64,000 bases of DNA. Source: Intestinibacillus massiliensis (lineage in GTDB: Bacteria > Bacillota > Clostridia > Oscillospirales > Butyricicoccaceae). The position numbers and the translations under genes are program-made. Position 1 is the stretch's first letter, and the number at the start of each line of letters is the position of its first letter. Of this stretch, positions 1 through 64,000 are shown piece by piece. The notes beneath the pieces are model-generated. The model was given only the letters and a program-made list of their open reading frames with translations, was not told the origin of the DNA and did no database searches. The stretch spans positions 558,001 to 622,000 of the forward strand of contig JAJUJC010000001.1 in the NCBI GenBank assembly GCA_029267335.1, given 5' to 3'.

Positions 1-186
1 AGCGTTCGCTGCATCCTCGAAGTCCTTCTCCATTCCCGGCACTGCCTTGAACGGGTTCTTAGCCTGTCCGCAAGCTCTCTTGTTGACCAGGGCGTCGCGC
101 TTGATCTTGTGGATATAGGCGACGGCTTCTTCCTTCTCTCGAAGCCCCCGGAAGAACTCCGGGAGATTGCTTGTCTTTTCTGTCAT
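1..186 (-). CDS. Hypothetical protein, 3' part outside window
   Basis: An open frame reads leftward from an ATG at 186 to the window edge (62 codons seen, no stop). A clear ribosome-binding site (GGAAG, plus-strand complement near 195-203) precedes the ATG. The visible part is hydrophilic and rich in Lys/Arg/Glu, starting MTEKTSNLPEFF; no domain is recognised. It has the same orientation as the 343-residue gene and the DUF6906 gene, so it is probably a downstream member of the same leftward mobile-element gene group. The frame is real on RBS and composition grounds; the function is unknown. Confidence 0.6.
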   Translation of the reverse strand, partial: MTEKTSNLPEFFRGLREKEEAVAYIHKIKRDALVNKRACGQAKNPFKAVPGMEKDFEDAANA

Positions 187-196
187 GCTGCTGCAC

Positions 197-225
197 TTCC
201 TTTCTTGTCCCCGTAGCCGTATAAT
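197..225 (+). promoter_or_regulatory. Possible promoter of the 84-residue gene
   Basis: A perfect -10 box TATAAT lies at 220-225, with only a weak -35 (TTCCTT) 17 bp upstream. It lies 37 bp before the rightward ATG at 262 and gives that gene a start independent of the leftward group around it. Confidence 0.4.
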
Positions 226-261
226 GGAAGTACAATCCAAAACGGAAGGGGGTGTAATAAA

Positions 262-516
262 ATGACTAAACGAGATAAATACATCGAAGAGCTATCTAAA
301 ACAAACTTTGTAACAGGCTTAACCTCTTCGATGGTTGCCAACGAACTTGGAGCCCGTGCTCTTCTGCAAATCCTAATCGACAAGGGAGTTATCACTCATG
401 AAGAATGGGTCTCCGCTATCACTGACGTGACCGAGCGTTTCGTGGATTTACATGTGCATGAGTACGACGAAGAGCACGAGCCAGACTTCCTGGACTTTAC
501 TCCCGGCAAAGAGTAA
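262..516 (+). CDS. Small acidic hypothetical protein (84 aa)
   Basis: An 84-residue protein with an ATG start and a strong purine-rich ribosome-binding site (GGAAGGGGG) seven to eight bases upstream. It is acidic at the C-terminus (a His/Asp/Glu-rich stretch, HVHEYDEEHEPD) and predicted soluble and helical. No family is recognised. It is transcribed against its neighbours and its 3' end overlaps the 3' end of the convergent 343-residue gene by 20 bp. The compact packing is typical of phage or conjugative-element DNA. Function unknown. Confidence 0.6.
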   Translation: MTKRDKYIEELSKTNFVTGLTSSMVANELGARALLQILIDKGVITHEEWVSAITDVTERFVDLHVHEYDEEHEPDFLDFTPGKE

Positions 517-1528
517 GCTCGCCGATCTCAACTCCGCTGATTGTTTCCGCGATTATGACTCCGCCCTGTGACTTCACAAGAACTTGTTGACCAATGAGAG
601 CTCCGAGTTCTGGGCTACGATACCATTCACCTTGGATTTTCACGCCATGAAGATAGACCATTTTCAATTCCTTTGCCTTGGGTCTATCTGTCTCGTTGTT
701 GTAATCTTCGAGTTCTTCAATAAGCTTTTGCAAGCCCTTCATATTCGGGGTCGCCTCTTCTACAGGCGGCTCCGTTTTCTTTGCTCTGCGCTTCCTGCGG
801 TACTCCTCGACGGCGTAGTTCTTCATCCACATTTTGAATAGCTCGTGTTGATGCTTGTAGAGTTCAGCCTCCAACGTGCGGCGGGCGAGCCCGGTCACGC
901 GGTCGATCTGTTCGTCCAGGTCAAGGCACATCTCGAAGATGTTGCGGTAGAGCATACAGTCGTTAGGCGGACACTCCGCCATAAGCTCGAGGCCGAGCTC
1001 AAAGGTCTTGCGTGTGGGTGCGCCGTCCGGCGAGTGAACGAAGTCCGCTCCCGGCTGAGGCTTGAAGATGTCCGGCTTGACGAAGCAATCCTCCTCTTCA
1101 ATAAGGCCGAGCCGCTCAAGGGCGACCATAAAGCCGTAAAGCTCGTGGGCTGCGGTGCGCGGGTCGATGTCGGAATAGTGGCGGCTCTTGACCTGTGTCT
1201 CAAGCTGCGACTTCCATCCGGCGATCATGAGCTGAGGCTCGACGTTGTCCTCCTCGGTCGCGTCGTCAGTCTCCTTGATGACGGTGTAAGTAGCTGCGGG
1301 CTCGTCCACTTCAAGCTCGGACTCAAGGTCGCGAGCCTGTTCGATTGCTTCTTCCAGAGTCTCCGCGCCGTCGTACTCCATAACGGAGCGGTCGACGTCA
1401 AGGCATCCAGTGTAAAGCTCTGCGTCGATAACGCCATAGTTACCCAGGGCGGTATCTGCCCACTCGCGAAGCTCGCGATCATTAAACTTAACAACGAGGT
1501 ATCCGTTGATCTTCTTGATTTTTCTCAT
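497..1528 (-). CDS. Mobile-element hypothetical protein (343 aa)
   Basis: The protein begins MRKIKKINGYLVVKFNDRE. From memory this opening resembles hypothetical proteins carried by clostridial conjugative or phage-like elements, but no function is known to me. The N-terminal third holds an acidic segment rich in Glu/Asp (about residues 50-95). The middle is helical, with a Lys/Arg-rich patch (RRKRRAKK) near residue 240, and the C-terminus looks like a small beta domain. The ATG at 1528 has an AGGAAGG-type ribosome-binding site. It lies 30 bp downstream of the DUF6906 gene in the same direction and is presumably driven by the promoter at 1805-1833. Coding is well supported; the role is not. 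Confidence 0.7.
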   Translation of the reverse strand: MRKIKKINGYLVVKFNDRELREWADTALGNYGVIDAELYTGCLDVDRSVMEYDGAETLEEAIEQARDLESELEVDEPAATYTVIKETDDATEEDNVEPQLMIAGWKSQLETQVKSRHYSDIDPRTAAHELYGFMVALERLGLIEEEDCFVKPDIFKPQPGADFVHSPDGAPTRKTFELGLELMAECPPNDCMLYRNIFEMCLDLDEQIDRVTGLARRTLEAELYKHQHELFKMWMKNYAVEEYRRKRRAKKTEPPVEEATPNMKGLQKLIEELEDYNNETDRPKAKELKMVYLHGVKIQGEWYRSPELGALIGQQVLVKSQGGVIIAETISGVEIGELTLCRE

Positions 1529-1558
1529 AGCTGCTATTCCTTCCTTTCTTCTGCCTGG

Positions 1559-1723
1559 TTAGGCGATCGTCGCGGGGACGACGCGGATTGTATCGGTATG
1601 CTTGTGGAGGATGACGAGCTCTCCGTTCTGCTTCTGCTTAACGACGAGCCAGTTCTCCGGCGAGAGACCCGCTTGTCCGAGTCTGATCTTCTGTTTCCTG
1701 GTCGGCTTTTTTCCGTGACGCAT
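1559..1723 (-). CDS. DUF6906-type small protein (54 aa)
   Basis: Reading leftward from an ATG at 1723 with a perfect AGGAGG ribosome-binding site gives a 54-residue basic protein. Key segments are MRHGKKPTRKQK, LSPENWLVVKQ and a beta-rich C-terminus ending in VVPATIA. The pattern of a basic start, an LxPENWLVV core and a short beta tail matches the DUF6906 family, which is common on Firmicute phages and integrative elements; its function is unknown. It is the first gene after the leftward promoter at 1805-1833. Confidence 0.75.
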   Translation of the reverse strand: MRHGKKPTRKQKIRLGQAGLSPENWLVVKQKQNGELVILHKHTDTIRVVPATIA

Positions 1724-1804
1724 GGCCTTTTTCCTCCTTTTGGATATATCTTTTCGTACTCGGTTGTGGTATGCTTTGTATGATTTAATTTTTAATCTAC
1801 TTTC

Positions 1805-1833
1805 ATTATAGTAGCCTATTCACTAATTGTCAA
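1805..1833 (-). promoter_or_regulatory. Consensus leftward promoter of the mobile-element genes
   Basis: On the minus strand, TTGACA (complement of 1828-1833) is separated by exactly 17 bp from TATAAT (complement of 1805-1810). Both hexamers match the sigma-70/SigA consensus perfectly. The spacer contains one copy of the repeated motif TAGCCTATTCACTA, so a protein bound there would block the promoter. Confidence 0.85.
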
Positions 1834-1876
1834 CATTTATTTTAGCCTAATCACTATTTTAGGAGGTTAATCACTA
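1812..1876 (+). promoter_or_regulatory. Tandem operator-like repeats (XRE repressor control region)
   Basis: Two near-identical 14-bp direct repeats lie at 1812-1825 (TAGCCTATTCACTA) and 1843-1856 (TAGCCTAATCACTA), 31 bp apart. A third half-copy, TTAATCACTA, lies at 1867-1876 and runs into the start codon of the XRE gene. The first lies in the spacer of the leftward promoter; the third overlaps the repressor's own translation start. This layout is expected for autoregulated control between divergent gene sets. The binding protein is inferred to be the adjacent XRE product. Confidence 0.7.
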
Positions 1877-2313
1877 TGAATTTGTTCGAGAGAGTTCAGA
1901 AACTAATCAAAGAAAAAGGTCTTACAGTTAAACAGGTTGAGCGCGATTGTGGTCTTGCAAACGCAACTATTCGTCGTTGGGAGACGCAAACCCCTAACAT
2001 AGAGAGCGTTAATAAAGTAGCCCAAACACTACATGTAAGCATTGACTACCTCGTGAACGGAAATAGCCTAAACGCTACCGCCACCCGCCCGATCTGCGAC
2101 GGCGAGCCGCTGTCCGAAGCCGAGGCCGATCTGGTCGCCATGTATCGCCTTGTCAGTGCCGAAGATAGGAAGACGATCTTCGACTTGACCACGCTCAAAT
2201 ATGAGCAAGTGACAGGGGAAAGGGGCTCTGTTTACTCAACGTATACCGACACCAACGAGCCGCAAAAAAACGGCTCCAATGGTGAGCCTAAATCCCACCA
2301 CGAAGCCGTCTAA
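1876..2313 (+). CDS. XRE-family transcriptional repressor (145 aa)
   Basis: Residues 1-60 form a Cro/CI-type helix-turn-helix: an amphipathic first helix (ERVQKLIKEKG), TVKQVERDCGLANATIRRWE as helices 2-3, and VAQTLHVSIDYLVNG as the closing helices. The C-terminal half (about 70-145) is acidic and lacks a recognisable peptidase or oligomerisation domain. The ATG at 1876 has an AGGAGG site. The divergent consensus promoter and repeated motifs upstream mark it as the likely master repressor of the leftward genes and of itself. It probably belongs to an integrative element or prophage fragment. Confidence 0.85.
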   Translation: MNLFERVQKLIKEKGLTVKQVERDCGLANATIRRWETQTPNIESVNKVAQTLHVSIDYLVNGNSLNATATRPICDGEPLSEAEADLVAMYRLVSAEDRKTIFDLTTLKYEQVTGERGSVYSTYTDTNEPQKNGSNGEPKSHHEAV

Positions 2314-2991
2314 TTTTTTGTGCCCGTATGATTAAAAACTTAATCTATTTTGTGTCACATTGAAGGCAAGGCTCCCGACGCGTCCGCCGCCCATGAAAAC
2401 ACGAGGAAACCCGCGCAAATAGCCAATGTGACATAGATGACGCGCTTTTCCGATTTTGTCACTTTGCTTGCTGCCTGTTTTGCCCAGGTTGCCGGGCTTG
2501 TTTGCTGTGCCTGTCACGGGGTCAGTAACGCCCGAGTAACGCGCCCGCGCCGCTGATCGCCGCCGTGAACCCTCGTTTTGCAGGGGTAAGCGTTACATTT
2601 CTCACGTTTTAACGCCTCGTTATCACGCCCCGCCGTATTGCCAAACCGCCCCCGCTCTGCTATACTATCATCAAGGGCCGCGATGCCCGTCCTCATGGTT
2701 GCGCTGCTGTGACTTCCGGGACGGTGTTTCGCGGCTCTTCTTGCGTCTAAAGCCTTATTTCAAGCGGTTTTCCACGGTTAGAGCATACTTTTCTACATGC
2801 GCCCGCTCGCGGCTGCTGACGGCTTGCTCCTGCGCCCAGGCATGAAAAAAGGACGCCGATCTCCTCGACGCCCATTGTCTCAAGTTTGTTGATAACGTGC
2901 GGGCCCGTCCCGCCTCAAATACTGCCTTATCCCGCGTAAACACTGGGTTTTCTCGCGTTCTCCCGTTCTGTCCCGCCTTATCCCGTCTTTC
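2314..2991. other. Gap without a convincing gene
   Basis: GC-rich, with only short frames that lack ribosome-binding sites. It contains a small cluster of the heptamer GTAACGC: direct copies at 2525-2531 and 2536-2542 (11 bp apart), an inverted copy at 2590-2596 and a partial one near 2610. This could be a binding-site cluster or an element end. No tRNA-like target or att core was recognised. Confidence 0.4.
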
Positions 2992-3414
2992 TCAAATACG
3001 TTGTCTCCTCACAGTGTTTTCTAATACTTTTGGCTTACTTCTTCTTAAAATAGTTCGTATCCTTACAACAACCTCTCTAGGTGAAAAGGGTTTAGTGACG
3101 TAGTCATCTGCTCCAATTTCAAGGCCAATTATTCGGTCAAATTCTTCTCCCTTTGCGCTTAACATGATTATCGGAACATTACTTATTTTTCTAATTTCCC
3201 TACAAACATCAATACCAGAGATAAATGGCATCATAATATCGAGTACAATCGCATCAAAATTCTCACTTTTCACTTTTTCCAATGATTCTTTACCATCATA
3301 TGCTGAAATGCATGTCATATCTTCGGATTGAAGATATGAAGAAAGGCTTTCATGTACAGCAATATTATCATCACATATTAATATTTTTATTTTACTATCC
3401 ACAGATAACACCAT
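2992..3414 (-). pseudogene. OmpR-type response regulator, truncated after receiver domain
   Basis: From an ATG at 3414 the frame encodes a complete receiver domain: KILICDDN with the acidic pocket, the phospho-acceptor Asp in DAIVLDIMMP, the Thr/Ser of PIIMLSAKG and the Lys of VTKPFSP, then the first linker residues (RIRTILRRSKPK) normal for OmpR/PhoB proteins. The winged-helix DNA-binding domain is missing: after about residue 128 the frame runs through about 11 unrelated residues to a stop. The break near 3020 is also where the base composition changes. This is most likely a gene cut by rearrangement. A receiver-only protein is possible but the abrupt end argues against it. Confidence 0.8.
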
Positions 3415-3448
3415 CCCGTCACATGTCCTAAATAGGACGATGCTTTCA

Positions 3449-3658
3449 TTAGACTTCTTCGTTATACTCAATAATATTACTGACATTACACTCAAATAAT
3501 TTACACAATTTATTTAGAGTATCATAATCTATCCTTTGCGTTCTGTCGTGATACAAATTGGAAATTGTACTGCGAGCAAGCCCCGTCTTTTCATAAACAT
3601 CCTGTATGCTATATCTTTTTATCCCCATCAAAATAGATAATTTACTCTTTATTGCCAT
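3449..3658 (-). CDS. Small XRE/Cro-type regulator (69 aa)
   Basis: A 69-residue protein that is almost only a helix-turn-helix: KLSILMGIKRYSIQDVYEKT, then GLARSTISNLYHDRTQR and a helical end with LCKLFECNVSNIIEY. This is the pattern of the short YozG/HTH_26 group of Cro/CI regulators. The ATG at 3658 has a GGAGAGG ribosome-binding site. It lies in AT-rich DNA, 34 bp upstream of the truncated response regulator and in the same direction. Target unknown. Confidence 0.8.
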   Translation of the reverse strand: MAIKSKLSILMGIKRYSIQDVYEKTGLARSTISNLYHDRTQRIDYDTLNKLCKLFECNVSNIIEYNEEV

Positions 3659-4297
3659 AGGTACACCTCTCCAAAAAAAGGATATGCTTTCTCAAATAAG
3701 AGTAACATAATCATCACTCATTGTAAAGCAAATATACTTCATTTAGTTGGTTATCCGATTTACATTGATGCATTAACAGAAAAATTAGATATAGCATGTG
3801 CAGCATAAATGCTGAGTGAATAACATAAAAGTGGCTCAAATTTTTACGCTTTTACAAACAGTAATACTGCGTAATTCAAGGGGGTTCTAAACTGCCCCCA
3901 CCCCCGTCCACATAATAAGATCAGCAACGTAACGGCAGAAATTCCGCTACGCTTCCTATGTCCGTAGAGAGAGTTTCAGCTCACAAAAAAGTACAGTGTG
4001 AACAGGAGTATCTATGCTAAGCAGGAAAACAGGTTAAATCCATATTGGAGCGATCAATCAGATCAATCCGTACAGAAAGCGCACGGTTTTTTAGATTGCT
4101 GGCATACGCTTGATGTTTTAGTTCAGCTTGCTTTGTCATCATTATCAATTCTCCTTGTGCCGGAGCATTACGCTCCGGCACAAGCGTTTGCTATTATGGT
4201 TTTACACTGTTTTGCATTGACCGAATCATTGGTTGGCTCCGGCGGATATTCAAGGAACCGTACTTTGTGGTAATCATAAGGTACAGGATAAAAGCAA
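3659..4297. other. AT-rich gap without a recognised gene
   Basis: The base composition is much richer in AT than the rest of the window, consistent with acquired DNA. A 91-codon plus-strand frame at 3998-4273 lacks a good ribosome-binding site and has no recognisable features; I do not call it. No rRNA, tRNA or transposase remnant is recognised. Confidence 0.4.
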
Positions 4298-4423
4298 TTA
4301 ACAAAACACTGTGATAGTAGGTGCTAAAATAGTAATGAGCAGGCGTTTTCGCGCCTGCTCATTGGTTGCAACCTGTGCCGCTATATGTGCCAATATCTTG
4401 TCGGTAATTGGGTCTATCGCCAT
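4298..4423 (-). CDS. Small peptide gene (41 aa), unknown
   Basis: An ATG at 4423 preceded by AAAGGAG five bases upstream opens a 41-codon frame. The peptide starts MAIDPITDKILAHIAAQV, has a polar middle (ATNEQARKR) and ends in a hydrophobic, Thr-rich tail, LLITILAPTITVFC, with a terminal Cys. The dibasic KR just before the hydrophobic tail and the C-terminal Cys are reminiscent of processed peptides, but no known bacteriocin or pheromone family is recognised. The frame stays open upstream (to 4570) through a membrane-helix-like segment, which could be a fragment of another gene. Only the 41-codon form has a good ribosome-binding site. Confidence 0.45.
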   Translation of the reverse strand: MAIDPITDKILAHIAAQVATNEQARKRLLITILAPTITVFC

Positions 4424-4859
4424 AGGCTCTCCTTTCAAAATTTGCAGATTTTTATTTCTATGTTTAGTCTTTTGGTAGGTGGATAAATGGGGAAAATAAG
4501 AAAAGCTGAAAATGACAACAGCGATTACAAAAAGCGAAGCAATGGCTAACCATGTATATGAGCAGTCCAAAACATATCGTTAGAGGTTAGCGTAAAAAAA
4601 TTCAGTGTAGATAGCAATTATGCTGTTTGAGAACTGCAATTATTAGGCTGTGAATTCACACAGGAATATTTAGATGCATTAAAGCGCAACCAAAAAATTT
4701 ACGTTTATGCGCGCACAGAAGCCATCGGTTTTTGTTACCACATCGGTGTTCACGCCCCGTCGGGCATCCTCCTTGTCAATTTAGAAAAACCGACCGCCTT
4801 CGCTGTATTTGTGGCAGCCCCGCCACGGATTCCACATTGGCACGGTGAACCTCCCGCTT
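4424..4859. other. Gap with a membrane-segment fragment
   Basis: On the minus strand, 4424-4570 encodes a single strongly hydrophobic helix (TWLAIASLFVIAVVIFSF) followed by a basic tail, with neither start signal nor family match; it may be the 3' remnant of a membrane protein gene. The rest (4571-4859) shows nothing recognisable. Confidence 0.3.
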
Positions 4860-5270
4860 CTATATGCCCAGGTTGTCCATAATCTTTTCAAATTTCTTTT
4901 CCGACTGGATCTCGTGGGTCAGAAAAGAGCCGTTGTAGTAAAGTGAGAAGGTAGTCAATGGCGATGGTGCGCTCTGCGCATGCTCTGTCTGTTTGACGTG
5001 CGGGCGAAAGGACGGCTTCCTGTATCCGCATCAAATGGCAGCGCCAGTAGCTCAAAATAGGGCGGTGCGTCGTCTACGATCTCAAAGCCCTTGTACTTCA
5101 GGTATTTGGGGTCGGAGAGAAAGCCCAGCTTGTTCGAAGACGACAGGATCACAAGCCCCTTCCTGCCCTTCGCCTGACTGTCCCGGATACCTACGGATCT
5201 TTCCGATTGGAGATCGCGCAGCAGATGTGCTCTCGGGCAAGGTTTTCTTTCGTGATTTCAATCGGTTCCA
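4860..5270 (-). pseudogene. yoaP: YoaP-like N-acetyltransferase remnant
   Basis: Three frames on the minus strand together rebuild parts of a YoaP-family GNAT protein. The N-terminus lies at about 5270-5190 (MEPIEITKENLAREHICCA, then ISNRKDP and a stop). A middle piece follows (GRKGLVILSSSNKLGFLSDP, YLKYKGFEIVDDAPPYFELL). The C-terminus in another frame is QSAPSPLTTFSLYYNGSFL, then THEIQSEKKFEKIMDNLGI, ending at 4860. The central acetyl-CoA-binding part is deleted at the join near 5195, and a second deletion with a frame change lies near 4990-5010. YoaP identity is from memory of B. subtilis YoaP. It is clearly non-functional. Confidence 0.75.
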
Positions 5271-5443
5271 TGTTTATTCCCCCACTGTCACGCGGAAGCG
5301 GCACTCCTTTGCCCCCGTCAGAACCGTATGCAGCAGCTACTTGAATCTCCCTGCCCGGCAGCAGCGTCCCAAGAACATACAGGATGCTCTGGCGAGAGCA
5401 CTCACAATGTGTCCCGCCGGGCAGCGCACCGATACTGCAAGCA

Positions 5444-5875
5444 CTGTTGTCCACGGGCGGGCCGACCTTTGTTTTTCAGCTTCTAACTTGCCTTTCCACG
5501 GTTTTCATCAACCTCGAAGTCCACAGCTTCACCCAAGCAATGGGCAAGGAGTATGTGGACTCCATCATCGCCGGCATTGATGCGGCCACGCGGTTGGTCT
5601 CCACGGGAACGTTGATGGTGTTTGGTTTCATCAAGGACTTGCAGCCCATTGCCGGATTCAGTTACGGAGCAAAACAATATGACCGCCTCAATGCGGCAAT
5701 CAAAACGTCAGTCATCTGGTCATTTGTGTTCTGCACCGTGTTCGGTGTAGCGGCGACTTTGCTTTCAACAAATATCATATCCGTTTTTACTACAGGGACA
5801 CCGTCATGGTTAAGATTGGTGGAAAAGCGCTTTTCGCAAACGGGCTGTCCTCTATTGTCTTTGGCTTTTTAGGCC
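5444..5875 (+). pseudogene. MATE-family efflux transporter fragment
   Basis: The frame carries an internal MATE-transporter segment: STGGPTFVFQLLTCLSTV, SIIAGIDAATRLVSTG, LMVFGFIKDLQPIAGFSYGA and KQYDRLNAAIKTSVIW, covering roughly the end of the N-terminal bundle and the start of the C-terminal bundle. Near 5800 the homology shifts by one frame (to VKIGGKALFANGLSSIVFGF) and then stops. The first helices and most of the C-terminal half are absent. A decayed drug/metabolite exporter. Confidence 0.75.
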
Positions 5876-6005
5876 CCAGTGATCAACAGCCTTTTTGCTC
5901 ACGACCGCCCAAACCCAAAAGGTGAACAATCCCCGCAGTAAAACGGTTGTAGCAGTCATTCCCGTAGTTCCAAAATAGAGTTTGATACATGCATTTCTCG
6001 GTTTC

Positions 6006-6506
6006 TTAGTTTTGTTCATGATACCAGCGCATAATGTCCTTCAGATGCTCCTCGCTGACGTGGTTGCCTCCGTGGAGCATCATCTTCAGCATCTCGTCCT
6101 CCTCCGGCGTGCGGTCTGCCTTGCTTTCAAGACTCTTTCCTGCGGTCTTGATCATGGTGTTCATCATAAATCGATATACGCCATGGAGCTTACTGACATC
6201 AAAGCCGCCCTGCATCGTAAAGACCGGCACATTTTCCGGCACCGAATTTGCCTTGCGCAGCTCAGCAATCTGCGAGCCTGTAGCGCCCATACAGACGCCG
6301 CAAAGTGCTTTGATCCTGTATTTTTTCGCCGCTTTTTGGAAACCCTTGACGCCGCTTGCCATGACCCAGCCGAGATAAATAATCTCCGCTCCCGCGGGGA
6401 CAGGCGATTTGTCCAAGGCGTAGACCGGCAGGCCGGTTCTCTCAGCCAGCATTTTGGCATACCGCTCCGTGGATCCTGTATTGGTTGTATAAAGAATTGC
6501 TTCCAT
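6006..6506 (-). CDS. Flavodoxin-domain protein (166 aa)
   Basis: The N-terminal phosphate-binding loop (YTTNTGSTERYAKMLAE, residues 6-22) and an alternating beta/alpha pattern identify a flavodoxin-like FMN-binding protein of the Flavodoxin_5/HemG-like type. Other marks are IIYLGWVMASGVKGF and CGVCMGATGSQ. It probably carries electrons or reduces a small substrate in the cytoplasm; the substrate is unknown. It follows the TetR gene by seven bases in the same direction, so the two form an operon presumably repressed by that TetR protein. It is intact although surrounded by pseudogenes. Confidence 0.8.
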   Translation of the reverse strand: MEAILYTTNTGSTERYAKMLAERTGLPVYALDKSPVPAGAEIIYLGWVMASGVKGFQKAAKKYRIKALCGVCMGATGSQIAELRKANSVPENVPVFTMQGGFDVSKLHGVYRFMMNTMIKTAGKSLESKADRTPEEDEMLKMMLHGGNHVSEEHLKDIMRWYHEQN

Positions 6507-6513
6507 TTTTACT

Positions 6514-7149
6514 TCACATCTTTTCCTTATTTAGTTGATAGGCGACCAGAAACTGTCGGATGTGCGCGTCAATTTGCGCCATTGTCTGCATTTCTAACTC
6601 AGGCTGCCTGTCACAGATGGACAAGCAGATCAAGACCGGGCAGACATATTGCAGCGCCATGCTATGGATGTCTCCATCTTTCATCACCCCCGCATGAATG
6701 AGCCCCTCAAACAGCTTTTCGTGGTACAGAACGAAACGATTCACATAGCGGTGCGTATACAGTGCAGAAATCGACCGTGAGCGAAACTGCTCAATGGTCA
6801 TCAGACGGCGGAAGCGGCTGATATATTCGTCGTGCAGGGAATAGCCGATCAGTTTCTGCACCTCTTGTACCAAGGCATCGGCCTTGATCTCCGAAAATCG
6901 GTTTTGATCTGCCGAGGCGTTCGTCATATGAAGATTCATTTTTTCTGTCTGCTCATCATAACGACGCTGCATCTCCACAAAAATTGCGTCGAAGATGTCC
7001 TGCTTGCTCTTGTAGTGCTTGTAAAGTGACGGCGCTTTGATACCCACAGCCTGTGCGATTTGTTCCACACTAACAGCCTCGTAACCGTATTGGGAAAACA
7101 AATCCAGCGCCGAGAGCAAGATGCGATCTTTTGTTGTCGCCTGTTTCAT
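6514..7149 (-). CDS. TetR/AcrR-family transcriptional regulator
   Basis: Residues 1-50 form the TetR helix-turn-helix (KDRILLSALDLFSQYGYEAV, SVEQIAQAVGIKAPSLYKHY, KSKQDIFDAIF); the rest is a helical ligand/dimer domain. The ATG at 7149 (MKQATTKDR) is preferred; an in-frame ATG at 7161 adds four residues. A consensus promoter and two inverted repeats lie immediately upstream, indicating autoregulation of the tetR-flavodoxin operon. A divergent DJ-1/PfpI fragment on the other side may once have been part of the regulon. Ligand unknown. Confidence 0.9.
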   Translation of the reverse strand: MKQATTKDRILLSALDLFSQYGYEAVSVEQIAQAVGIKAPSLYKHYKSKQDIFDAIFVEMQRRYDEQTEKMNLHMTNASADQNRFSEIKADALVQEVQKLIGYSLHDEYISRFRRLMTIEQFRSRSISALYTHRYVNRFVLYHEKLFEGLIHAGVMKDGDIHSMALQYVCPVLICLSICDRQPELEMQTMAQIDAHIRQFLVAYQLNKEKM

Positions 7150-7163
7150 GACTTTCTCCAAAA

Positions 7164-7211
7164 CTAATTCTCATTAGCTGCATTATAAGGCTAACAACCG
7201 TTAGCTGTCAA
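7164..7211 (-). promoter_or_regulatory. Promoter and two TetR-type operators
   Basis: On the minus strand, TTGACA (complement of 7206-7211) and TATAAT (complement of 7182-7187) are 18 bp apart. A perfect inverted repeat GCTAAC-4-GTTAGC (7190-7205) fills the spacer. A second, CTAAT-4-ATTAG (7164-7177), lies just after the -10 box. Both have 4-bp centres and share the CTAA/TTAG arms, as expected for two binding sites of one TetR dimer. Confidence 0.8.
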
Positions 7212-7229
7212 GAGACTTTGATCAAAAAG

Positions 7230-7502
7230 AGTGCCATTTCTGGCGCTCAAAATTGCGTACTGAAACGCAGCCTTCATAAAGGGCAACGCTATTATATCGA
7301 CCAGCCGTCTGTCGCGGACAACAACCTAATTACCGCAGGTGCCACCGGATGCTTGCTGTGGACGAAGCAGATCATTGAGCATTTGGGTGTTTTTCAGGCA
7401 GACACGCTCAAATCGTCGTATGCGTATTTCAGCACTGGCAAGCCCGAATCGTTTTATGGACTCATGCAAACACTGCCAACTTCAAATTGTGCTCCGCAGT
7501 AA
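7230..7502 (+). pseudogene. DJ-1/PfpI-family protein, C-terminal fragment
   Basis: Only about the last 80 residues of a DJ-1/PfpI (class-I glutamine-amidotransferase-like) protein can be read: QPSVADNNLITAGATGCLLW, then TKQIIEHLGVFQADTLKSSY and STGKPESFYGLMQTLP. The nucleophile-elbow Cys region and the whole N-terminal half are absent, and no start signal precedes the frame. It is divergent from tetR and abuts its operators. The family is assigned from memory of the conserved C-terminal motif. Confidence 0.6.
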
Positions 7503-7575
7503 TCAAAGAAAAGAGCATTTTAAGAGTACAAAATGAAGAAAACCCAAAACAGAAAAAACAAAACTTTTCTATAAG

Positions 7576-7612
7576 AAAACCCCGCTGAAATCAACGATTT
7601 CAGCGGGGTTTT
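7576..7612 (-). terminator. Intrinsic terminator after tRNA-Pro
   Basis: A 12-bp perfect hairpin (CCCCGCTGAAAT / ATTTCAGCGGGG, 5-nt loop) with A/T tracts on both sides, directly downstream of the leftward tRNA-Pro gene. Likely bidirectional. Confidence 0.85.
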
Positions 7613-7687
7613 GGTCCGAGTGACAGGATTCGAACCTGCGGCCTGATGGTCCCAAACCACCCGCGCTACCAACTGCGCTACACCCGG
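7612..7687 (-). tRNA. tRNA-Pro (anticodon TGG)
   Basis: A 76-nt cloverleaf with encoded CCA. The acceptor stem CCGGGTG pairs with CACTCGG (one G-T pair), the anticodon loop is TTTGGGA with anticodon TGG, and the T-arm is GCAGG-TTCGAAT-CCTGT. It is followed by a strong terminator. Confidence 0.95.
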
Positions 7688-7831
7688 ATATTTCATTTTT
7701 CTATCTTAGCACAATTTTCGCACACAAGCTTCACATTTCTATGACCACTGCTATGTAGGATGCCGACACGACATGATCCCCGCCGCTTACCACTTGCTGC
7801 TGCATAACCTAATGAGTGGCGGCTATTTGAT

Positions 7832-7860
7832 ATGATAACATGCAATAGATTATCTGTCAA
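7832..7860 (-). promoter_or_regulatory. Likely promoter of tRNA-Pro
   Basis: On the minus strand, TTGACA (complement of 7855-7860), 17-bp spacer, TATCAT (complement of 7832-7837). The predicted transcript begins about 140 nt before the tRNA. The rest of the 7688-8000 gap shows no supportable gene. Confidence 0.55.
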
Positions 7861-8000
7861 GTCAGCCTGTGTGATTTTATAGCGTGTATAAACTACAACA
7901 GAAAAATACAACAGGAAATTGAAGCCATTGGTCAAAAGTATATAATAGAATAAACAGCATCTTCCGGCAACGAAAGGATGATTGGAACAGAGGGACTTCT

Positions 8001-8440
8001 ATGGCACTTCGCGCGGAACTTCGTGAGAACATATCGCAGACGAAGTATTTATCGGCAGAGCATTATTTACAACATCTTTCCATTATGCGGCTGTTCTTTC
8101 TGGAGCAGCAAAAAATGCACTACCAGCTGGACAAAAACACCATTTTCCCCATCTTTGCAAGGAAACAGTCTTTTCTCAATATACCTCTGAGAAGTTGAAT
8201 GAGGATCTGGATCAGCGTTGGTAAGTTGGAAAAACCTTACTCCGCTTCAGAATCCTCATAAGATTTACCCAATCGCGGACTTTAAGAAGCGTCCGTATCA
8301 ATATATGATGACACAGCCCGTACTGGAGATTGAGCGAATGACAATTTTTCTTGCCTATAATCGGACAGAGCAGCTATTTTCGTCGATCCATCAGAGTGAA
8401 TTGGATATCCCCTGCCCCAACTCCCGGCATACCGGCAACT
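8001..8440 (+). pseudogene. DUF2397 (TIGR02677)-type protein, N-terminal remnant
   Basis: A good start (ATG at 8001) opens MALRAELRENISQTKYLSAE, then HYLQHLSIMRLFFLEQQKMH and YQLDKNTIF. The reading then jumps frame at least twice: LQGNSLFS, then QYTSEKLNEDLDQ, then LVSWKNLTPLQNPHKIYPIA, DFKKRPYQYMMTQPVLEIER and MTI from about 8218. Joined, this matches my memory of the N-terminus of the DUF2397/TIGR02677 family, part of the TIGR02677-02680 four-gene group that has been linked to a Wadjet-type SMC-like anti-plasmid system. The partner genes are not seen. Several frameshifts make it non-functional. Confidence 0.6.
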
Positions 8441-9539
8441 AAGAAAATGAACAAAAGACACAAAACGCCGGCATTTGGCGATCCCTCGCTGGATGATTCT
8501 CTGGGGAAAAGCCGCTCAGCTGCAGCAGATACTGAAGCAAACGCAACCGCTTCGCAAGCAGCTTATGGGACATATATACGATGTTAGGTCGGAATTTGGT
8601 TCACCTTTCCAGCCCGTATCGCGTGCGGCGCGCACAGTGCTGCTTTCACCTGCGTCCGCATCGACGCGGACGCACGCTTAACGCTGAAATACAGCTCCTG
8701 GTTCTCATTCTGTTTGATCCCCAAACGATACAACAGGCAACGAAATTCATACATGCACGTTTTCCTCAAAAACCCGAATATAGTTGGGCATTGTCAGCAC
8801 TCCATCCGTGCAGACAAGTTTGCAATCGGTGATGCCATCTCTTTGCGGTGTAAAATACTGCCCGTATTCCGTGCCTTACCGCAGTTTCGAAAATCTTTGA
8901 ACGAACAGTTGGGCTGAAATTTGATCGTAAATGAGGCAGTCGTAAAGTTGGAGAAGGTTCCGCCGGGCATTGCCCTGAATGGGGATTTGGGCATTTCAAG
9001 ATTCGCTGGACTACTGCCTTCCGTGTGCCTTGCTTCTATACTTGACTTGTCCGGTTTGGACGACGGGGAACAGTTCGTGCTTTCCTCCCTGACCGAAGCA
9101 GTAGTGCACTTTCTCGCGGAATACCGTGCTATCGACTGGACCACATTCCCCATCGAAAAAGTCTGTTACGCTTTTTGCGATACGCTCAGGAAATTGGGCT
9201 GCTTGTGGTATATCACAGCAACTGCGATAATTTTGGCATCGATCAAAATCAAAATGAAAAATGCAGCGATTCCATCACCAAAGAGAATATCGCGCGCGTT
9301 CGCGCTACGAATCTGCGTGATCCCGCCGCACCTCTCCCCTGCTGTGCGGTTTGTGACCTGTATTCTCGTAGAACGGCAGCGAACGGAAATCATCGAGAAA
9401 GGTACGATGTGTAAAATGGCGCGCGGTTGTATGGTGTGCTGGATGGCAGAGCGAAACATTACGATGCCGCTCAATGCGTTGTCACACGCGGTGAGTCGGC
9501 TGCGGCAAAGTGAGCGTATCCCGTTGCCCAATCACACCG
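8441..9539. other. Decayed DNA, no intact gene
   Basis: Overlapping short frames on the plus strand look like frameshifted coding DNA, for example ATKFIHARFPQKP near 8745-8785, LTEAVVHFLAEYRAIDWTTF near 9090-9150 and YHSNCDNFGIDQNQNEKC near 9210. They seem to lead into the GGDEF remnant that follows, so this may be the sensory half of the same dead signalling gene. No family is assigned for this part. Confidence 0.4.
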
Positions 9540-9960
9540 GCATCCGTCAAATCGAGCTGCTGGAAAATGCGCTCTCTGCCCTTTTGACCGGATTCACCAC
9601 AGCAGAGATCGCATTCGACGAAATAGAGGAGCGGGCTTACCGGCTCCTGACCGGTTTCCCCAATCGCGCCGCCTTCTACACCTATTTGACCGAGTACCAC
9701 GCGCGCCCGCGGGATGCAGCGAATACGCTAACGCTGCTCTATTGGGATTTGGGTGGATTTAAGGCGGTCAGCGAACCTTTGGACATCATACCGGAGATGC
9801 GTTATTGACGCATCTCCGCACACCACGCAAAAACTGTGTGCGCAGCGGAAAACACCGCCTGAACTTCTATCACGATCTCGCGCCGATAGCGCGTTAGCCA
9901 CATTTCTGCACAAGGCGCTTTTAGAACGCGTGCAGTCGCAATGCTCTCGTGCTCTTTCCG
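9540..9960 (+). pseudogene. GGDEF (diguanylate cyclase) remnant
   Basis: One frame gives LLTGFPNRAAFYTYLTEY and TLTLLYWDLGGFKAV, the conserved opening of a GGDEF domain (LTGLPNR and D-x-D-x-FK). The next conserved block, FGHHTGDALLTHLR, appears in a second frame at about 9780. The active-site loop region (LLSRSRADSALATFL in a third frame, near 9880) has lost the GGDEF residues. At least two frameshifts are present. A dead cyclic-di-GMP synthase; an intact GGDEF protein occurs at 32034-34940. Confidence 0.65.
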
Positions 9961-9983
9961 TCATCCTCCATCAAATGCATCAG

Positions 9984-10021
9984 AACAAAAATACAGGGGA
10001 GAGCGTTTTTGCTCTCCCCTG
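9984..10021 (-). terminator. Intrinsic terminator of spoIVB
   Basis: Hairpin CAGGGGAGAGC / GCTCTCCCCTG at 9994-10021, followed on the minus strand by TATTTTTG. It lies 44 bp after the spoIVB stop. Confidence 0.85.
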
Positions 10022-10064
10022 CGCAAGCTTTATTGCGTTTTGGGTACACTACGCGTGTGCCCTT

Positions 10065-11096
10065 TTATTTTTCCATTTCGTCAAACATACGCTCGATGAA
10101 AATTGCATATCCGCGCGTCGGGTCGTTGACGAGCACATGCGTAACGGCGCCGATCAGTTTGCCGTCTTGCAGGACCGGGCTGCCTGACATGCCCTGCACA
10201 ATGCCGCCGGTCTTTGCGAGCAAAGCGGGATCGGTCACATGCAGCAGCATGCAGCGACCCAGCTCGTCGTCATCGCCGTACAGTTTCGTGATCTCCACCT
10301 GATATGCCTGCACCTGCTCGCCTTCCACGTTGCTCAAAATCTGTGCCGCACCGGTGTGGATCTCACTGGATTGTGCCACCGGCACGCTTTTCAGCTTCGC
10401 GTAGTAGGCGTCATCGGTCAGTACACCAAAAATACCCGAGGTGGTATTTTTGTCCACCGTACCCATATCCCGCTGCAAGTTGAATGCACCGTGCAGCTCG
10501 CCGGGGTCGCCGGACTGCCCGCGCTTGACATCGGTCACCTCCGCTTCGGTCACCGTGCCCTTTGACATTGGCAACAGCGCTCCTGTCTCCGTGTCACAGA
10601 TGCCGTGTCCAAGCGAACCATATGCTCCCGTCGCCGGATCGACATAGGTGATCGTGCCGATGCCTGCCATGCTGTCACGCACCATCACACCGATGCGATA
10701 CGCACCCGACGTATCCGCGACCGGTGTTACGGCAAGATTGTTCTGCATGCCATCCCGCCGAAGAGTCAACTGCACCGCTTTGCCGTCCGCTCCGGCGACC
10801 GCTTTTTGCAGTCCTTCGTTGGATTCGATTTTTTTGCCGTCTGCTGTCAAGATCATGTCGCCCTCGCGCAGTCCTGCCTGCTTCGCCGGATAGACCAGGC
10901 CCACGGAAGTCTGCACTCCGCTCAAGCGCACGACCATAACGCCATCCGCTGTCAGTCGAATCCCCGCCGCTCTGCCGACTGGCACGACTGTTTCCGGCGC
11001 TGCACGCGCCTGCAAGCCTGCCGGCAGAAAGAACGCGACCGCCAGCAGTGCCGTCACGATACGCTTGGAACGCGCCGTTTTCCATTGACTTCTCAA
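10065..11096 (-). CDS. spoIVB: SpoIVB sporulation serine peptidase
   Basis: SpoIVB (peptidase family S55) is made in the forespore and signals to the mother cell to activate pro-SigmaK processing. Domains in order: N-terminal signal/anchor (IVTALLAVAFFLPAGLQARA), a PDZ domain (about residues 65-130, VYPAKQAGLREGDMIL), and the S55 peptidase with the catalytic His in SLGHGICD and the catalytic Ser in GIVQGMSGSPVLQDGK followed by GAVTHVLVNDP. I prefer a TTG start at 11096 (343 aa) because a GGAGGTGAG site lies just before it; the frame is open further upstream to 11219 without support. Single gene with its own terminator. Confidence 0.92.
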   Translation of the reverse strand: MRSQWKTARSKRIVTALLAVAFFLPAGLQARAAPETVVPVGRAAGIRLTADGVMVVRLSGVQTSVGLVYPAKQAGLREGDMILTADGKKIESNEGLQKAVAGADGKAVQLTLRRDGMQNNLAVTPVADTSGAYRIGVMVRDSMAGIGTITYVDPATGAYGSLGHGICDTETGALLPMSKGTVTEAEVTDVKRGQSGDPGELHGAFNLQRDMGTVDKNTTSGIFGVLTDDAYYAKLKSVPVAQSSEIHTGAAQILSNVEGEQVQAYQVEITKLYGDDDELGRCMLLHVTDPALLAKTGGIVQGMSGSPVLQDGKLIGAVTHVLVNDPTRGYAIFIERMFDEMEK

Positions 11097-11210
11097 ATCT
11101 GTCTCACCTCCCGTTTTTACTATTCCACGACAGGCGCAAACTATCGCAGAGAACGTTTGGTGCAGCAAGCGAAGTTTTGGACGTTTTCTCAATGCCGCTT
11201 CACGCAATGC

Positions 11211-11239
11211 TTGTGCCACGGCAGCAAAAAGCGTATACT
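11211..11239 (+). promoter_or_regulatory. Promoter of the SLOG gene
   Basis: TTGTGC (11211-11216), 17-bp spacer, TATACT (11234-11239), 46 bp before the ATG at 11285. Confidence 0.6.
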
Positions 11240-11284
11240 AAATATAGGAAATTTTATTATTTAGAAAAACGGAGGTTTGGGCAC

Positions 11285-11671
11285 ATGCATGTTGCTATCG
11301 TCGGTTCGCGTGATCTGCCGGATTGCTTTTTTGAAGCACTCTGTGCTCATGTTCCTATCGGTGCGAGCGAGATTCGTTCGGGCGGCGCACAGGGTGCGGA
11401 CGCATTCGCCGCACGCTATGCGCACGAAAACGGACTGCGCCTGACCCTGATCGAGCCGGACTACGCCCGCTATGGACGGCGCGCCCCGCTCGAGCGTTCC
11501 GAACGCATCATCGAAGGTGCAGATTACGTTATCGCGCTGTGGGATGGTCGCTCCCGCGGCACAGCATATACCATTAAAGCCTGTCTTGAGCGCAATATTC
11601 CCGTGCGTGTGCTGCTCTGCCGTGAGGAAGATACTTCCTTCAATTCCACGGATGCACTTATATTGCTTTGA
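11285..11671 (+). CDS. SLOG-domain (DprA/YspA-like) protein, 128 aa
   Basis: A small Rossmann-type SLOG protein: MHVAIVGSRDL at the N-terminus, the ligand-binding loop RSGGAQGADAFAARYA (residues 31-46), and VIALWDGRSRGTAYTIKACL near residues 80-100. This matches the DUF2493/YspA cpYpsA-related group, thought to bind nucleotide-derived ligands; the exact role is unknown. The ATG at 11285 is chosen for its GGAGG site; the longer frame from 11048 overlaps the spoIVB start and has no signal. It is monocistronic, sharing a bidirectional terminator with dapB. Confidence 0.85.
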   Translation: MHVAIVGSRDLPDCFFEALCAHVPIGASEIRSGGAQGADAFAARYAHENGLRLTLIEPDYARYGRRAPLERSERIIEGADYVIALWDGRSRGTAYTIKACLERNIPVRVLLCREEDTSFNSTDALILL

Positions 11672-11730
11672 TATTTCTTTGGATAGTGTTCGCAGTTTCC
11701 TTACACAACATACCGGTTTTCAAAACAAAA

Positions 11731-11765
11731 AAACGTGGAAACGATGTTCGTTTCCACGTTTTTTA
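11731..11765. terminator. Bidirectional terminator (SLOG gene / dapB)
   Basis: Hairpin AACGTGGAAAC / GTTTCCACGTT with A-run before and T-run after, between two convergent genes. Confidence 0.9.
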
Positions 11766-11769
11766 TGCT

Positions 11770-12531
11770 TTACATTGCCGCAACGACGTGCTTCATGTTA
11801 TACAGTCCGGGCTGCTTGGCGCCTGCGAGGAATACCGCCGCATTGACTGCGCCGACAGCAAACACCTCGCGTGACTGGGCGATATGCGTCAGCTCGATGA
11901 CCTCGTCGCGTCCGCAGAACATGACCGTATGCTCCCCGACGATCGTGCCTCCGCGCACCGCAGAAATGCCGATCTCGTGTGCCGCGCGCTTTTCGCGGCG
12001 GTCGTGACGGTCGTACACATAGTCCGCGTCATACGGCAGCGCTTCCGCGACCGCATCCGCGAGCATGAGCGCCGTGCCGGAGGGCGCGTCGAGCTTCTGG
12101 TTGTGATGCTTCTCCACGATCTCCACGTCGTAGCCGTCACCCAGAACGCGCGCGCAGCGCTGAAGCAGTTCGAGCATCAGATTGATGCCGAGCGACATAT
12201 TGCCCGAGCGGAACACCGGAATGCGCGCGGCTGCGTCCTGAATGCGCACAAGCTGCTCCTCGCTGTGTCCGGTCGTGCAGATGACGACCGGCGTTTTGGT
12301 CTCCACGCAGTAGCGCAGCAGCGTATCCGTCACCGAAATATTGGAAAAGTCAATGATAACGTCGCACGCGCCCTTGAACTCAAACGGATCGGCATAAACC
12401 GGAAAATCCGCAAGCTTTTGTGTGTTGACATCAAAGCCCGCAACGATCTTCAGGTCGTTTTTCTTCGCGCAGATGTCGGTAATGACCCGACCCATACGGC
12501 CGTTACAGCCGGAAAGCGCAATTTTCAGCAT
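11770..12531 (-). CDS. dapB: 4-hydroxy-tetrahydrodipicolinate reductase
   Basis: Catalyses the NAD(P)H-dependent reduction step of the DAP/lysine pathway, feeding peptidoglycan, lysine and spore dipicolinate. The Rossmann motif GCNGRMG is at residues 8-14. The active-site block EKHHNQKLDAPSGTA (about 140-154) holds the catalytic His pair and Lys. Length 253 aa, normal for the short Gram-positive form. The ATG has an AAAGGAG site. It is the last gene of asd-dapA-dapB, 29 bp after dapA, under the lysine riboswitch. Confidence 0.96.
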   Translation of the reverse strand: MLKIALSGCNGRMGRVITDICAKKNDLKIVAGFDVNTQKLADFPVYADPFEFKGACDVIIDFSNISVTDTLLRYCVETKTPVVICTTGHSEEQLVRIQDAAARIPVFRSGNMSLGINLMLELLQRCARVLGDGYDVEIVEKHHNQKLDAPSGTALMLADAVAEALPYDADYVYDRHDRREKRAAHEIGISAVRGGTIVGEHTVMFCGRDEVIELTHIAQSREVFAVGAVNAAVFLAGAKQPGLYNMKHVVAAM

Positions 12532-12560
12532 TTTTCAAAACTCCTTTGCGGGGGACAGAT

Positions 12561-13454
12561 TTATTTCTCGATCTTGCAGCCCGCCGCATCCAGTTCACGC
12601 TTGAGCGTCTCAAAATGCGCGTCGCTCAGGCGCACGAGCGGCATGCGCAGATCACCGACCTTCCAGCCGAGGTACTCCATTGCGGCCTTGACCGGAATCG
12701 GGTTGACTTCGCTGAACAGCGCGTTGATGAGCGGCATATACGCAAGCTGCATCTTTGCCGCCGCCGCATAATCCCCACGCAGGCAAGCCGCAGTGATCTC
12801 ATGCGTTTCGGCAGGCGCGACATTCGACAGCACCGAAATGACGCCCTTGCCGCCGAGCGACATGAGCGGCACGATCTGGTCGTCATTGCCCGACCACACA
12901 TTGAGCTCGTCACCGCACAGGTGCATGGTCTCCGCAATGGCGGAGAAATTGCCCGACGCCTCCTTGATGCCGTTGATGTTGGGGTGCTTCGACAGCTCTT
13001 GCAGCGTCTCCGGCGTGAAGGACATGCCGGTGCGCGACGGTACTTCATACAGGATGATCGGCAGACCGCAGTCCGCGATGGCTGTGAAGTGCGCGACCAG
13101 ACCGCGCTGCGTCGTCTTATTGTAATACGGTGTGACCGACAGACCGGCGTCTGCGCCGCAGGACAGCGCAAACTTGGTCAGCGATACCGCATAATCGGTG
13201 TGATTGGAGCCTGTGCCCGCGACGACCGGCACGCGATGATTGATGTACTCGCAGCCGAACGCGATCGCGGCGCGATGCTCCTCGTCGGTCAGCGCGCTGC
13301 CCTCACCCGTCGTGCCGACGATCGTGATACAGTCCGTGCCGTGGTCGATCTGGTAATCAATGATCTTCTTAAATTCCTCGTAGTCGATCTCGCCGGTCGA
13401 TGTGAACGGCGTGATAATGGCGACTGAAGCGCCGGTGAATACGGGCTTTTTCAT
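12561..13454 (-). CDS. dapA: 4-hydroxy-tetrahydrodipicolinate synthase
   Basis: Condenses aspartate semialdehyde with pyruvate. The TIM-barrel aldolase features are visible: GTTGEGSAL (residues 47-55, pyruvate-binding), Tyr136 in LYEVPSRTG with Arg141, and the Schiff-base Lys164 in GIKEASGN. Length 297 aa is typical. An AAGGAGG site precedes the ATG. It lies between asd and dapB in one leftward operon. Confidence 0.96.
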   Translation of the reverse strand: MKKPVFTGASVAIITPFTSTGEIDYEEFKKIIDYQIDHGTDCITIVGTTGEGSALTDEEHRAAIAFGCEYINHRVPVVAGTGSNHTDYAVSLTKFALSCGADAGLSVTPYYNKTTQRGLVAHFTAIADCGLPIILYEVPSRTGMSFTPETLQELSKHPNINGIKEASGNFSAIAETMHLCGDELNVWSGNDDQIVPLMSLGGKGVISVLSNVAPAETHEITAACLRGDYAAAAKMQLAYMPLINALFSEVNPIPVKAAMEYLGWKVGDLRMPLVRLSDAHFETLKRELDAAGCKIEK

Positions 13455-13508
13455 AAAAGGGAGCCTCCTTGGGGTCCATGCATCATAAATTTTTTGGGGA
13501 AATACGGT

Positions 13509-14597
13509 TTAGCGAACCGGCTCGATATAGCCTTCGGCGCACAGCAGCTCTGCCATGAGGACCGCGCCGCCCGCTGCGCCGCGCAGGGTGTTATGAGACA
13601 GGCTGACGAACTTGTAGTCGTAGACCGCGTCCTCACGCAGACGACCGATGGATACGCCCATGCCGCCTTCCAGATCGCGGTCAAGCTTGGTCTGCGGGCG
13701 GTTCTCCTCTTCAAAATAGGTCAGGAAATGTGCGGGGGCGGAGGGCAGCTGAAGCTCCTGCGCACGACCGGTATAGTTGGTCCAACGCTCGAGAATCTGT
13801 TCACGGGTGGGCTTCTTCGCAAATTTGACGAACGCCGCCGCCATATGTCCGTCGCTCGCCGCGACGCGCAGGCACTGCGCTGTGATCTTGGGCGCGGTCG
13901 CGTTCTCGATGTGATCGCCCGCGACATGACCCCAGACCTTCATCGGTTCCTTTTCGCTCTTCTCTTCCTCGCCGCCGATATAGGGGATGACGTTGTCGAT
14001 CATCTCGGGCCAGGTCTCAAAGGTCTTTCCGGCGCCCGAAATCGCCTGATAGGTGCACACCGCGACCTCGGTCGGCTCAAAATCGAGCAGCGCGCTGAGC
14101 GCGGGGACATAGCTCTGAATGGAGCAGTTGGACTTAACAGCAATGAAGCCGCGCTTCGTGCCCAGACGCTTTTTCTGCTCCGGAATGATCTGCGCGTGAT
14201 CGGCGTTGATCTCCGGAATGATCATGGGCACATCGGGCGTAAAGCGGTGCGCAGAATTGTTGGAAATGACCGGGCACTCCAGCTTTGCATAGCGTTCCTC
14301 AAGTGCGCGGATCTCATCCTTCTTCATATCAACGGCACAGAACGTAAAGTCGACCATGCCCGCGAGCTTTTCCGCGTCCTTGTCGGCGTCGAGCATGACC
14401 ATGCTCTTCAGGCTCTCCGGCATCGGCACGGTCATTTTCCAACGACCCTCGCATGCCTCAGCGTAGGTCTTGCCTGCGTTGCGGCCGGAAGCCGCGAGCG
14501 CGACGACCTGAAACCACGGATGCTTTTCCAGCAGTGTTGCAAACCGCTGTCCGACCATACCGGTCGCGCCGACGATCCCTACTTTGTACTGTTTCAT
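13509..14597 (-). CDS. asd: Aspartate-semialdehyde dehydrogenase
   Basis: NADP-dependent reductive dephosphorylation of aspartyl phosphate, the branch point to lysine/DAP and threonine/methionine. The N-terminal nucleotide loop GATGMVGQ is at residues 10-17 and the catalytic Cys158 is in VKSNCSIQ. The ATG at 14597 follows GAGGAGG; the frame is open further upstream to 14894 only because it runs through the riboswitch leader. 362 aa. First gene of asd-dapA-dapB. Confidence 0.96.
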   Translation of the reverse strand: MKQYKVGIVGATGMVGQRFATLLEKHPWFQVVALAASGRNAGKTYAEACEGRWKMTVPMPESLKSMVMLDADKDAEKLAGMVDFTFCAVDMKKDEIRALEERYAKLECPVISNNSAHRFTPDVPMIIPEINADHAQIIPEQKKRLGTKRGFIAVKSNCSIQSYVPALSALLDFEPTEVAVCTYQAISGAGKTFETWPEMIDNVIPYIGGEEEKSEKEPMKVWGHVAGDHIENATAPKITAQCLRVAASDGHMAAAFVKFAKKPTREQILERWTNYTGRAQELQLPSAPAHFLTYFEEENRPQTKLDRDLEGGMGVSIGRLREDAVYDYKFVSLSHNTLRGAAGGAVLMAELLCAEGYIEPVR

Positions 14598-14702
14598 TTC
14601 TTCTATGTCCTCCTCAAAGTTATACTGACAGATGGAGCGCCGCGAAACGGCGCGCAAACGACTGTCGGAGGGACAATGTCCGACCGCTTGCAGGCATTTC
14701 CT

Positions 14703-14734
14703 GCAAATAAAAATACCGGTTGAAAAACCGGTAT
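14703..14734 (-). terminator. Riboswitch-linked terminator upstream of asd
   Basis: Hairpin ATACCGGT / ACCGGTAT followed on the minus strand by TATTTTTATTT, placed between the lysine aptamer and asd. This is the expected expression platform: termination when lysine is bound. Confidence 0.85.
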
Positions 14735-14781
14735 GAACTATACTATAATAGAAAAAGAGCACATGCTCCCTCACATTATGG

Positions 14782-14950
14782 TGATAGCACTCCACCGTGT
14801 TCTCCGGTGACAGACGACAGGATGTTCTCCGGGCCGTCCAGCACAGCCTTCGCGCACCGCTGCGGCTGCCTTCGGCGGAATACCCCTTTCTCATCCGGTC
14901 GTCGGGGGTGCTCCCTCACGGATGATACTCATGAAAACCGCGCCTCTATC
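14782..14950 (-). promoter_or_regulatory. Lysine riboswitch (L-box) controlling asd-dapA-dapB
   Basis: The minus-strand leader carries the L-box landmarks in order: GATAGAGGCGCG (start of P1/P2), ATGAGTA (loop-E-like motif), a long arm closed by GGATGAGAAAGGGG, GCCGAAGG, and finally CTGTCACCGGAGAACACGG, then TGGAGTGCTATC, which closes P1 against GATAGAG. This arrangement is that of known lysine aptamers (recalled from the T. maritima structure). Together with the downstream terminator it should switch the lysine operon off when lysine is plentiful. Confidence 0.9.
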
Positions 14951-14975
14951 TATATATGGCTGTGATATATTCATT

Positions 14976-15004
14976 ATTTTAGAGGACAGGTCGTTATTTG
15001 TCAA
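14976..15004 (-). promoter_or_regulatory. Promoter of the asd operon
   Basis: TTGACA (complement of 14999-15004), 17 bp, TAAAAT (complement of 14976-14981), about 25 bp before the L-box aptamer. It lies against the divergent SpoIID-family gene. Confidence 0.7.
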
Positions 15005-15023
15005 TAGAAAGACAGGGAGAAAC

Positions 15024-16574
15024 ATGAAGAAACGTATTTTAGGCATCCTTCTCGCGTCCTGCATGGCTTTCGCCTTGCTCAAACTGCCCGCTTCTGCCTC
15101 GACTGCCGACGGTACGGTGCGCATTGGGCTGTACTATGGATCCACCGCACTCGCCGCGCCGCAGCTGCAAAATTTCCAAGGCAGCGGCTATCAGGCGGGC
15201 TACTACGATGACGGCGAGGCGTTCCACAGCCTCTACCCAATCAGCGACACTAAGGTCGTCATCCTGCGGGACGCAAACTATGACCGCGCCGCGAACGGCA
15301 CCTACGCGCCCGCCTCCGGCACGGCCGCGACGGTCGGCGCATACCATGTACAGCTTCCTGCGACCTATGCGACCGCGACACAGGCGCAGACCGCTGCCAA
15401 GAGTGCGGGCGGTTTCGCCGCCTACGTCGACGGCGCATACCGCGTGCGCACCGGCAGCTATTCCACCCTGCTTGCCGCGCAGTCCGCGGGCGCACCGCTC
15501 GGTGGCACGCCGGTCGGCGGCTCTTCCACCTGCACCACGGTGATTGAGACCGAAAGCGGCAGCATCCTTTTTGAGTATGACGGTGCGCAGGACTTTGCAA
15601 TGGCGCCGCAGGGCAGCAACCCCGCGACCTGGTGCAAGGGCTATAAGTACTACGGAAATTTCGCCTATCCGCGCGCGTCGAACGGCAACCTCTCCGTTAT
15701 AAACTATGTGAGCACCGAGGATTATGTGAAGGGCGTCATCCCCTATGAGATGAGCGCGGACTGGAACGTTGAAGCGCTCAAGGCGCAGGCGGTCTGCGCC
15801 CGTTCCTACGCAATGAGCGAAACCAAGCACAAAGCGGACGGGTTCGACCTGTGCGCGACGACGCACTGTCAGGTCTATCACGGGCTGAACAACGCGACTG
15901 CAAACTCCGATGCCGCCGTAGACGGCACGAAGGGCGTTTATGCGACCGCAAACGGCAAGCCTGTGCAGCTTTTCTACTTCTCCTCGGACGGCGGTGCGAC
16001 CGAGGACGCCGTGAATGTCTGGGGCGGCGACTACAGCTACTTAGTCGGCAAGACAGACCCCTATGAGACTGCGGCAGTCCCCGAAGCCAAGGCGGTCTGG
16101 TCGGTTACTCTGACTTCCGCACAGGTGCAGAGCAAGATCAAGGCGATCGACGCGTCTTTCGGCACGCTCTCGAATCTCGCCGTCACGAAAAACACCGCGG
16201 TGGGCAATGTGCTCGAGCTGACTGCGACCGATACCTCCGGCAAAAAAGTGACGATCTCCAAGGCGGCATGCCGTTCGACCTTCTCGCTCAACAGTCAGCG
16301 CTACACCATCACGGCGAACGGCGCGTCCACCGGCACGCCTGCTCCGGCTTCGATCGGCGCAGGCATCCTCTCGGGCTTTCAAAAGGCGATGAACGGCACT
16401 TCGATCGGCAGCGCTTCCACCTCGACCGCTGCAACGGGATACACCTTTCATGGCACCGGGTGGGGTCATCACGTCGGCATGAGCCAGTACGGCGCAAAAG
16501 CAATGGCAGAGCAGGGTAAAAGCTATGCCGACATCCTGAACTTCTACTTTACCGGCATTACTCTCTCAAAATAA
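15024..16574 (+). CDS. SpoIID/LytB-domain protein with SPOR domain
   Basis: 516 residues with a signal peptide ([20 protein letters not shown], cleavage near ASA-ST). A SPOR-like repeat at about 105-170 ([16 protein letters not shown] ... [17 protein letters not shown]) should bind denuded glycan strands. The SpoIID domain follows ([29 protein letters not shown], and the C-terminal [16 protein letters not shown]). SpoIID is a lytic transglycosylase for engulfment; this SPOR-fused version is a SpoIID-family paralogue rather than classical spoIID, so I give no symbol. ATG at 15024 with AGGGAGA. It probably runs into queA 20 bp downstream. Confidence 0.88.
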
Positions 16575-16594
16575 AACAAAGGACTGTTATAAAT

Positions 16595-17623
16595 TTGAAA
16601 ACCAGTGATTTTAATTTTGATCTTCCCGAGCGTCTAATCGCGCAGCACCCGCTTGAAAAGCGCGATGCATCCCGTCTGCTCGTGCTCAATCGCGCGGATG
16701 GCCGCGTGCAGCACCACCATTTCACCGAGCTGATCGACTACCTTCAGCCGGGCGATACGCTTGTCATGAACAATTCCCGCGTCATCCCCGCGCGCCTGAT
16801 GGGCTCTGCCGAGGGACGCACAACGCCCATTGAGGTTGTGCTGCTCACCGATAAGGGCGACGGCGTGTGGGAATGCCTGACCCGTCCGGGCAAAAAAACG
16901 CGCGAGGGTGTGCGCCTGTCGTTCGGCGACGGACTGCTGACCGCCGAGGTCGAATCGGTCGACCCCGAAAGCGGCAACCGCATGATCCGTTTCCACTATG
17001 AGGGCGTATTTCTCGAGCTGCTCGAAAAGCTCGGTACGATGCCTCTTCCGCCCTATATTAAGGAAAAACTGGACGATCAGGAGCGTTATCAAACGGTCTA
17101 CTCCAAGACCCCCGGTTCCGCCGCCGCACCGACCGCCGGACTGCATTTCACCAAGGAACTGCTTGCCCGCATCGCGGAGAAGGGCGTGAACCTCGCGTAT
17201 GTCACGCTGCATGTCGGTCTGGGTACCTTCCGTCCGGTCAAGGTCGAGGATGTGACCGCGCATAAAATGCATTCGGAATACTACATCATGGACGAGGACA
17301 CCGCGGCGCTCATCAACCGCACCAAGGAGCAGGGACATCAGGTCTTCGCGGTCGGCACGACCGCATGCCGCACGCTCGAAACCATCGCGGATGACAACGG
17401 TCGTGTGCGCGCGCAGTCCGGTTGGACGGATATTTTCATCTATCCGGGCTATCGCTTCAAGCTGATCGACCATCTCATCACGAATTTCCATCTGCCGGAA
17501 TCCACACTCATGATGCTCGTTTCCGCATTCGCCTCGCGCGATATGATTATGGATGCCTATCATCAGGCGATTGAGCAGGAATACCGCTTCTTCTCGTTCG
17601 GGGACAGCATGCTCATTTATTGA
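16595..17623 (+). CDS. queA: tRNA preQ1(34) S-adenosylmethionine ribosyltransferase-isomerase
   Basis: QueA transfers and rearranges the ribosyl group of SAM onto preQ1 in tRNA to make epoxyqueuosine. Family marks: [20 protein letters not shown]-type start (here [15 protein letters not shown]), [42 protein letters not shown] and [15 protein letters not shown]. 342 aa, full length. The start codon is TTG at 16595 with AAAGGA upstream. No RuvAB or Tgt gene is adjacent. Confidence 0.96.
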
Positions 17624-17641
17624 GGCACCCGCTGTGCAGCA

Positions 17642-17893
17642 TCAGCCGAGCAGCAGCGCAATCGGCAGCGTCGCGATGCATGCAAGCGCACCGACCGTGA
17701 GCAGCACCGCGCATGGCAGTACGATCGCGCACAGCGCATACCCGATATACACATGGCGACTCAGCCATTGTTGCCATTTTGTGCCGCGCGGCGGCTGCTC
17801 CCGATGATAAAAGCTGTGGACATCAAACGGCAAGTGCACGATCACGTCGGTCGGTTCGTGTTCGCCGCATGGCAGTACGATCGTGTTGGTCAT
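17642..17893 (-). CDS. Small membrane protein (83 aa), unknown
   Basis: A perfect AGGAGG precedes the ATG at 17893. The N-terminal half is soluble, with CGEHEPTDVIVHLPFDVHSF. The C-terminal half has one or two hydrophobic helices (YIGYALCAIVLPCAVLLTVG, ALACIATLPIALLLG). No family is recognised. It is convergent with queA, with 18 bp between the stops. Confidence 0.65.
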   Translation of the reverse strand: MTNTIVLPCGEHEPTDVIVHLPFDVHSFYHREQPPRGTKWQQWLSRHVYIGYALCAIVLPCAVLLTVGALACIATLPIALLLG

Positions 17894-18065
17894 GTTATAT
17901 GACCTCCTTTCCTGCTTTCATCCTAGCACCACCGCTATAAAATCGGGAAAAGGGTGCGCGGTATCCACATCAAGACTGTATAAAAAGCAGACATCGAAGC
18001 AAGGAAATTCGATGTCTGCTTTTGTTTTATTATAGTTGCAAACAAATATTTCGGTGATAGGGCAA

Positions 18066-18098
18066 AGAAAAAAGAGCCGGAAACCCGGCTCTTTTTTT
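18066..18098 (-). terminator. Terminator of the pfk gene
   Basis: Hairpin AAAGAGCCGG / CCGGCTCTTT with T-runs on both sides, 16 bp after the pfk stop. Confidence 0.9.
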
Positions 18099-18113
18099 GG
18101 GGGAAACAGACGC

Positions 18114-19355
18114 TTACACCTGCGCCTTGATCTTCTTGAGGTTTGCGAAACGCGGCAGACCGTTTTCCTTCGGGCCGACGTTCTCGCCGTTGATAAGCGG
18201 CAGCGCGTAGTCGACAAATGCCTGCGTTACGCCGTTGCCAGCCTCGTTGATCCACTCGCGCGGAACCTTCTTCTCGGTGTTTGCAACCTTGGACAGCGGC
18301 AGCAGCTCGATCTCGCACTTGTAGCCGTTCTCGTCGCGGGTGCACTTGAAGCCCGGCATGAAGTCGGTCTTGCCTGCGACAGCGTTCTCGACTGCAGCCT
18401 TACCGGACGCATAGGACTCGTCGACGTCGGTCTTGGACGCGCAATGTGCCGCGCAGCGCTGCAGCAGGGACAGTTCGATGCCGCGCACCTTACAGCCCAC
18501 CTTATTCTTCACGGTGTCTGCGAGCATTGCAGCCAGACCGCCAAGCTGTGCGTGGCCAAATCCGTCGGTCGCGGAGGTCTTTGCCTCGGAAACGAAGGAA
18601 CCGTCGGCATAGTGGATGCCCTCAGAAACCGCGACAAGGCAGTTGCCCTTTTCTTCATAGACGCGCTTGACATCTGCGAGGAACTTGTCCATGTCAAAAT
18701 CGGTCTCCGGAAGATAGATGAGATCCGGACCTGCGCCCTGCGCGGTGGCCAGACCTGCCGCAGCGGTCAGCCAACCTGCGTGACGACCCATGATCTCGAC
18801 GACGCAGACCATGCCGGTGTCATAGACGCGTGCATCCTGATAAATTTCCATGCAAGAGGTCGCAATATACTTTGCCGCAGAAGCGTAGCCCGGGCAGTGG
18901 TCGGTGCCGAAGAGGTCGTTGTCGATGGTCTTCGGGATGCCCATGACGCGGCACTCGTAGCCGGACTGCATCATAAACTTGGAAACCTTGTTGCAGGTAT
19001 CCATGGAGTCGTTGCCGCCGTTATAGAAGAAGTAGCGAATGTCGTACTTCTTGAAGATCTCGAGGATACGCTTGTAGTCGGTGTCGTCTACATCGGGATC
19101 CGCGAGCTTATAACGGCAGGAGCCGAGCGCGGAGGACGGGGTAAAGCGCAGCAGCGCGAGCTCATCGCGGTCTTCCTTATCGATGTCGTACAGCTCGTCG
19201 TTCAGCAGACCCTTGATGCCGTGCGCCATGCCGAACACGCGGGTGATCGACGGATTATCCAGCGCGGTCTCGAGCGCACCGAGAACCGAAGTGTTGATGA
19301 CCGAGGTCGGTCCACCCGACTGGCCGATTACGCAAGCGCCTTTGAGTTCACTCAT
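18114..19355 (-). CDS. 6-phosphofructokinase, pyrophosphate-type
   Basis: Phosphorylates fructose 6-phosphate. The active-site loop reads GGNDSMDT (residues 113-120) and PKTIDND (141-147). Lys in PKTIDND instead of Gly (PGTIDND) is the hallmark of pyrophosphate-dependent enzymes, so the donor is probably PPi and the reaction reversible. MGRHAGWL and the long form (413 aa) fit the PPi group. I choose the ATG at 19355; a TTG six bases further up (19361) is closer to the AGGAGG and may be used instead. Divergent from fba, the next glycolytic step. Confidence 0.92.
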   Translation of the reverse strand: MSELKGACVIGQSGGPTSVINTSVLGALETALDNPSITRVFGMAHGIKGLLNDELYDIDKEDRDELALLRFTPSSALGSCRYKLADPDVDDTDYKRILEIFKKYDIRYFFYNGGNDSMDTCNKVSKFMMQSGYECRVMGIPKTIDNDLFGTDHCPGYASAAKYIATSCMEIYQDARVYDTGMVCVVEIMGRHAGWLTAAAGLATAQGAGPDLIYLPETDFDMDKFLADVKRVYEEKGNCLVAVSEGIHYADGSFVSEAKTSATDGFGHAQLGGLAAMLADTVKNKVGCKVRGIELSLLQRCAAHCASKTDVDESYASGKAAVENAVAGKTDFMPGFKCTRDENGYKCEIELLPLSKVANTEKKVPREWINEAGNGVTQAFVDYALPLINGENVGPKENGLPRFANLKKIKAQV

Positions 19356-19419
19356 AATCAAAAAAACCTCCTAAATACCTCGTAGAACAGCCTACTTCGC
19401 CGTTTACTTTTCTTAAAAA

Positions 19420-19448
19420 AGGATACCATAAGTTGTGCCAAAAATCAA
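19420..19448 (-). promoter_or_regulatory. Promoter of the pfk gene
   Basis: TTGATT (complement of 19443-19448), 17 bp, TATCCT (complement of 19420-19425). Confidence 0.6.
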
Positions 19449-19508
19449 TTCATTATTATGCATTTTTGCAGAATAAGGACGAATTTTTACAAAATTACAA
19501 GTAATGCC

Positions 19509-19537
19509 TTGATTTTAACGCACATGACTGGTAAAAT
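19509..19537 (+). promoter_or_regulatory. Promoter of fba
   Basis: TTGATT (19509-19514), 17-bp spacer, TAAAAT (19532-19537), 64 bp before the fba ATG. Confidence 0.6.
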
Positions 19538-19601
19538 AGCAATAGCTTCTCCGTGAGGGGCGCAATTTTTGAAAATCTTTATTTTGAAGGGAAGATAGAA
19601 C

Positions 19602-20534
19602 ATGCCATTAGTAACTACTACCGAGATGTTCAAGAAGGCGTATGCTGGCGGTTATGCCATCGGTGCTTTCAACGTGAACAACATGGAGATCGTCCAGGGT
19701 ATCACCGAGGCTTGCCAGGAGCAGAAGGCTCCGGTCATCCTGCAGGTTTCCAAGGGCGCACGCGCTTATGCAAACCACACCTATCTGATCAAGATGGTTG
19801 AGGCTGCAGTCATCGAGTGCCCGGACATTCCGATCGCTCTGCATCTGGATCACGGCTCTGACTTCGAGATCTGCAAGTCCTGCATCGACGGTGGCTTCTC
19901 CTCCGTTATGTTCGACGGCTCTCACCTCCCCTATGAGGAGAACGTCAAGGTTGCAAAGCAGGTCGCTGAGTATGCGCATGCACACGGTGTTGTCGTTGAG
20001 GCGGAGCTGGGTCAGCTCGCAGGCGTCGAGGACGACGTAAAGGCTGAGGAGCATCAGTACACCGATCCGGCGCAGGTTCAGGACTTCGTCGAGAGAACCG
20101 GCGTTGACTCCCTCGCAATCGCGATCGGCACCTCCCACGGCGCTTATAAGTTCAAGCCGGGTCAGAACCCGCAGCTGCGCTTCGACATCCTCGAGGATGT
20201 TTCCCGTCGTCTGCCGGAGTTCCCGATCGTTCTGCACGGTTCCTCTTCGGTTCCGCAGGACTTCGTTGCTAAGGTCAACCAGTACGGCGGTGCAATGCCC
20301 GACGCGATCGGTATCCCGGAAGAGATGCTGCGCGAGGCTGCTAAGGGCGCTGTGTGCAAGATCAACATCGACTCCGACATCCGTCTGGCGATCACCGCGG
20401 CGATCCGTGAGCACTTCACGCTGCATCCGGCGGATTTCGATCCCCGTCAGTACCTCAAGCCCGCTCGTCAGGCTGTCAAGGACATGGTTGCTCACAAGCT
20501 GGTCAACGTTCTGGGCTGCAACGGCAAGGCGTAA
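19602..20534 (+). CDS. fba: Class II fructose-bisphosphate aldolase
   Basis: Zn-dependent cleavage of fructose 1,6-bisphosphate. Family marks: YAIGAFNVNNMEIVQGI, HLDHGSDFE with catalytic Asp83 and Zn-ligand His84, VEAELGQLAGVEDDV, IGTSHGAYKF and VLHGSSSVP (second Zn His). 310 aa. The ATG at 19602 has GAAGGGAAG upstream. Codon use is strongly biased, as for a highly expressed gene. Divergent from the PPi-type pfk. Confidence 0.96.
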   Translation: MPLVTTTEMFKKAYAGGYAIGAFNVNNMEIVQGITEACQEQKAPVILQVSKGARAYANHTYLIKMVEAAVIECPDIPIALHLDHGSDFEICKSCIDGGFSSVMFDGSHLPYEENVKVAKQVAEYAHAHGVVVEAELGQLAGVEDDVKAEEHQYTDPAQVQDFVERTGVDSLAIAIGTSHGAYKFKPGQNPQLRFDILEDVSRRLPEFPIVLHGSSSVPQDFVAKVNQYGGAMPDAIGIPEEMLREAAKGAVCKINIDSDIRLAITAAIREHFTLHPADFDPRQYLKPARQAVKDMVAHKLVNVLGCNGKA

Positions 20535-20554
20535 TCTATCCCCTTCGTAAAAAA

Positions 20555-20589
20555 TACAGCGCGCCGCTCAATGAGCGACGCGCTGTTTT
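20555..20589. terminator. Bidirectional terminator (fba / PflX-like gene)
   Basis: Hairpin CAGCGCGCCGCT / AGCGACGCGCTG followed by TTTTC, with A-run on the other side, between convergent genes. Confidence 0.85.
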
Positions 20590-21485
20590 CATGTCTTCTG
20601 CACTCCCTCTCCGTTCCACACGGGGATAAAGCTCTCCCCGATTGCTTCTCCCTCCTGCGTGTAACCGCTCAATCCGAGCGACGCAAACCACTCGACCGCC
20701 TCGTCATACTCCGCATCCGTGACTGTGCGGTCGATTTCCGGATAGCATTCTGCCACGCCACAGGGCGTATACTGCCGCATCAGACTGACGAGGATGTGGT
20801 CGCCAAAGCGTTCCGCGAGATGCCGCAGCACCTGTGCGGTGTCTCCGCCGAATGTGGGCAGCATCAGATGTCGCACAAGCACGCCGCGCTTGAGCAGACC
20901 GTTTCCGTTGAACATCGGCGTACCGGTCTGGCGCAGCATTTCCGCAACTGCGTCCGACGCGACCTCAAAATAATCCGCCGCACCCGAGTAACGCGCCGCG
21001 TAATAGCTGCTGTAATATTTAAAATCCGGCAGATATACATCGACCAAGCCGTCAAGCAGCCGCAGCGTGTCCACGCATTCATAGCCGCCGCAGTTGTAGA
21101 CGACAGGCAGATGCAGCCCCTCTGCGTGGGCACGGCGCAGGGCTGCAACGATTTGCGGCGCATAGTGGCTCGGCGTGACCAGATCGAGTGTCGCCGCGCC
21201 CTGTTTCTGTAACTCCATAAAAATCTCCGCGAGCCGCTCGACCGAGACGGGCAGACCGCTCTCGTGCGGTCCGCTGATCGCGCGGTTTTGACAATAGACA
21301 CAGCCCAACGTGCAGTGTGAAAAAAAGACCGTGCCCGCGCCGTGTTCTCCCGCAAGACAAGGCTCTTCCCACGGGTGCAGCGCCGCACGCGCCACATACA
21401 CGGTATCGTCCGCTCCGCAGAACCCGCGCTCGCCCGCCGCACGGTTGACGCCGCACCGCCGCGGGCACAAAGTACATGCCCCCAT
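20589..21485 (-). CDS. Radical SAM protein, PflX-like (COG1313)
   Basis: The radical SAM cluster motif CTLGCVYCQN puts Cys58, Cys62 and Cys65 in CxxxCxxC. An extra N-terminal Cys set (Cys4, Cys7, Cys11, Cys23 in GACTLCPRRCG and GFCGAD) suggests another metal site. The order of motifs and length (298 aa) match the uncharacterised PflX/COG1313 group related to pyruvate formate-lyase activases; its substrate is unknown. ATG at 21485 with AAGGGGGG. It follows ridA with a terminator between, so may be transcribed separately. Confidence 0.85.
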   Translation of the reverse strand: MGACTLCPRRCGVNRAAGERGFCGADDTVYVARAALHPWEEPCLAGEHGAGTVFFSHCTLGCVYCQNRAISGPHESGLPVSVERLAEIFMELQKQGAATLDLVTPSHYAPQIVAALRRAHAEGLHLPVVYNCGGYECVDTLRLLDGLVDVYLPDFKYYSSYYAARYSGAADYFEVASDAVAEMLRQTGTPMFNGNGLLKRGVLVRHLMLPTFGGDTAQVLRHLAERFGDHILVSLMRQYTPCGVAECYPEIDRTVTDAEYDEAVEWFASLGLSGYTQEGEAIGESFIPVWNGEGVQKT

Positions 21486-21512
21486 GTTCCGTTTTCCCCC
21501 CCTTTTCCAACG

Positions 21513-21544
21513 AAAAGAGGGAACGCGTAAAACACGTTCCCTCT
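21513..21544 (-). terminator. Terminator after ridA
   Basis: Hairpin AGAGGGAACG / CGTTCCCTCT with TTTTC following on the minus strand, 17 bp after the ridA stop. Confidence 0.8.
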
Positions 21545-21560
21545 CGCTTGCTGCATTCGC

Positions 21561-21938
21561 TCACTTGACGGCGATGACTTCCACTTCGACCTTCGCGCCC
21601 TTGGGCAGTCCTGCGACCGCCACGCACGAACGTGCCGGTGCATTTTCCGGAAAATACTTTCCATAGACCGCGTTGAACGCCTGAAAATCCGCAAGGTCCG
21701 CAAGGAAGCAGGTGGTTTTGACGACGTGGTCAAAGCCGACGCCGGCCTCCGCAAGCACCGCTTGAAGATTCTTCATGACGCGTTCCGCTTGCACCTCAAT
21801 CGTGCCCGCGACCAGTTCGCCGGTCTGAGGGTCGATCGGGATCTGACCCGAGCAGTAAATCGTGCCGTTTACCTCGATCGCCTGCGAATACGGTCCGATC
21901 GCCTTAGGCGCCAGAACCGTGGAAATAACCTGTTTCAT
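21561..21938 (-). CDS. ridA: RidA family reactive-intermediate deaminase
   Basis: Hydrolyses reactive enamine/imine intermediates. 125 aa with the family signatures GPYSQAIEVNGTIYCSGQIP, MKNLQAVLAEAGVGFDHVVK, TTCFLADLADF and ARSCVAVAGLPKGAKVEVE, including the substrate-binding Arg. A GGGAGG site precedes the ATG. It is 27 bp downstream of typA in the same direction, so probably co-transcribed with it. Confidence 0.94.
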   Translation of the reverse strand: MKQVISTVLAPKAIGPYSQAIEVNGTIYCSGQIPIDPQTGELVAGTIEVQAERVMKNLQAVLAEAGVGFDHVVKTTCFLADLADFQAFNAVYGKYFPENAPARSCVAVAGLPKGAKVEVEVIAVK

Positions 21939-21965
21939 CGTACTTTGACCTCCCGTCAGTTGAAA

Positions 21966-23789
<1,824 letters not shown>

Positions 23790-24017
23790 AGTTCCTCCCA
23801 GAAAGGATTACTTTCTTTTCCAGTCAATTTAATGTACCTTACTATTATACTCTGCAAAAAGTGCGTTTTCCAGACATGGAATGTTCAAATTTTTGGGCGA
23901 CGGACTGAAAAAAACTGTGCGATACGCTTTTCCCGCCGCTTTGTACCGCGCACGGTACCGCTCGGATGCGCCATACCGCACATGAGAAAAAAATTTCTTG
24001 TTTTGGGTAAAAGCTAC

Positions 24018-24046
24018 TTGACAGCATCCTTTTTTTTCGATATAAT
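24018..24046 (+). promoter_or_regulatory. Promoter of the first tRNA-Gln gene
   Basis: Perfect TTGACA (24018-24023), 17 bp, TATAAT (24041-24046), 41 bp before the tRNA. Confidence 0.85.
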
Positions 24047-24087
24047 ACTCGTTGTCAGCCATGGTCAATCGTGTGCAAAATGAAAAT

Positions 24088-24161
24088 AGCCGGATTGTGT
24101 AAAGGTAGCACGACAGACTCTGACTCTGTTTGTGAGGGTTCGAATCCTTCTCCGGCTGCCA
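24088..24161 (+). tRNA. tRNA-Gln (anticodon CTG), copy 1
   Basis: A 74-nt cloverleaf with encoded CCA. Acceptor AGCCGGA / TCCGGCT, anticodon arm ACAGA-CTCTGAC-TCTGT with anticodon CTG, T-loop TTCGAAT. Identical to copy 2. Confidence 0.95.
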
Positions 24162-24163
24162 CT

Positions 24164-24195
24164 AAACCATCGTAACATTACGGTGGTTTTCTTTT
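24164..24195 (+). terminator. Terminator between the two tRNA-Gln genes
   Basis: Hairpin AAACCATCGTA / TACGGTGGTTT followed by a T-rich run, so copy 1 is its own transcription unit. Confidence 0.8.
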
Positions 24196-24227
24196 TGCAA
24201 AAATCGCAAGTTTTTTAATTTTTCCTC

Positions 24228-24256
24228 TTGACGAATGTCGAAAAGCATGATATTAT
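24228..24256 (+). promoter_or_regulatory. Promoter of the second tRNA-Gln gene
   Basis: TTGACG (24228-24233), 17 bp, TATTAT (24251-24256). Its sequence differs from the first promoter, so only the tRNA body is duplicated. Confidence 0.7.
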
Positions 24257-24301
24257 ATATTTCGTCGTTTGGGAACGCTTCCCTGTCAGACAGCATTGCA
24301 T

Positions 24302-24375
24302 AGCCGGATTGTGTAAAGGTAGCACGACAGACTCTGACTCTGTTTGTGAGGGTTCGAATCCTTCTCCGGCTGCCA
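24302..24375 (+). tRNA. tRNA-Gln (anticodon CTG), copy 2
   Basis: Identical over 74 nt to copy 1. It is separated by only 4 nt from the following tRNA-Pro, with which it must be co-transcribed. Confidence 0.95.
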
Positions 24376-24379
24376 ACTT

Positions 24380-24456
24380 CGAGGTGTGGCTCAGCTTGGT
24401 AGAGCGCTTCGTTCGGGACGAAGAGGCCGCAGGTTCAAATCCTGTCACCTCGACCA
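24380..24456 (+). tRNA. tRNA-Pro (anticodon CGG)
   Basis: A 77-nt cloverleaf with CCA. Acceptor CGAGGTG / CACCTCG, anticodon stem CTTCG / CGAAG around loop TTCGGGA with anticodon CGG. It complements the tRNA-Pro (TGG) at 7612-7687. Confidence 0.95.
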
Positions 24457-24494
24457 AAAGCCGTTCTTTCTTTTCAGAAAGAACGGCTTTTTTT
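24457..24494 (+). terminator. Terminator of the tRNA-Gln/tRNA-Pro unit
   Basis: Hairpin AAAGCCGTTCTTTC / GAAAGAACGGCTTT followed by a T7 run. Confidence 0.92.
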
Positions 24495-25071
24495 CGTATC
24501 CACCCGCGAGATACCTGATGGGATGGTGAATGCTGATTTGCGTTATAAGAAAGTCGAACGACTCTATCAAAAATACTTCCGACTCCTCTTAAAAGTTGCC
24601 CGTGACAGTACCGATGACCCCTATCTGGCAATGGTACATGCCGATGCATCCGTTTGATCTGGGCAAAAGCAATGGTCGTGTATTATATGAAGCAGGCGTT
24701 ACAGGCTCGCCGGACGTTACCAAAACATAGGTCTCTGCCAATATTCAGTGTTGCTGCGGCGGTTACTGGCATGATGTTCCCTGCAGCTATGTGGATTCAT
24801 ACTATGAACACCAATACTGCCTCTTTCCAGCGCGTGTTCTATGTGCAAAAAATACCTTTACCGCATGCCAGTGCTGTATATTTGCTCTGTCGGAAACACT
24901 GCCTATTCCGAGACTTTTAATCCCGGCTCAACTTGCTACGCATCAGTGATCCCCGCATCAATACTTAATAAATAACCACTCAAAACTTCCCGCATTAGTT
25001 TGCGGGAAGTTTTTATTTTTTGTAGAATTTCGGGTAACTTGCACGGTATATGTAAAAAAGGTGGTATACTG
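24495..25071. other. Gap without a recognised gene
   Basis: Short plus-strand frames, for example one with DLRYKKVERLYQKYFRLLLK at about 24530-24600, look like a coding remnant of unknown family. A terminator-like hairpin (AACTTCCCGCA / TGCGGGAAGTT, T-rich tail) sits at 24984-25020. Nothing else is supported. Confidence 0.4.
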
Positions 25072-25384
25072 ATGTCTTATTTAATTGGCACCGTTGGCAG
25101 AAATCTTAAAATGTATCGCATCTGGACTGACACCGCAATCTCTTGCACTCAGTTGTGATCTCGAGCCGTCCCTGATCGGCAAAATAGAGCCGTGCTCGCA
25201 TAATGCTTCTTTGTGCACGTTGCACCGCATTTCACAAACGCTCCATGTTCCCACCTATGCGCTGTTTCACGAATCCGATCCCACCGACCAATATAGTACG
25301 ATCAACCACTACCTGACCCGCAACCTCACCGCTGACACGGCGCTGCGCCCCTGTAAGCCGCAGCAGCTCTCGCGTCCTCGATAG
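25072..25384 (+). pseudogene. Frameshifted XRE-type regulator
   Basis: An ATG at 25072 with an AAAGGTGG site gives MSYLIGTVGRNLKMYRI, the start of a Cro/CI-type protein, and stops at 25159. The expected continuation is in another frame: GLTPQSLALSCDLEPSLIGK, then SLCTLHRISQTLHVPTYALF. One frameshift near 25120 joins them into a normal helix-turn-helix of the plant-pathogen-type XRE pattern. The downstream frame alone (from 25085) lacks the first helix and a ribosome-binding site. Confidence 0.65.
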
Positions 25385-25489
25385 CGCGCTGCTTGAAAAA
25401 ACACCGTATTGGACATTGAGCGCGGCGCTTGCTGATACAAAAGCGCACAAAGCATCGGATATCATGCTTTGTGCGCTTGAAAATGAACC

Positions 25490-26701
25490 TTATTTGGTAT
25501 GGTCGAGTAACCGCGCGACCTCGGGAAACGGCGCGAGCGACCGCCGCAGCACGCCCTTCATATGCGCGATCGCGACGCCGTAATTTGTGACAGGCACACC
25601 CTGATCCGCGCAGCATTGCAGCCGATAACGAATCTCACGCGGATTCAGCATGCACGCGCCGCAGTGAATGACGAGCCGGTACGCGGTCACGTCGTCAGGA
25701 AACTCCGTGCCCGATGTCCAGTGATAGTCAAGCTGTGCGCGCGTGTGCTCGTGTAACCACCGCGGCAGCTTGACCGTGCCGATATCGTCGCACTGGCGAT
25801 GATGCGTGCAGCCTTCGGAGATCAGCACGCGGTCGCCGTCCCGCAGGCGGTCGATTGCGGCGGCGCCCGCGACCTGCTGCGGCAGGTCGCCCTTCATGCG
25901 CGCCATCAAAATTGAAAAGGAGGTCAGCGGCACGTTGTCCGGCGTGTCGCGGCTGACGCGCTCGAATGCCTGACTGTCCGTGATGACGAGTCGCGGCGGC
26001 GTGTGCAGCATGGCGAGCGCAGTCGGCAGCTCGGTCTCGCGTGTCACGACCGGGATCGCACCGTGCTCGAGCATGTCACGGATCGCCTGCTGCTGCGGTA
26101 AAATCAGACGTCCCTTGGGCGCGGCGGAGTCGATCGGCACAACGAGCACACCGGTCTCCCCCGTGCGGAACAGATCGCCGCACAGAGAGCGTTCCGGTTC
26201 CTCCTGCGCCGCAAGGTGCGCAATTTTCTCCTTCAGGTCGTGGATGCCCGCACTGGTCCGCGCACTCACCCAAACGGTATGCTCCGCCGCATCCGGTATC
26301 TGTTCCAACAGATCGCTCTTATTCCAGACCAGCACATAGGGCAAATGCTTCGCGCGAAACAGTGCGAGCAGTTCCTCGTCCGCCTCGCGCATCCCTTCCG
26401 CCGCATCCACGACCAGTACCGCGACGTCGGTTTTGTTGAGCACCTGCCGTGTTTTGCGCACGCGCAGTTCTCCGAGCGCGCCCTCATCGTCGATACCCGG
26501 CGTGTCAATGACCATAACCGGTCCCATTGGCAGTAGCTCCATCGCCTTATAGACCGGATCGGTCGTCGTGCCCTTGACCTCGGACACGATCGCGAGATTT
26601 TGTCCGGTCACCGCATTGACCACACTGGATTTTCCCGCATTGCGCCGTCCGAAAAACGCGATGTGTACGCGTTCGCCGGACGGAGTCGCATTGAGACTCA
26701 T
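25490..26701 (-). CDS. hydF: [FeFe]-hydrogenase maturation GTPase HydF
   Basis: HydF is the scaffold on which the 2Fe subcluster of the H-cluster is completed before transfer to the hydrogenase. The N-terminal GTPase has the P-loop GRRNAGKSS (residues 18-26), DTPGID and NKSD. The C-terminal part has the FeS ligands CTHHRQC and HCGACMLN. 403 aa, full length. A GAGGTGAAT site precedes the ATG. It is the third gene of hydE-hydG-hydF, 67 bp after hydG. The hydrogenase structural gene is not in this window. Confidence 0.96.
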   Translation of the reverse strand: MSLNATPSGERVHIAFFGRRNAGKSSVVNAVTGQNLAIVSEVKGTTTDPVYKAMELLPMGPVMVIDTPGIDDEGALGELRVRKTRQVLNKTDVAVLVVDAAEGMREADEELLALFRAKHLPYVLVWNKSDLLEQIPDAAEHTVWVSARTSAGIHDLKEKIAHLAAQEEPERSLCGDLFRTGETGVLVVPIDSAAPKGRLILPQQQAIRDMLEHGAIPVVTRETELPTALAMLHTPPRLVITDSQAFERVSRDTPDNVPLTSFSILMARMKGDLPQQVAGAAAIDRLRDGDRVLISEGCTHHRQCDDIGTVKLPRWLHEHTRAQLDYHWTSGTEFPDDVTAYRLVIHCGACMLNPREIRYRLQCCADQGVPVTNYGVAIAHMKGVLRRSLAPFPEVARLLDHTK

Positions 26702-26768
26702 ATCGAATTCACCTCATCTTCTTTTTCAAAAAGGGCGTGCGGCAACCAAAGCCGCACGCCCTTGTGCG

Positions 26769-28184
26769 TTAAAAACGGAAATCGCGCTCGCCCTGCGAGA
26801 TCTTATCGAGCCATCCGGACAGTGTCTCGCGCGCCTTGGGGTTGGATACGTCCTCCATATTCGCCGCGATGAGGCGTTCACCCGCGGCGCGGGTCTCAGG
26901 CGAGGCATAGTCCATCAGATATTCCTTGAGCGTCATGAGCGCGTTGGGCAGACAACAGTTTTGGATCTGCTTGGACTTGCACAGCTCCATAAAACGATCG
27001 CCCGTACGTCCCTCGCGGTAGCATGCGGTGCAGAACGACGGAATGTAGTCCATGTCCATCAGCCAGTGCACGACCTCATCGAGGGTGCGCTGATCGGATA
27101 CATCGAACTGCACGGTATCCTCCGGTCGAACCGTCTCGCAGTAACCGCCGACCGACGTGCGGCTGCCGCCCGAGATCTGCGAGATGCCCAGATGGAGCAC
27201 GCGCTCACGGGTGCGTTGGCTTTCGCGGGTCGACACGATCATGCCGGTATAGGGCACGGCGATGCGGATGCACGCGACGATTTTGGCAAAAATATCGTCG
27301 CTGATCGAGTTGTCGAACGCGGTCGGGTCGATGTCGTCCGCAGGACAGATACGCGGTACGGAAATCGTATGCGGACCGACGCCATGCACCGCTTCGAGGT
27401 GCTCGGCATGCATCAGGATGCCCGCAAACTCATAGCGGTACAGCTCCAGTCCGAACAGTACGCCCAGACCGACGTCGTCGATGCCGCCCTCCATCGCGCG
27501 ATCCATCGCCTCGGTGTGATAAGCATAGTCGTGCTTCGGTCCCGTCGGATGCAGTTTTTCGTAGGATTCCTTGTGATAGGTCTCCTGAAACAGGATATAG
27601 GTGCCGATGCCCGCGTCGCGCAGCTTCCGATAGTTTTCCACTGTGGTGGCAGCGATGTTGACGTTCACGCGGCGGATCGCACCGTTTTTATGCTTAATGG
27701 AGTAAATCGTCTCGATCGACTCGAGAATGTACTCGATCGGGTTGTTGACCGGATCCTCGCCCGCTTCGATTGCAAGTCGTTTGTGTCCCATGTCCTGCAA
27801 CGCGATGACCTCGCGACGAATTTCATCCTGTGTCAGCTTTTTGCGCGTGATATGCTTGTTTTTGCCATGATAGGGGCAATAGACGCAACCGTTGATACAG
27901 TAATTGGACAGATAGAGCGGCGCGAACATCACGATGCGGTTGCCGTAGAAATCCTTCTTGATCTGCTCGGCAAGCTGCTCGATCTCGCGGTTCTTTTCCG
28001 GAATTTCACAGGCGAGCAGCACCGATGCATCGCGGTGGCTCAGACCCTTGCGCTCCCGTGCACGCTGCAAAATGCGGTCGATCTCCGCCGCGTCGTTCTT
28101 GTGGGCATCGGCATACGTCAGCGTCTCACGGATCTCACCGTCGTCGATAAATTCCTGTGCCTTCATGGATTTTACATCATACAT
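26769..28184 (-). CDS. hydG: Radical SAM tyrosine lyase HydG
   Basis: HydG cleaves tyrosine to make the CO and CN- ligands of the H-cluster. The radical SAM motif CINGCVYC holds Cys96, Cys100 and Cys103. The C-terminal second-cluster ligands are visible in FCTACYREGRTGDRFM and CCLPNALMTL. 471 aa from the ATG at 28184, chosen for its GAGAGG site and because it overlaps the hydE stop by eight bases (ATGTATGA), a classic translational coupling. The upstream extension to 28241 is hydE sequence in another frame. Confidence 0.96.
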   Translation of the reverse strand: MYDVKSMKAQEFIDDGEIRETLTYADAHKNDAAEIDRILQRARERKGLSHRDASVLLACEIPEKNREIEQLAEQIKKDFYGNRIVMFAPLYLSNYCINGCVYCPYHGKNKHITRKKLTQDEIRREVIALQDMGHKRLAIEAGEDPVNNPIEYILESIETIYSIKHKNGAIRRVNVNIAATTVENYRKLRDAGIGTYILFQETYHKESYEKLHPTGPKHDYAYHTEAMDRAMEGGIDDVGLGVLFGLELYRYEFAGILMHAEHLEAVHGVGPHTISVPRICPADDIDPTAFDNSISDDIFAKIVACIRIAVPYTGMIVSTRESQRTRERVLHLGISQISGGSRTSVGGYCETVRPEDTVQFDVSDQRTLDEVVHWLMDMDYIPSFCTACYREGRTGDRFMELCKSKQIQNCCLPNALMTLKEYLMDYASPETRAAGERLIAANMEDVSNPKARETLSGWLDKISQGERDFRF

Positions 28185-29280
28185 GACCGTTTTCCTCTCT
28201 TTCCTCTGACGATGCGCGGTAGTCGCCGCGTGCCACGACAATTTTTGCGCCCACCGATTCTATGCGCCGGGTCATGCAGCGGATGCACTCCGCCGCTTCG
28301 TCTCCGGTGCAGATTTTGTTGTCATACAGGCTGTATTTTTTGCGCACCGCAACCGGCGACAGATTAGGCATGACGACATTGGCGCCTGCGAGAATGCCCT
28401 GCTCGCGTCCCTTGGGGTCGATCGTGCCCAGTGCGGTCGTCGACGGCAGCAGCGCATGCGGCAGCGTCAGGCGCAACAGACCGAGCATGAACAGCGTGTG
28501 CTCCAGTGTGCCGCCGGTCTTGTCCGCAAACGGGGTCTGATGATGCGGAATGAACGGCCCGATACCGACCATATGCGGCTGTAATTGACGCACGAACAGA
28601 AGGTCTGCCGCCAGATGCGCAGGCGTCTGTCCCGGCGAGCCGACCATAAAGCCCGCACCTACCTGATACCCGAGCGCCTTGAGTGCGTACAAGCACGCCT
28701 TGCGGTGCTCAGGCTGCATATTCGGCGGATGCAGCGTGCGGTAATGCGCATCATCCGCAGTTTCATGCCGCAGCAGATAGCGGTCTGCGCCCGCTTCCCG
28801 CAGCGCACGGAAGCTGTCCTCACCGCGCTCGCCGAGCGACAGCGTGACCGCACAATCCGGATAGCGCGCCTTGATCTCGCGAATGAGCGCGCACAGACGC
28901 GCATCCGTATAATAGCCGTCCTCGCCGCCCTGTAAAACGAACGTGCGAAAGCCCAGTCCATAGCCGTTTTCGCAGCAGGACAGGATCTGCTCCGCGGTCA
29001 GACGGTAGCGTTCCGCTTCCGTATTGGAACAGCGAATACCGCAATAATAGCAATCATTCTTGCAATAGCTTGAAATTTCGATCAGTCCGCGAATATAGAC
29101 CGCGTCCCCGTAAACGCGGTGTTTGACGGCGCGGGCACGTTCAAACAGATACGCAGCAAGCGTGGGGGTGCGTCCCTCGATGAGCGCGATATACTCCGCC
29201 GCAGTGAGCGGCTGCCCCTGGGCAAGGCGGTCGATGAGCTGCTGCAAATGAGGGTTTAAATCGGGATATTGGGGATTCAC
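28177..29280 (-). CDS. hydE: Radical SAM maturase HydE
   Basis: HydE is the third H-cluster maturase; it acts on an iron-cysteine-containing precursor from HydG. Radical SAM motif SYCKNDCYYCG holds Cys73, Cys77 and Cys80; other marks are LQGGEDGYY and VGSPGQTPAHLAADL. 367 aa from a GTG at 29280 with GGGAGG upstream; the frame stays open through the leader to 29424 but that stretch contains the leader terminator. First gene of the operon, overlapping hydG. Confidence 0.95.
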   Translation of the reverse strand: MNPQYPDLNPHLQQLIDRLAQGQPLTAAEYIALIEGRTPTLAAYLFERARAVKHRVYGDAVYIRGLIEISSYCKNDCYYCGIRCSNTEAERYRLTAEQILSCCENGYGLGFRTFVLQGGEDGYYTDARLCALIREIKARYPDCAVTLSLGERGEDSFRALREAGADRYLLRHETADDAHYRTLHPPNMQPEHRKACLYALKALGYQVGAGFMVGSPGQTPAHLAADLLFVRQLQPHMVGIGPFIPHHQTPFADKTGGTLEHTLFMLGLLRLTLPHALLPSTTALGTIDPKGREQGILAGANVVMPNLSPVAVRKKYSLYDNKICTGDEAAECIRCMTRRIESVGAKIVVARGDYRASSEEREENGHV

Positions 29281-29340
29281 GCGGGTGTTTTCCTCCCTCT
29301 CGATGCCCTGTGGGCACATTTTGTGCATTTCTCGCGTGAA

Positions 29341-29373
29341 AACAAAAAAAGTGTCCTCGGGAAGGAGGACACT
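29341..29373 (-). terminator. Internal terminator in the hydE leader
   Basis: On the minus strand, GTGTCCTC / GAGGACAC with a 6-nt loop is followed by T7. It lies between the promoter at 29506-29533 and the hydE start at 29280, with no gene in between, so it must act as an attenuator rather than as the end of a gene. Confidence 0.85.
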
Positions 29374-29499
29374 TGCAGACAGGGAAATCCCCTGTATTGT
29401 GCAGATCTGTCGTTTGCCTTCCACCGCAGAGATGCTCTTTGTGTGTCAGAACCAGCTAAAAAACACTTTGCTGAAAGAATCGTTCTCGCAGCGCAGTCT
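29374..29499 (-). ncRNA. Candidate cis-regulatory leader RNA of hydEGF
   Basis: About 125 nt lie between the predicted transcription start and the leader terminator. A perfect local hairpin ACAGGG / CCCTGT lies about 10 nt before the terminator. A GGAAGG segment (complement of about 29418-29423) could pair with CCTTCC in the terminator loop as an antiterminator. The T-box sequence (TGGNACC), SAM-I, cobalamin, TPP, glycine and lysine landmarks are absent. The family is unassigned; a regulatory role is inferred from the terminator. Confidence 0.5.
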
Positions 29500-29505
29500 G
29501 TTATT

Positions 29506-29533
29506 ATTATAACAAAGCCGCGGTAAAATGCAA
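29506..29533 (-). promoter_or_regulatory. Promoter of hydE-hydG-hydF
   Basis: TTGCAT (complement of 29528-29533), 16-bp spacer, perfect TATAAT (complement of 29506-29511). It gives a leader of about 220 nt before the GTG of hydE. Confidence 0.7.
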
Positions 29534-30439
29534 CCTTTATTTTTGTGGGTGTGTGCGCTGTCTGCACTCCTCGATCATATCCTCGACCCGACGATGCGTC
29601 CGTTCTCATACATTGGACTTTTGCTCGGTCACATCGCTGTAAATCGACTGGATGACGCGTTCCTTCCGATTTCGCTCGCTGTTTTCCCATGATTTTCAAG
29701 ATGGTTTAATCATAGCAGAAGCCGCAGAAGCCGCAGCCTTTTGCAACGGACATCCCCGTGCATTCCTGTCTTTTTCATTACCGTATACTTCGTATGTTTT
29801 TGTGCTTTTTATGCGTTTTTGCTGGTTATGCGTACTAACTGTTCAGCATTAGCGCATTGGTGCACGGGTGCTCTCCCTTTTATTTGTAATTTGGCAGTAA
29901 TGTAACCTGTTCAAACGTCGATTCCTGTCGTATACTAGATATAGTGAACATGATGGAAAAGTATACCTATTTAGTCCAAATAACGATATCGTCATGTGCA
30001 GTGCGATTTAACCGAAATGAAGGTGTCTCACTTATGGACCATACCACTGCTGCGGAAATAGAGTCGCGTGCGAACGCTGTCGGCGCCTGCAAGCTATCAT
30101 TCCTCTTTCTCTGCACAGTGGATGGGGCTTGGCGCACACGGCGGGTGAAGTGGGGGGATATACGCTACAGCCGCTCCCCCAAGCTTCTAACGACCGCATC
30201 GCACGCGGTGATCCCAATGGAGATTTCCGATTGTGCGGCGTGATCGGTAGAGGGCGCATATTCTGCATATCCTACCTGGTATCAAGCGATGGGCACGGCG
30301 TGCCGACCCGCGTTTATCCGATCGCGCAAAGCATTACCTTGCTGAAACCCATGAATACGGTATTGCGGGCTCGATGAGACACAGCGCTATATCGTCATCG
30401 TGAAGAACGACATCACGCAGACCTATCCAAAGAGCAGGC
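29534..30439. other. Decayed region, sensor-protein fragments
   Basis: No intact gene. A minus-strand frame near 29590-29700 reads ENSERNRKERVIQSIYSDV followed by TEQK, like the end of a PAS module in a sensor protein. Plus-strand frames at 29944-30380 are short and without clear families. This seems to be a graveyard of signalling genes. Confidence 0.4.
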
Positions 30440-31030
30440 ACATCTTCACGAGGTACAGGCGGCTCTGGCAAGTTGCTGCTCGATCTGGTCAATGACACCC
30501 TCACTTATCCAAGCTAGAAGCGGCAAATGCGCCATCTCCCTTGAGGATCTTTCCCTCACCACACTGTTTACGCGTATCACCGTGCCCATTCCGGCGGCGG
30601 CAGACGATAAAGGGGTACACTTTTCCTGCGATCTGTCTAATATGGACGGCATCTATGTGCGTGCGCACGGCTTGAACGCACAGAAAATCTTTCCGAACCT
30701 GCTTTCCAATGTCGTGAAATTCACGCCTGCAGGAGGGCAGGTATCATGCCGCGCAGGAGCATATCCGGGTGCATGTGCGCATGCGCAACATCGGTACGCT
30801 CGCGGGTGCGCCTGTTCTGCTTGCACCGTTCTCAATGCTTTCGACGCGCAGCAGTTGCCTGTAGTGTTGCTCAACCGTTCCCGTCAACAGGTCTATAGTG
30901 CCAAGCGCGACACCATGTGTGGCAGTACGCCGTATGGAACCGTATTCCACCCGTGCCCATCTGCTTGAGCAGTATCAAACCACACATACGAACGATACGG
31001 TCTTATCCCGAAAGGAGCATCTGTTCCGTC
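30440..31030 (+). pseudogene. Hybrid sensor histidine kinase remnant
   Basis: Pieces of a histidine kinase can be read across frames: LLDLVNDTLTY (end of HisKA), ISLEDLSLTTLFTRITVPIP, and the ATPase N-box AQKIFPNLLSNVVKFTPAGG at about 30680-30740. The G1/G2 boxes and any receiver domain are not recoverable; stops and frameshifts follow. The next genes (Hpt, a receiver remnant, the c-di-GMP protein) suggest it once fed the same relay. Confidence 0.65.
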
Positions 31031-31182
31031 TGCGTTTCGTCATTTGACGAGGACATTGAGCCGGACATCCTGTTCCGCGCGCGCTATCATGTTTGTACAA
31101 AAAAGAGGACTTCCTGCACAAGGAATACTCCTTTCTGCATTGATTTTTATACGACCGGAAGTTTGACAAGAGGTAATTTATT

Positions 31183-31545
31183 ATGTATGAAGTTTTTATC
31201 GACCGTCTTTCCGCCCACGATGTGGACACGACGACCGCTCTTCGGCGTTTTGTCGGCAGCACCGACCTGTACGGCAAGTATCTGTGCGCCTTCCCGCAGG
31301 ATGAAAACTTTGCCCACATCGCGCCCGCGCTGGAATCCGACGACTTTGAAGCCGCATTGACCGCCGTTCACACCCTCAAAGGCGTCTCCGGCAACCTTGG
31401 CATGGATCGGCTGTTTGCCGCATGCTCGGAAACCGTGGCGCTGCTGCGCGCGCAGCAGTATGAACAGGCAAAGCAATCCTACGCCGTACTCAAGGCAGCG
31501 TACGACGATGTTTGCGGCGCGATCGCACAGTGCAGCGGGGATTGA
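31183..31545 (+). CDS. Hpt-domain phosphotransfer protein (120 aa)
   Basis: A free-standing histidine phosphotransfer domain: the helical bundle has the phospho-accepting His63 in TAVHTLKGVSGNLGM, the typical Hpt signature. The ATG at 31183 has an AGAGG site. The frame is intact although the kinase gene upstream and the receiver piece downstream are broken. It could pass phosphate to the receiver of the REC/HD-GYP/GGDEF protein 490 bp further on; the donor kinase would then have to be encoded elsewhere. Confidence 0.8.
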   Translation: MYEVFIDRLSAHDVDTTTALRRFVGSTDLYGKYLCAFPQDENFAHIAPALESDDFEAALTAVHTLKGVSGNLGMDRLFAACSETVALLRAQQYEQAKQSYAVLKAAYDDVCGAIAQCSGD

Positions 31546-31606
31546 ATCGCAACTCCCTTTTCCCCATGAATGCAGCTGTGGAAAGCAGAAAATGAGGAAC
31601 GATTTA

Positions 31607-32032
31607 TGGAGCTAACCCGTCACGCTATCGCGTATATGGCACAATGGAATCCCGGCGACATCGCCATTTATCAGGTGGATGACACCGCGCTGCGTGTGCT
31701 GTATCACTCTCCCAATCTCGCTGCGCTTTCCGGGATGACGCTCGCGCAAGACGATGCGATTATTGAACTGTATCTCCCTCAACTCGATCGCTGGCTGCTC
31801 CCAGACTATCATACGATCGACTGGTATGGACACGCCGCAGTCTGCGCGGTCGATCCGTGCGCTGCCCCGTCCGCATGCCCCCTCTGTTCCCATCATCACG
31901 ATGACCGCAGACGCTTACACCGAGCATATCCCTAAGGCACAGCAAACGGGCATAAACAGGCACATCGCCAAGCCCATCCACCCTAATACAATCTTTGTGA
32001 CACTGTCGCAGTTATGCGGAGGCAATACATAG
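31607..32032 (+). pseudogene. PAS-like piece joined to a receiver tail
   Basis: One frame (31570-31850) carries MELTRHAIAYMAQWNPGDIA, then YQVDDTALRVLYHSPNLAAL, a sensory-domain-like segment. After about 31840 another frame carries the last third of a receiver: VPIITMTADAYTEHIPKAQQ, TGINRHIAKPIHPNTI with the conserved Lys. The phospho-Asp part is missing. It looks like a deletion that fused the start and end of a hybrid protein and shifted the frame. Confidence 0.6.
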
Positions 32033-32033
32033 G

Positions 32034-34940
32034 ATGATAAAGAGAGATATAGTGCTAATCGTAGACGATATAGAAATGAACCGTGCGATCCTAGCCGGCA
32101 TTTTTGGCAAGGAATACCGCTCGCTGGAAGCGGAAAACGGCATGCAGGCACTGGAACTAATGCAGCAGTACCAGAACAGCATTGCCGTCGTTCTGCTCGA
32201 CATCATGATGCCGGTCATGGACGGCTATCAGGTCATGTTGGAAATGAACCGTTTGGGATTGATCTGCAAAATACCGGTCATCATCATCACGGCGGACAGC
32301 TCGACCCATTCCGAACTGAAGGCATTCGATGCAGGCGCTGCCGATGTCATTACAAAGCCTTTTGAAGCGCATCTTGTTCGTCGGCGTGTGCAAAATGTAG
32401 TGGAGCTGAATCTGCGCAAGCTGCATCAGGACGAGCTGATCGAGGAACAGGCAACCAAGCTCATGGAATCCAACGCGGCGATCATTTCGACCCTCGCATC
32501 GGTCGTAGAGGCACGCAGTCTGGAGACCGGTCTGCACATCAAACGCATCGGCATCTATACCAAGGTGCTGCTTGAGGACGTCGTGCGCAATCATCCGGAG
32601 TATATTCTGGATGAACGTCAGATCAACATTATCGTCAACGCGGCGTCGCTGCATGACATCGGCAAGATCGCCATCCCTGACGCCGTGCTCAACAAGCCGG
32701 GATGTTTGACCCCCTCCGAGTATGCTATTATGAAGACGCACTCGGTCAAGGGCTGTGAAATGCTCGCCAATCTCAGCGGGATCGCAGATCGTGAATATTT
32801 GCAATATGCATACAATATCTGCCGCTATCACCATGAGCGCTGGGACGGCAACGGTTATCCCGATCAACTCAAGGGGGATGCTATCCCGATCTACGCACAG
32901 GTCGTCGGTGTCGCAGACTGCTATGATGCCCTGACGACCGATCGTGTGTATAAAAAAGCGATCGCACCGGAAAAAGCGATCAGCATGATCCTCAACGGCG
33001 AATGCGGCCTGTTCTCGCCCAAGCTGCTTGAGAGCCTGAAAGCCGTGCAAGCCGTGTGGTTGCAACTCGCCGCACAGTACGCGGACTCGCAGAAGGAGTC
33101 GATCGACGCGGGTCAACTGCTCGATCCCTCTCTTCTGGACATGAGGGAGGACTTCCATGACACGCAGCACAGCGATTCGCTCAAATACTTTGCGCTGCTC
33201 AAATATCTGAAAAGCACCGTCATGGAAGTCGACCTTACGAGCGGCATCTACCACGTCGTTTACCAATACAGCAATGATTTCGACCTGCTCAAATCCGGCA
33301 GCAGCTTTGCGGAATCCATCACACGCTTTGCGCGCGAAGCGGTGCATCCGGACGATCAGGACCGCGTCTTGCAGCTGCTCGGTTCGTATACCGCCCACTT
33401 CTTTTCCGAGGGTCTGCTCGAAATGCAGCGCAGCTATCGCATCTATAACCGCGCCTCGGGACAGTATCTGCATTGGCAGGCGACCATCCTGCGCGTCAAC
33501 CCCGACGCGCCGCATCAGCAAAAGGTCATTTTGATCTGGAAAAAGCTTGAGAACGCCGCTGCCCCCGCCAAATTACAGTCTGTCGCGGAGGAGATCATTT
33601 TGCAAAACATGATCGTTGATGTGCAGTCCTACCGCAACGACCGTTGGCTGACGATGCCGCACACAAGTCACGGCGTTCTTGATTTACTGGGCTATTCACA
33701 GTCCGAGGTGCAGGAAAAGTTCCAAAACCGTTATCTGCTGCTGATTCACCCCGACGACCGCGAATCGGTTCTGCGCGACAGCACACAGCAGCAGCGCAAG
33801 GGTACCTTCCAAGAACTGGAGTACCGCGTGGTCGCGCGGGACGGCAGTGTCTACTGGCTGCTCTCCAAATCCCAACTGATGACCGATGCAAACGGCGCAG
33901 AGGGCTTCTATTGCGTACTCATCGACATCACGCAATCCAAAAAAGTGCAGGAGGAGCTGCGCACGCTCATCGAGCGCTATCAGATCGTGCTCGACCAGAC
34001 CAATGACATTATTTTTGAGTGGTACGCGGATTCCGATGAGCTGCATTTCTCTCCGCGTTGGAATGAGCGCTTCGGCCACAGCACCCTGCAAAAGGATGCG
34101 CTGCAATATCTCAGCTACGCCTCGGATGTGTATCCCGCAGATCGTACCGATTTCGGCAAGATGCTCGACCAACTGTTCGCCGGTCGTCGATATGGAGAGG
34201 CTGAGGTGCGTCTGTATGACAACGCGGGACAGTACCACTGGTGTCGTTTCCGCATCACCGCTATTCGCGACGACAATGGTCAAGTCGTGCGTATGATCGG
34301 CTTGATCTCCGATATCGACAGTGAAAAGCGCGCCTCACAGGAGCTGCGCGACATGGCGGAGCGAGATTCCCTGACACAGCTTTACAACAAGGGTACGGCG
34401 ATGCAAAAAATTGACGCCTATATCGATCGCATGGAACCAGAAGATTCTGCTGTAATGTTCGTCATAGATGTGGACGACTTTAAGAAAATCAACGATCATT
34501 GCGGGCACATGCGCGGCGATGCGGTGCTGCAAGAGATCGCGACCGAGTTGAAACGCATTTTTCGCAGCGAAGATATTGTCGCACGCATCGGTGGTGATGA
34601 ATTTTTGGTCTTTATGACCGCGGTGCGTGAGCCCCGCATCATTGAGGAACGCGCATCGCGTATCAACAGCCTGCTGCGCAGCATCGTCGTGCAGCACAAG
34701 GCAGGCGGCGCGATCTCATGCAGCATCGGTCTGGTGCTGTGTCCCCAGTCCGGACGCAATTTTAACGAACTGTTTGCACATGGCGATCTTGCGTTGTACG
34801 ATGCCAAACTAAAGGGCAAAAATCAGCATTCTTTTTATGAAATACAAATGGAGGACACCATTTTCAAACTTCCCGGCACACAGCTTGTCACCAGTACGCA
34901 AATTGATTCCGACCTCGCGTCGCAGGATCCGCTCGCGTAA
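32034..34940 (+). CDS. REC/HD-GYP/PAS/GGDEF cyclic-di-GMP signalling protein (968 aa)
   Basis: Domains in order: receiver (1-125; phospho-Asp56 in LLDIMMP, Lys108 in ITKPF); HD-GYP phosphodiesterase (about 150-345; His207-Asp208 in SLHDIGK, HHERWDGNGYP with GYP at 274-276); three PAS-like sensory modules (about 385-510, 530-650, 655-780); and a C-terminal GGDEF cyclase with intact RIGGDEF (853-857) and an RSED inhibitory site (844-847) five residues before. All catalytic residues for both making and degrading c-di-GMP are visible, with phosphorylation input. The ATG at 32034 has GGAGG 10-11 bases upstream. Intact in the midst of decayed signalling genes. Confidence 0.93.
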   Translation: MIKRDIVLIVDDIEMNRAILAGIFGKEYRSLEAENGMQALELMQQYQNSIAVVLLDIMMPVMDGYQVMLEMNRLGLICKIPVIIITADSSTHSELKAFDAGAADVITKPFEAHLVRRRVQNVVELNLRKLHQDELIEEQATKLMESNAAIISTLASVVEARSLETGLHIKRIGIYTKVLLEDVVRNHPEYILDERQINIIVNAASLHDIGKIAIPDAVLNKPGCLTPSEYAIMKTHSVKGCEMLANLSGIADREYLQYAYNICRYHHERWDGNGYPDQLKGDAIPIYAQVVGVADCYDALTTDRVYKKAIAPEKAISMILNGECGLFSPKLLESLKAVQAVWLQLAAQYADSQKESIDAGQLLDPSLLDMREDFHDTQHSDSLKYFALLKYLKSTVMEVDLTSGIYHVVYQYSNDFDLLKSGSSFAESITRFAREAVHPDDQDRVLQLLGSYTAHFFSEGLLEMQRSYRIYNRASGQYLHWQATILRVNPDAPHQQKVILIWKKLENAAAPAKLQSVAEEIILQNMIVDVQSYRNDRWLTMPHTSHGVLDLLGYSQSEVQEKFQNRYLLLIHPDDRESVLRDSTQQQRKGTFQELEYRVVARDGSVYWLLSKSQLMTDANGAEGFYCVLIDITQSKKVQEELRTLIERYQIVLDQTNDIIFEWYADSDELHFSPRWNERFGHSTLQKDALQYLSYASDVYPADRTDFGKMLDQLFAGRRYGEAEVRLYDNAGQYHWCRFRITAIRDDNGQVVRMIGLISDIDSEKRASQELRDMAERDSLTQLYNKGTAMQKIDAYIDRMEPEDSAVMFVIDVDDFKKINDHCGHMRGDAVLQEIATELKRIFRSEDIVARIGGDEFLVFMTAVREPRIIEERASRINSLLRSIVVQHKAGGAISCSIGLVLCPQSGRNFNELFAHGDLALYDAKLKGKNQHSFYEIQMEDTIFKLPGTQLVTSTQIDSDLASQDPLA

Positions 34941-35039
34941 ACAGCGTATTCTTGACAAATACCCGTCTACGGTTTACGCTGTAAGTAGTTGCGGTCGTTT
35001 ACGACCCCCGATACCGTAATACTGGATGAGGTAACGATC

Positions 35040-35687
35040 ATGAAACGTGTTTTTGGACTGGTAGAGGCGATTTTTGACAGTCTCTATTTACTGGCTGCGG
35101 TGACGATCGGTCTGGTGCTGCTTCTCACCGGTTCCGGTTCGCTCGCGCGCGTGCTGTGCGGTGTGATGGCATTGGTGCTCGCAGGCGGCGATTCCTTCCA
35201 CCTGCTGCCCCGTATCGCGGTGATTCGCAGCGGCCGTGAGGAGCGCTATCGTGCTGCACTTGGTCGCGGCAAGCTCATCACGTCGATCACGATGACGCTG
35301 TTCTACCTTTTGCTGTGGCATGTCGGAATCCTGGTCTTTGGACAAAGCGGCGGCATGTGGTCGTACATTTTGTACGCACTTGCCGCAGTGCGCATCCTTC
35401 TGTGCCTGATGCCGCAAAACGCGTGGTTCGAGCGCTATCCCCCGGTCTCGTGGGGCATTGCACGCAACATTCCGTTTTTTGCGATTGCAGCGATCATCAC
35501 CGTGTTCTTTTACGGATGGCGTACGCAGTTTGCAGGGTTTGATGCGATGTGGCTTGCAATCGTGCTTAGCTTCGCATGCTATCTCCCGGTCGTGCTATGG
35601 TCAAACCGCAACCCGAAAATCGGCATGCTCATGTTCCCCAAGACCTGCGCATATTTGTGGATGCTTGCAATGTTCCTCTCGGTTTAA
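35040..35687 (+). CDS. Multi-pass membrane protein, unknown (215 aa)
   Basis: Five to six predicted membrane helices (LYLLAAVTIGLVLLLTG, VLCGVMALVLAGG, LITSITMTLFYLLLWHVGIL, YILYALAAVRILLCLM, FFAIAAIITVFFYG, WLAIVLSFACYLPVVL). No family is recognised. The ATG at 35040 follows GATGAGG. It is 100 bp after the c-di-GMP gene and has its own terminator, so it may be in the same transcript. Confidence 0.75.
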   Translation: MKRVFGLVEAIFDSLYLLAAVTIGLVLLLTGSGSLARVLCGVMALVLAGGDSFHLLPRIAVIRSGREERYRAALGRGKLITSITMTLFYLLLWHVGILVFGQSGGMWSYILYALAAVRILLCLMPQNAWFERYPPVSWGIARNIPFFAIAAIITVFFYGWRTQFAGFDAMWLAIVLSFACYLPVVLWSNRNPKIGMLMFPKTCAYLWMLAMFLSV

Positions 35688-35692
35688 GGCGC

Positions 35693-35727
35693 AAAAAAAG
35701 ACGGTCAAATGACCGTCTTTTTTTTTG
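35693..35727. terminator. Bidirectional terminator
   Basis: Hairpin AAAGACGGTC / GACCGTCTTT flanked by A7 and T9, between the convergent membrane-protein and O-antigen-ligase-like genes. Confidence 0.92.
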
Positions 35728-35732
35728 CGTTC

Positions 35733-37340
35733 TTATCCGTTTTCCGATTTTGGACCAATGCGTTTTCGGAAGTATCCGAGATAGAGAATGCCCGCCGCGA
35801 GCGTCCAGAAATACGCGACCATGTACGGGACTTCAAAGATATTCTCAAAATAGCAGTGCGCCATCACACCTGCCATACCCGCGAACATCGCGACCGCAAG
35901 CGGGTGAATGTCCGTACGCCGGGTACGGCCGAGCGCACGCAGACACCAGAGAGACATGCCGACGAGCAGGATGATAAATGCGATCAGACCGATGTATCCC
36001 ATCTCGACCAACGTCTTGAGATAGTAGTTGTCCATATAAAAATAGGAAAATGTATCCGTCTCCTCGATGATCTTATTCTGCATCGCAACTGCACCGCCAA
36101 ACCGTCCCAGTCCGAAACCGAGCCACTTGTTGTTGCTCAGCAGGAGCTGATAACCGGTCGCCCAACGAATGGAGCGGCCTGCGCGCGCACTTGCGGCGGC
36201 ATAGTCCGCGGTAAACAGGTAGGTGATACGGTTTGCGATCGACGGAATGGCAATGAGCGCCATACCGCCGCCGACCGCCATCAGACCGATCAGCCGACGA
36301 TCCAGATAGATCGCAAAGATCAGAACTGCGACGACCAAACCGCCCCACGCGCCCTTAGAAAACGTGAACAGGATGGACAGGCACATAATGCCCGCGGCAC
36401 CGATACCCATGATGCGCAGCCATAGCTTCTTGGAGTAATACGCCAGACCTGCAGCCATCGGCGCGAACAGCACAAGGAACGAACCCATGATGTTCGGGCT
36501 GCCGGTGAGCGAGTACACGCGGGTGCGCACGCTCTCCTCCGTCTGCGAGACCCAGCCGGCGGGGATCGGTGCGGCGACGATATACTGGTAAATGCCGTGC
36601 AGACCGATCAGCGTCGCCAGTACGACCAGTGTGCCATATAAAATGGCAAAATCCCGATCATCCTCCACGAGCCGGATCATGACAAAGAACCAGAAAATAT
36701 ACTGCACCACAGCGCGGAAACCGTCGATCGCAATGCCCATATACGGCGATACCACGCACATCAGGAAGAACGCGACACCGACAAAAAACAGGATATATGC
36801 ATCTACCGGCGTTGCGCGCGTTATGCTGCGATCCGTGCGGTACATGCCACGTCGCCAGCACACATACAGCATGCCGACCGCCATGAGCATTTCATCCCAC
36901 AGCGAGGACAAAAAGCCGATCTGTACCACATTACGCAGGAAAAAGTCGATCGGCAGGTAAAGAGAAACCGCCATGATGAGGAAACCGCGCACGCCAAAGA
37001 AGCGGCATACCCGTCCGATCACACCGCCGCCGACAAAATGGCCGACAGGCTTCGCAATTTTCACGCACGCACGGTAGAACACGCTCTGCCGCACGCAATC
37101 TCCGACCCGCTCGAGCCAGCGTGCAAAATGCGCCGCGATGCGAACGTATACGGGCGGCTTGCTGCCCTCCCCGCCGAACATCGGCGCCCAAACGAAACGA
37201 TGCCACAGGTGCTTGGTTTTTGAAAAGGGATAGCTGTCAGCGATCGCACGGAAAAAATGTGCGATCGCGCCCTGCCGATACCAATCGCGCAGTTGCCGGA
37301 GCACGCTCCAAAGCAGACTCCCGTTCAAAATTTCTCTCAT
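35733..37340 (-). CDS. O-antigen-ligase-like (WaaL/Wzy) membrane protein
   Basis: 535 residues with about ten to twelve membrane helices after a basic cytoplasmic N-terminus. The PF04932-type region is recognisable from VYSLTGSPNIMGSFLVLFAP (GSPNxxG) and FTFSKGAWGGLVVAVLI, with a large outer loop carrying NNKWLGFGLGRFGGAV. Such proteins polymerise or ligate undecaprenyl-linked glycans; in a Gram-positive it is probably a cell-wall glycopolymer or exopolysaccharide enzyme. The start overlaps the DUF4330 stop by 4 bp (ATGA), so the two are translationally coupled. Confidence 0.85.
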   Translation of the reverse strand: MREILNGSLLWSVLRQLRDWYRQGAIAHFFRAIADSYPFSKTKHLWHRFVWAPMFGGEGSKPPVYVRIAAHFARWLERVGDCVRQSVFYRACVKIAKPVGHFVGGGVIGRVCRFFGVRGFLIMAVSLYLPIDFFLRNVVQIGFLSSLWDEMLMAVGMLYVCWRRGMYRTDRSITRATPVDAYILFFVGVAFFLMCVVSPYMGIAIDGFRAVVQYIFWFFVMIRLVEDDRDFAILYGTLVVLATLIGLHGIYQYIVAAPIPAGWVSQTEESVRTRVYSLTGSPNIMGSFLVLFAPMAAGLAYYSKKLWLRIMGIGAAGIMCLSILFTFSKGAWGGLVVAVLIFAIYLDRRLIGLMAVGGGMALIAIPSIANRITYLFTADYAAASARAGRSIRWATGYQLLLSNNKWLGFGLGRFGGAVAMQNKIIEETDTFSYFYMDNYYLKTLVEMGYIGLIAFIILLVGMSLWCLRALGRTRRTDIHPLAVAMFAGMAGVMAHCYFENIFEVPYMVAYFWTLAAGILYLGYFRKRIGPKSENG

Positions 37341-37840
37341 TTTGCAATATCCACCGAGTCAATGTTCGCAGTCGTTTCAAAGTCGTCAGTCTTAAGGATG
37401 AAGGTACGGCCTGCGCGCACCTCCTGCGTGCCGATTTTCGGCGTCGGCGTGCCCTTTGTGACCTTGGACTTCACGATGACAACCACATCCTTCTTGGACG
37501 GGTCGAGCGCGTTGACGATACGTCCGTCCGCCGTCGTGACCTGCTGAATGTAATCCTGAATTTCCATATGATCGATCGTGGCGTCGACAAAGTCATTGCC
37601 GGAAACCAGTTTCTTGCCGGTCTGATCGTTGCGTGCCAGCTCGGAAACCATAAACGGCGTTGCGCCCCGAATGCGCATTACACTGGTCATTTCTACCTGC
37701 GGGCTGACCGCTTCCGCCACCGGCGCCGCGAACAGCTTCCAGCCGATGCCGCCGACAATGGCGATCGCAGCGATGAGCACCAGTAGATCGACAACGTTAA
37801 TCAGCCCAAACAATTTGCCTTTTTCGTTGATGATTTTCAT
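37337..37840 (-). CDS. DUF4330-domain protein (167 aa)
   Basis: A single N-terminal membrane helix (VVDLLVLIAAIAIVGGIGW, residues 16-34) and an extracytoplasmic beta-rich domain with VTTADGRIVNALDPSKKDVV and VRAGRTFILKTDDFETTANI. This is the DUF4330 pattern; its members often sit beside surface-glycan genes. GGAGGG precedes the ATG at 37840. Coupled by a 4-bp overlap to the O-antigen-ligase-like gene, suggesting a joint role. Confidence 0.85.
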   Translation of the reverse strand: MKIINEKGKLFGLINVVDLLVLIAAIAIVGGIGWKLFAAPVAEAVSPQVEMTSVMRIRGATPFMVSELARNDQTGKKLVSGNDFVDATIDHMEIQDYIQQVTTADGRIVNALDPSKKDVVVIVKSKVTKGTPTPKIGTQEVRAGRTFILKTDDFETTANIDSVDIAK

Positions 37841-37927
37841 TTGTTACCCTCCATTAGGAACATTTCATACGTTGTAATGATACCATAAATGGCAAGGGTG
37901 TACAAGCCTTTTTGCGTTTTCCCGCGC

Positions 37928-38530
37928 TTATCCGCGCGTCAGGCGGTGGCGCAGCGCACCCACAAGCTCGGCGGTTTTGAAGCGCACGACAAAGCGCGTG
38001 CCGTCGCGGCGCGTCAGTGCACGCTCCCCCGAAGAGAGCGCCGCCGGCTCCGCGACCGCAGCACCGCGGCACATCGGCGGGTAGATGACACACCACCAGT
38101 TGTGCCCTTTTGCACGACCGATTTCCACCCGCAGCCCGACATATTGGCCCGCAGGCAGCGAAAAAGTTTCATAATCCCGTGTTGGATAATATTCCTCGTC
38201 GAGCTTGACCGCGACGGTATCCTGTGCGCCCTGCCGCCACAGCTCAAGCTGCGCAACGTTCGCAATCTGCTGCAAATGCTGCCGCACGACTGCACGCACC
38301 TGCGTCTGTGTGTGCGCTTCGGTCAGCAGCGGCTCACAGTATGCAAGCACGCGGTCTCGCACGCACAATTTCACGCGCTGATCCTCGCGGCTGTCCGAAT
38401 TGGCGAGCACATGCAGCCGCAGCACATCGTCCGCGAGCGCCTGCTGCTGCATCCCCGCCATCGCCGCATATGTAAACAGCAGCAGCACGGTCAGTACGAG
38501 CGCCGCTTCCCAACGTTTAATCTGTGTCAT
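37928..38530 (-). CDS. spoIIR: Stage II sporulation protein R
   Basis: SpoIIR is secreted from the forespore under SigmaF and triggers SpoIIGA to activate pro-SigmaE in the mother cell. The N-terminal signal/anchor (ALVLTVLLLFTYAAMAG) is followed by family marks LRLHVLANSDSREDQRVKL, VRDRVL, FSLPAGQYVGLRVEIGRAKG and the very typical HNWWCVIYPPMC. 200 aa. The ATG at 38530 uses the GGAGG inside a large hairpin (38536-38581). It lies after ispE, a common clostridial order. Confidence 0.93.
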   Translation of the reverse strand: MTQIKRWEAALVLTVLLLFTYAAMAGMQQQALADDVLRLHVLANSDSREDQRVKLCVRDRVLAYCEPLLTEAHTQTQVRAVVRQHLQQIANVAQLELWRQGAQDTVAVKLDEEYYPTRDYETFSLPAGQYVGLRVEIGRAKGHNWWCVIYPPMCRGAAVAEPAALSSGERALTRRDGTRFVVRFKTAELVGALRHRLTRG

Positions 38531-38535
38531 AAAGA

Positions 38536-38581
38536 AAACCTCCGTCGTTCCTGTTCTTAACAGGAGTATCGACGGAGGTTT
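38536..38581 (-). promoter_or_regulatory. Hairpin sequestering the spoIIR ribosome-binding site
   Basis: On the minus strand, AAACCTCCGTCG pairs perfectly (12 bp) with CGACGGAGGTTT. The loop holds a second inverted repeat TCCTGTT-AAG-AACAGGA. The 3' arm contains the GGAGG that serves the spoIIR ATG five codons' length away. It starts seven bases after the ispE stop. It could be the ispE terminator (weak T tract TTTTCTTT), a translational lock on spoIIR, or both. Confidence 0.75.
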
Positions 38582-38587
38582 GCCGTT

Positions 38588-39448
38588 TTAATCACAAATT
38601 TCGGTAAGATGTGTATCCGGAAAGGCTTTTTTAAGCGTTTCATACGCGGTCTCGGCGGTTTCGCGCGCACAGAACAGACCGTAGGTGGTCGGTCCGCTGC
38701 CGCTCATGACCGCGCCGTCCGCGCCGCATGACAGCAGCGTACTGCGGATGTCCGCAATCTCCGGATGATGCCCGCCCGTGACAGGCTCCATCACGTTATA
38801 CAGCCGATGACATATGCCCGCATAATCCGCGTCCGCAAGCGCACGCAGCATGCCTGCGGTATCCGGACGCGGCGACACATTGCCGCCGTTCATCTCGGCA
38901 TACACGCCCGCAGTCGACACCGAGAACGGCGGCTTGCACAGCACGACAAAGCAGCGCGGCATGGGCGGCAGCGCCGTCAGCTCCTCACCGATGCCCTGCG
39001 CGAGCATCGTGCCGCCGCGAATGCAATAGGGCACATCCGCGCCCAGCTTCACGCCGATCTCGCACAGCCGCTCCACACCGAGTCTCCTGTCGTGCAGCGT
39101 GTCGAGCGCACACAGCACCGCCGCTGCGTCTGTCGAGCCGCCCGCCAATCCCGCCGCGACCGGAATACGCTTGGTGATTTCGATGCGCGTGCCGGCATTA
39201 GGCGCGCCTGTTACCTCGTAAAACAGCTTTGCCGCACGCATGGCAAGGTTGCGGTCGTCGCACGGCAGGTAGGGCAGATTATTTTTCAGATAAAAGCCGC
39301 CGTCCTCGTTGAGCGCAACCGTCACATCGTCATGCAGTGCCACGGTTTGCATGACCATTTTGACGGTATGATAGCCGTTCGGACGCTTTCCGGTCACATC
39401 GAGCGTCAGGTTAATCTTGGCTTTTGCTTCGCGTGTCATGGATTTCAT
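38588..39448 (-). CDS. ispE: 4-diphosphocytidyl-2-C-methyl-D-erythritol kinase
   Basis: GHMP kinase of the MEP isoprenoid pathway. AKINLTLDVTGKRPNGYH at the N-terminus, the ATP loop PVAAGLAGGSTDAAA (about 96-110) and the C-terminal MSGSGPTTYGLF. 286 aa, full length. The ATG at 39448 has AAAGGAG at a good distance; an internal ATG three codons on is less well placed. It is the gene upstream of spoIIR. Confidence 0.95.
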   Translation of the reverse strand: MKSMTREAKAKINLTLDVTGKRPNGYHTVKMVMQTVALHDDVTVALNEDGGFYLKNNLPYLPCDDRNLAMRAAKLFYEVTGAPNAGTRIEITKRIPVAAGLAGGSTDAAAVLCALDTLHDRRLGVERLCEIGVKLGADVPYCIRGGTMLAQGIGEELTALPPMPRCFVVLCKPPFSVSTAGVYAEMNGGNVSPRPDTAGMLRALADADYAGICHRLYNVMEPVTGGHHPEIADIRSTLLSCGADGAVMSGSGPTTYGLFCARETAETAYETLKKAFPDTHLTEICD

Positions 39449-39463
39449 ACGAATTTCTCCTTT

Positions 39464-40264
39464 TTAGATCGAGACTGCGTGCGCCTTGCGCTTGTAAAAG
39501 ACTGCAATCTCATGGAAACCCGCTTCACGGGCGTGATCAAGACACTGCTCGATGCCGCGACCAACATCGGGCGCGCAGTGGCTGTCCGAGCCGACAGAAA
39601 TCATAGACCCGCCCAAATTGCGGTACATATCGAGAATGAAACGCGGCGTGCCAACCTTCTTCTGCCAGCCAAATAGATTCGCCGCATTGATTTCCAAAGC
39701 AATTTCGCGGTCGATGATCTCGCGCAGAATCGGCTCGATGCGATCCTCCCAACCGGCAAAGCTCGGGGGAACGCCATCGGGGCGCTTCATCACGCGCAGT
39801 GGATAGTCGATGTGCGCCAAAATATCAAAGCCGCCCACGCGTACCATGCGCAGCAGATCCGCAAAATATTCCTCCAGGAATGCATCCGGATTGGTTTGCT
39901 CCCAATCCTGAAAATAAATGTCGATGTCGTTCGCTCTGCGCACATGCAGCGAACCGATGACCTCATCGAAATCATATGCCGTAACATATTCCGCCGCTTC
40001 GGAACACGCATGGATTTCGCCGAGTTCCACGCCGGACAGCAGCGTCAGCGCTCCGTCAAATTCGTGCTGACAGCGCGCCACATCACGGCGCTGCGCGTCA
40101 ATATCGAGAAACAGCGGCGGATGCTCAAAATAAAAATCCTTATGATCGGTGAGCGCGATAATGGAAAGTCCGCGCGCGACCGATGCGCGACAAATCGCTT
40201 CAACGGAAGCGTTCGGCTTCGCGTCCTCAGAATATTCGGAATGCATATGCAGATCAAGCAGCAT
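39464..40264 (-). CDS. PHP-domain phosphatase, HisJ-like (266 aa)
   Basis: PHP metal-binding motifs in order: DLHMHSEYSED (His6, His8), ALTDHKDF, GVELGEIH, HIDYPLR, and GSDSHCAPDVG near the C-terminus. The length and motifs match HisJ-type histidinol phosphatases, but the superfamily also includes other phosphoesterases and no his gene is nearby, so the substrate is open. It is 15 bp upstream of ispE in the same direction. GGGAG precedes the ATG. Confidence 0.85.
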   Translation of the reverse strand: MLLDLHMHSEYSEDAKPNASVEAICRASVARGLSIIALTDHKDFYFEHPPLFLDIDAQRRDVARCQHEFDGALTLLSGVELGEIHACSEAAEYVTAYDFDEVIGSLHVRRANDIDIYFQDWEQTNPDAFLEEYFADLLRMVRVGGFDILAHIDYPLRVMKRPDGVPPSFAGWEDRIEPILREIIDREIALEINAANLFGWQKKVGTPRFILDMYRNLGGSMISVGSDSHCAPDVGRGIEQCLDHAREAGFHEIAVFYKRKAHAVSI

Positions 40265-40379
40265 AGTCGCGTCTCCCTTCTTATTGTTTCCTTTTAAACG
40301 CTATCATTATAACAGTTTTTGTGGTATAAAACAACGTCGGTTGCGGAATGCTAGTGAAAAAAGAAGGAGAGAAAAGCTT

Positions 40380-40577
40380 ATGAATCGTTTCGCACTGACG
40401 CTCGTCATCATTGGCGCAATCAACTGGGGTCTCATCGGAATCTTTGGTTTCGATCTGGTCTCATGGCTCTTTGGCGGCCAGCTTTCTGTGGTCAGCCGGA
40501 TCATTTACACGTTGGTCGGACTTGCCGGCATATGGGCGATTTCTTTTTACGGCAGCCGACAGGCGCACAGTCACTAG
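40380..40577 (+). CDS. DUF378 family small membrane protein (65 aa)
   Basis: Two membrane helices with the DUF378 signature: LTLVIIGAINWGLIGIFGFD, LVSWLFGG, SRIIYTLVGLAGIWAI. Function unknown. The ATG at 40380 is preceded by AAGGAGAG. Monocistronic with a shared terminator. Confidence 0.9.
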   Translation: MNRFALTLVIIGAINWGLIGIFGFDLVSWLFGGQLSVVSRIIYTLVGLAGIWAISFYGSRQAHSH

Positions 40578-40608
40578 AGTGTGATCGCAAGACAAAGGTA
40601 TCCCATCA

Positions 40609-40652
40609 AAAAAAAACGGCGGATCGCTTCTGAACAAGCGATCCGCCGTTTG
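40609..40652. terminator. Bidirectional terminator (DUF378 gene / ackA)
   Basis: 16-bp perfect hairpin AAACGGCGGATCGCTT / AAGCGATCCGCCGTTT preceded by an A-run. Confidence 0.9.
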
Positions 40653-40662
40653 TGTTCACAGC

Positions 40663-41868
40663 TTACTGAGCTTCGCTGACAAGACGCTCTGTGTCCTGTG
40701 CGATGACCAACTCTTCGTTCGTTGGGATGACCAGAACTCGTACACGTGCCCAGTCGATGGAAATATCCATCTGGCGGCCGCGATACTTGTTCTTCTCAGG
40801 GTCGATCTTGACGCCCAGATATTCAAGGTGCTCGCAGATGTCCCAGCGAACCGAACGGTCGTTCTCTCCGACGCCTGCGGTGAATACGATCGCGTCTACG
40901 CCGCCCATTTCCGCGATATAGGAACCGATGATCTTTTTGACCGAGATGTTAAACATATCCTTTGCGAGGATCGCACGCTTGTTGCCCTCATCGATTGCGT
41001 TGTCCAAATCGCGGAAATCAGACGAAACCCCCGAAATGCCCTGCATACCGGACTTCTTGTTCAGAATTTCGATGACCTCAGCCGCATTTTTGTGCTCATG
41101 CTCGCACAGGAACTCAATGATTGCGGGGTCGATGTTACCCGAACGGGTACCCATCGGCAGACCGTCGAGAGGGGTGAAGCCCATCGACGTGTCGATCGAC
41201 TTGCCGCGGTCGATCGCGGTGATGGACGAGCCGTTGCCCAGATGGCAGGTGATGATCTTCAGATCCTCGATCGGACGACCGAGCATCTCCGCCGCCTGCT
41301 GCGAAACATAGCGGTGCGAAGTGCCGTGGAAGCCGTAGCGACGGATCTTGTACTTTTCGTAGTACTCATACGGAATCGCATACATATAATGCGACTGCGG
41401 CATGGTCTGGTGGAACGCCGTATCAAACACCGCGACCATCGGCACATTCGGCCCCATAACGTCCTGGCATGCGTGGATGCCGATGAGGTTCGGCGGGTTG
41501 TGCAGCGGTGCGAGCGGGACACAGTCCTCAATTGCCTTAAGCACCTTCTCGGTAATCACAACGGAATCCGCGAAGTACTCGCCACCGTGTACGACACGGT
41601 GACCGACTGCGTCGATCTCCTTCATGTCTGCGATGACGCCCCACTCTGCATTCGTCAGGATGTCAAGTACCGCCTTGATCGCCTCGGCGTGGGTCTTCAT
41701 CGGAACCTCCGCCTTGTACTTGCCTTCCTTGCCGTCCGCCTCGTGCGTCAGGCGGCCGTCGATGCCGATGCGCTCGCACAGGCCCTTCGCCATGACATTC
41801 TTGCTGTCCATATCGATCAGCTGATACTTCAGCGAGGAACTGCCGGCGTTGATTACCAATACCTTCAT
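40663..41868 (-). CDS. ackA: Acetate kinase
   Basis: Interconverts acetyl phosphate and acetate with ATP synthesis. ASKHA-fold signatures: [59 protein letters not shown] and [10 protein letters not shown]. 401 aa. AAAGGAG site. No pta gene is adjacent. Divergent from tmcAL. Confidence 0.97.
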
Positions 41869-42070
41869 GTGTCTTTCTCCTTTTTTCTTTATTATATGCC
41901 CGCAAAAGCGATTGCAACCAACCGCAAAAAAGAGTATGATATAGATAAGAAATATTCATAAACTCCGGTTACGCAAGGCAAAAATAATCACTACTTTTAT
42001 TTTACACCACCTTTTGTCTTTGCACAACCTACTTTTTCGATTTTTTCACAGTTTTCCCCGGGAGGTCACT

Positions 42071-43288
42071 ATGAAGATCTGCGGTGTCATCGCTGAATAC
42101 AACCCTTTCCATACGGGCCATGCGCTCCAGCTTACCGAGACCCGCCGGGTGCTTGGTGACGATACCGCCATCGTTTGCGTGATGAGCGGAAACTATGTCC
42201 AACGCGGCGACCTTGCCGTGATGGAAAAATACCGCCGTGCACAGGTCGCCGCGCAGTGCGGCGCAGACCTTGTGCTTGAGCTTCCACTCGGTGCAGCGCT
42301 CTCCTCGGCGGAGGGCTTTGCGCGTGGCGGTGTGCGTGCCCTCGATGCGCTTGGTGCCGTGGGATTTCTGTCGTTCGGCAGCGAATGCGGCTCGACCCGC
42401 GCGCTGCTGCGCGCGATGGATGCATTGGAACAACCGCGTGTGCAGCGCGCATTCCAAGCCGCTCTGCACGAGGGATTATCCTATGCGGCAGCACGACAAA
42501 AAGCACTTGCGGCAGTCGACACTCAGTCTGCCGCATTACTTTCCACCTCCAACAACACGCTCGGGCTGGAATATTGCCGTGCGATCGCCGCCGAAGGCAG
42601 CCTGCTCACGCCGTTCTCCATCCGGCGTCGCGGCGCGGCGCATGACAGCAGCATCCCCGCAGAGGATTACGCTTCCGCTTCCCTGCTGCGCGCACAGCTT
42701 GCGGTGCAGCAGCTTGCGGCATGTGTCCCCTATCTGCCTGCCCCTTCGTTGAGCATGCTCAGGCAGGCGCTCGACTGCGGGGAAGCGCCGGTCTTTCTGT
42801 CCGCCATCGACGGTGCCCTGCTCAGCCACCTGCGGCGTCTGTCCGCAGACGATCTTGCCCGTTATGACAGCGACAGCGAGGGTTTCCAAAACCGGCTCGC
42901 GCAGTCCATCCGCGACGGCGTGCGCTTTAACGAAATCTGTGAGCATGCTCAGACGCGCCGCTATCCGCTCGCCCGTGTACGCCGCGCGCTGCTGCGCGCG
43001 TGGCTCGATCTACCGCTCGACGAATGCGGCAAGCCGCCCGCGTATCTGCGCGTGCTCGCGATCGGTCCGCAGGGCCGTGCACTCCTGCGCCTGTTTTCCA
43101 AGACCGCACGCGTGCCGCTCATCACAAAGCCGCTGCATGAAAAAGAACTGCCGGAAATCATGCAGCCCATGCTTGCGCGCGACGTGCTCGCAGATGATCT
43201 GTACGCGCTCGCTTTTTCCGCACCTGACCGCCGTGCCGGCGGCAGTCACTTCCGCAAGACTCCCTACTGTGATACATCTGAAGCGTAA
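42071..43288 (+). CDS. tmcAL: tRNA(Met) cytidine acetate ligase
   Basis: TmcAL (YlbM family) activates acetate with ATP and acetylates the wobble cytidine of elongator tRNA-Met. The N-terminal nucleotidyltransferase motif CGVIAEYNPFHTGH (residues 4-17) and VMSGNYVQRGDLAV are diagnostic; LSTSNNTLGLEYCRAI follows at about 158-173. 405 aa from the ATG at 42071 with CGGGAGG; the frame upstream to 42014 has no signal. It stands back-to-back with ackA, an acetate enzyme. Confidence 0.93.
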   Translation: MKICGVIAEYNPFHTGHALQLTETRRVLGDDTAIVCVMSGNYVQRGDLAVMEKYRRAQVAAQCGADLVLELPLGAALSSAEGFARGGVRALDALGAVGFLSFGSECGSTRALLRAMDALEQPRVQRAFQAALHEGLSYAAARQKALAAVDTQSAALLSTSNNTLGLEYCRAIAAEGSLLTPFSIRRRGAAHDSSIPAEDYASASLLRAQLAVQQLAACVPYLPAPSLSMLRQALDCGEAPVFLSAIDGALLSHLRRLSADDLARYDSDSEGFQNRLAQSIRDGVRFNEICEHAQTRRYPLARVRRALLRAWLDLPLDECGKPPAYLRVLAIGPQGRALLRLFSKTARVPLITKPLHEKELPEIMQPMLARDVLADDLYALAFSAPDRRAGGSHFRKTPYCDTSEA

Positions 43289-43311
43289 GCGCAATTTGAG
43301 GAGGTGTCGTT

Positions 43312-43530
43312 ATGGATTGTCCGTATTGTGGGAAGGAAATGCTCAAAGGTCGCCTGATCGGTGACCACCACCCGCTGCGATGGTTGCCCGAGGATAAACA
43401 GCTTCTCTTCGGACTATGGGCGGCGGGCGGTCTGCGCATCGGCTCGCATATCCCCGGCGTTCACGCGGAAGCCGACACCTACTACTGTTCTTATTGCAAA
43501 AAAATGGTGATCGACGTCGATCATTGCTAA
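43312..43530 (+). CDS. Small zinc-ribbon-like protein (72 aa)
   Basis: Two CxxC pairs, DCPYCGKEM at the start and YYCSYCKKMV at the end, should bind one zinc, with a GDHHPLRWLPEDK centre. This is the pattern of the PF20097/DUF6487 putative zinc-binding group of unknown role. A strong GAGGAGG precedes the ATG. It is 23 bp after tmcAL, so co-transcribed. Confidence 0.85.
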   Translation: MDCPYCGKEMLKGRLIGDHHPLRWLPEDKQLLFGLWAAGGLRIGSHIPGVHAEADTYYCSYCKKMVIDVDHC

Positions 43531-43568
43531 AAAAGCGTCCCCGAGCCGAATGGTTCGGGGACGCTTTT
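43529..43568. terminator. Bidirectional terminator
   Basis: Hairpin AAAAGCGTCCCCGA / TCGGGGACGCTTTT between the convergent zinc-ribbon and helicase genes. Confidence 0.92.
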
Positions 43569-43572
43569 CGGT

Positions 43573-45981
43573 TTATAGTTTTTCCATGAACTGCATTGCG
43601 CTTTTTGCCATCAGGCGCTTGATACCCTTGGAAAATTCGATTTCAAGCAGTTGATCACCGCCCATAGGCTTGACGCTGCGCACGGTGCCCGTGCCGAACG
43701 CCTTATGCCGCACGGCATCGCCCACCTTGAGCGTCGGCGCTGCCGCAGCAGGTTCCGTTGCCTTTTTGACCGCGGATGCCGAGGTCAGGAAGGTATCCTG
43801 CGACCGGAACGCGTTCTTGTTCGTGCGCTGCGCACTCTCGTCGCGTTCGCTTGCCGCGCGCATCTGGCGGTTGGTGATGTTGGAGTCAATGAAATCCTCC
43901 GGAATCTCTTGAATGAATCGCGAGGGCTTGGAGTAACGGGTCTGACCGTAGATCATACGCCGCTCGGCGCAGGTCAGATACAGCTCACGCTTGGCGCGCG
44001 TGATCGCCACATAGCACAGTCGGCGTTCCTCCTCCAGATCCTCCTCGCTTTCGGTCGAACGGAACGACGGGAACAACCCGTCCTCCATGCCTGCGAGGAA
44101 TACCGTGGGGAATTCCAGGCCCTTTGCCGAATGCATCGTCATCATGAGCACAGCGTCCTCGTCCTCCGCAGTGTGATCCGCATCGGTGTAGAGCGCCATC
44201 TCTTCGAGGAAGCCACCGAGCGTCGGATTTTCGGTCTTGGCTTCATAGTCGACGATGTTCGATTTGAGTTCCATGATATTTTCTGCACGCGACCGCGATT
44301 CCATATCGGCTTTTGCGCTGAGCGCCGCCATATAGCCGCTCAATTCGAGCATTTGATCGTACATTTGCGACAGCGGCATATATTCGAGCATGTGTCTCAG
44401 ATCGTCGATGAGCTTGCCGAACTTCTCCATCGCGCCCGCACCGCGCGCGAGTGCGGGATACTGCGAAGCATCGTGCACCACCTGGTACAGATCGACGCCC
44501 GCCTGTGCCGCTTCTTCCTCCGCAATTTCGATGGAGCGGTCACCGATCTTGCGCGCCGGCACGTTGATAATGCGCTTGAGGCGCAGCGTATCCGACGGAT
44601 TCTCGATGACCCACAGATAAGCGAACATATCGCGAATTTCCGCACGGCTGAAGAAGTCGCGTCCCTTGTAAATACGATACGGAATGGAGTTGCGGCGGAA
44701 CGCGCCTTCCACGTTGTTGGAAAGTACGTTATTGCGGTATAAAATCGCAAAATCGCTCCATTTTGCGCCCTTGGACACGCCGTCCAGAATGGTCTCCGCG
44801 ATATACGCCGCCTCGCCCTCCTGCGTGTCGGAACGGTGCAGGCGAATCTTCGCACCCTCATCCGACTGTGTCCACAACTCCTTGCCCTTGCGGCGCTGGT
44901 TGTTGCGGATGAGCTCGTTCGCGGCGTTCAGAATCGTGCCCGTCGAGCGGTAGTTTTGCTCCAGACGGATGGTGGCAGCGTTTTTGTACTGCTGCTCAAA
45001 CTCGAGAATATTCGTGATGGTCGCGCCGCGGAATTTGTAAATACTCTGATCGTCGTCGCCTACGACGCAGATATTCTCGTGTCCGCCCGCGAGCAGCGCA
45101 GTCAGCACATACTGCGCATGGTTGGTATCCTGATATTCGTCGACGAGCACATAACGGAACTTGTGCTGATAATAGTCGAGCACATCATCGTTTTCGCGCA
45201 GCAGACGCACGGTTTTCATGATGATGTCATCGAAATCGAGTGCATTTGCCTCGCGCAGCGCCTTTTCGTACAGCGTGTAGACCTCCGCGACCTTGCTGCG
45301 GAAAAAGTCGGTTCCGCTGATGGCGGCGGCGTATTTCTGCGGGCTTTGCAGATTGTCCTTCGCGCGGCTGATTGCGCCCGCGACCTGCTTTTGGTCAAAG
45401 ACCTTTTCGTCGAGATTGAGGCGTTTGAGAATGTCGGTCAGCACGCGTTTGGTATCGTCGGTGTCGTAGATCGTGAAGTTCTTATCGTAGCCCAGCTTCT
45501 CAATGTCGCGACGCAGGATGCGCAGGCACGCCGTGTGGAACGTATACGCCCAGATCGCGTCTGCGTCCTGCTCCCCGACCGCGCGGGTCAGTCGCTCGCG
45601 CAGCTCGCGTGCCGCCTTGTTCGTGAACGTGATGGCGATGATCTCCCACGGCTTTGCGGGATCGACTGCGCACAAGCGCTCCGCACGCGCGCGGTCCTCC
45701 TCCTTGGGGTCGACCAGATAGCCCGCGAGGAACGCGAGATCCTCCTCGGTCGCGCCGGGCGTCGCAAATTCATCCTGATAGCCACGTCCGAAACGCAGCA
45801 TATTGATGATGCGCTGAATGAGCACGGTCGTCTTGCCGCTGCCCGCGCCTGCGAGCACAAGGAGCGGTCCTTCTGTGTGAAAAACCGCCTCGCGCTGTCG
45901 GTCGTTGAGCGATTGGAACCTCTGCTCGATGACCGCACGGCGCACGGCGGTGTATTTGGCGTCAAATTTCGTCGCTTCCAT
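43573..45981 (-). CDS. pcrA: UvrD/PcrA-type ATP-dependent DNA helicase
   Basis: SF1A 3'-5' helicase for repair and replication-fork clearing. Walker A LVLAGAGSGKTT (residues 42-53), ITFTNKAARELRER (Ia), VDEYQDTNHAQY (II), GDDDQSIYKFRGA (III), LEQNYRSTG (IV), MTMHSAKGLEFPTVF (V), CYVAITRAKREL (VI), and a C-terminal Tudor-like domain (GDAVRHKAFGTGTVRSV). An insert of about 45 residues after motif I (DEFATPGATEEDL region) is longer than in B. subtilis PcrA. 802 aa from the ATG at 45981 (AGAGGG site); a TTG at 46002 is the alternative. Confidence 0.94.
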   Translation of the reverse strand: MEATKFDAKYTAVRRAVIEQRFQSLNDRQREAVFHTEGPLLVLAGAGSGKTTVLIQRIINMLRFGRGYQDEFATPGATEEDLAFLAGYLVDPKEEDRARAERLCAVDPAKPWEIIAITFTNKAARELRERLTRAVGEQDADAIWAYTFHTACLRILRRDIEKLGYDKNFTIYDTDDTKRVLTDILKRLNLDEKVFDQKQVAGAISRAKDNLQSPQKYAAAISGTDFFRSKVAEVYTLYEKALREANALDFDDIIMKTVRLLRENDDVLDYYQHKFRYVLVDEYQDTNHAQYVLTALLAGGHENICVVGDDDQSIYKFRGATITNILEFEQQYKNAATIRLEQNYRSTGTILNAANELIRNNQRRKGKELWTQSDEGAKIRLHRSDTQEGEAAYIAETILDGVSKGAKWSDFAILYRNNVLSNNVEGAFRRNSIPYRIYKGRDFFSRAEIRDMFAYLWVIENPSDTLRLKRIINVPARKIGDRSIEIAEEEAAQAGVDLYQVVHDASQYPALARGAGAMEKFGKLIDDLRHMLEYMPLSQMYDQMLELSGYMAALSAKADMESRSRAENIMELKSNIVDYEAKTENPTLGGFLEEMALYTDADHTAEDEDAVLMMTMHSAKGLEFPTVFLAGMEDGLFPSFRSTESEEDLEEERRLCYVAITRAKRELYLTCAERRMIYGQTRYSKPSRFIQEIPEDFIDSNITNRQMRAASERDESAQRTNKNAFRSQDTFLTSASAVKKATEPAAAAPTLKVGDAVRHKAFGTGTVRSVKPMGGDQLLEIEFSKGIKRLMAKSAMQFMEKL

Positions 45982-46058
45982 AAGTAATGACCCTCTATCC
46001 AAAATACGATAACCTATGGATACAGTATATCACACTTTGCGGGTCTAAACAAGCGCAG

Positions 46059-46775
46059 CTAGACGATCGCTCCGCGCAGTACCTCGATGGCGCGGCGTTC
46101 CAACCGCGAAATCTGCACTTGAGACACTCCAAGCACGCGCGCCGCCGCTGCCTGCGTCATGCCGCGGTCATAGCGCAGCGCGATGACCTGCCGCTCGCGC
46201 TGCGGCAGTGTTTTCACGGCTTCGCGCAGGCTGAGAGACAGCGCAAGCTGCTCCTCCATGCTGCCTCCGTCGGACAACAGCTCACCGAGGGACGCGCCGT
46301 CATCAGTGAGCTGCCGCTCAAGCGAATCGGTCGCACGCGATGCCTGCTCGCACATTGCCGCTTCTTCGACTGTGACCCCCGCCGCGTCGGCAAGCTCCGC
46401 GATCGTCACCTCCCGCCCATTTGCGTTCTCCATCTCGCTTTGCAGCCGCCGCAGACGCGTGCTCAGATCCTTGACCGAGCGGCTGACCTTGACCGGGCCG
46501 TCATCTCGCAAAAAACGCCGAATCTCGCCCGCGATCTTGGGCACGGCATAGGTGGAAAACGCGGTGCCGTAATCGCAGTCAAACCCACGCACCGCCTTGA
46601 GGAAACCGAGTGCGCCGAGCTGATACAAGTCGTCCGGCTCGACGCCGCGCCCAAAATAGCGCCGCGCAATGCTCCAAATCAGCCCGTTGTTGTGCTCAAT
46701 CAGCGCATTTGTTGCGTGTTCATCGCCCTGCTGCGCGCGCCGAAGCAAGACGGTATTGTCCTCGAGGACCGACAT
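46059..46775 (-). CDS. sigF: RNA polymerase sporulation sigma factor SigF
   Basis: Forespore-specific sigma factor, third gene of spoIIA. Region 2: LIEHNNGLIWSIARRYFGRG, DDLYQLGALGFLKAVRGFD and STYAVPKIAGEIRRFLRDD. Region 3: VKVSRSVKDLSTRL. Region 4 helix-turn-helix: GMTQAAAARVLGVSQVQISR. The ATG overlaps the spoIIAB stop by one base (TGATG); a GTG just before it is an alternative. SigF is chosen over SigG because of the spoIIAA-spoIIAB context. Confidence 0.96.
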   Translation of the reverse strand: MSVLEDNTVLLRRAQQGDEHATNALIEHNNGLIWSIARRYFGRGVEPDDLYQLGALGFLKAVRGFDCDYGTAFSTYAVPKIAGEIRRFLRDDGPVKVSRSVKDLSTRLRRLQSEMENANGREVTIAELADAAGVTVEEAAMCEQASRATDSLERQLTDDGASLGELLSDGGSMEEQLALSLSLREAVKTLPQRERQVIALRYDRGMTQAAAARVLGVSQVQISRLERRAIEVLRGAIV

Positions 46776-47218
46776 CACCGCACACCATCGCGCAGCGTGA
46801 GCGTCCGCAGCATCGTGACGATCGTGCCCTTGCCCTCGGTCGAGCGCACGCGCAGCTTGTCCATAAAGCTCTCCATGATTGTAAAGCCCATGCCCGAACG
46901 CGTATCATCGCCGGTCGTGAACATCGGCTCGCGCGCCTTCTCAATGTCCGCGATACCGCGTCCAGAATCCTTGACCTTGATTTCGATTTTGCCTCCCTCG
47001 AGCAGCTTAGCGGATACCGTTATGTAGCCCAACCGATCAGCATAGCCGTGCACGATGGCATTGGTCACCGCTTCGCTGACTGCGGTCTTGATGTCGTTTA
47101 GTTCCTCAAGCGTCGGGTCGAGCTGCGCGACGAACGCCGCGACGGTCTGCCGCGCGAACGCCTCGTTGACCGACCGGCTCTCGAATTTGATGCTCATGCT
47201 GTTTTGCACGTTCTGCAT
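46775..47218 (-). CDS. spoIIAB: Anti-sigma F factor / SpoIIAA kinase
   Basis: GHKL-fold serine kinase that holds SigF inactive and phosphorylates SpoIIAA. N-box SEAVTNAIVHGY, G1 DSGRGIAD and G2 RSGMGFTIMESFMD are visible. 147 aa. GAGGGGG precedes the ATG, three bases after the spoIIAA stop. Confidence 0.96.
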   Translation of the reverse strand: MQNVQNSMSIKFESRSVNEAFARQTVAAFVAQLDPTLEELNDIKTAVSEAVTNAIVHGYADRLGYITVSAKLLEGGKIEIKVKDSGRGIADIEKAREPMFTTGDDTRSGMGFTIMESFMDKLRVRSTEGKGTIVTMLRTLTLRDGVR

Positions 47219-47221
47219 GTC

Positions 47222-47533
47222 CTATTCCCCCTCAAAATGTACCAGTTTTGGCAGACCTGCCGCGCGAAACACGCGCATTGCCTGCTGTCTTGTGCCGCGC
47301 ACGGAAAGCGCGCGACCGGTGCGCTGTAGGCTGCGCTGCAAATGCAGCACGACCGCCAGCCCCGAGCTGTCCATAAACGTCAGTCCAGACAGGTCGAGGA
47401 TGACCCGCCCCTCGGGATTCATAGACAGCGCGGTATCCGTATAGTCGATGATGCGCCGCGCTTCATGGTGTCCCAATTCCTCCGAGATCGCGATGACCTG
47501 CGCATCGCCCTCCCGCGTATGTGAAATCTGCAT
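47222..47533 (-). CDS. spoIIAA: Anti-sigma F factor antagonist
   Basis: STAS-domain protein that releases SigF from SpoIIAB when unphosphorylated. The conserved phosphorylation site is in LTFMDSSGLAVVL, with Ser56 corresponding to B. subtilis Ser58. 103 aa from the ATG at 47533 with GGGGTGA; the frame extends six codons further without support. First gene of spoIIAA-spoIIAB-sigF. Confidence 0.95.
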   Translation of the reverse strand: MQISHTREGDAQVIAISEELGHHEARRIIDYTDTALSMNPEGRVILDLSGLTFMDSSGLAVVLHLQRSLQRTGRALSVRGTRQQAMRVFRAAGLPKLVHFEGE

Positions 47534-47547
47534 TCTATCACCCCAAA

Positions 47548-47588
47548 ACATGAAAATAGACCCGCAACGACGGTTACGGGTCTATTTT
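47548..47588 (-). terminator. Terminator between folC and spoIIA
   Basis: Hairpin AAAATAGACCCG / CGGGTCTATTTT with an inner CAACGACGGTTA loop, 17 bp after the folC stop, directly before the spoIIAA leader. Any spoIIA promoter must lie in the few bases downstream or within this hairpin; no confident SigmaH sequence was found. Confidence 0.85.
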
Positions 47589-47604
47589 ACAAAATATGGA
47601 GTTT

Positions 47605-48888
47605 CTATTGTGCCGCTTTTTGTCGCGCGGCAAAGATTTTCTCCGCTTCCCCGACCAGATAGAGCGAACCGCACAGCAAAATGCAGTCGCTTTCGGTCGC
47701 ATTGCGCCGCGCGGCGGCATAGGCGGCGGCAACGCTCTCACAGGTGTGCACCTCTGCACAGTGACACGCGGCAAGGTCGGCTAGCTGCTGCACAGGCAGC
47801 GCGCGCTCATTATTCGGCGCGCATGCGAACACCGCGCTCGCGCGCGATGCAAGTGCCGCCACGCACGGCTCGACCGCCTTATCACGCACCATGCCGATGA
47901 CGAGCAGCAGCCGCCTGTCGTCAAGCAGCGTGTCGATCGCATCGGTCAGCGCCACGACCCCGCCGGGGTTGTGCGCACCGTCTAGCAACGTTAATGGGGC
48001 GGTCGCAACGATTTCCAACCGCCCCGCGAAGCGCGTGCCCGCAAGACCGTCGCGTACCGCATCCTCGGGTAAGAAAAATCCCCTATCACGCAGTGCGCCT
48101 ACGATGGCAAGTACAGTCAGCGCATTTTCGACCTGATGCCGCCCGATGAGCGACAGATAGTAGGTGTGCTCCCCCGCATGAAACTGCGAGCCGTCCAGCC
48201 CGCACACGACCGCGGTCGCGGGTGCGGGGATCGTGAGCGGCGAGCCGACACGCTTGCATGCGTTCTCGATCTCGCGCCGCGCACCCTCGGGCTGCCCGTA
48301 GGCGCATACGACCGTGCTGCCCTGCTTGATGATACCCGCTTTGGTGCGTGCAATTTGCTCGACGGTATCCCCGAGTACCGCGGTGTGATCGAGTGAAATC
48401 GAAGTGATCGCCGCAACGAGCGGCGGGTCGATCGCGTTTGTCGCGTCGAACTCTCCTCCCAGCCCGGTCTCGAGCACGACGAGGTCACATGCCCGCTCGA
48501 CGAAATACAACATGCCCACCGCCGTGACAAACTCAAACTCCCCGATGTGCTCCCCCTCGTGCAAGCTGAGCATGCTCACCGCGGCGCGCACACGATCGGT
48601 CAGCCGTGCAAGATCGTCCTGCCCGATCATCTCCCCGTTCACGCGAATGCGCTCTTCAAACGCGACCAGATAGGGCGAGGTGAACAGCCCCACCCGATAG
48701 CCCGCGCGCAGCACAATCTCGGCGGTCATCGCGGCGGTGCTGCCCTTGCCGTTGGTCCCTGCCAGATGCACAAAGCGCAGCGCGCGCTGCGGGTCTCCCA
48801 GTGCGGCCAGCAGCGCACGGATGCGGTGCAGCCCCGGCGCGCCCGAAAACCGCCCGAGCGCATGGATATAGTCTTCCGGTCGTTCCAT
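47605..48888 (-). CDS. folC: Folylpolyglutamate/dihydrofolate synthase
   Basis: Mur-ligase family enzyme adding glutamate to folates. P-loop HLAGTNGKGSTAAM (about 41-54), FTSPYL, the omega-loop/ETGLGGEFDATN block, SLDHTAVLG and LLDGAHNPGGV. 427 aa. Located downstream of valS as in many Firmicutes, but with a terminator between. Confidence 0.95.
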   Translation of the reverse strand: MERPEDYIHALGRFSGAPGLHRIRALLAALGDPQRALRFVHLAGTNGKGSTAAMTAEIVLRAGYRVGLFTSPYLVAFEERIRVNGEMIGQDDLARLTDRVRAAVSMLSLHEGEHIGEFEFVTAVGMLYFVERACDLVVLETGLGGEFDATNAIDPPLVAAITSISLDHTAVLGDTVEQIARTKAGIIKQGSTVVCAYGQPEGARREIENACKRVGSPLTIPAPATAVVCGLDGSQFHAGEHTYYLSLIGRHQVENALTVLAIVGALRDRGFFLPEDAVRDGLAGTRFAGRLEIVATAPLTLLDGAHNPGGVVALTDAIDTLLDDRRLLLVIGMVRDKAVEPCVAALASRASAVFACAPNNERALPVQQLADLAACHCAEVHTCESVAAAYAAARRNATESDCILLCGSLYLVGEAEKIFAARQKAAQ

Positions 48889-48920
48889 CCTGTTTTTGCT
48901 CCTTTTGATGCGACAATACC

Positions 48921-48948
48921 AAAAAGGAACCCCTTGCGGGGTTCCTTT
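48921..48948 (-). terminator. Terminator of valS
   Basis: Hairpin AAAGGAACCCC / GGGGTTCCTTT, 12 bp after the valS stop. Confidence 0.85.
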
Positions 48949-48960
48949 GGGTGGTTTAAC

Positions 48961-51591
<2,631 letters not shown>

Positions 51592-51645
51592 TTTACTCTC
51601 TCCTTTATTTCCGCAGGGTACACGGCATCGGTTTTACCGCAATGC

Positions 51646-51885
51646 GATAAAAAAAACGGTTTTCGCCCTCATCATAGGACGAAAACCGTGTGTTTCCGTG
51701 GTACCACCTAAATTCGCGGCAATGCCGCGCACTTTGTGAGCCAATAACGCAGACCTGACGGAAGGGTTTGACTTGTTTCGACCCTTCTGCTCCAAAGCGA
51801 CCTTCACCGAATTCATCCAAAGGCTTGCACCGACCGCCTTTTCTCTGAGGATGTGTTTCCGGTTACTCCTCTTTTTCATCACATT
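51646..51885 (-). promoter_or_regulatory. T-box riboswitch of valS (Val specifier)
   Basis: On the minus strand: an AGGAGTAA AGTA-box region, a GTGCAAGCC-type apical motif, the specifier region GAAGGTCGCTTTGGAG with GTC as the Val codon, the T-box core AGGTGGTACCACGG, and a terminator hairpin (CGGTTTTCGTCC / GGGCGAAAACCG then T8). Uncharged tRNA-Val should stabilise the antiterminator. Confidence 0.92.
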
Positions 51886-51903
51886 TCACATATTTGCCTG
51901 TAT

Positions 51904-51932
51904 AGTTTATCACCCTGCCGTGCGCTTGTCAA
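51904..51932 (-). promoter_or_regulatory. Promoter of the valS T-box leader
   Basis: TTGACA (complement of 51927-51932), 17 bp, TAAACT (complement of 51904-51909). Confidence 0.75.
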
Positions 51933-51971
51933 GAGCATCACAAGCGGTGTGGAACACCAAATTCCGGTTTT

Positions 51972-54092
51972 TCAGCGGCAGATCGCATGGCCCGGCGCTT
52001 CACACGCGTCCGCAAGCATGCGCGCAGACAACTCCGGCGACTGGTACACGCCCGCGATGCCGTCCCGCGCGGTCACATGCTCCGCCAGTGCGATAGGCTG
52101 CTCCCATGCGGGTGCGGTGTGCACGGGCGCATCGACGAACACGGCGCGGTGCGACCGCCACAGCGTACCTGCTGCCATCTGGGGGGATACGCCGGCCATG
52201 CCGCACAGCACCGCCATGCCGAAGCGTTCCGCCTCGACCCGTGCGAGCACATGCTGCACCGCGTCGACACTCGTGACAAGCGCGGGGGCAGTCAGTGCGA
52301 GCACGCCGTACATCGCATCGTCCGCCGTCGCGCCTGTCTCTCCCGCCCACGCCATTTCAAGCGCGCGTAATTCCTCGCGCACGGGCGCGCATTCCGCCAC
52401 GAACGCGGCAAGCAGCGCGACCGCACGCGCAAACAGCGTTTCCCGCAGCGCATCATAGTTGGGCGCGATCCACGGACACGGGCTTTCATCGGTCGCGCGT
52501 TGCCAGTACGCACGATCGGCATAGTGCGCGCCGAAATGCTCCCGATCGTGCGCCAACGCGTCGTTTGCGTGCTGCCACGCCCCGCGCGCTTGCTCTGCCT
52601 GCGCCGCAAGCGGTGCATAGACCTGCTGCGCATCGCTGCACGCTCGCTCGCGCGCGGCAAGGGTGGCTCGCGCGTCCTCAAGCTGCGCCTGGAGCGTGTG
52701 CTCCTGCGTGCGTGCCGCCTCGACCTTGGAGAGCGCCGGATCATCGCGGAACAGGAACGACAGTGCCTTCTTGGAACGCGGCACCTCCTCTTGCAGCGTC
52801 TTGACCACGTCCTGCTGTGCCTGCAATGCACGCTCGATGTGCTCGACCTCGGCTTGCGCGTGCGCACGCGCCTGTTCCGCCTCGTCGCAGATCGTCTTTT
52901 GTGCATCCGCCGCCTGCTGTGCATCCCGCCATACCTGCTCGTCCGGTGCTTGCTCCTCGAGCGCCGCGCGCGCACGTTCGATCGCTGCACGTGCGTCCAC
53001 CGTCTCGTCATACGCGCGCTCGAATGCACGCCGTGCCTGCTCCCACGGCAGGATCTCGCTCTGCGGCGCGGTGCACGGGCTGCTGCCGAGCAGCACACTG
53101 TGCGCGCCGCATACCGCGTCGGTCAGCAGTTCGGCGGTTTGCCTCGCCTGCTCCTGCCCCGTGCACACGACGAGGATGCCGTGTGCGGTCAGTGCCGTCG
53201 CCTGCTCGCGCAGCGCAATTTCCGGGCGGTCGTATGCCGCGAGCAGCGCCGCGCGCTCCACCACATCCGCCGCGACAAGCGCGCGCAGCAGCGCGAGCTG
53301 TGTGTGTTCATCCGCGCAATCGACCGTGCCGATCGCGGAAGTATTCCGCGCACTCTGCACTGCACGCTGCTGTCCGAGCGTGAGGTGTGCGCCGTCTTGC
53401 CACTTGCCGAGCGGCACGCATGCGGGGTCGGGCGCATCCTCGGCGGGCGGGGTCGCATTGCCCGCTTCGAGCGGCGCATCCAGAAAACAGGCGAGTGCGC
53501 GCGCATCCGCAGGCACGATCCGCGTCAGATCGCGCAGACAGTCGCTGCCAAAGCCCGTGACCGCGCCGCATACGCGCGCCGCGCGCGCCCAATAGCACGG
53601 ACGGCGCAGCGGCAGACTAGTGAGTCCCAGTTTTTTGAGCGCGCGCTCCAAGGTGCTCGCGAGCGTGCTGATCGAGTCGATGCGCTTTTGCGTGCGCAGC
53701 AGCGCGTCAATCTGCGCCTCGAGCGCCGTCAAATCCTCCAGCTCTTCCGGCTCGACCGTATCGCCCGCAAGCACGCGACGATATGCCCACAGCAGGGGCG
53801 AAATGACAAACGAGCCTGCAACATACGCACCCTCACCGTCGACGGAAAAGGCACACACGCAGGTCTGCCGTTCGTCCTGCGCCGCATTCTCCCAAACTGT
53901 GTCCCGCTTCGCCGCGACGCGTGCCGCAAGCTCACTGCACGCAATGCAGCCGAGGAACACCGCAAAGCCGTTCTCCCGCGCCTCACCGTTCCACGGCAGT
54001 CCGCCCTTGGCAAGGTCAAATTCCCGTGTCTCCGGCCACGACGGCCGCAGCAGTTCGGCTTCATACCAATATTTTAGCAATTCGCTTTGCAT
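51972..54092 (-). CDS. SF1-helicase-like protein lacking ATPase motifs (706 aa)
   Basis: The framework resembles large SF1 (AAA_11/AAA_12-type) helicases with an N-terminal KYWYEAELL start, AFSVDGEGAYVAGSFVISPL (81-100), LTLGQQRAV (237-245) where the Q motif sits, a coiled coil (about 352-510), PWIAPNYDALRETLFARA (540-557) and SPQMAAGTLWRSHRAVFV (636-653). But the Walker A position (about 255-268) reads GTVDCADEHTQLALLR with no GKT, the Walker B position reads LCGMAGVSP instead of DEAGQATP, motif III reads DAPVH instead of GDPLQ, and the protein ends before motifs IV-VI. So it cannot be a helicase. ATG at 54092 chosen for AGGGG and position. The assignment is by memory of the family. Confidence 0.65.
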   Translation of the reverse strand: MQSELLKYWYEAELLRPSWPETREFDLAKGGLPWNGEARENGFAVFLGCIACSELAARVAAKRDTVWENAAQDERQTCVCAFSVDGEGAYVAGSFVISPLLWAYRRVLAGDTVEPEELEDLTALEAQIDALLRTQKRIDSISTLASTLERALKKLGLTSLPLRRPCYWARAARVCGAVTGFGSDCLRDLTRIVPADARALACFLDAPLEAGNATPPAEDAPDPACVPLGKWQDGAHLTLGQQRAVQSARNTSAIGTVDCADEHTQLALLRALVAADVVERAALLAAYDRPEIALREQATALTAHGILVVCTGQEQARQTAELLTDAVCGAHSVLLGSSPCTAPQSEILPWEQARRAFERAYDETVDARAAIERARAALEEQAPDEQVWRDAQQAADAQKTICDEAEQARAHAQAEVEHIERALQAQQDVVKTLQEEVPRSKKALSFLFRDDPALSKVEAARTQEHTLQAQLEDARATLAARERACSDAQQVYAPLAAQAEQARGAWQHANDALAHDREHFGAHYADRAYWQRATDESPCPWIAPNYDALRETLFARAVALLAAFVAECAPVREELRALEMAWAGETGATADDAMYGVLALTAPALVTSVDAVQHVLARVEAERFGMAVLCGMAGVSPQMAAGTLWRSHRAVFVDAPVHTAPAWEQPIALAEHVTARDGIAGVYQSPELSARMLADACEAPGHAICR

Positions 54093-54187
54093 CGTCACTC
54101 TTGCCCCTTGTCTGATTTGTTCACAGTTTCCTCTACTATACCACAAATATCGCGTGCAAAAAAGCCTGTTTTTTGCCAAATAGTTAC

Positions 54188-54222
54188 AAAAAAGCCCGAT
54201 CTGAAGCATCAGATCGGGCTTT
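54188..54222 (-). terminator. Terminator of tRNA-Cys
   Basis: Hairpin AAAGCCCGATCTG / CAGATCGGGCTTT followed on the minus strand by a T-run. Confidence 0.9.
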
Positions 54223-54228
54223 CGCTAC

Positions 54229-54302
54229 TGGAGGTACCACCCAGAATCGAACTGGGGATCAGGGAGTTGCAGTCCCACGCCTTACCGCTTGGCTATGGTA
54301 CC
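54229..54302 (-). tRNA. tRNA-Cys (anticodon GCA)
   Basis: A 74-nt cloverleaf with CCA. Acceptor GGTACCA / TGGTACC, anticodon stem GGGA / TCCC around CTGCAAC with anticodon GCA, T-loop TTCGATT. Followed by a terminator. Confidence 0.95.
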
Positions 54303-54367
54303 ATTCACAAGTGCCTGTTAAGTATAATCCAGGCGCGTGCATTTGTCAACCATATTTTTTGAAAATT

Positions 54368-54781
54368 TTACGCGTTTACGCGCGCAAACGACAGATAGCG
54401 CGTCCCCTGAAACGTCAGCTTGCCGCGATCGCCCTCCACAAGCAGGCCGTACTGTGTATCCGGCATCTCAAATTCCATACGGTCGCCGCTTTCTACCTCA
54501 AACGTGACATAGTAGCGCGTTACGCTGTGATGCATGTGCATTTGATCGACATCCCCGTGATGATGCATCGTAACGTCCGCACGCTTTGTAACGACGCGCG
54601 CCTCGACCGTGAGCACGGGTGAAGTGTTGTTTCGGTTCCATTGCCCGATGCCGCGCACGAGAACCACGACGATGCTCCCCAAAACCACGATGCCGATATA
54701 CGCTCTTTGCACGCAAGCAAGGGTTTTATCGCGTGATTTTTGCGATTTTTTCAAAAACGCTTGCAAAACCATGTCCAACAT
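54368..54781 (-). CDS. DUF2500 family membrane-anchored protein (137 aa)
   Basis: One N-terminal helix (AYIGIVVLGSIVVVLVRGI), then the DUF2500 domain: TVEARVVTKRADVTMHHHGD, RYYVTFEVESGDRMEFEMPD, YGLLVEGDRGKLTFQGTRYL. Function unknown. The start is ambiguous: ATG codons at 54781 and 54772 both lie inside a perfect palindrome and neither has a good ribosome-binding site. Divergent from the pheST leader, whose promoter overlaps this gene's start. Confidence 0.85.
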   Translation of the reverse strand: MLDMVLQAFLKKSQKSRDKTLACVQRAYIGIVVLGSIVVVLVRGIGQWNRNNTSPVLTVEARVVTKRADVTMHHHGDVDQMHMHHSVTRYYVTFEVESGDRMEFEMPDTQYGLLVEGDRGKLTFQGTRYLSFARVNA

Positions 54782-54789
54782 GGTATAGT
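54761..54789 (+). promoter_or_regulatory. Promoter of the pheST leader, with palindrome in spacer
   Basis: TTGCAA (54761-54766), 17 bp, TATAGT (54784-54789). The spacer is filled by a perfect inverted repeat ACCATGT-CCA-ACATGGT (54768-54784), which also contains the start codons of the divergent DUF2500 gene. Confidence 0.7.
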
Positions 54790-54805
54790 AATTTTTATAT
54801 TGAAA

Positions 54806-55063
54806 CCATGCGATGAACAGGGAAAGTACCCCGCGCCCCTTCCTGCCAGAGAACGGCGGTCACCGGCTGCAAGCCGCCCCAGGAAGCCCCGGACGAAGTT
54901 CCCCTGCGAGCAGAAGCTGTGAAAGCCCCGCGCCGCGTAGCAGTTTCCGTCTGACCGACGTTATCCGGTCCAATGAGTGCCCGCTTGCGCGGGAATCAGG
55001 GTGGTACCACGGAAGAACTATGCCTTTCGTCCCTCATATTTTACGGGATGAAAGGCTTTTTTT
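54806..55063 (+). promoter_or_regulatory. T-box riboswitch of pheST (Phe specifier)
   Basis: Features in order: AGGGAAAGTACC (AGTA box), GGCTGCAAGCC apical motif, GGACGAAGTTCCCCTGCGAG with TTC as the Phe specifier, the T-box core AGGGTGGTACCACGG (about 55000-55014), and the terminator GCCTTTCGTCCC / GGGATGAAAGGC then T7 (55022-55063). Confidence 0.92.
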
Positions 55064-55092
55064 GTCCCACAAAAAAGGAGTGTATCGCAAAC

Positions 55093-56112
55093 ATGAAAGA
55101 CAAGCTGCAAGGCATCCTGCGAAACGCGACCGAAGATCTCGCAAAGATCCAGACCTCTAAGGAGCTGGACGATCTGCGTGTGCGTTTCCTCGGCAAAAAG
55201 GGCGAGCTGACCGCGCTGCTCAAGAGCATGCGCGACCTGTCCGCCGAAGAACGTCCGGTCATCGGACAAATGGTAAACGATGTGCGCGCGACCATCGAAG
55301 AGGCGCTTGACAAGCAGCGCACCCTGCTCGAGCGTGCCGCGCTCGACGCAAAACTGCGCAGCGAAACGCTGGACGTCACGCTGCCCGGCACCCCCATGCC
55401 GATCGGCAACAAGCACCCGCTGTCCATCGTGCTCGACGAAGTGAAGGATGCGTTCCTCGGTCTGGGCTTCTCGATTGCGGAAGGTCCTGAGGTCGAGTAC
55501 GACCATTACAACTTTGAAGCGCTCAACATTCCGAAGGATCATCCCGCGCGCGACACGCAGGACACTTTTTATGTGTCGGACAATGTCGTTCTGCGTACGC
55601 AGACCTCGCCTGTACAGGTGCGTACGATGGAAAAGAGCAAGCCGCCCATCCGCATCATCTCCCCCGGCCGCGTGTTCCGCACGGATACCGCGGACGCGAC
55701 GCACTCCCCCCTGTTCCATCAGATCGAGGGGTTGGTCGTTGACAAGGGCATCCGCATGAGCGACCTCAAGGGCATCCTTGAGCGCTTCGCAAAGAACCTC
55801 TACGGCGAGGATACCGTCGTGCGTTTCCGCCCGCATCATTTCCCCTTCACCGAGCCGTCTGCGGAAATGGACATTCAGTGCTTCCAGTGTCACGGCGAGG
55901 GCTGCCGCATCTGTAAAGGCGAGGGCTGGATTGAGATCCTCGGCTGTGGCATGGTGCACCCCCACGTTCTTGAAAACTGCGGCATCGACCCCGAGGAATA
56001 TTCGGGCTATGCATTCGGCGTCGGCCTGGAGCGCATCGTCATGGGGCGCTACAAGATCGACGACATCCGCCTGTTCTACGAAAACGACGCGCGCTTCCTG
56101 CGCCAGTTCTAA
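55093..56112 (+). CDS. pheS: Phenylalanyl-tRNA synthetase alpha subunit
   Basis: Class II catalytic subunit. N-terminal coiled coil (about 1-85), then motif 2 region (RIISPGRVFRTDTADATHSP, FHQIEGLVVD) and motif 3 (YSGYAFGVGLERIVMGRY). 339 aa from the ATG at 55093 (MKDKLQGILRN) with AAAGGAG upstream; the longer frame from 54973 is T-box leader. Followed by pheT. Confidence 0.97.
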   Translation: MKDKLQGILRNATEDLAKIQTSKELDDLRVRFLGKKGELTALLKSMRDLSAEERPVIGQMVNDVRATIEEALDKQRTLLERAALDAKLRSETLDVTLPGTPMPIGNKHPLSIVLDEVKDAFLGLGFSIAEGPEVEYDHYNFEALNIPKDHPARDTQDTFYVSDNVVLRTQTSPVQVRTMEKSKPPIRIISPGRVFRTDTADATHSPLFHQIEGLVVDKGIRMSDLKGILERFAKNLYGEDTVVRFRPHHFPFTEPSAEMDIQCFQCHGEGCRICKGEGWIEILGCGMVHPHVLENCGIDPEEYSGYAFGVGLERIVMGRYKIDDIRLFYENDARFLRQF

Positions 56113-56169
56113 TGGGCACGCCGCAGGACGTATCCTGCACAAAATTCAAGCTGAAGGAGCATGAAATCA

Positions 56170-58575
56170 ATGAAGCTGCCATTTTCCTGGCTTTCTGAAT
56201 ATGTAAGTCTCGACGGCGTCACCCCGCACGAGTACGACGCGCGTCTGACCATGTCCGGCTCCAAGGTCGAAAACGTCGATTATCTCGGCGCGGAGATCTC
56301 GAACGTCGTCACGGGTAAAATCCTGTCTGTCGAGGAGCATCCGGACTCCGATCATCTCAAGATCTGCCAGCTCGACGTCGGCCAAGAGGAGCCGGTGCAG
56401 ATCGTCACCGGTGCGCCCAACATCACGTCCGCTTCGGTCGGCGCGGTGTGCCCTGTTGCGCTGCACAAGTCCACGCTGCCCGGCGGTGTGAAGATCACCA
56501 AGGGCAAGCTGCGCGGCGTGCCCTCGAACGGCATGATGTGCTCGTTCCAGGAGCTCGGCATCGACCACGGCTGCGTGCCTTACGCGTGCGATAACGGCAT
56601 CCTGCTCTTCCCCGAGGGCACCGAGGTCGGCGTCGACGTCAAGAAGGTCATCGGTCTCGACGACTATGTCGCGGACTTTGAGATCACCTCGAACCGTCCG
56701 GACTGCCTGTCGGTCATCGGTCTTGCACGCGAGACCGCCGCGACTTTCGACCGCCCCCTCACGCTGCACGAGCCCGTCGTTCACGGCTGCGGCGGTAATG
56801 TTGCGGACTACATTTCGGTCGAGATCCAGGAGCCGACGCTGTGCCCGCGCTACACGGCAAAGGTCGTCAAGAACATCAAGATCGAGCCGTCGCCCGCGTG
56901 GATGCGTGAGCGTCTGTTCGCGGCCGGCGTGCGCCCCATCAACAACATCGTCGACATCACGAACTACGTGATGCTGGAGTACGGGCAGCCCATGCACGCG
57001 TTTGACTACGCCTGCCTGTCGGACAAGAAGATCGTCGTGCGCCGTCCCGCAGCGGGCGAAGCCATCGAAACGCTCGACGGACAGCAGCGCGCCATCACCC
57101 CGGAAATGCTCGCCATCTGCGACGGCGCGAAGCCAGTCGCGATCGCGGGCGTCATGGGCGGCGCAAACTCCGAAATTACGGATACGACGACCACGGTCGT
57201 TTTCGAGTCCGCCTGCTTCCACGGCGCGACCATCCGCCGCACCGCGCACGCACTTGCGATGCGCACCGAAGCTTCCGGCCGCTTTGAGAAGGATCTTGAC
57301 CCGCGCGGCACGCTGCCCGCGCTGCTGCGCGCGTGCGAGCTGCTCGAGATGCTCGGGGCAGGTGAGGTCGTAGATGGTGTGGTCGACGTCGATTTCACCG
57401 ATCCGAACCCCAAGCGTGTGCCGTTTGAGCCCGATAAGATCAATGCGCTGCTTGGCATCACGCTCAGCCGCGACGAGCAGATCGCGCTGCTGCGCCGCGT
57501 GTGCTTCACGGTCGAGGGTGACGAGGTCATCGTTCCCTCCTTCCGCACCGACATTGCACGCATGTGCGACGTCGCGGAGGAAGTCGCGCGCATGTTCGGC
57601 TATGACAACATCCCGACCACCTCTTCCGCAAGCACGGTGCAGGGCGCACTGACCCCGAAGCAGCAGGCGGAACGCACTGCGGGCGCACTGTGCCGCGCAG
57701 CAGGCTTTGATGAGGCGATGACCTATTCCTTCATCAGCCCCAAGCTGTATGATGAGATCGCGCTGCCCGCGGACGACGCGCGCCGCGTTTCGACGACCAT
57801 CCTCAATCCGCTGGGTGAGGAGAACAGCATCATGCGCACTACCACGCTGCCGAGCCTGCTCGATGCGCTGTCGCACAACTATGCGCACCGTCTACCCGAC
57901 GCATCGCTCTATGAGCTTGGTATGATCTACACGCCGGTTATGAAAGACGGCAAGGTCGACGCCGACGTTCTGCCCGTCGAGGAGCGCGTGCTCACGCTTA
58001 CGAGCTACGGCAGACTGGAATTCTTCGCGTTCAAGGGCATTCTGGAAGCGATCCTGCGTGGCATGAACGTGGCGGAGGTGTCCTTTGAAGCCGACCGCGA
58101 AAACCCGTCCTATCATCCGGGTCGCTGCGCAAAGGTGTATAGTGGGGACACGCTCCTCGGCGTATTCGGCACGGTGCATCCGACCGTGGTCAAGAACTAT
58201 GGCATGTCGGGCGAAGTCCTCGCGGCGGAACTGCACATGGACGCGCTGTTTGTCTGTGCGGACAACCTTAAGCGCTATCAGCCGCTGCCCAAGTTCCCGG
58301 CTTCCTCGCGCGATATTGCAGTCGTCGTGGATGATGAAGTGCCCGCTGCCGCGCTTGAAAAGGCGATTCGCCACGCAGCGGGCGCGATCCTCGAGGACGT
58401 GCGCCTGTTCGACGTATACAAGGGCGCGAATATTCCCGAAGGGAAGAAGAGCCTTGCGTTCTCGATGACGCTGCGCGCGCCCGACCGCACCCTCAAGGAC
58501 GAGGAATGCGATCAGGCGATGCAGAAGTCTATCCTCGCGCTCGCGCAGCAGTTCCACGCGGTCCTGCGCGGATAA
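56170..58575 (+). CDS. pheT: Phenylalanyl-tRNA synthetase beta subunit
   Basis: Contains the N-terminal EMAP/OB tRNA-binding domain (about 40-150, [18 protein letters not shown]), the B3/B4 editing domain, the B5 domain ([19 protein letters not shown]), the catalytic-like core and the C-terminal ferredoxin-like anticodon domain ([20 protein letters not shown]). 801 aa. I choose the second ATG (56170): GAAGGAG is ten bases upstream, while the first ATG at 56161 touches the site. 57 bp after pheS, one operon. Confidence 0.97.
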
Positions 58576-58651
58576 AAGCTCTTTACTTTTCAGCCGGTTT
58601 GTATTATCCTATAGAAGAAGACCTGATAACAAAAAGAAAGGGGGCGGCCTT

Positions 58652-58897
58652 ATGCTCGACGGAACCAGAAAATTCAGTCTGGCGGACGAGTCCGATAAGG
58701 AGATGAAGCGTACGCTCATCGCGGTCTATGATGCTCTCAAAGAGAAGGGCTATAACCCGATCAATCAGATCGTCGGCTATCTTCTCTCCGAAGACCCGAC
58801 CTATATCACAAACCATAACAACGCGCGCAGCCTGATCCGCAAGATCGACCGCGACGAACTCATGCAAGAGCTCGTGCAGCGTTATCTGGACACCTGA
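58652..58897 (+). CDS. IreB family regulatory phosphoprotein (UPF0297)
   Basis: 81 residues with the highly conserved family pattern: [56 protein letters not shown]. IreB in Enterococcus is a target of the Ser/Thr kinase IreK; the Thr6 region would be the matching site. It is usually next to ruvX, but here it stands alone with its own terminator. AAAGGGGG precedes the ATG. Confidence 0.93.
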
Positions 58898-58914
58898 CTC
58901 AACTGAAACCAGAC

Positions 58915-58950
58915 AAACTCCCTTGCCGCTTTTCCGGCAAGGGAGTTTTC
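58915..58950 (+). terminator. Terminator of the IreB-family gene
   Basis: Hairpin AAACTCCCTTGCCG / CGGCAAGGGAGTTT followed by TTTTC-type tail. Confidence 0.9.
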
Positions 58951-59018
58951 TTAGTGTAGCCGCTGCTCAATCTCGTGTGTGCCATCGCCCTTATGCTCGG
59001 TACGGGCAGCACCGTGCA

Positions 59019-59055
59019 AAAAAGCCGCTTTTCCAGTGTGGAAAAGCGGCTTTTG
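59019..59055 (-). terminator. Terminator of prfC
   Basis: Hairpin AAAAGCCGCTTTTCC / GGAAAAGCGGCTTTT directly after the prfC stop. Confidence 0.88.
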
Positions 59056-59056
59056 C

Positions 59057-60652
59057 TTATGCGTTTTCGGAGAACTCGGAAAGCGTGAGATCCTCGTTAT
59101 GATCGAGCGCCCACGAAATATTCCATGGGGAGGTAAAGAGCAACAGGTAATTGCCCTGAAAATCCTGCACGACCTTGGTGTCACTCGTCAGCTTGAGCGT
59201 CTTATAGTCGAACTCCTCGTCCGTATTTTCGATCCAACGCAGGTGCTCATAAGGCAGGCCCTCGCGAATGACCTCGACGTTGTACTCGTTTTTCAGGCGG
59301 TACTCGAGCACTTCAAATTGCAGCACGCCGACAACGCCGACGATGACCTCTTCCATGCCAGTGTTCGGCTCATGGAAGATCTGGATCGCACCCTCGCGCG
59401 CAATCTGCTCGACACCCTTGACGAACTGCTTACGCTTGAGCGTATCCTTCTGCCGCACACGCGCAAACAATTCGGGCGCGAAGGTCGGAATGCCCGAATA
59501 CACGCATTTCATCGTGGGATCGCAGACCGTGTCACCGATCGAGAAAATGCCCGGATCAAACACGCCGATGATATCGCCCGCGAACGCCTCGTCAACAATG
59601 GAGCGATCCTGCGCCATGAGCTGTTGCGGCTGCGCAAGCTGGATCTTACGTCCGCCCTGCACATGCCATACATCGCTGCCACGCTCAAACTTACCCGAGC
59701 AAATGCGCATGAATGCGATACGATCGCGGTGCGCCTTGTTCATGTTCGCCTGAATTTTGAACACGAACGCGGAGAAATGCGGATCAAACGGGTCGATGCG
59801 TCCGATGTCCGCTTCACGCGCGGTCGGCGGCGTGGACATTTGCAGGAATTTTTCCAGAAACGGCTCTACGCCGAAGTTGGTCAATGCCGAACCGAAGAAC
59901 ACAGGCGACAGCTTGCCCGCGTGCACGGCCGCAAGGTCGAATTCATCGCCTGCGCCCGAGAGCAGCTCGACGTCGTCGATCAGCTGCTGATACAGCTCAG
60001 TCGGCAGCGTGCCCTCGAGGATGGGGTCGTCGAGCGACAGACGGCTCGCCTTGACCTCATGACGGAAGTCTGCGCCCTCGAACGCGATGACCTGATCGTC
60101 GACGCGGTCATACACACCGTGGAAACGCTTGCCTGAGCCGATGGGCCAGTTGACCGCATATGTGCCGATGCCAAGCTCGGTCTCGATCTCGTCGAGCAGC
60201 TCATAGGGATCGCGTGCTTCGCGATCCATCTTGTTGATAAAGGTGAAGATGGGCACACCGCGCATCGCGCAGACCTTGAACAGCTTGCGGGTCTGCGCCT
60301 CGACGCCCTTGGATGCGTCAATGACCATGACCGCGGAGTCCGCGGCCATCAGTGTGCGGTAGGTGTCCTCAGAAAAGTCCTGATGACCCGGTGTGTCCAA
60401 AATATTGATGCATTTGCCCTGATAGCGGAATTGCAGCACAGACGAAGTGACCGAAATACCACGCTGCTTTTCGATCTCCATCCAGTCCGACACCGCGTGC
60501 CGTGAATTTTTCTTGCCCTTGACCATACCGGCTTCCTGAATTGCCCCGCCGTACAGCAGGAACTTCTCCGTAATGGTCGTTTTACCGGCGTCGGGGTGCG
60601 AAATGATCGCGAACGTGCGCCGATTTTCTATCTCTTGCCGCAGGTTTGCCAA
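59057..60652 (-). CDS. prfC: Peptide chain release factor 3
   Basis: GTPase that recycles RF1/RF2. G1 ISHPDAGKTTITEK (about 17-30), KKNSRHAVSDWMEIEKQRGI (G2 region), DTPGHQDFSEDTYR (G3), NKMDRE (G4), then domain II and the RF3-specific C-terminus. I prefer a TTG start at 60652 because GGAGG lies eight bases before it; the ATG at 60673 has the GGAGG downstream of itself. 531 aa, normal length. Confidence 0.93.
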   Translation of the reverse strand: MANLRQEIENRRTFAIISHPDAGKTTITEKFLLYGGAIQEAGMVKGKKNSRHAVSDWMEIEKQRGISVTSSVLQFRYQGKCINILDTPGHQDFSEDTYRTLMAADSAVMVIDASKGVEAQTRKLFKVCAMRGVPIFTFINKMDREARDPYELLDEIETELGIGTYAVNWPIGSGKRFHGVYDRVDDQVIAFEGADFRHEVKASRLSLDDPILEGTLPTELYQQLIDDVELLSGAGDEFDLAAVHAGKLSPVFFGSALTNFGVEPFLEKFLQMSTPPTAREADIGRIDPFDPHFSAFVFKIQANMNKAHRDRIAFMRICSGKFERGSDVWHVQGGRKIQLAQPQQLMAQDRSIVDEAFAGDIIGVFDPGIFSIGDTVCDPTMKCVYSGIPTFAPELFARVRQKDTLKRKQFVKGVEQIAREGAIQIFHEPNTGMEEVIVGVVGVLQFEVLEYRLKNEYNVEVIREGLPYEHLRWIENTDEEFDYKTLKLTSDTKVVQDFQGNYLLLFTSPWNISWALDHNEDLTLSEFSENA

Positions 60653-60776
60653 CTCTGATTCCTCCAAAAGCATACGATCTCATAATAACTAATATAGTTT
60701 ATCACTCTTTTACAGCTTGCGCAAGCTGAGCGTTAAAATTCCTGCCAAAAATCCTATTTTACGGGGACGAAATCGT

Positions 60777-60805
60777 TTGCAGTCCCTGTCGCTTTGTGTT
60801 AGAAT
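60777..60805 (+). promoter_or_regulatory. Promoter of the EamA transporter gene
   Basis: TTGCAG (60777-60782), 17 bp, TAGAAT (60800-60805), 37 bp before the ATG. Confidence 0.65.
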
Positions 60806-60842
60806 AGGCGACAGTATGATATTTTGACAAGGGGTTTGCTAT

Positions 60843-61739
60843 ATGGATACGAAACGACCGTCCTACGGTCACATGATCGCGCTGTTCACAATGCTGATGT
60901 GGGGCACGACCTTTGTTGCGACCAAGGTGCTGCTGCGCGCGTTCACACCAGTGGAGATTTTGTTTTACCGGTTTGTCATCGGCTACGGCGCGCTGTGGCT
61001 GTTTTGCCCGCACCGCCTGCGGCTGACCGACCGCAAGCAGGAGTGGTATTTCGTCGGGGCGGGGTTGTGCGGTGTGGCGCTGTATTACCTTTCGGAAAAT
61101 ATCGCGCTCGCCTATTCGCTCGCGTCGTCGGTCGGGGTCATCGTGTCGATTGCACCCATGTTCACCGCGATCCTCGCGCACTTTTTCCTCGATGGTGAGC
61201 CGCTGCGTCCGCGGTTCGTGTTCGGCTTTATCGCCGCGATCGCAGGCATCGGACTGATTGGCTGGAACGGCACTGCCGCCTTGCAGCTCAACCCGATTGG
61301 AGATCTTCTCGCGGTGTTTGCGGCTTTTATCTGGGCGGTCTACTCGATCCTCGGCCGCAAGATCAGCGCATTCGGCTACAACACCATCCAAACCACGCGG
61401 CGTACCTTTCTCTACGGCATCCTGTTTATGGTGCCCGCGCTTGCGCTAGCCGGCTTCCGCTTCGGCTTTTCGCGTTTTGCCGAGCCGGTGTACCTCGGCA
61501 ACATGGTCTTTTTATCGCTCGGCGCGTCCGCAGTTTGCTTTATCACATGGAATCTCGCGGTGCGCATCCTCGGCGCGGTCAAGACCAGTGTGTACATTTA
61601 TTTGCAGCCCGTCATCTCCGTGCTTGCTGCGGCGCTCATCCTGCACGAACGGCTGACACCCATGACGTTGCTCGGCACCGCGCTCACGCTGTCCGGTCTT
61701 GTGCTCTCGGAATGGCGCACGCCACAAAAAAACACCTGA
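60843..61739 (+). CDS. EamA-family (DMT) transporter
   Basis: 298 residues with ten membrane helices in two EamA repeats: HMIALFTMLMWGTTFVATKV opens the first, and NPIGDLLAVFAAFIWAVYSI opens the second. Signature pieces are LYYLSENIALAYSLASSVGV and TSVYIYLQPVISVLAAALIL. Substrate unknown; such proteins export metabolites or amino acids. The ATG follows AAGGGG. Single gene with a terminator shared with recR. Confidence 0.93.
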   Translation: MDTKRPSYGHMIALFTMLMWGTTFVATKVLLRAFTPVEILFYRFVIGYGALWLFCPHRLRLTDRKQEWYFVGAGLCGVALYYLSENIALAYSLASSVGVIVSIAPMFTAILAHFFLDGEPLRPRFVFGFIAAIAGIGLIGWNGTAALQLNPIGDLLAVFAAFIWAVYSILGRKISAFGYNTIQTTRRTFLYGILFMVPALALAGFRFGFSRFAEPVYLGNMVFLSLGASAVCFITWNLAVRILGAVKTSVYIYLQPVISVLAAALILHERLTPMTLLGTALTLSGLVLSEWRTPQKNT

Positions 61740-61756
61740 AAGAGGTTGTCGACAGA

Positions 61757-61792
61757 CGGAAAAACGGAACCCATACGGGTTCCGTTTTTTGC
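61757..61792. terminator. Bidirectional terminator (EamA gene / recR)
   Basis: Hairpin AAAAACGGAACCC / GGGTTCCGTTTTT between convergent genes. Confidence 0.9.
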
Positions 61793-61796
61793 TGTC

Positions 61797-62402
61797 TTAA
61801 ATTTCCCGACGGCCCTCAAAGGCGCGCGTGAGAGTTACTTCGTCAATATACTCGAGATGTCCGCCGACCGGAATGCCGTAGGCAAGCCGCGTCACACGGA
61901 TGCCAAACGGACGCAGCAGCCGCGAAATGTACATTGCGGTCGCCTCCCCCTCGGTGTCCGGATTGGTCGCGATAATGACCTCGCGCACATCCTCATTTTC
62001 GTCGCCCACGCGCAGGAGCAGCTCGCGGATGCGAATATCATCCGGTCCGACATGTGCAAGCGGCGAGATCACGCCGTGCAGCACATGGTACAGCCCGTTG
62101 TACTCGCGCGTGCGCTCGAACGCGACCACATCCTTGGGATCGGTCACAACGCAGATCTGTGTGCGGTCGCGCGCCAGATTGGAGCAGATCGGGCAGATCT
62201 CCTGATCCGTCAGGTTCTGACACACCTTACAAGTGAAAATGGTGTGTTTTGCGTCCACGATCGCCTGTGCAAAGCCTTCCGCTTCTTCCTTGGGCTGGGA
62301 CAGGATGTGAAACGCGAGCCGCTGCGCGGTCTTTTGCCCGATGCCCGGCAGCTTGGCAAACTCCTCGATGAGGCGCTCGACGGGCGGTGCAAAAAACTTC
62401 AT
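61797..62402 (-). CDS. recR: Recombination mediator RecR
   Basis: RecFOR-pathway protein. The helix-hairpin-helix [15 protein letters not shown], the zinc finger [16 protein letters not shown] (about 58-73) and the Toprim domain ([28 protein letters not shown]) are all present. 201 aa. It follows ybaB by three bases, in the common dnaX-ybaB-recR operon. Confidence 0.97.
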
Positions 62403-62405
62403 GGT

Positions 62406-62750
62406 TTAGAACATCCCCGGCAGGGACGCGTTGCCCGTCACCTTGCGCATCTCTTCCTCGGACGCCTGGCCTGCCGCGCGCAGCGCTTCGTTGACTGCGG
62501 CAAGCAGCGTGTCCTGCAACATCTCGACGTCGTCCGGATCGACGATCTCGGGCTTGATCTCGATCGCCTTGATCGTGTTCGTACCCTGCATCGTGACTGT
62601 GATCATGCCGCCGCCTGCGGTGATCTTGGTCTCCTTGTTTGCGATCTCCTCCTGCGCCTTCATCATGTCCTGCTGCATTTTCTGCGCCTGACGGATCATC
62701 GCCTGCATGTTCATACCGCCGCCCATGCCGCCAAATTTGCCCTTTGCCAT
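62406..62750 (-). CDS. YbaB/EbfC nucleoid-associated protein
   Basis: 114 residues: a Gly/Met-rich start (GKFGGMGGGMNMQAM), AQKMQQDMMKAQEEIANKET, the beta segment GGGMITVTMQGTNTIKAIEI and LQDTLLAAVNEALRAAG. Binds DNA as a dimer. AGGAGG precedes the ATG. Between dnaX and recR. Confidence 0.95.
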   Translation of the reverse strand: MAKGKFGGMGGGMNMQAMIRQAQKMQQDMMKAQEEIANKETKITAGGGMITVTMQGTNTIKAIEIKPEIVDPDDVEMLQDTLLAAVNEALRAAGQASEEEMRKVTGNASLPGMF

Positions 62751-62762
62751 TGTGTTGTCCTC

Positions 62763-64000
62763 CTATTTCAGTTCCGTAATTTCAATATTGCGTTCTTTCG
62801 CATTGCGCAAAACCGCATCGAGTGCATCGTTTTGCGGGGTCTCCTGTTCTTCCGCCGCTTCCTTGACCTTGACGACGCAAGGCTGTCCAAGCAGCGCGGA
62901 CGCCTCACGCGCAATCGCCTCCTTGGTGGGGGGCGCGCCTGCGAGCATCGCGGTCACCGCATCATCCGCAAGGATACGCAGCGTCGTGCCGTCCAGTATC
63001 GCGCGCGCAGACAGCTTGAGGTTCACATGCGCGGCGTTGCCGATCTTACCCGTGAGTGCGCTGAGCAGCTTGGGCCAGAGCGGCCACTCCTCTACCTGCG
63101 CGGGCGCGGTTTTCTTCGTCGGCTTTGCCGCCTGCGGCGCGGGCGCGTCCTCGTCCCACGGGGGCGCGTCCCTGTCTTCCGGCGGGGGCGGACGGTCATC
63201 GTCCGGCTCACTCTGCGCGGTAGGCGCTGTGGCAGGCGCGGCAACCATCGGCACACCGTGCTTGAGCTTCTCCTCAAGCGCTTCCACGCGTCCGCCCAGA
63301 CTGTCGTAGTCGTCCGCGCCGAGCGTGCACAACCGAATGACGCACAACTCTGCTTCGACACGGCGGTTTGCCGCGCTCTTCATGCGCGACAGGCTTTCCT
63401 GAATGATACGGGAATACGCGATGAGGGTCGACGCGGCACAGCCGTCGCATAGTGTTCGCACGGTCTTGACCTCATATGCGGGCGACAGCATTGCGGAAAC
63501 ATCGTCGCGTGCGGTCTTGACCAGCAGCATATCCCGAATCAGCCCGAGCAGCTGATCGAGCACCGCTGCCAGATCGCGTCCCGAAACATAGCACTCCCCG
63601 ATGATCTCGACTGCCGCTTCCAGTGCGCCGCGTCGGATGCTGTCCATCAGCTGGGCGGTACGCTCGCCGCCGAGGATGCCGACCGACTGCGTGATCGTGC
63701 TTTCATCGACCGTGCCGCCGCCGGACGCGGTGCGGTCAAGCATGGAGAGCGCATCGCGCATCGCGCCGTCGGATAACCGCGCGATCAGCTTCGCACCGCC
63801 CTCGGTCAGTGTGATGCCCTCTTCCGCCGCGATATAGAGCAGCCGCTGTGCGATGTCCTCCGGTGTGATCCGGCGAAAATCAAAGCGCTGACAGCGCGAC
63901 AGGATGGTCGCGGGGACTTTGTGGATCTCGGTCGTCGCGAGTATGAAAAGTACATGCGGGGGCGGTTCTTCGAGTGTCTTGAGCAGCGCGTTGAACGCGC
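62763..64000 (-). CDS. dnaX: DNA polymerase III gamma/tau subunit, 5' part outside window
   Basis: The frame enters from the window end with LLKTLEEPPPHVLFILATTE and HKVPATILSRCQRFDFRRIT, the sensor-1/SRC motif of the clamp-loader ATPase. It continues through the lid domain (LSDGAMRDALSMLDR) and domain III. A Pro/Asp/Glu-rich linker (about 63120-63240) and the tau-type C-terminal domain (WPKLLSALTGKIGNAAHVNL) follow, ending at 62763. The Walker A/B part lies beyond the window. First of dnaX-ybaB-recR, 12 bp before ybaB. Confidence 0.96.
   Translation of the reverse strand, partial: AFNALLKTLEEPPPHVLFILATTEIHKVPATILSRCQRFDFRRITPEDIAQRLLYIAAEEGITLTEGGAKLIARLSDGAMRDALSMLDRTASGGGTVDESTITQSVGILGGERTAQLMDSIRRGALEAAVEIIGECYVSGRDLAAVLDQLLGLIRDMLLVKTARDDVSAMLSPAYEVKTVRTLCDGCAASTLIAYSRIIQESLSRMKSAANRRVEAELCVIRLCTLGADDYDSLGGRVEALEEKLKHGVPMVAAPATAPTAQSEPDDDRPPPPEDRDAPPWDEDAPAPQAAKPTKKTAPAQVEEWPLWPKLLSALTGKIGNAAHVNLKLSARAILDGTTLRILADDAVTAMLAGAPPTKEAIAREASALLGQPCVVKVKEAAEEQETPQNDALDAVLRNAKERNIEITELK

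Follow-up and report, generated by a model that had tools for sequence, protein, structure and literature searches.

A probable pseudo-helicase descended from a Mokosh-II-like superfamily-1 helicase in the genus Intestinibacillus

Superfamily-1 (SF1) helicase folds that have lost most or all of their motifs are known from AddB and RecC, in which they are kept for the non-motor recognition of Chi (PMC4824097), which gives precedents for the kind of repurposed pseudo-enzyme that the first-pass annotation did not know to be described. The protein analyzed here, encoded in a 64,000-nucleotide stretch of an Intestinibacillus contig (the window), is likewise an SF1 fold lacking most or all motifs, but AddB and RecC each retain two RecA-like domains and act within a helicase-nuclease complex as one of its subunits, whereas the window protein is without the second RecA-like domain (RecA2). 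Nor was a gene for a partner subunit of the AddA or RecB type noted beside the frame. Unlike AddB and RecC, the window protein derives from a Upf1-like lineage. Its nearest solved folds, those of the SF1B helicases senataxin, IGHMBP2 and Upf1, differ from it in belonging to active ATPases. The Mokosh type II protein MkoC (PADLOC PDLC03924) has a helicase part that matches intact homologues of the window protein with an E-value of 1.6e-61, whereas with the window protein itself MkoC gave a weak match in the coiled-coil region (E 0.0032), by which the protein is not recognized as an MkoC-like helicase. For the PLD nuclease domain that forms the C-terminal part of MkoC, no Pfam match was obtained in the window protein or in the intact congeneric homologue. 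We know of no described case of a pseudo-helicase in the stand-alone Mokosh-II-like family, and a small literature search returned no described inactivated member of it.

The window protein is encoded on the minus strand by an open frame of 706 codons that runs from an ATG at 54090-54092 to a TGA at 51972-51974 and contains no internal stop. Searches with this protein alone gave no useful match to Pfam or to PDB sequences, only coiled-coil families in NCBIfam and PHROGs, and no relative in a scan of the genome collection, and because these searches were uninformative the kinship to helicases becomes visible only through an intact relative. Such a relative, of 1,015 amino acids (1,019-amino-acid open frame), is present in the congeneric Intestinibacillus massiliensis (NZ_LT707050.1), and the product of the frame (51972..54092, minus strand) aligns with it end-to-end over the common part with 31% identity in 806 columns (E 4e-101). 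The I. massiliensis protein is an intact SF1 helicase with AAA_11 and AAA_12 domains and the MkoC match given above, and the sequence matches of the intact homologue are to SMUBP-2, Dna2 and NAM7/Upf1. A second intact homologue, of 1,030 amino acids and 47% identical to the one from I. massiliensis, was found in Candidatus Butyricicoccus avicola. Both intact helicases have the same N-terminal domain, coiled-coil insertion and order of RecA1 segments as the window protein, but they keep all motifs and RecA2, which the window protein is without; the tRNA-Cys neighbor is shared with I. massiliensis. Judged by this alignment, the frame is a truncated homologue of an SF1 helicase of about 1,000 amino acids and ends ahead of RecA2, as had been proposed before any homologue was in hand. 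A second, intact paralogue was not found in the window's own genome. Long frames on the antisense strand were considered as the gene and rejected, as homology, codon usage and promoter all favor the minus-strand frame.

The first-pass annotation had described an ATPase-dead protein with the SF1 order of conserved segments and altered Walker A, Walker B and motif III sequences, and the alignment bears this out in detail. The strings on which it relied lie at residues 237-245 (LTLGQQRAV), 258-270 (DCADEHTQLALLR), 629-637 (LCGMAGVSP) and 654-658 (DAPVH), and when the protein is aligned to an intact homologue the first of them sits exactly on the Q-motif and the altered strings exactly on NGPPGTGKTT of Walker A, IIDEAGQA of Walker B and VGDPLQVEP of motif III. 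At motif I/Walker A (53286..53324, minus strand), VNGPPGTGKTTLL is near-invariant among the 18 relatives that cover the site, all of which (18/18) have NGPPGTGKTT, whereas the window protein reads VDCADEHTQLALL, with DCADEHTQLA at the NGPPGTGKTT position and all ten residues replaced. Motif Ia (53136..53180, minus strand) reads GILVVCTGQEQARQT in place of GILVASNNNGAVENI in the alignment with relatives. At motif II/Walker B (52182..52214, minus strand), alignment and a six-frame check both indicate that AVLCGMAGVSP replaces LIIDEAGQAVP, so that DEAGQA has become CGMAGV and the DE has changed to CG, and at motif III (52110..52142, minus strand) VFVDAPVHTAP stands for VVVGDPLQVEP, with GDPLQVEP turned into DAPVHTAP and the GD gone. 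The patterns GxxxxGK[TS] of Walker A, DE of Walker B and GDxxQ of motif III are thus each absent from the protein. A compensated frameshift that hides the motifs was rejected, since none of the six frames of 51401-54400 contains a P-loop or DExx pattern and no other frame matches the motifs. RecA2 with motifs IV-VI is missing, and at most nine matching residues lie beyond the TGA. Four intact homologues share 34 invariant residues in motifs I, Ia, II and III and 115 outside them; the window protein retains 3 of the former and 65 of the latter (Fisher p=3.7e-7), and by these counts the loss is targeted to the motifs and not uniform. That the site still binds or hydrolyzes nucleotide through an unusual motif is scarcely credible. 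The Q-motif does retain Q241 and Q242, but NGPPGTGKTT is replaced throughout, motif II has no DE and motif III no GD, and RecA2, where the arginine finger would lie, is missing.

Several other parts of the protein are retained. Residues 1-225 (53418..54092, minus strand) form the N-terminal domain of the helicase family, and of the residues conserved in three intact homologues, 24 of 37 are kept in residues 1-115 but only 5 of 19 in residues 116-225. The Q-motif-like LTLGQQRAV, with Q241 and Q242, aligns at 53358..53384 (minus strand). It is followed by the coiled-coil arm (residues about 350-520; 52533..53045, minus strand), which consists of confidently modeled helices and contains no lineage-specific deletion, and by a conserved helical segment with the pattern CPW..YDALRE.LF..A..L..AFV..LW.G (residues 539-584; 52341..52478, minus strand), around which 14 of 19 conserved residues are kept (residues 546-585). 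Kept blocks lie in residues 1-115 of the N-terminal domain, in the surroundings of the Q-motif, in VERAALL.AY.RPE, in the arm and in the CPW...YDALRE segment.

An AlphaFold model calculated from 12 sequences (pLDDT 81, pTM 0.72) showed the arm (residues 350-520) and most of the N-terminal domain with confidence and core strands in RecA1 order. It replaced a model from three sequences that was poor (pLDDT 60.6) and for which Foldseek matches were meaningless. The top PDB match of the 12-sequence model was senataxin (Foldseek probability 1.00, E 6e-3, TM 0.23), with IGHMBP2 and Dna2 lower, and a Foldseek comparison with viral models returned for the most part noise from coiled coils and ATPases. 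The structural comparison that the first-pass annotation had called for places an SF1 helicase on top, although the E-value is weak and the TM score low; the predicted fold speaks for an SF1-type core, is weak as stand-alone proof, and leaves the sequence evidence to carry the claim.

To distinguish selection from decay, codon positions were compared with those of the intact homologue. Distances at positions 1/2/3 were 0.55/0.63/0.63 for the motif codons and 0.50/0.41/0.65 for the other 661 codons, whereas between the two intact homologues they were 0.00/0.03/0.50 for motif codons and 0.44/0.38/0.64 for other codons. First and second positions of the motif codons are thus about as divergent as third positions, and the other codons exceed the values of the intact pair only slightly; the motifs are randomized and the remainder constrained but accelerated. 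Outside the motifs, 140 lineage-specific changes were counted on the window lineage against 55, which indicates much relaxed constraint; as a yardstick between the two species, a folC-like neighbor is 61-71% identical and valS 90%. In a three-taxon branch model, omega = 1 for the window branch was rejected at codons outside the motifs (2dlnL 49.6), whereas the motif codons gave no rejection (1.3). A short recent neutral phase is compatible with this test, and no weight attaches to the omega values as such, since saturation of the synonymous sites drove branch lengths to their bound. For the selection check proposed at the outset, the residue counts, this model and the results of the next paragraph lend strong but indirect support to purifying selection after catalysis was lost.

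In favor of a long-standing neutral pseudogene whose frame is kept open by GC bias stand the high GC content (68%) and the long antisense frames. When neutral evolution was simulated to the observed loss (46-57% of invariant residues kept) at equilibrium GC contents of 45-80%, however, a mean of 5-21 stops accumulated, compared with zero observed, and stop-free runs occurred only at 80% GC when starting from the frame's own codons, in 0.7-2.7% of cases. Simulation to the motif-level loss gave 15-36 stops at 45-68% GC, again against zero. Even at an equilibrium GC of 70% about 8-11 stops would be expected at the observed loss, and so the earlier statement that GC bias alone keeps frames open here does not hold for this frame; the accompanying view that the gene is not simply a decayed one is borne out. 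In addition to the non-uniform loss, flanking intergenic DNA has 35-47% GC, whereas GC3 is 0.76 at replaced and kept codons alike, and all seven lineage-specific deletions, of 4 to about 30 residues each, are in frame. Codon usage of the frame, scored with a model trained on window genes only, was 0.516 bits per codon compared with a gene median near 0.45, and was about the same at replaced codons. Taken together, these data make prolonged neutral drift very unlikely. The reading that we consider probable is instead a pseudo-helicase, a Mokosh-II-like SF1 descendant without RecA2 and without the ATP motifs of RecA1 that is probably still made as a protein and likely has a non-motor role.

The gene is located between a tRNA-Cys gene (GCA anticodon; 54229..54302, minus strand) and the valS T-box leader (51672-51888). 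An extended -10 element, TGGTATAGT (54135..54143, minus strand), lies 43 nucleotides ahead of the ATG, and the intact homologue of I. massiliensis, which is preceded by an identical tRNA-Cys, has TGATATAAT after that tRNA. The wider neighborhoods nevertheless belong to different tRNA-Cys loci, and the tRNA-Cys neighborhood was dropped as evidence for a conserved position. In I. massiliensis, the tRNA-Cys that corresponds to the one in the window is followed about 20 bases later by the valS T-box with no intervening gene, and the helicase is found behind the other tRNA-Cys, within a Phe-Gly-Cys tRNA cluster. At the second site (Phe-Cys) of the window's genome, identified as the same site by a flippase-like gene nearby in both genomes, a glycosidase-like gene occupies the place of the helicase. 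The helicase is therefore attached to different, identical tRNA-Cys genes in two Intestinibacillus species (loci: window 51895-54228; L057 4209-4527; L004 8494-11786; L064 5563-5745), which suggests recombination between identical tRNA-Cys copies as a likely route by which the gene moved. Divergent T-box leaders, of valS (51672-51888, minus strand) and of pheS (54804-55037, plus strand), flank the gene and the tRNA-Cys, a pairing also kept in I. massiliensis. Elsewhere in the window, a lysine riboswitch is present at 14777-14956 on the minus strand (Rfam RF00168, 88 bits).

These different chromosomal places, next to the valS tRNA-Cys here and in the Phe-Gly-Cys cluster in I. massiliensis, together with the patchiness of the helicase family, which is represented in 3 of the 87 genomes from this bacterial family, could also mean that a member of an already-dead subfamily arrived by horizontal transfer and that the loss took place outside the genus. 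As each of the two genes is the sole homologue of the other in the genus, as the two have the -10 element in common and lie behind tRNA-Cys genes of identical sequence, and as shared residues favor I. massiliensis over the next relative by 84 to 55, we regard such a transfer as unlikely; it would in any case be compatible with a selected pseudo-helicase.

The 3' end of the gene bears on its age. Past the TGA, at 51936..51962 (minus strand), IWCSTPLVM resembles LWLGCPLVM of the intact homologue and might be a helicase remnant (p about 0.003 when compared with the colinear stretch and 0.01-0.03 when compared with the whole C-terminus). Close by, a promoter-like TTGACA-17-TAAACT (51904..51932, minus strand) precedes the valS T-box leader and resembles the promoter region of tRNA-Cys, with about 37 of 49 positions alike between 51889-51945 and 54303-54374 (p 0.003-0.02); it is perhaps a duplicate left by insertion. 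The position of the frame end near this promoter and the nine-codon match past the TGA can, with moderate confidence, be read as a scar left when RecA2 was removed. If the helicase match does continue past the TGA, the C-terminus seen today could be of recent origin and the gene could have died only lately. The protein might then have been a pseudo-helicase for a time, with the TGA truncation and the valS junction recent, and the gene would now be a young pseudogene. To this extent a dying relic is suggested by the nine residues, by a frame end that abuts an apparent copy of the tRNA-Cys promoter, and by the lineage-wide acceleration, but there is no stop or frameshift ahead of the TGA, the -10 element is shared, and codon usage is normal at replaced codons; we hold it to be the less likely account, though one that deserves some weight.

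The search for orthologues proposed by the first-pass annotation did yield homologues, with all motifs intact, and their distribution is patchy. Beyond the three genomes mentioned, a small number of remoter homologues is present at the level of the order and the class. Plasmids commonly carry relatives at about 28-36% identity, and such relatives also occur in viral contigs, as expected of a mobile or defense gene; a scan of viral contigs with the first alignment returned no relative. More than 500 Klebsiella plasmid records, for example Klebsiella pneumoniae CP067827.1, carry relatives of the intact helicase (28-30% identity); these plasmids are mostly conjugative, and the annotation of the relatives goes no further than helicase or AAA protein. 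A close homologue (L025 of genome G490, 5875-8986), which shares 43-51% identity with the intact helicase, is frameshifted in the coiled-coil region and split into frames of 564 and 499 amino acids.

For the pseudo-helicase reading, the course of events may have been as follows. A gene fragment would have been set down beside the tRNA-Cys upstream of valS, and with RecA2 lost, ATP hydrolysis would have become impossible and the motif residues would have been left to drift to randomness, while the RecA1 core may have been trimmed through in-frame deletions. Binding to a partner protein or to nucleic acid would have kept the N-terminal domain, the arm and the helices that carry the arm under constraint. 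By analogy to AddB and RecC, which use dead SF1 domains for DNA binding, the role is most likely that of a non-motor scaffold, sensor or inhibitor. Somewhat more tentatively, a stand-alone defense-type SF1 helicase may have been converted into a motor-less half core with an arm and taken on a new role, for example as inhibitor, sensor or scaffold in phage defense or RNA metabolism, and would then be the first Mokosh-II-like pseudo-helicase to be described. The locus offers a clean case that shows which parts of a large helicase stay constrained once the motor is gone, and it points to the N-terminal domain, the arm and its helical carrier as the modules with which the family as a whole is likely to bind. 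The presence of an intact and a dead member within a single genus makes it testable what a defense-type helicase does without ATP.
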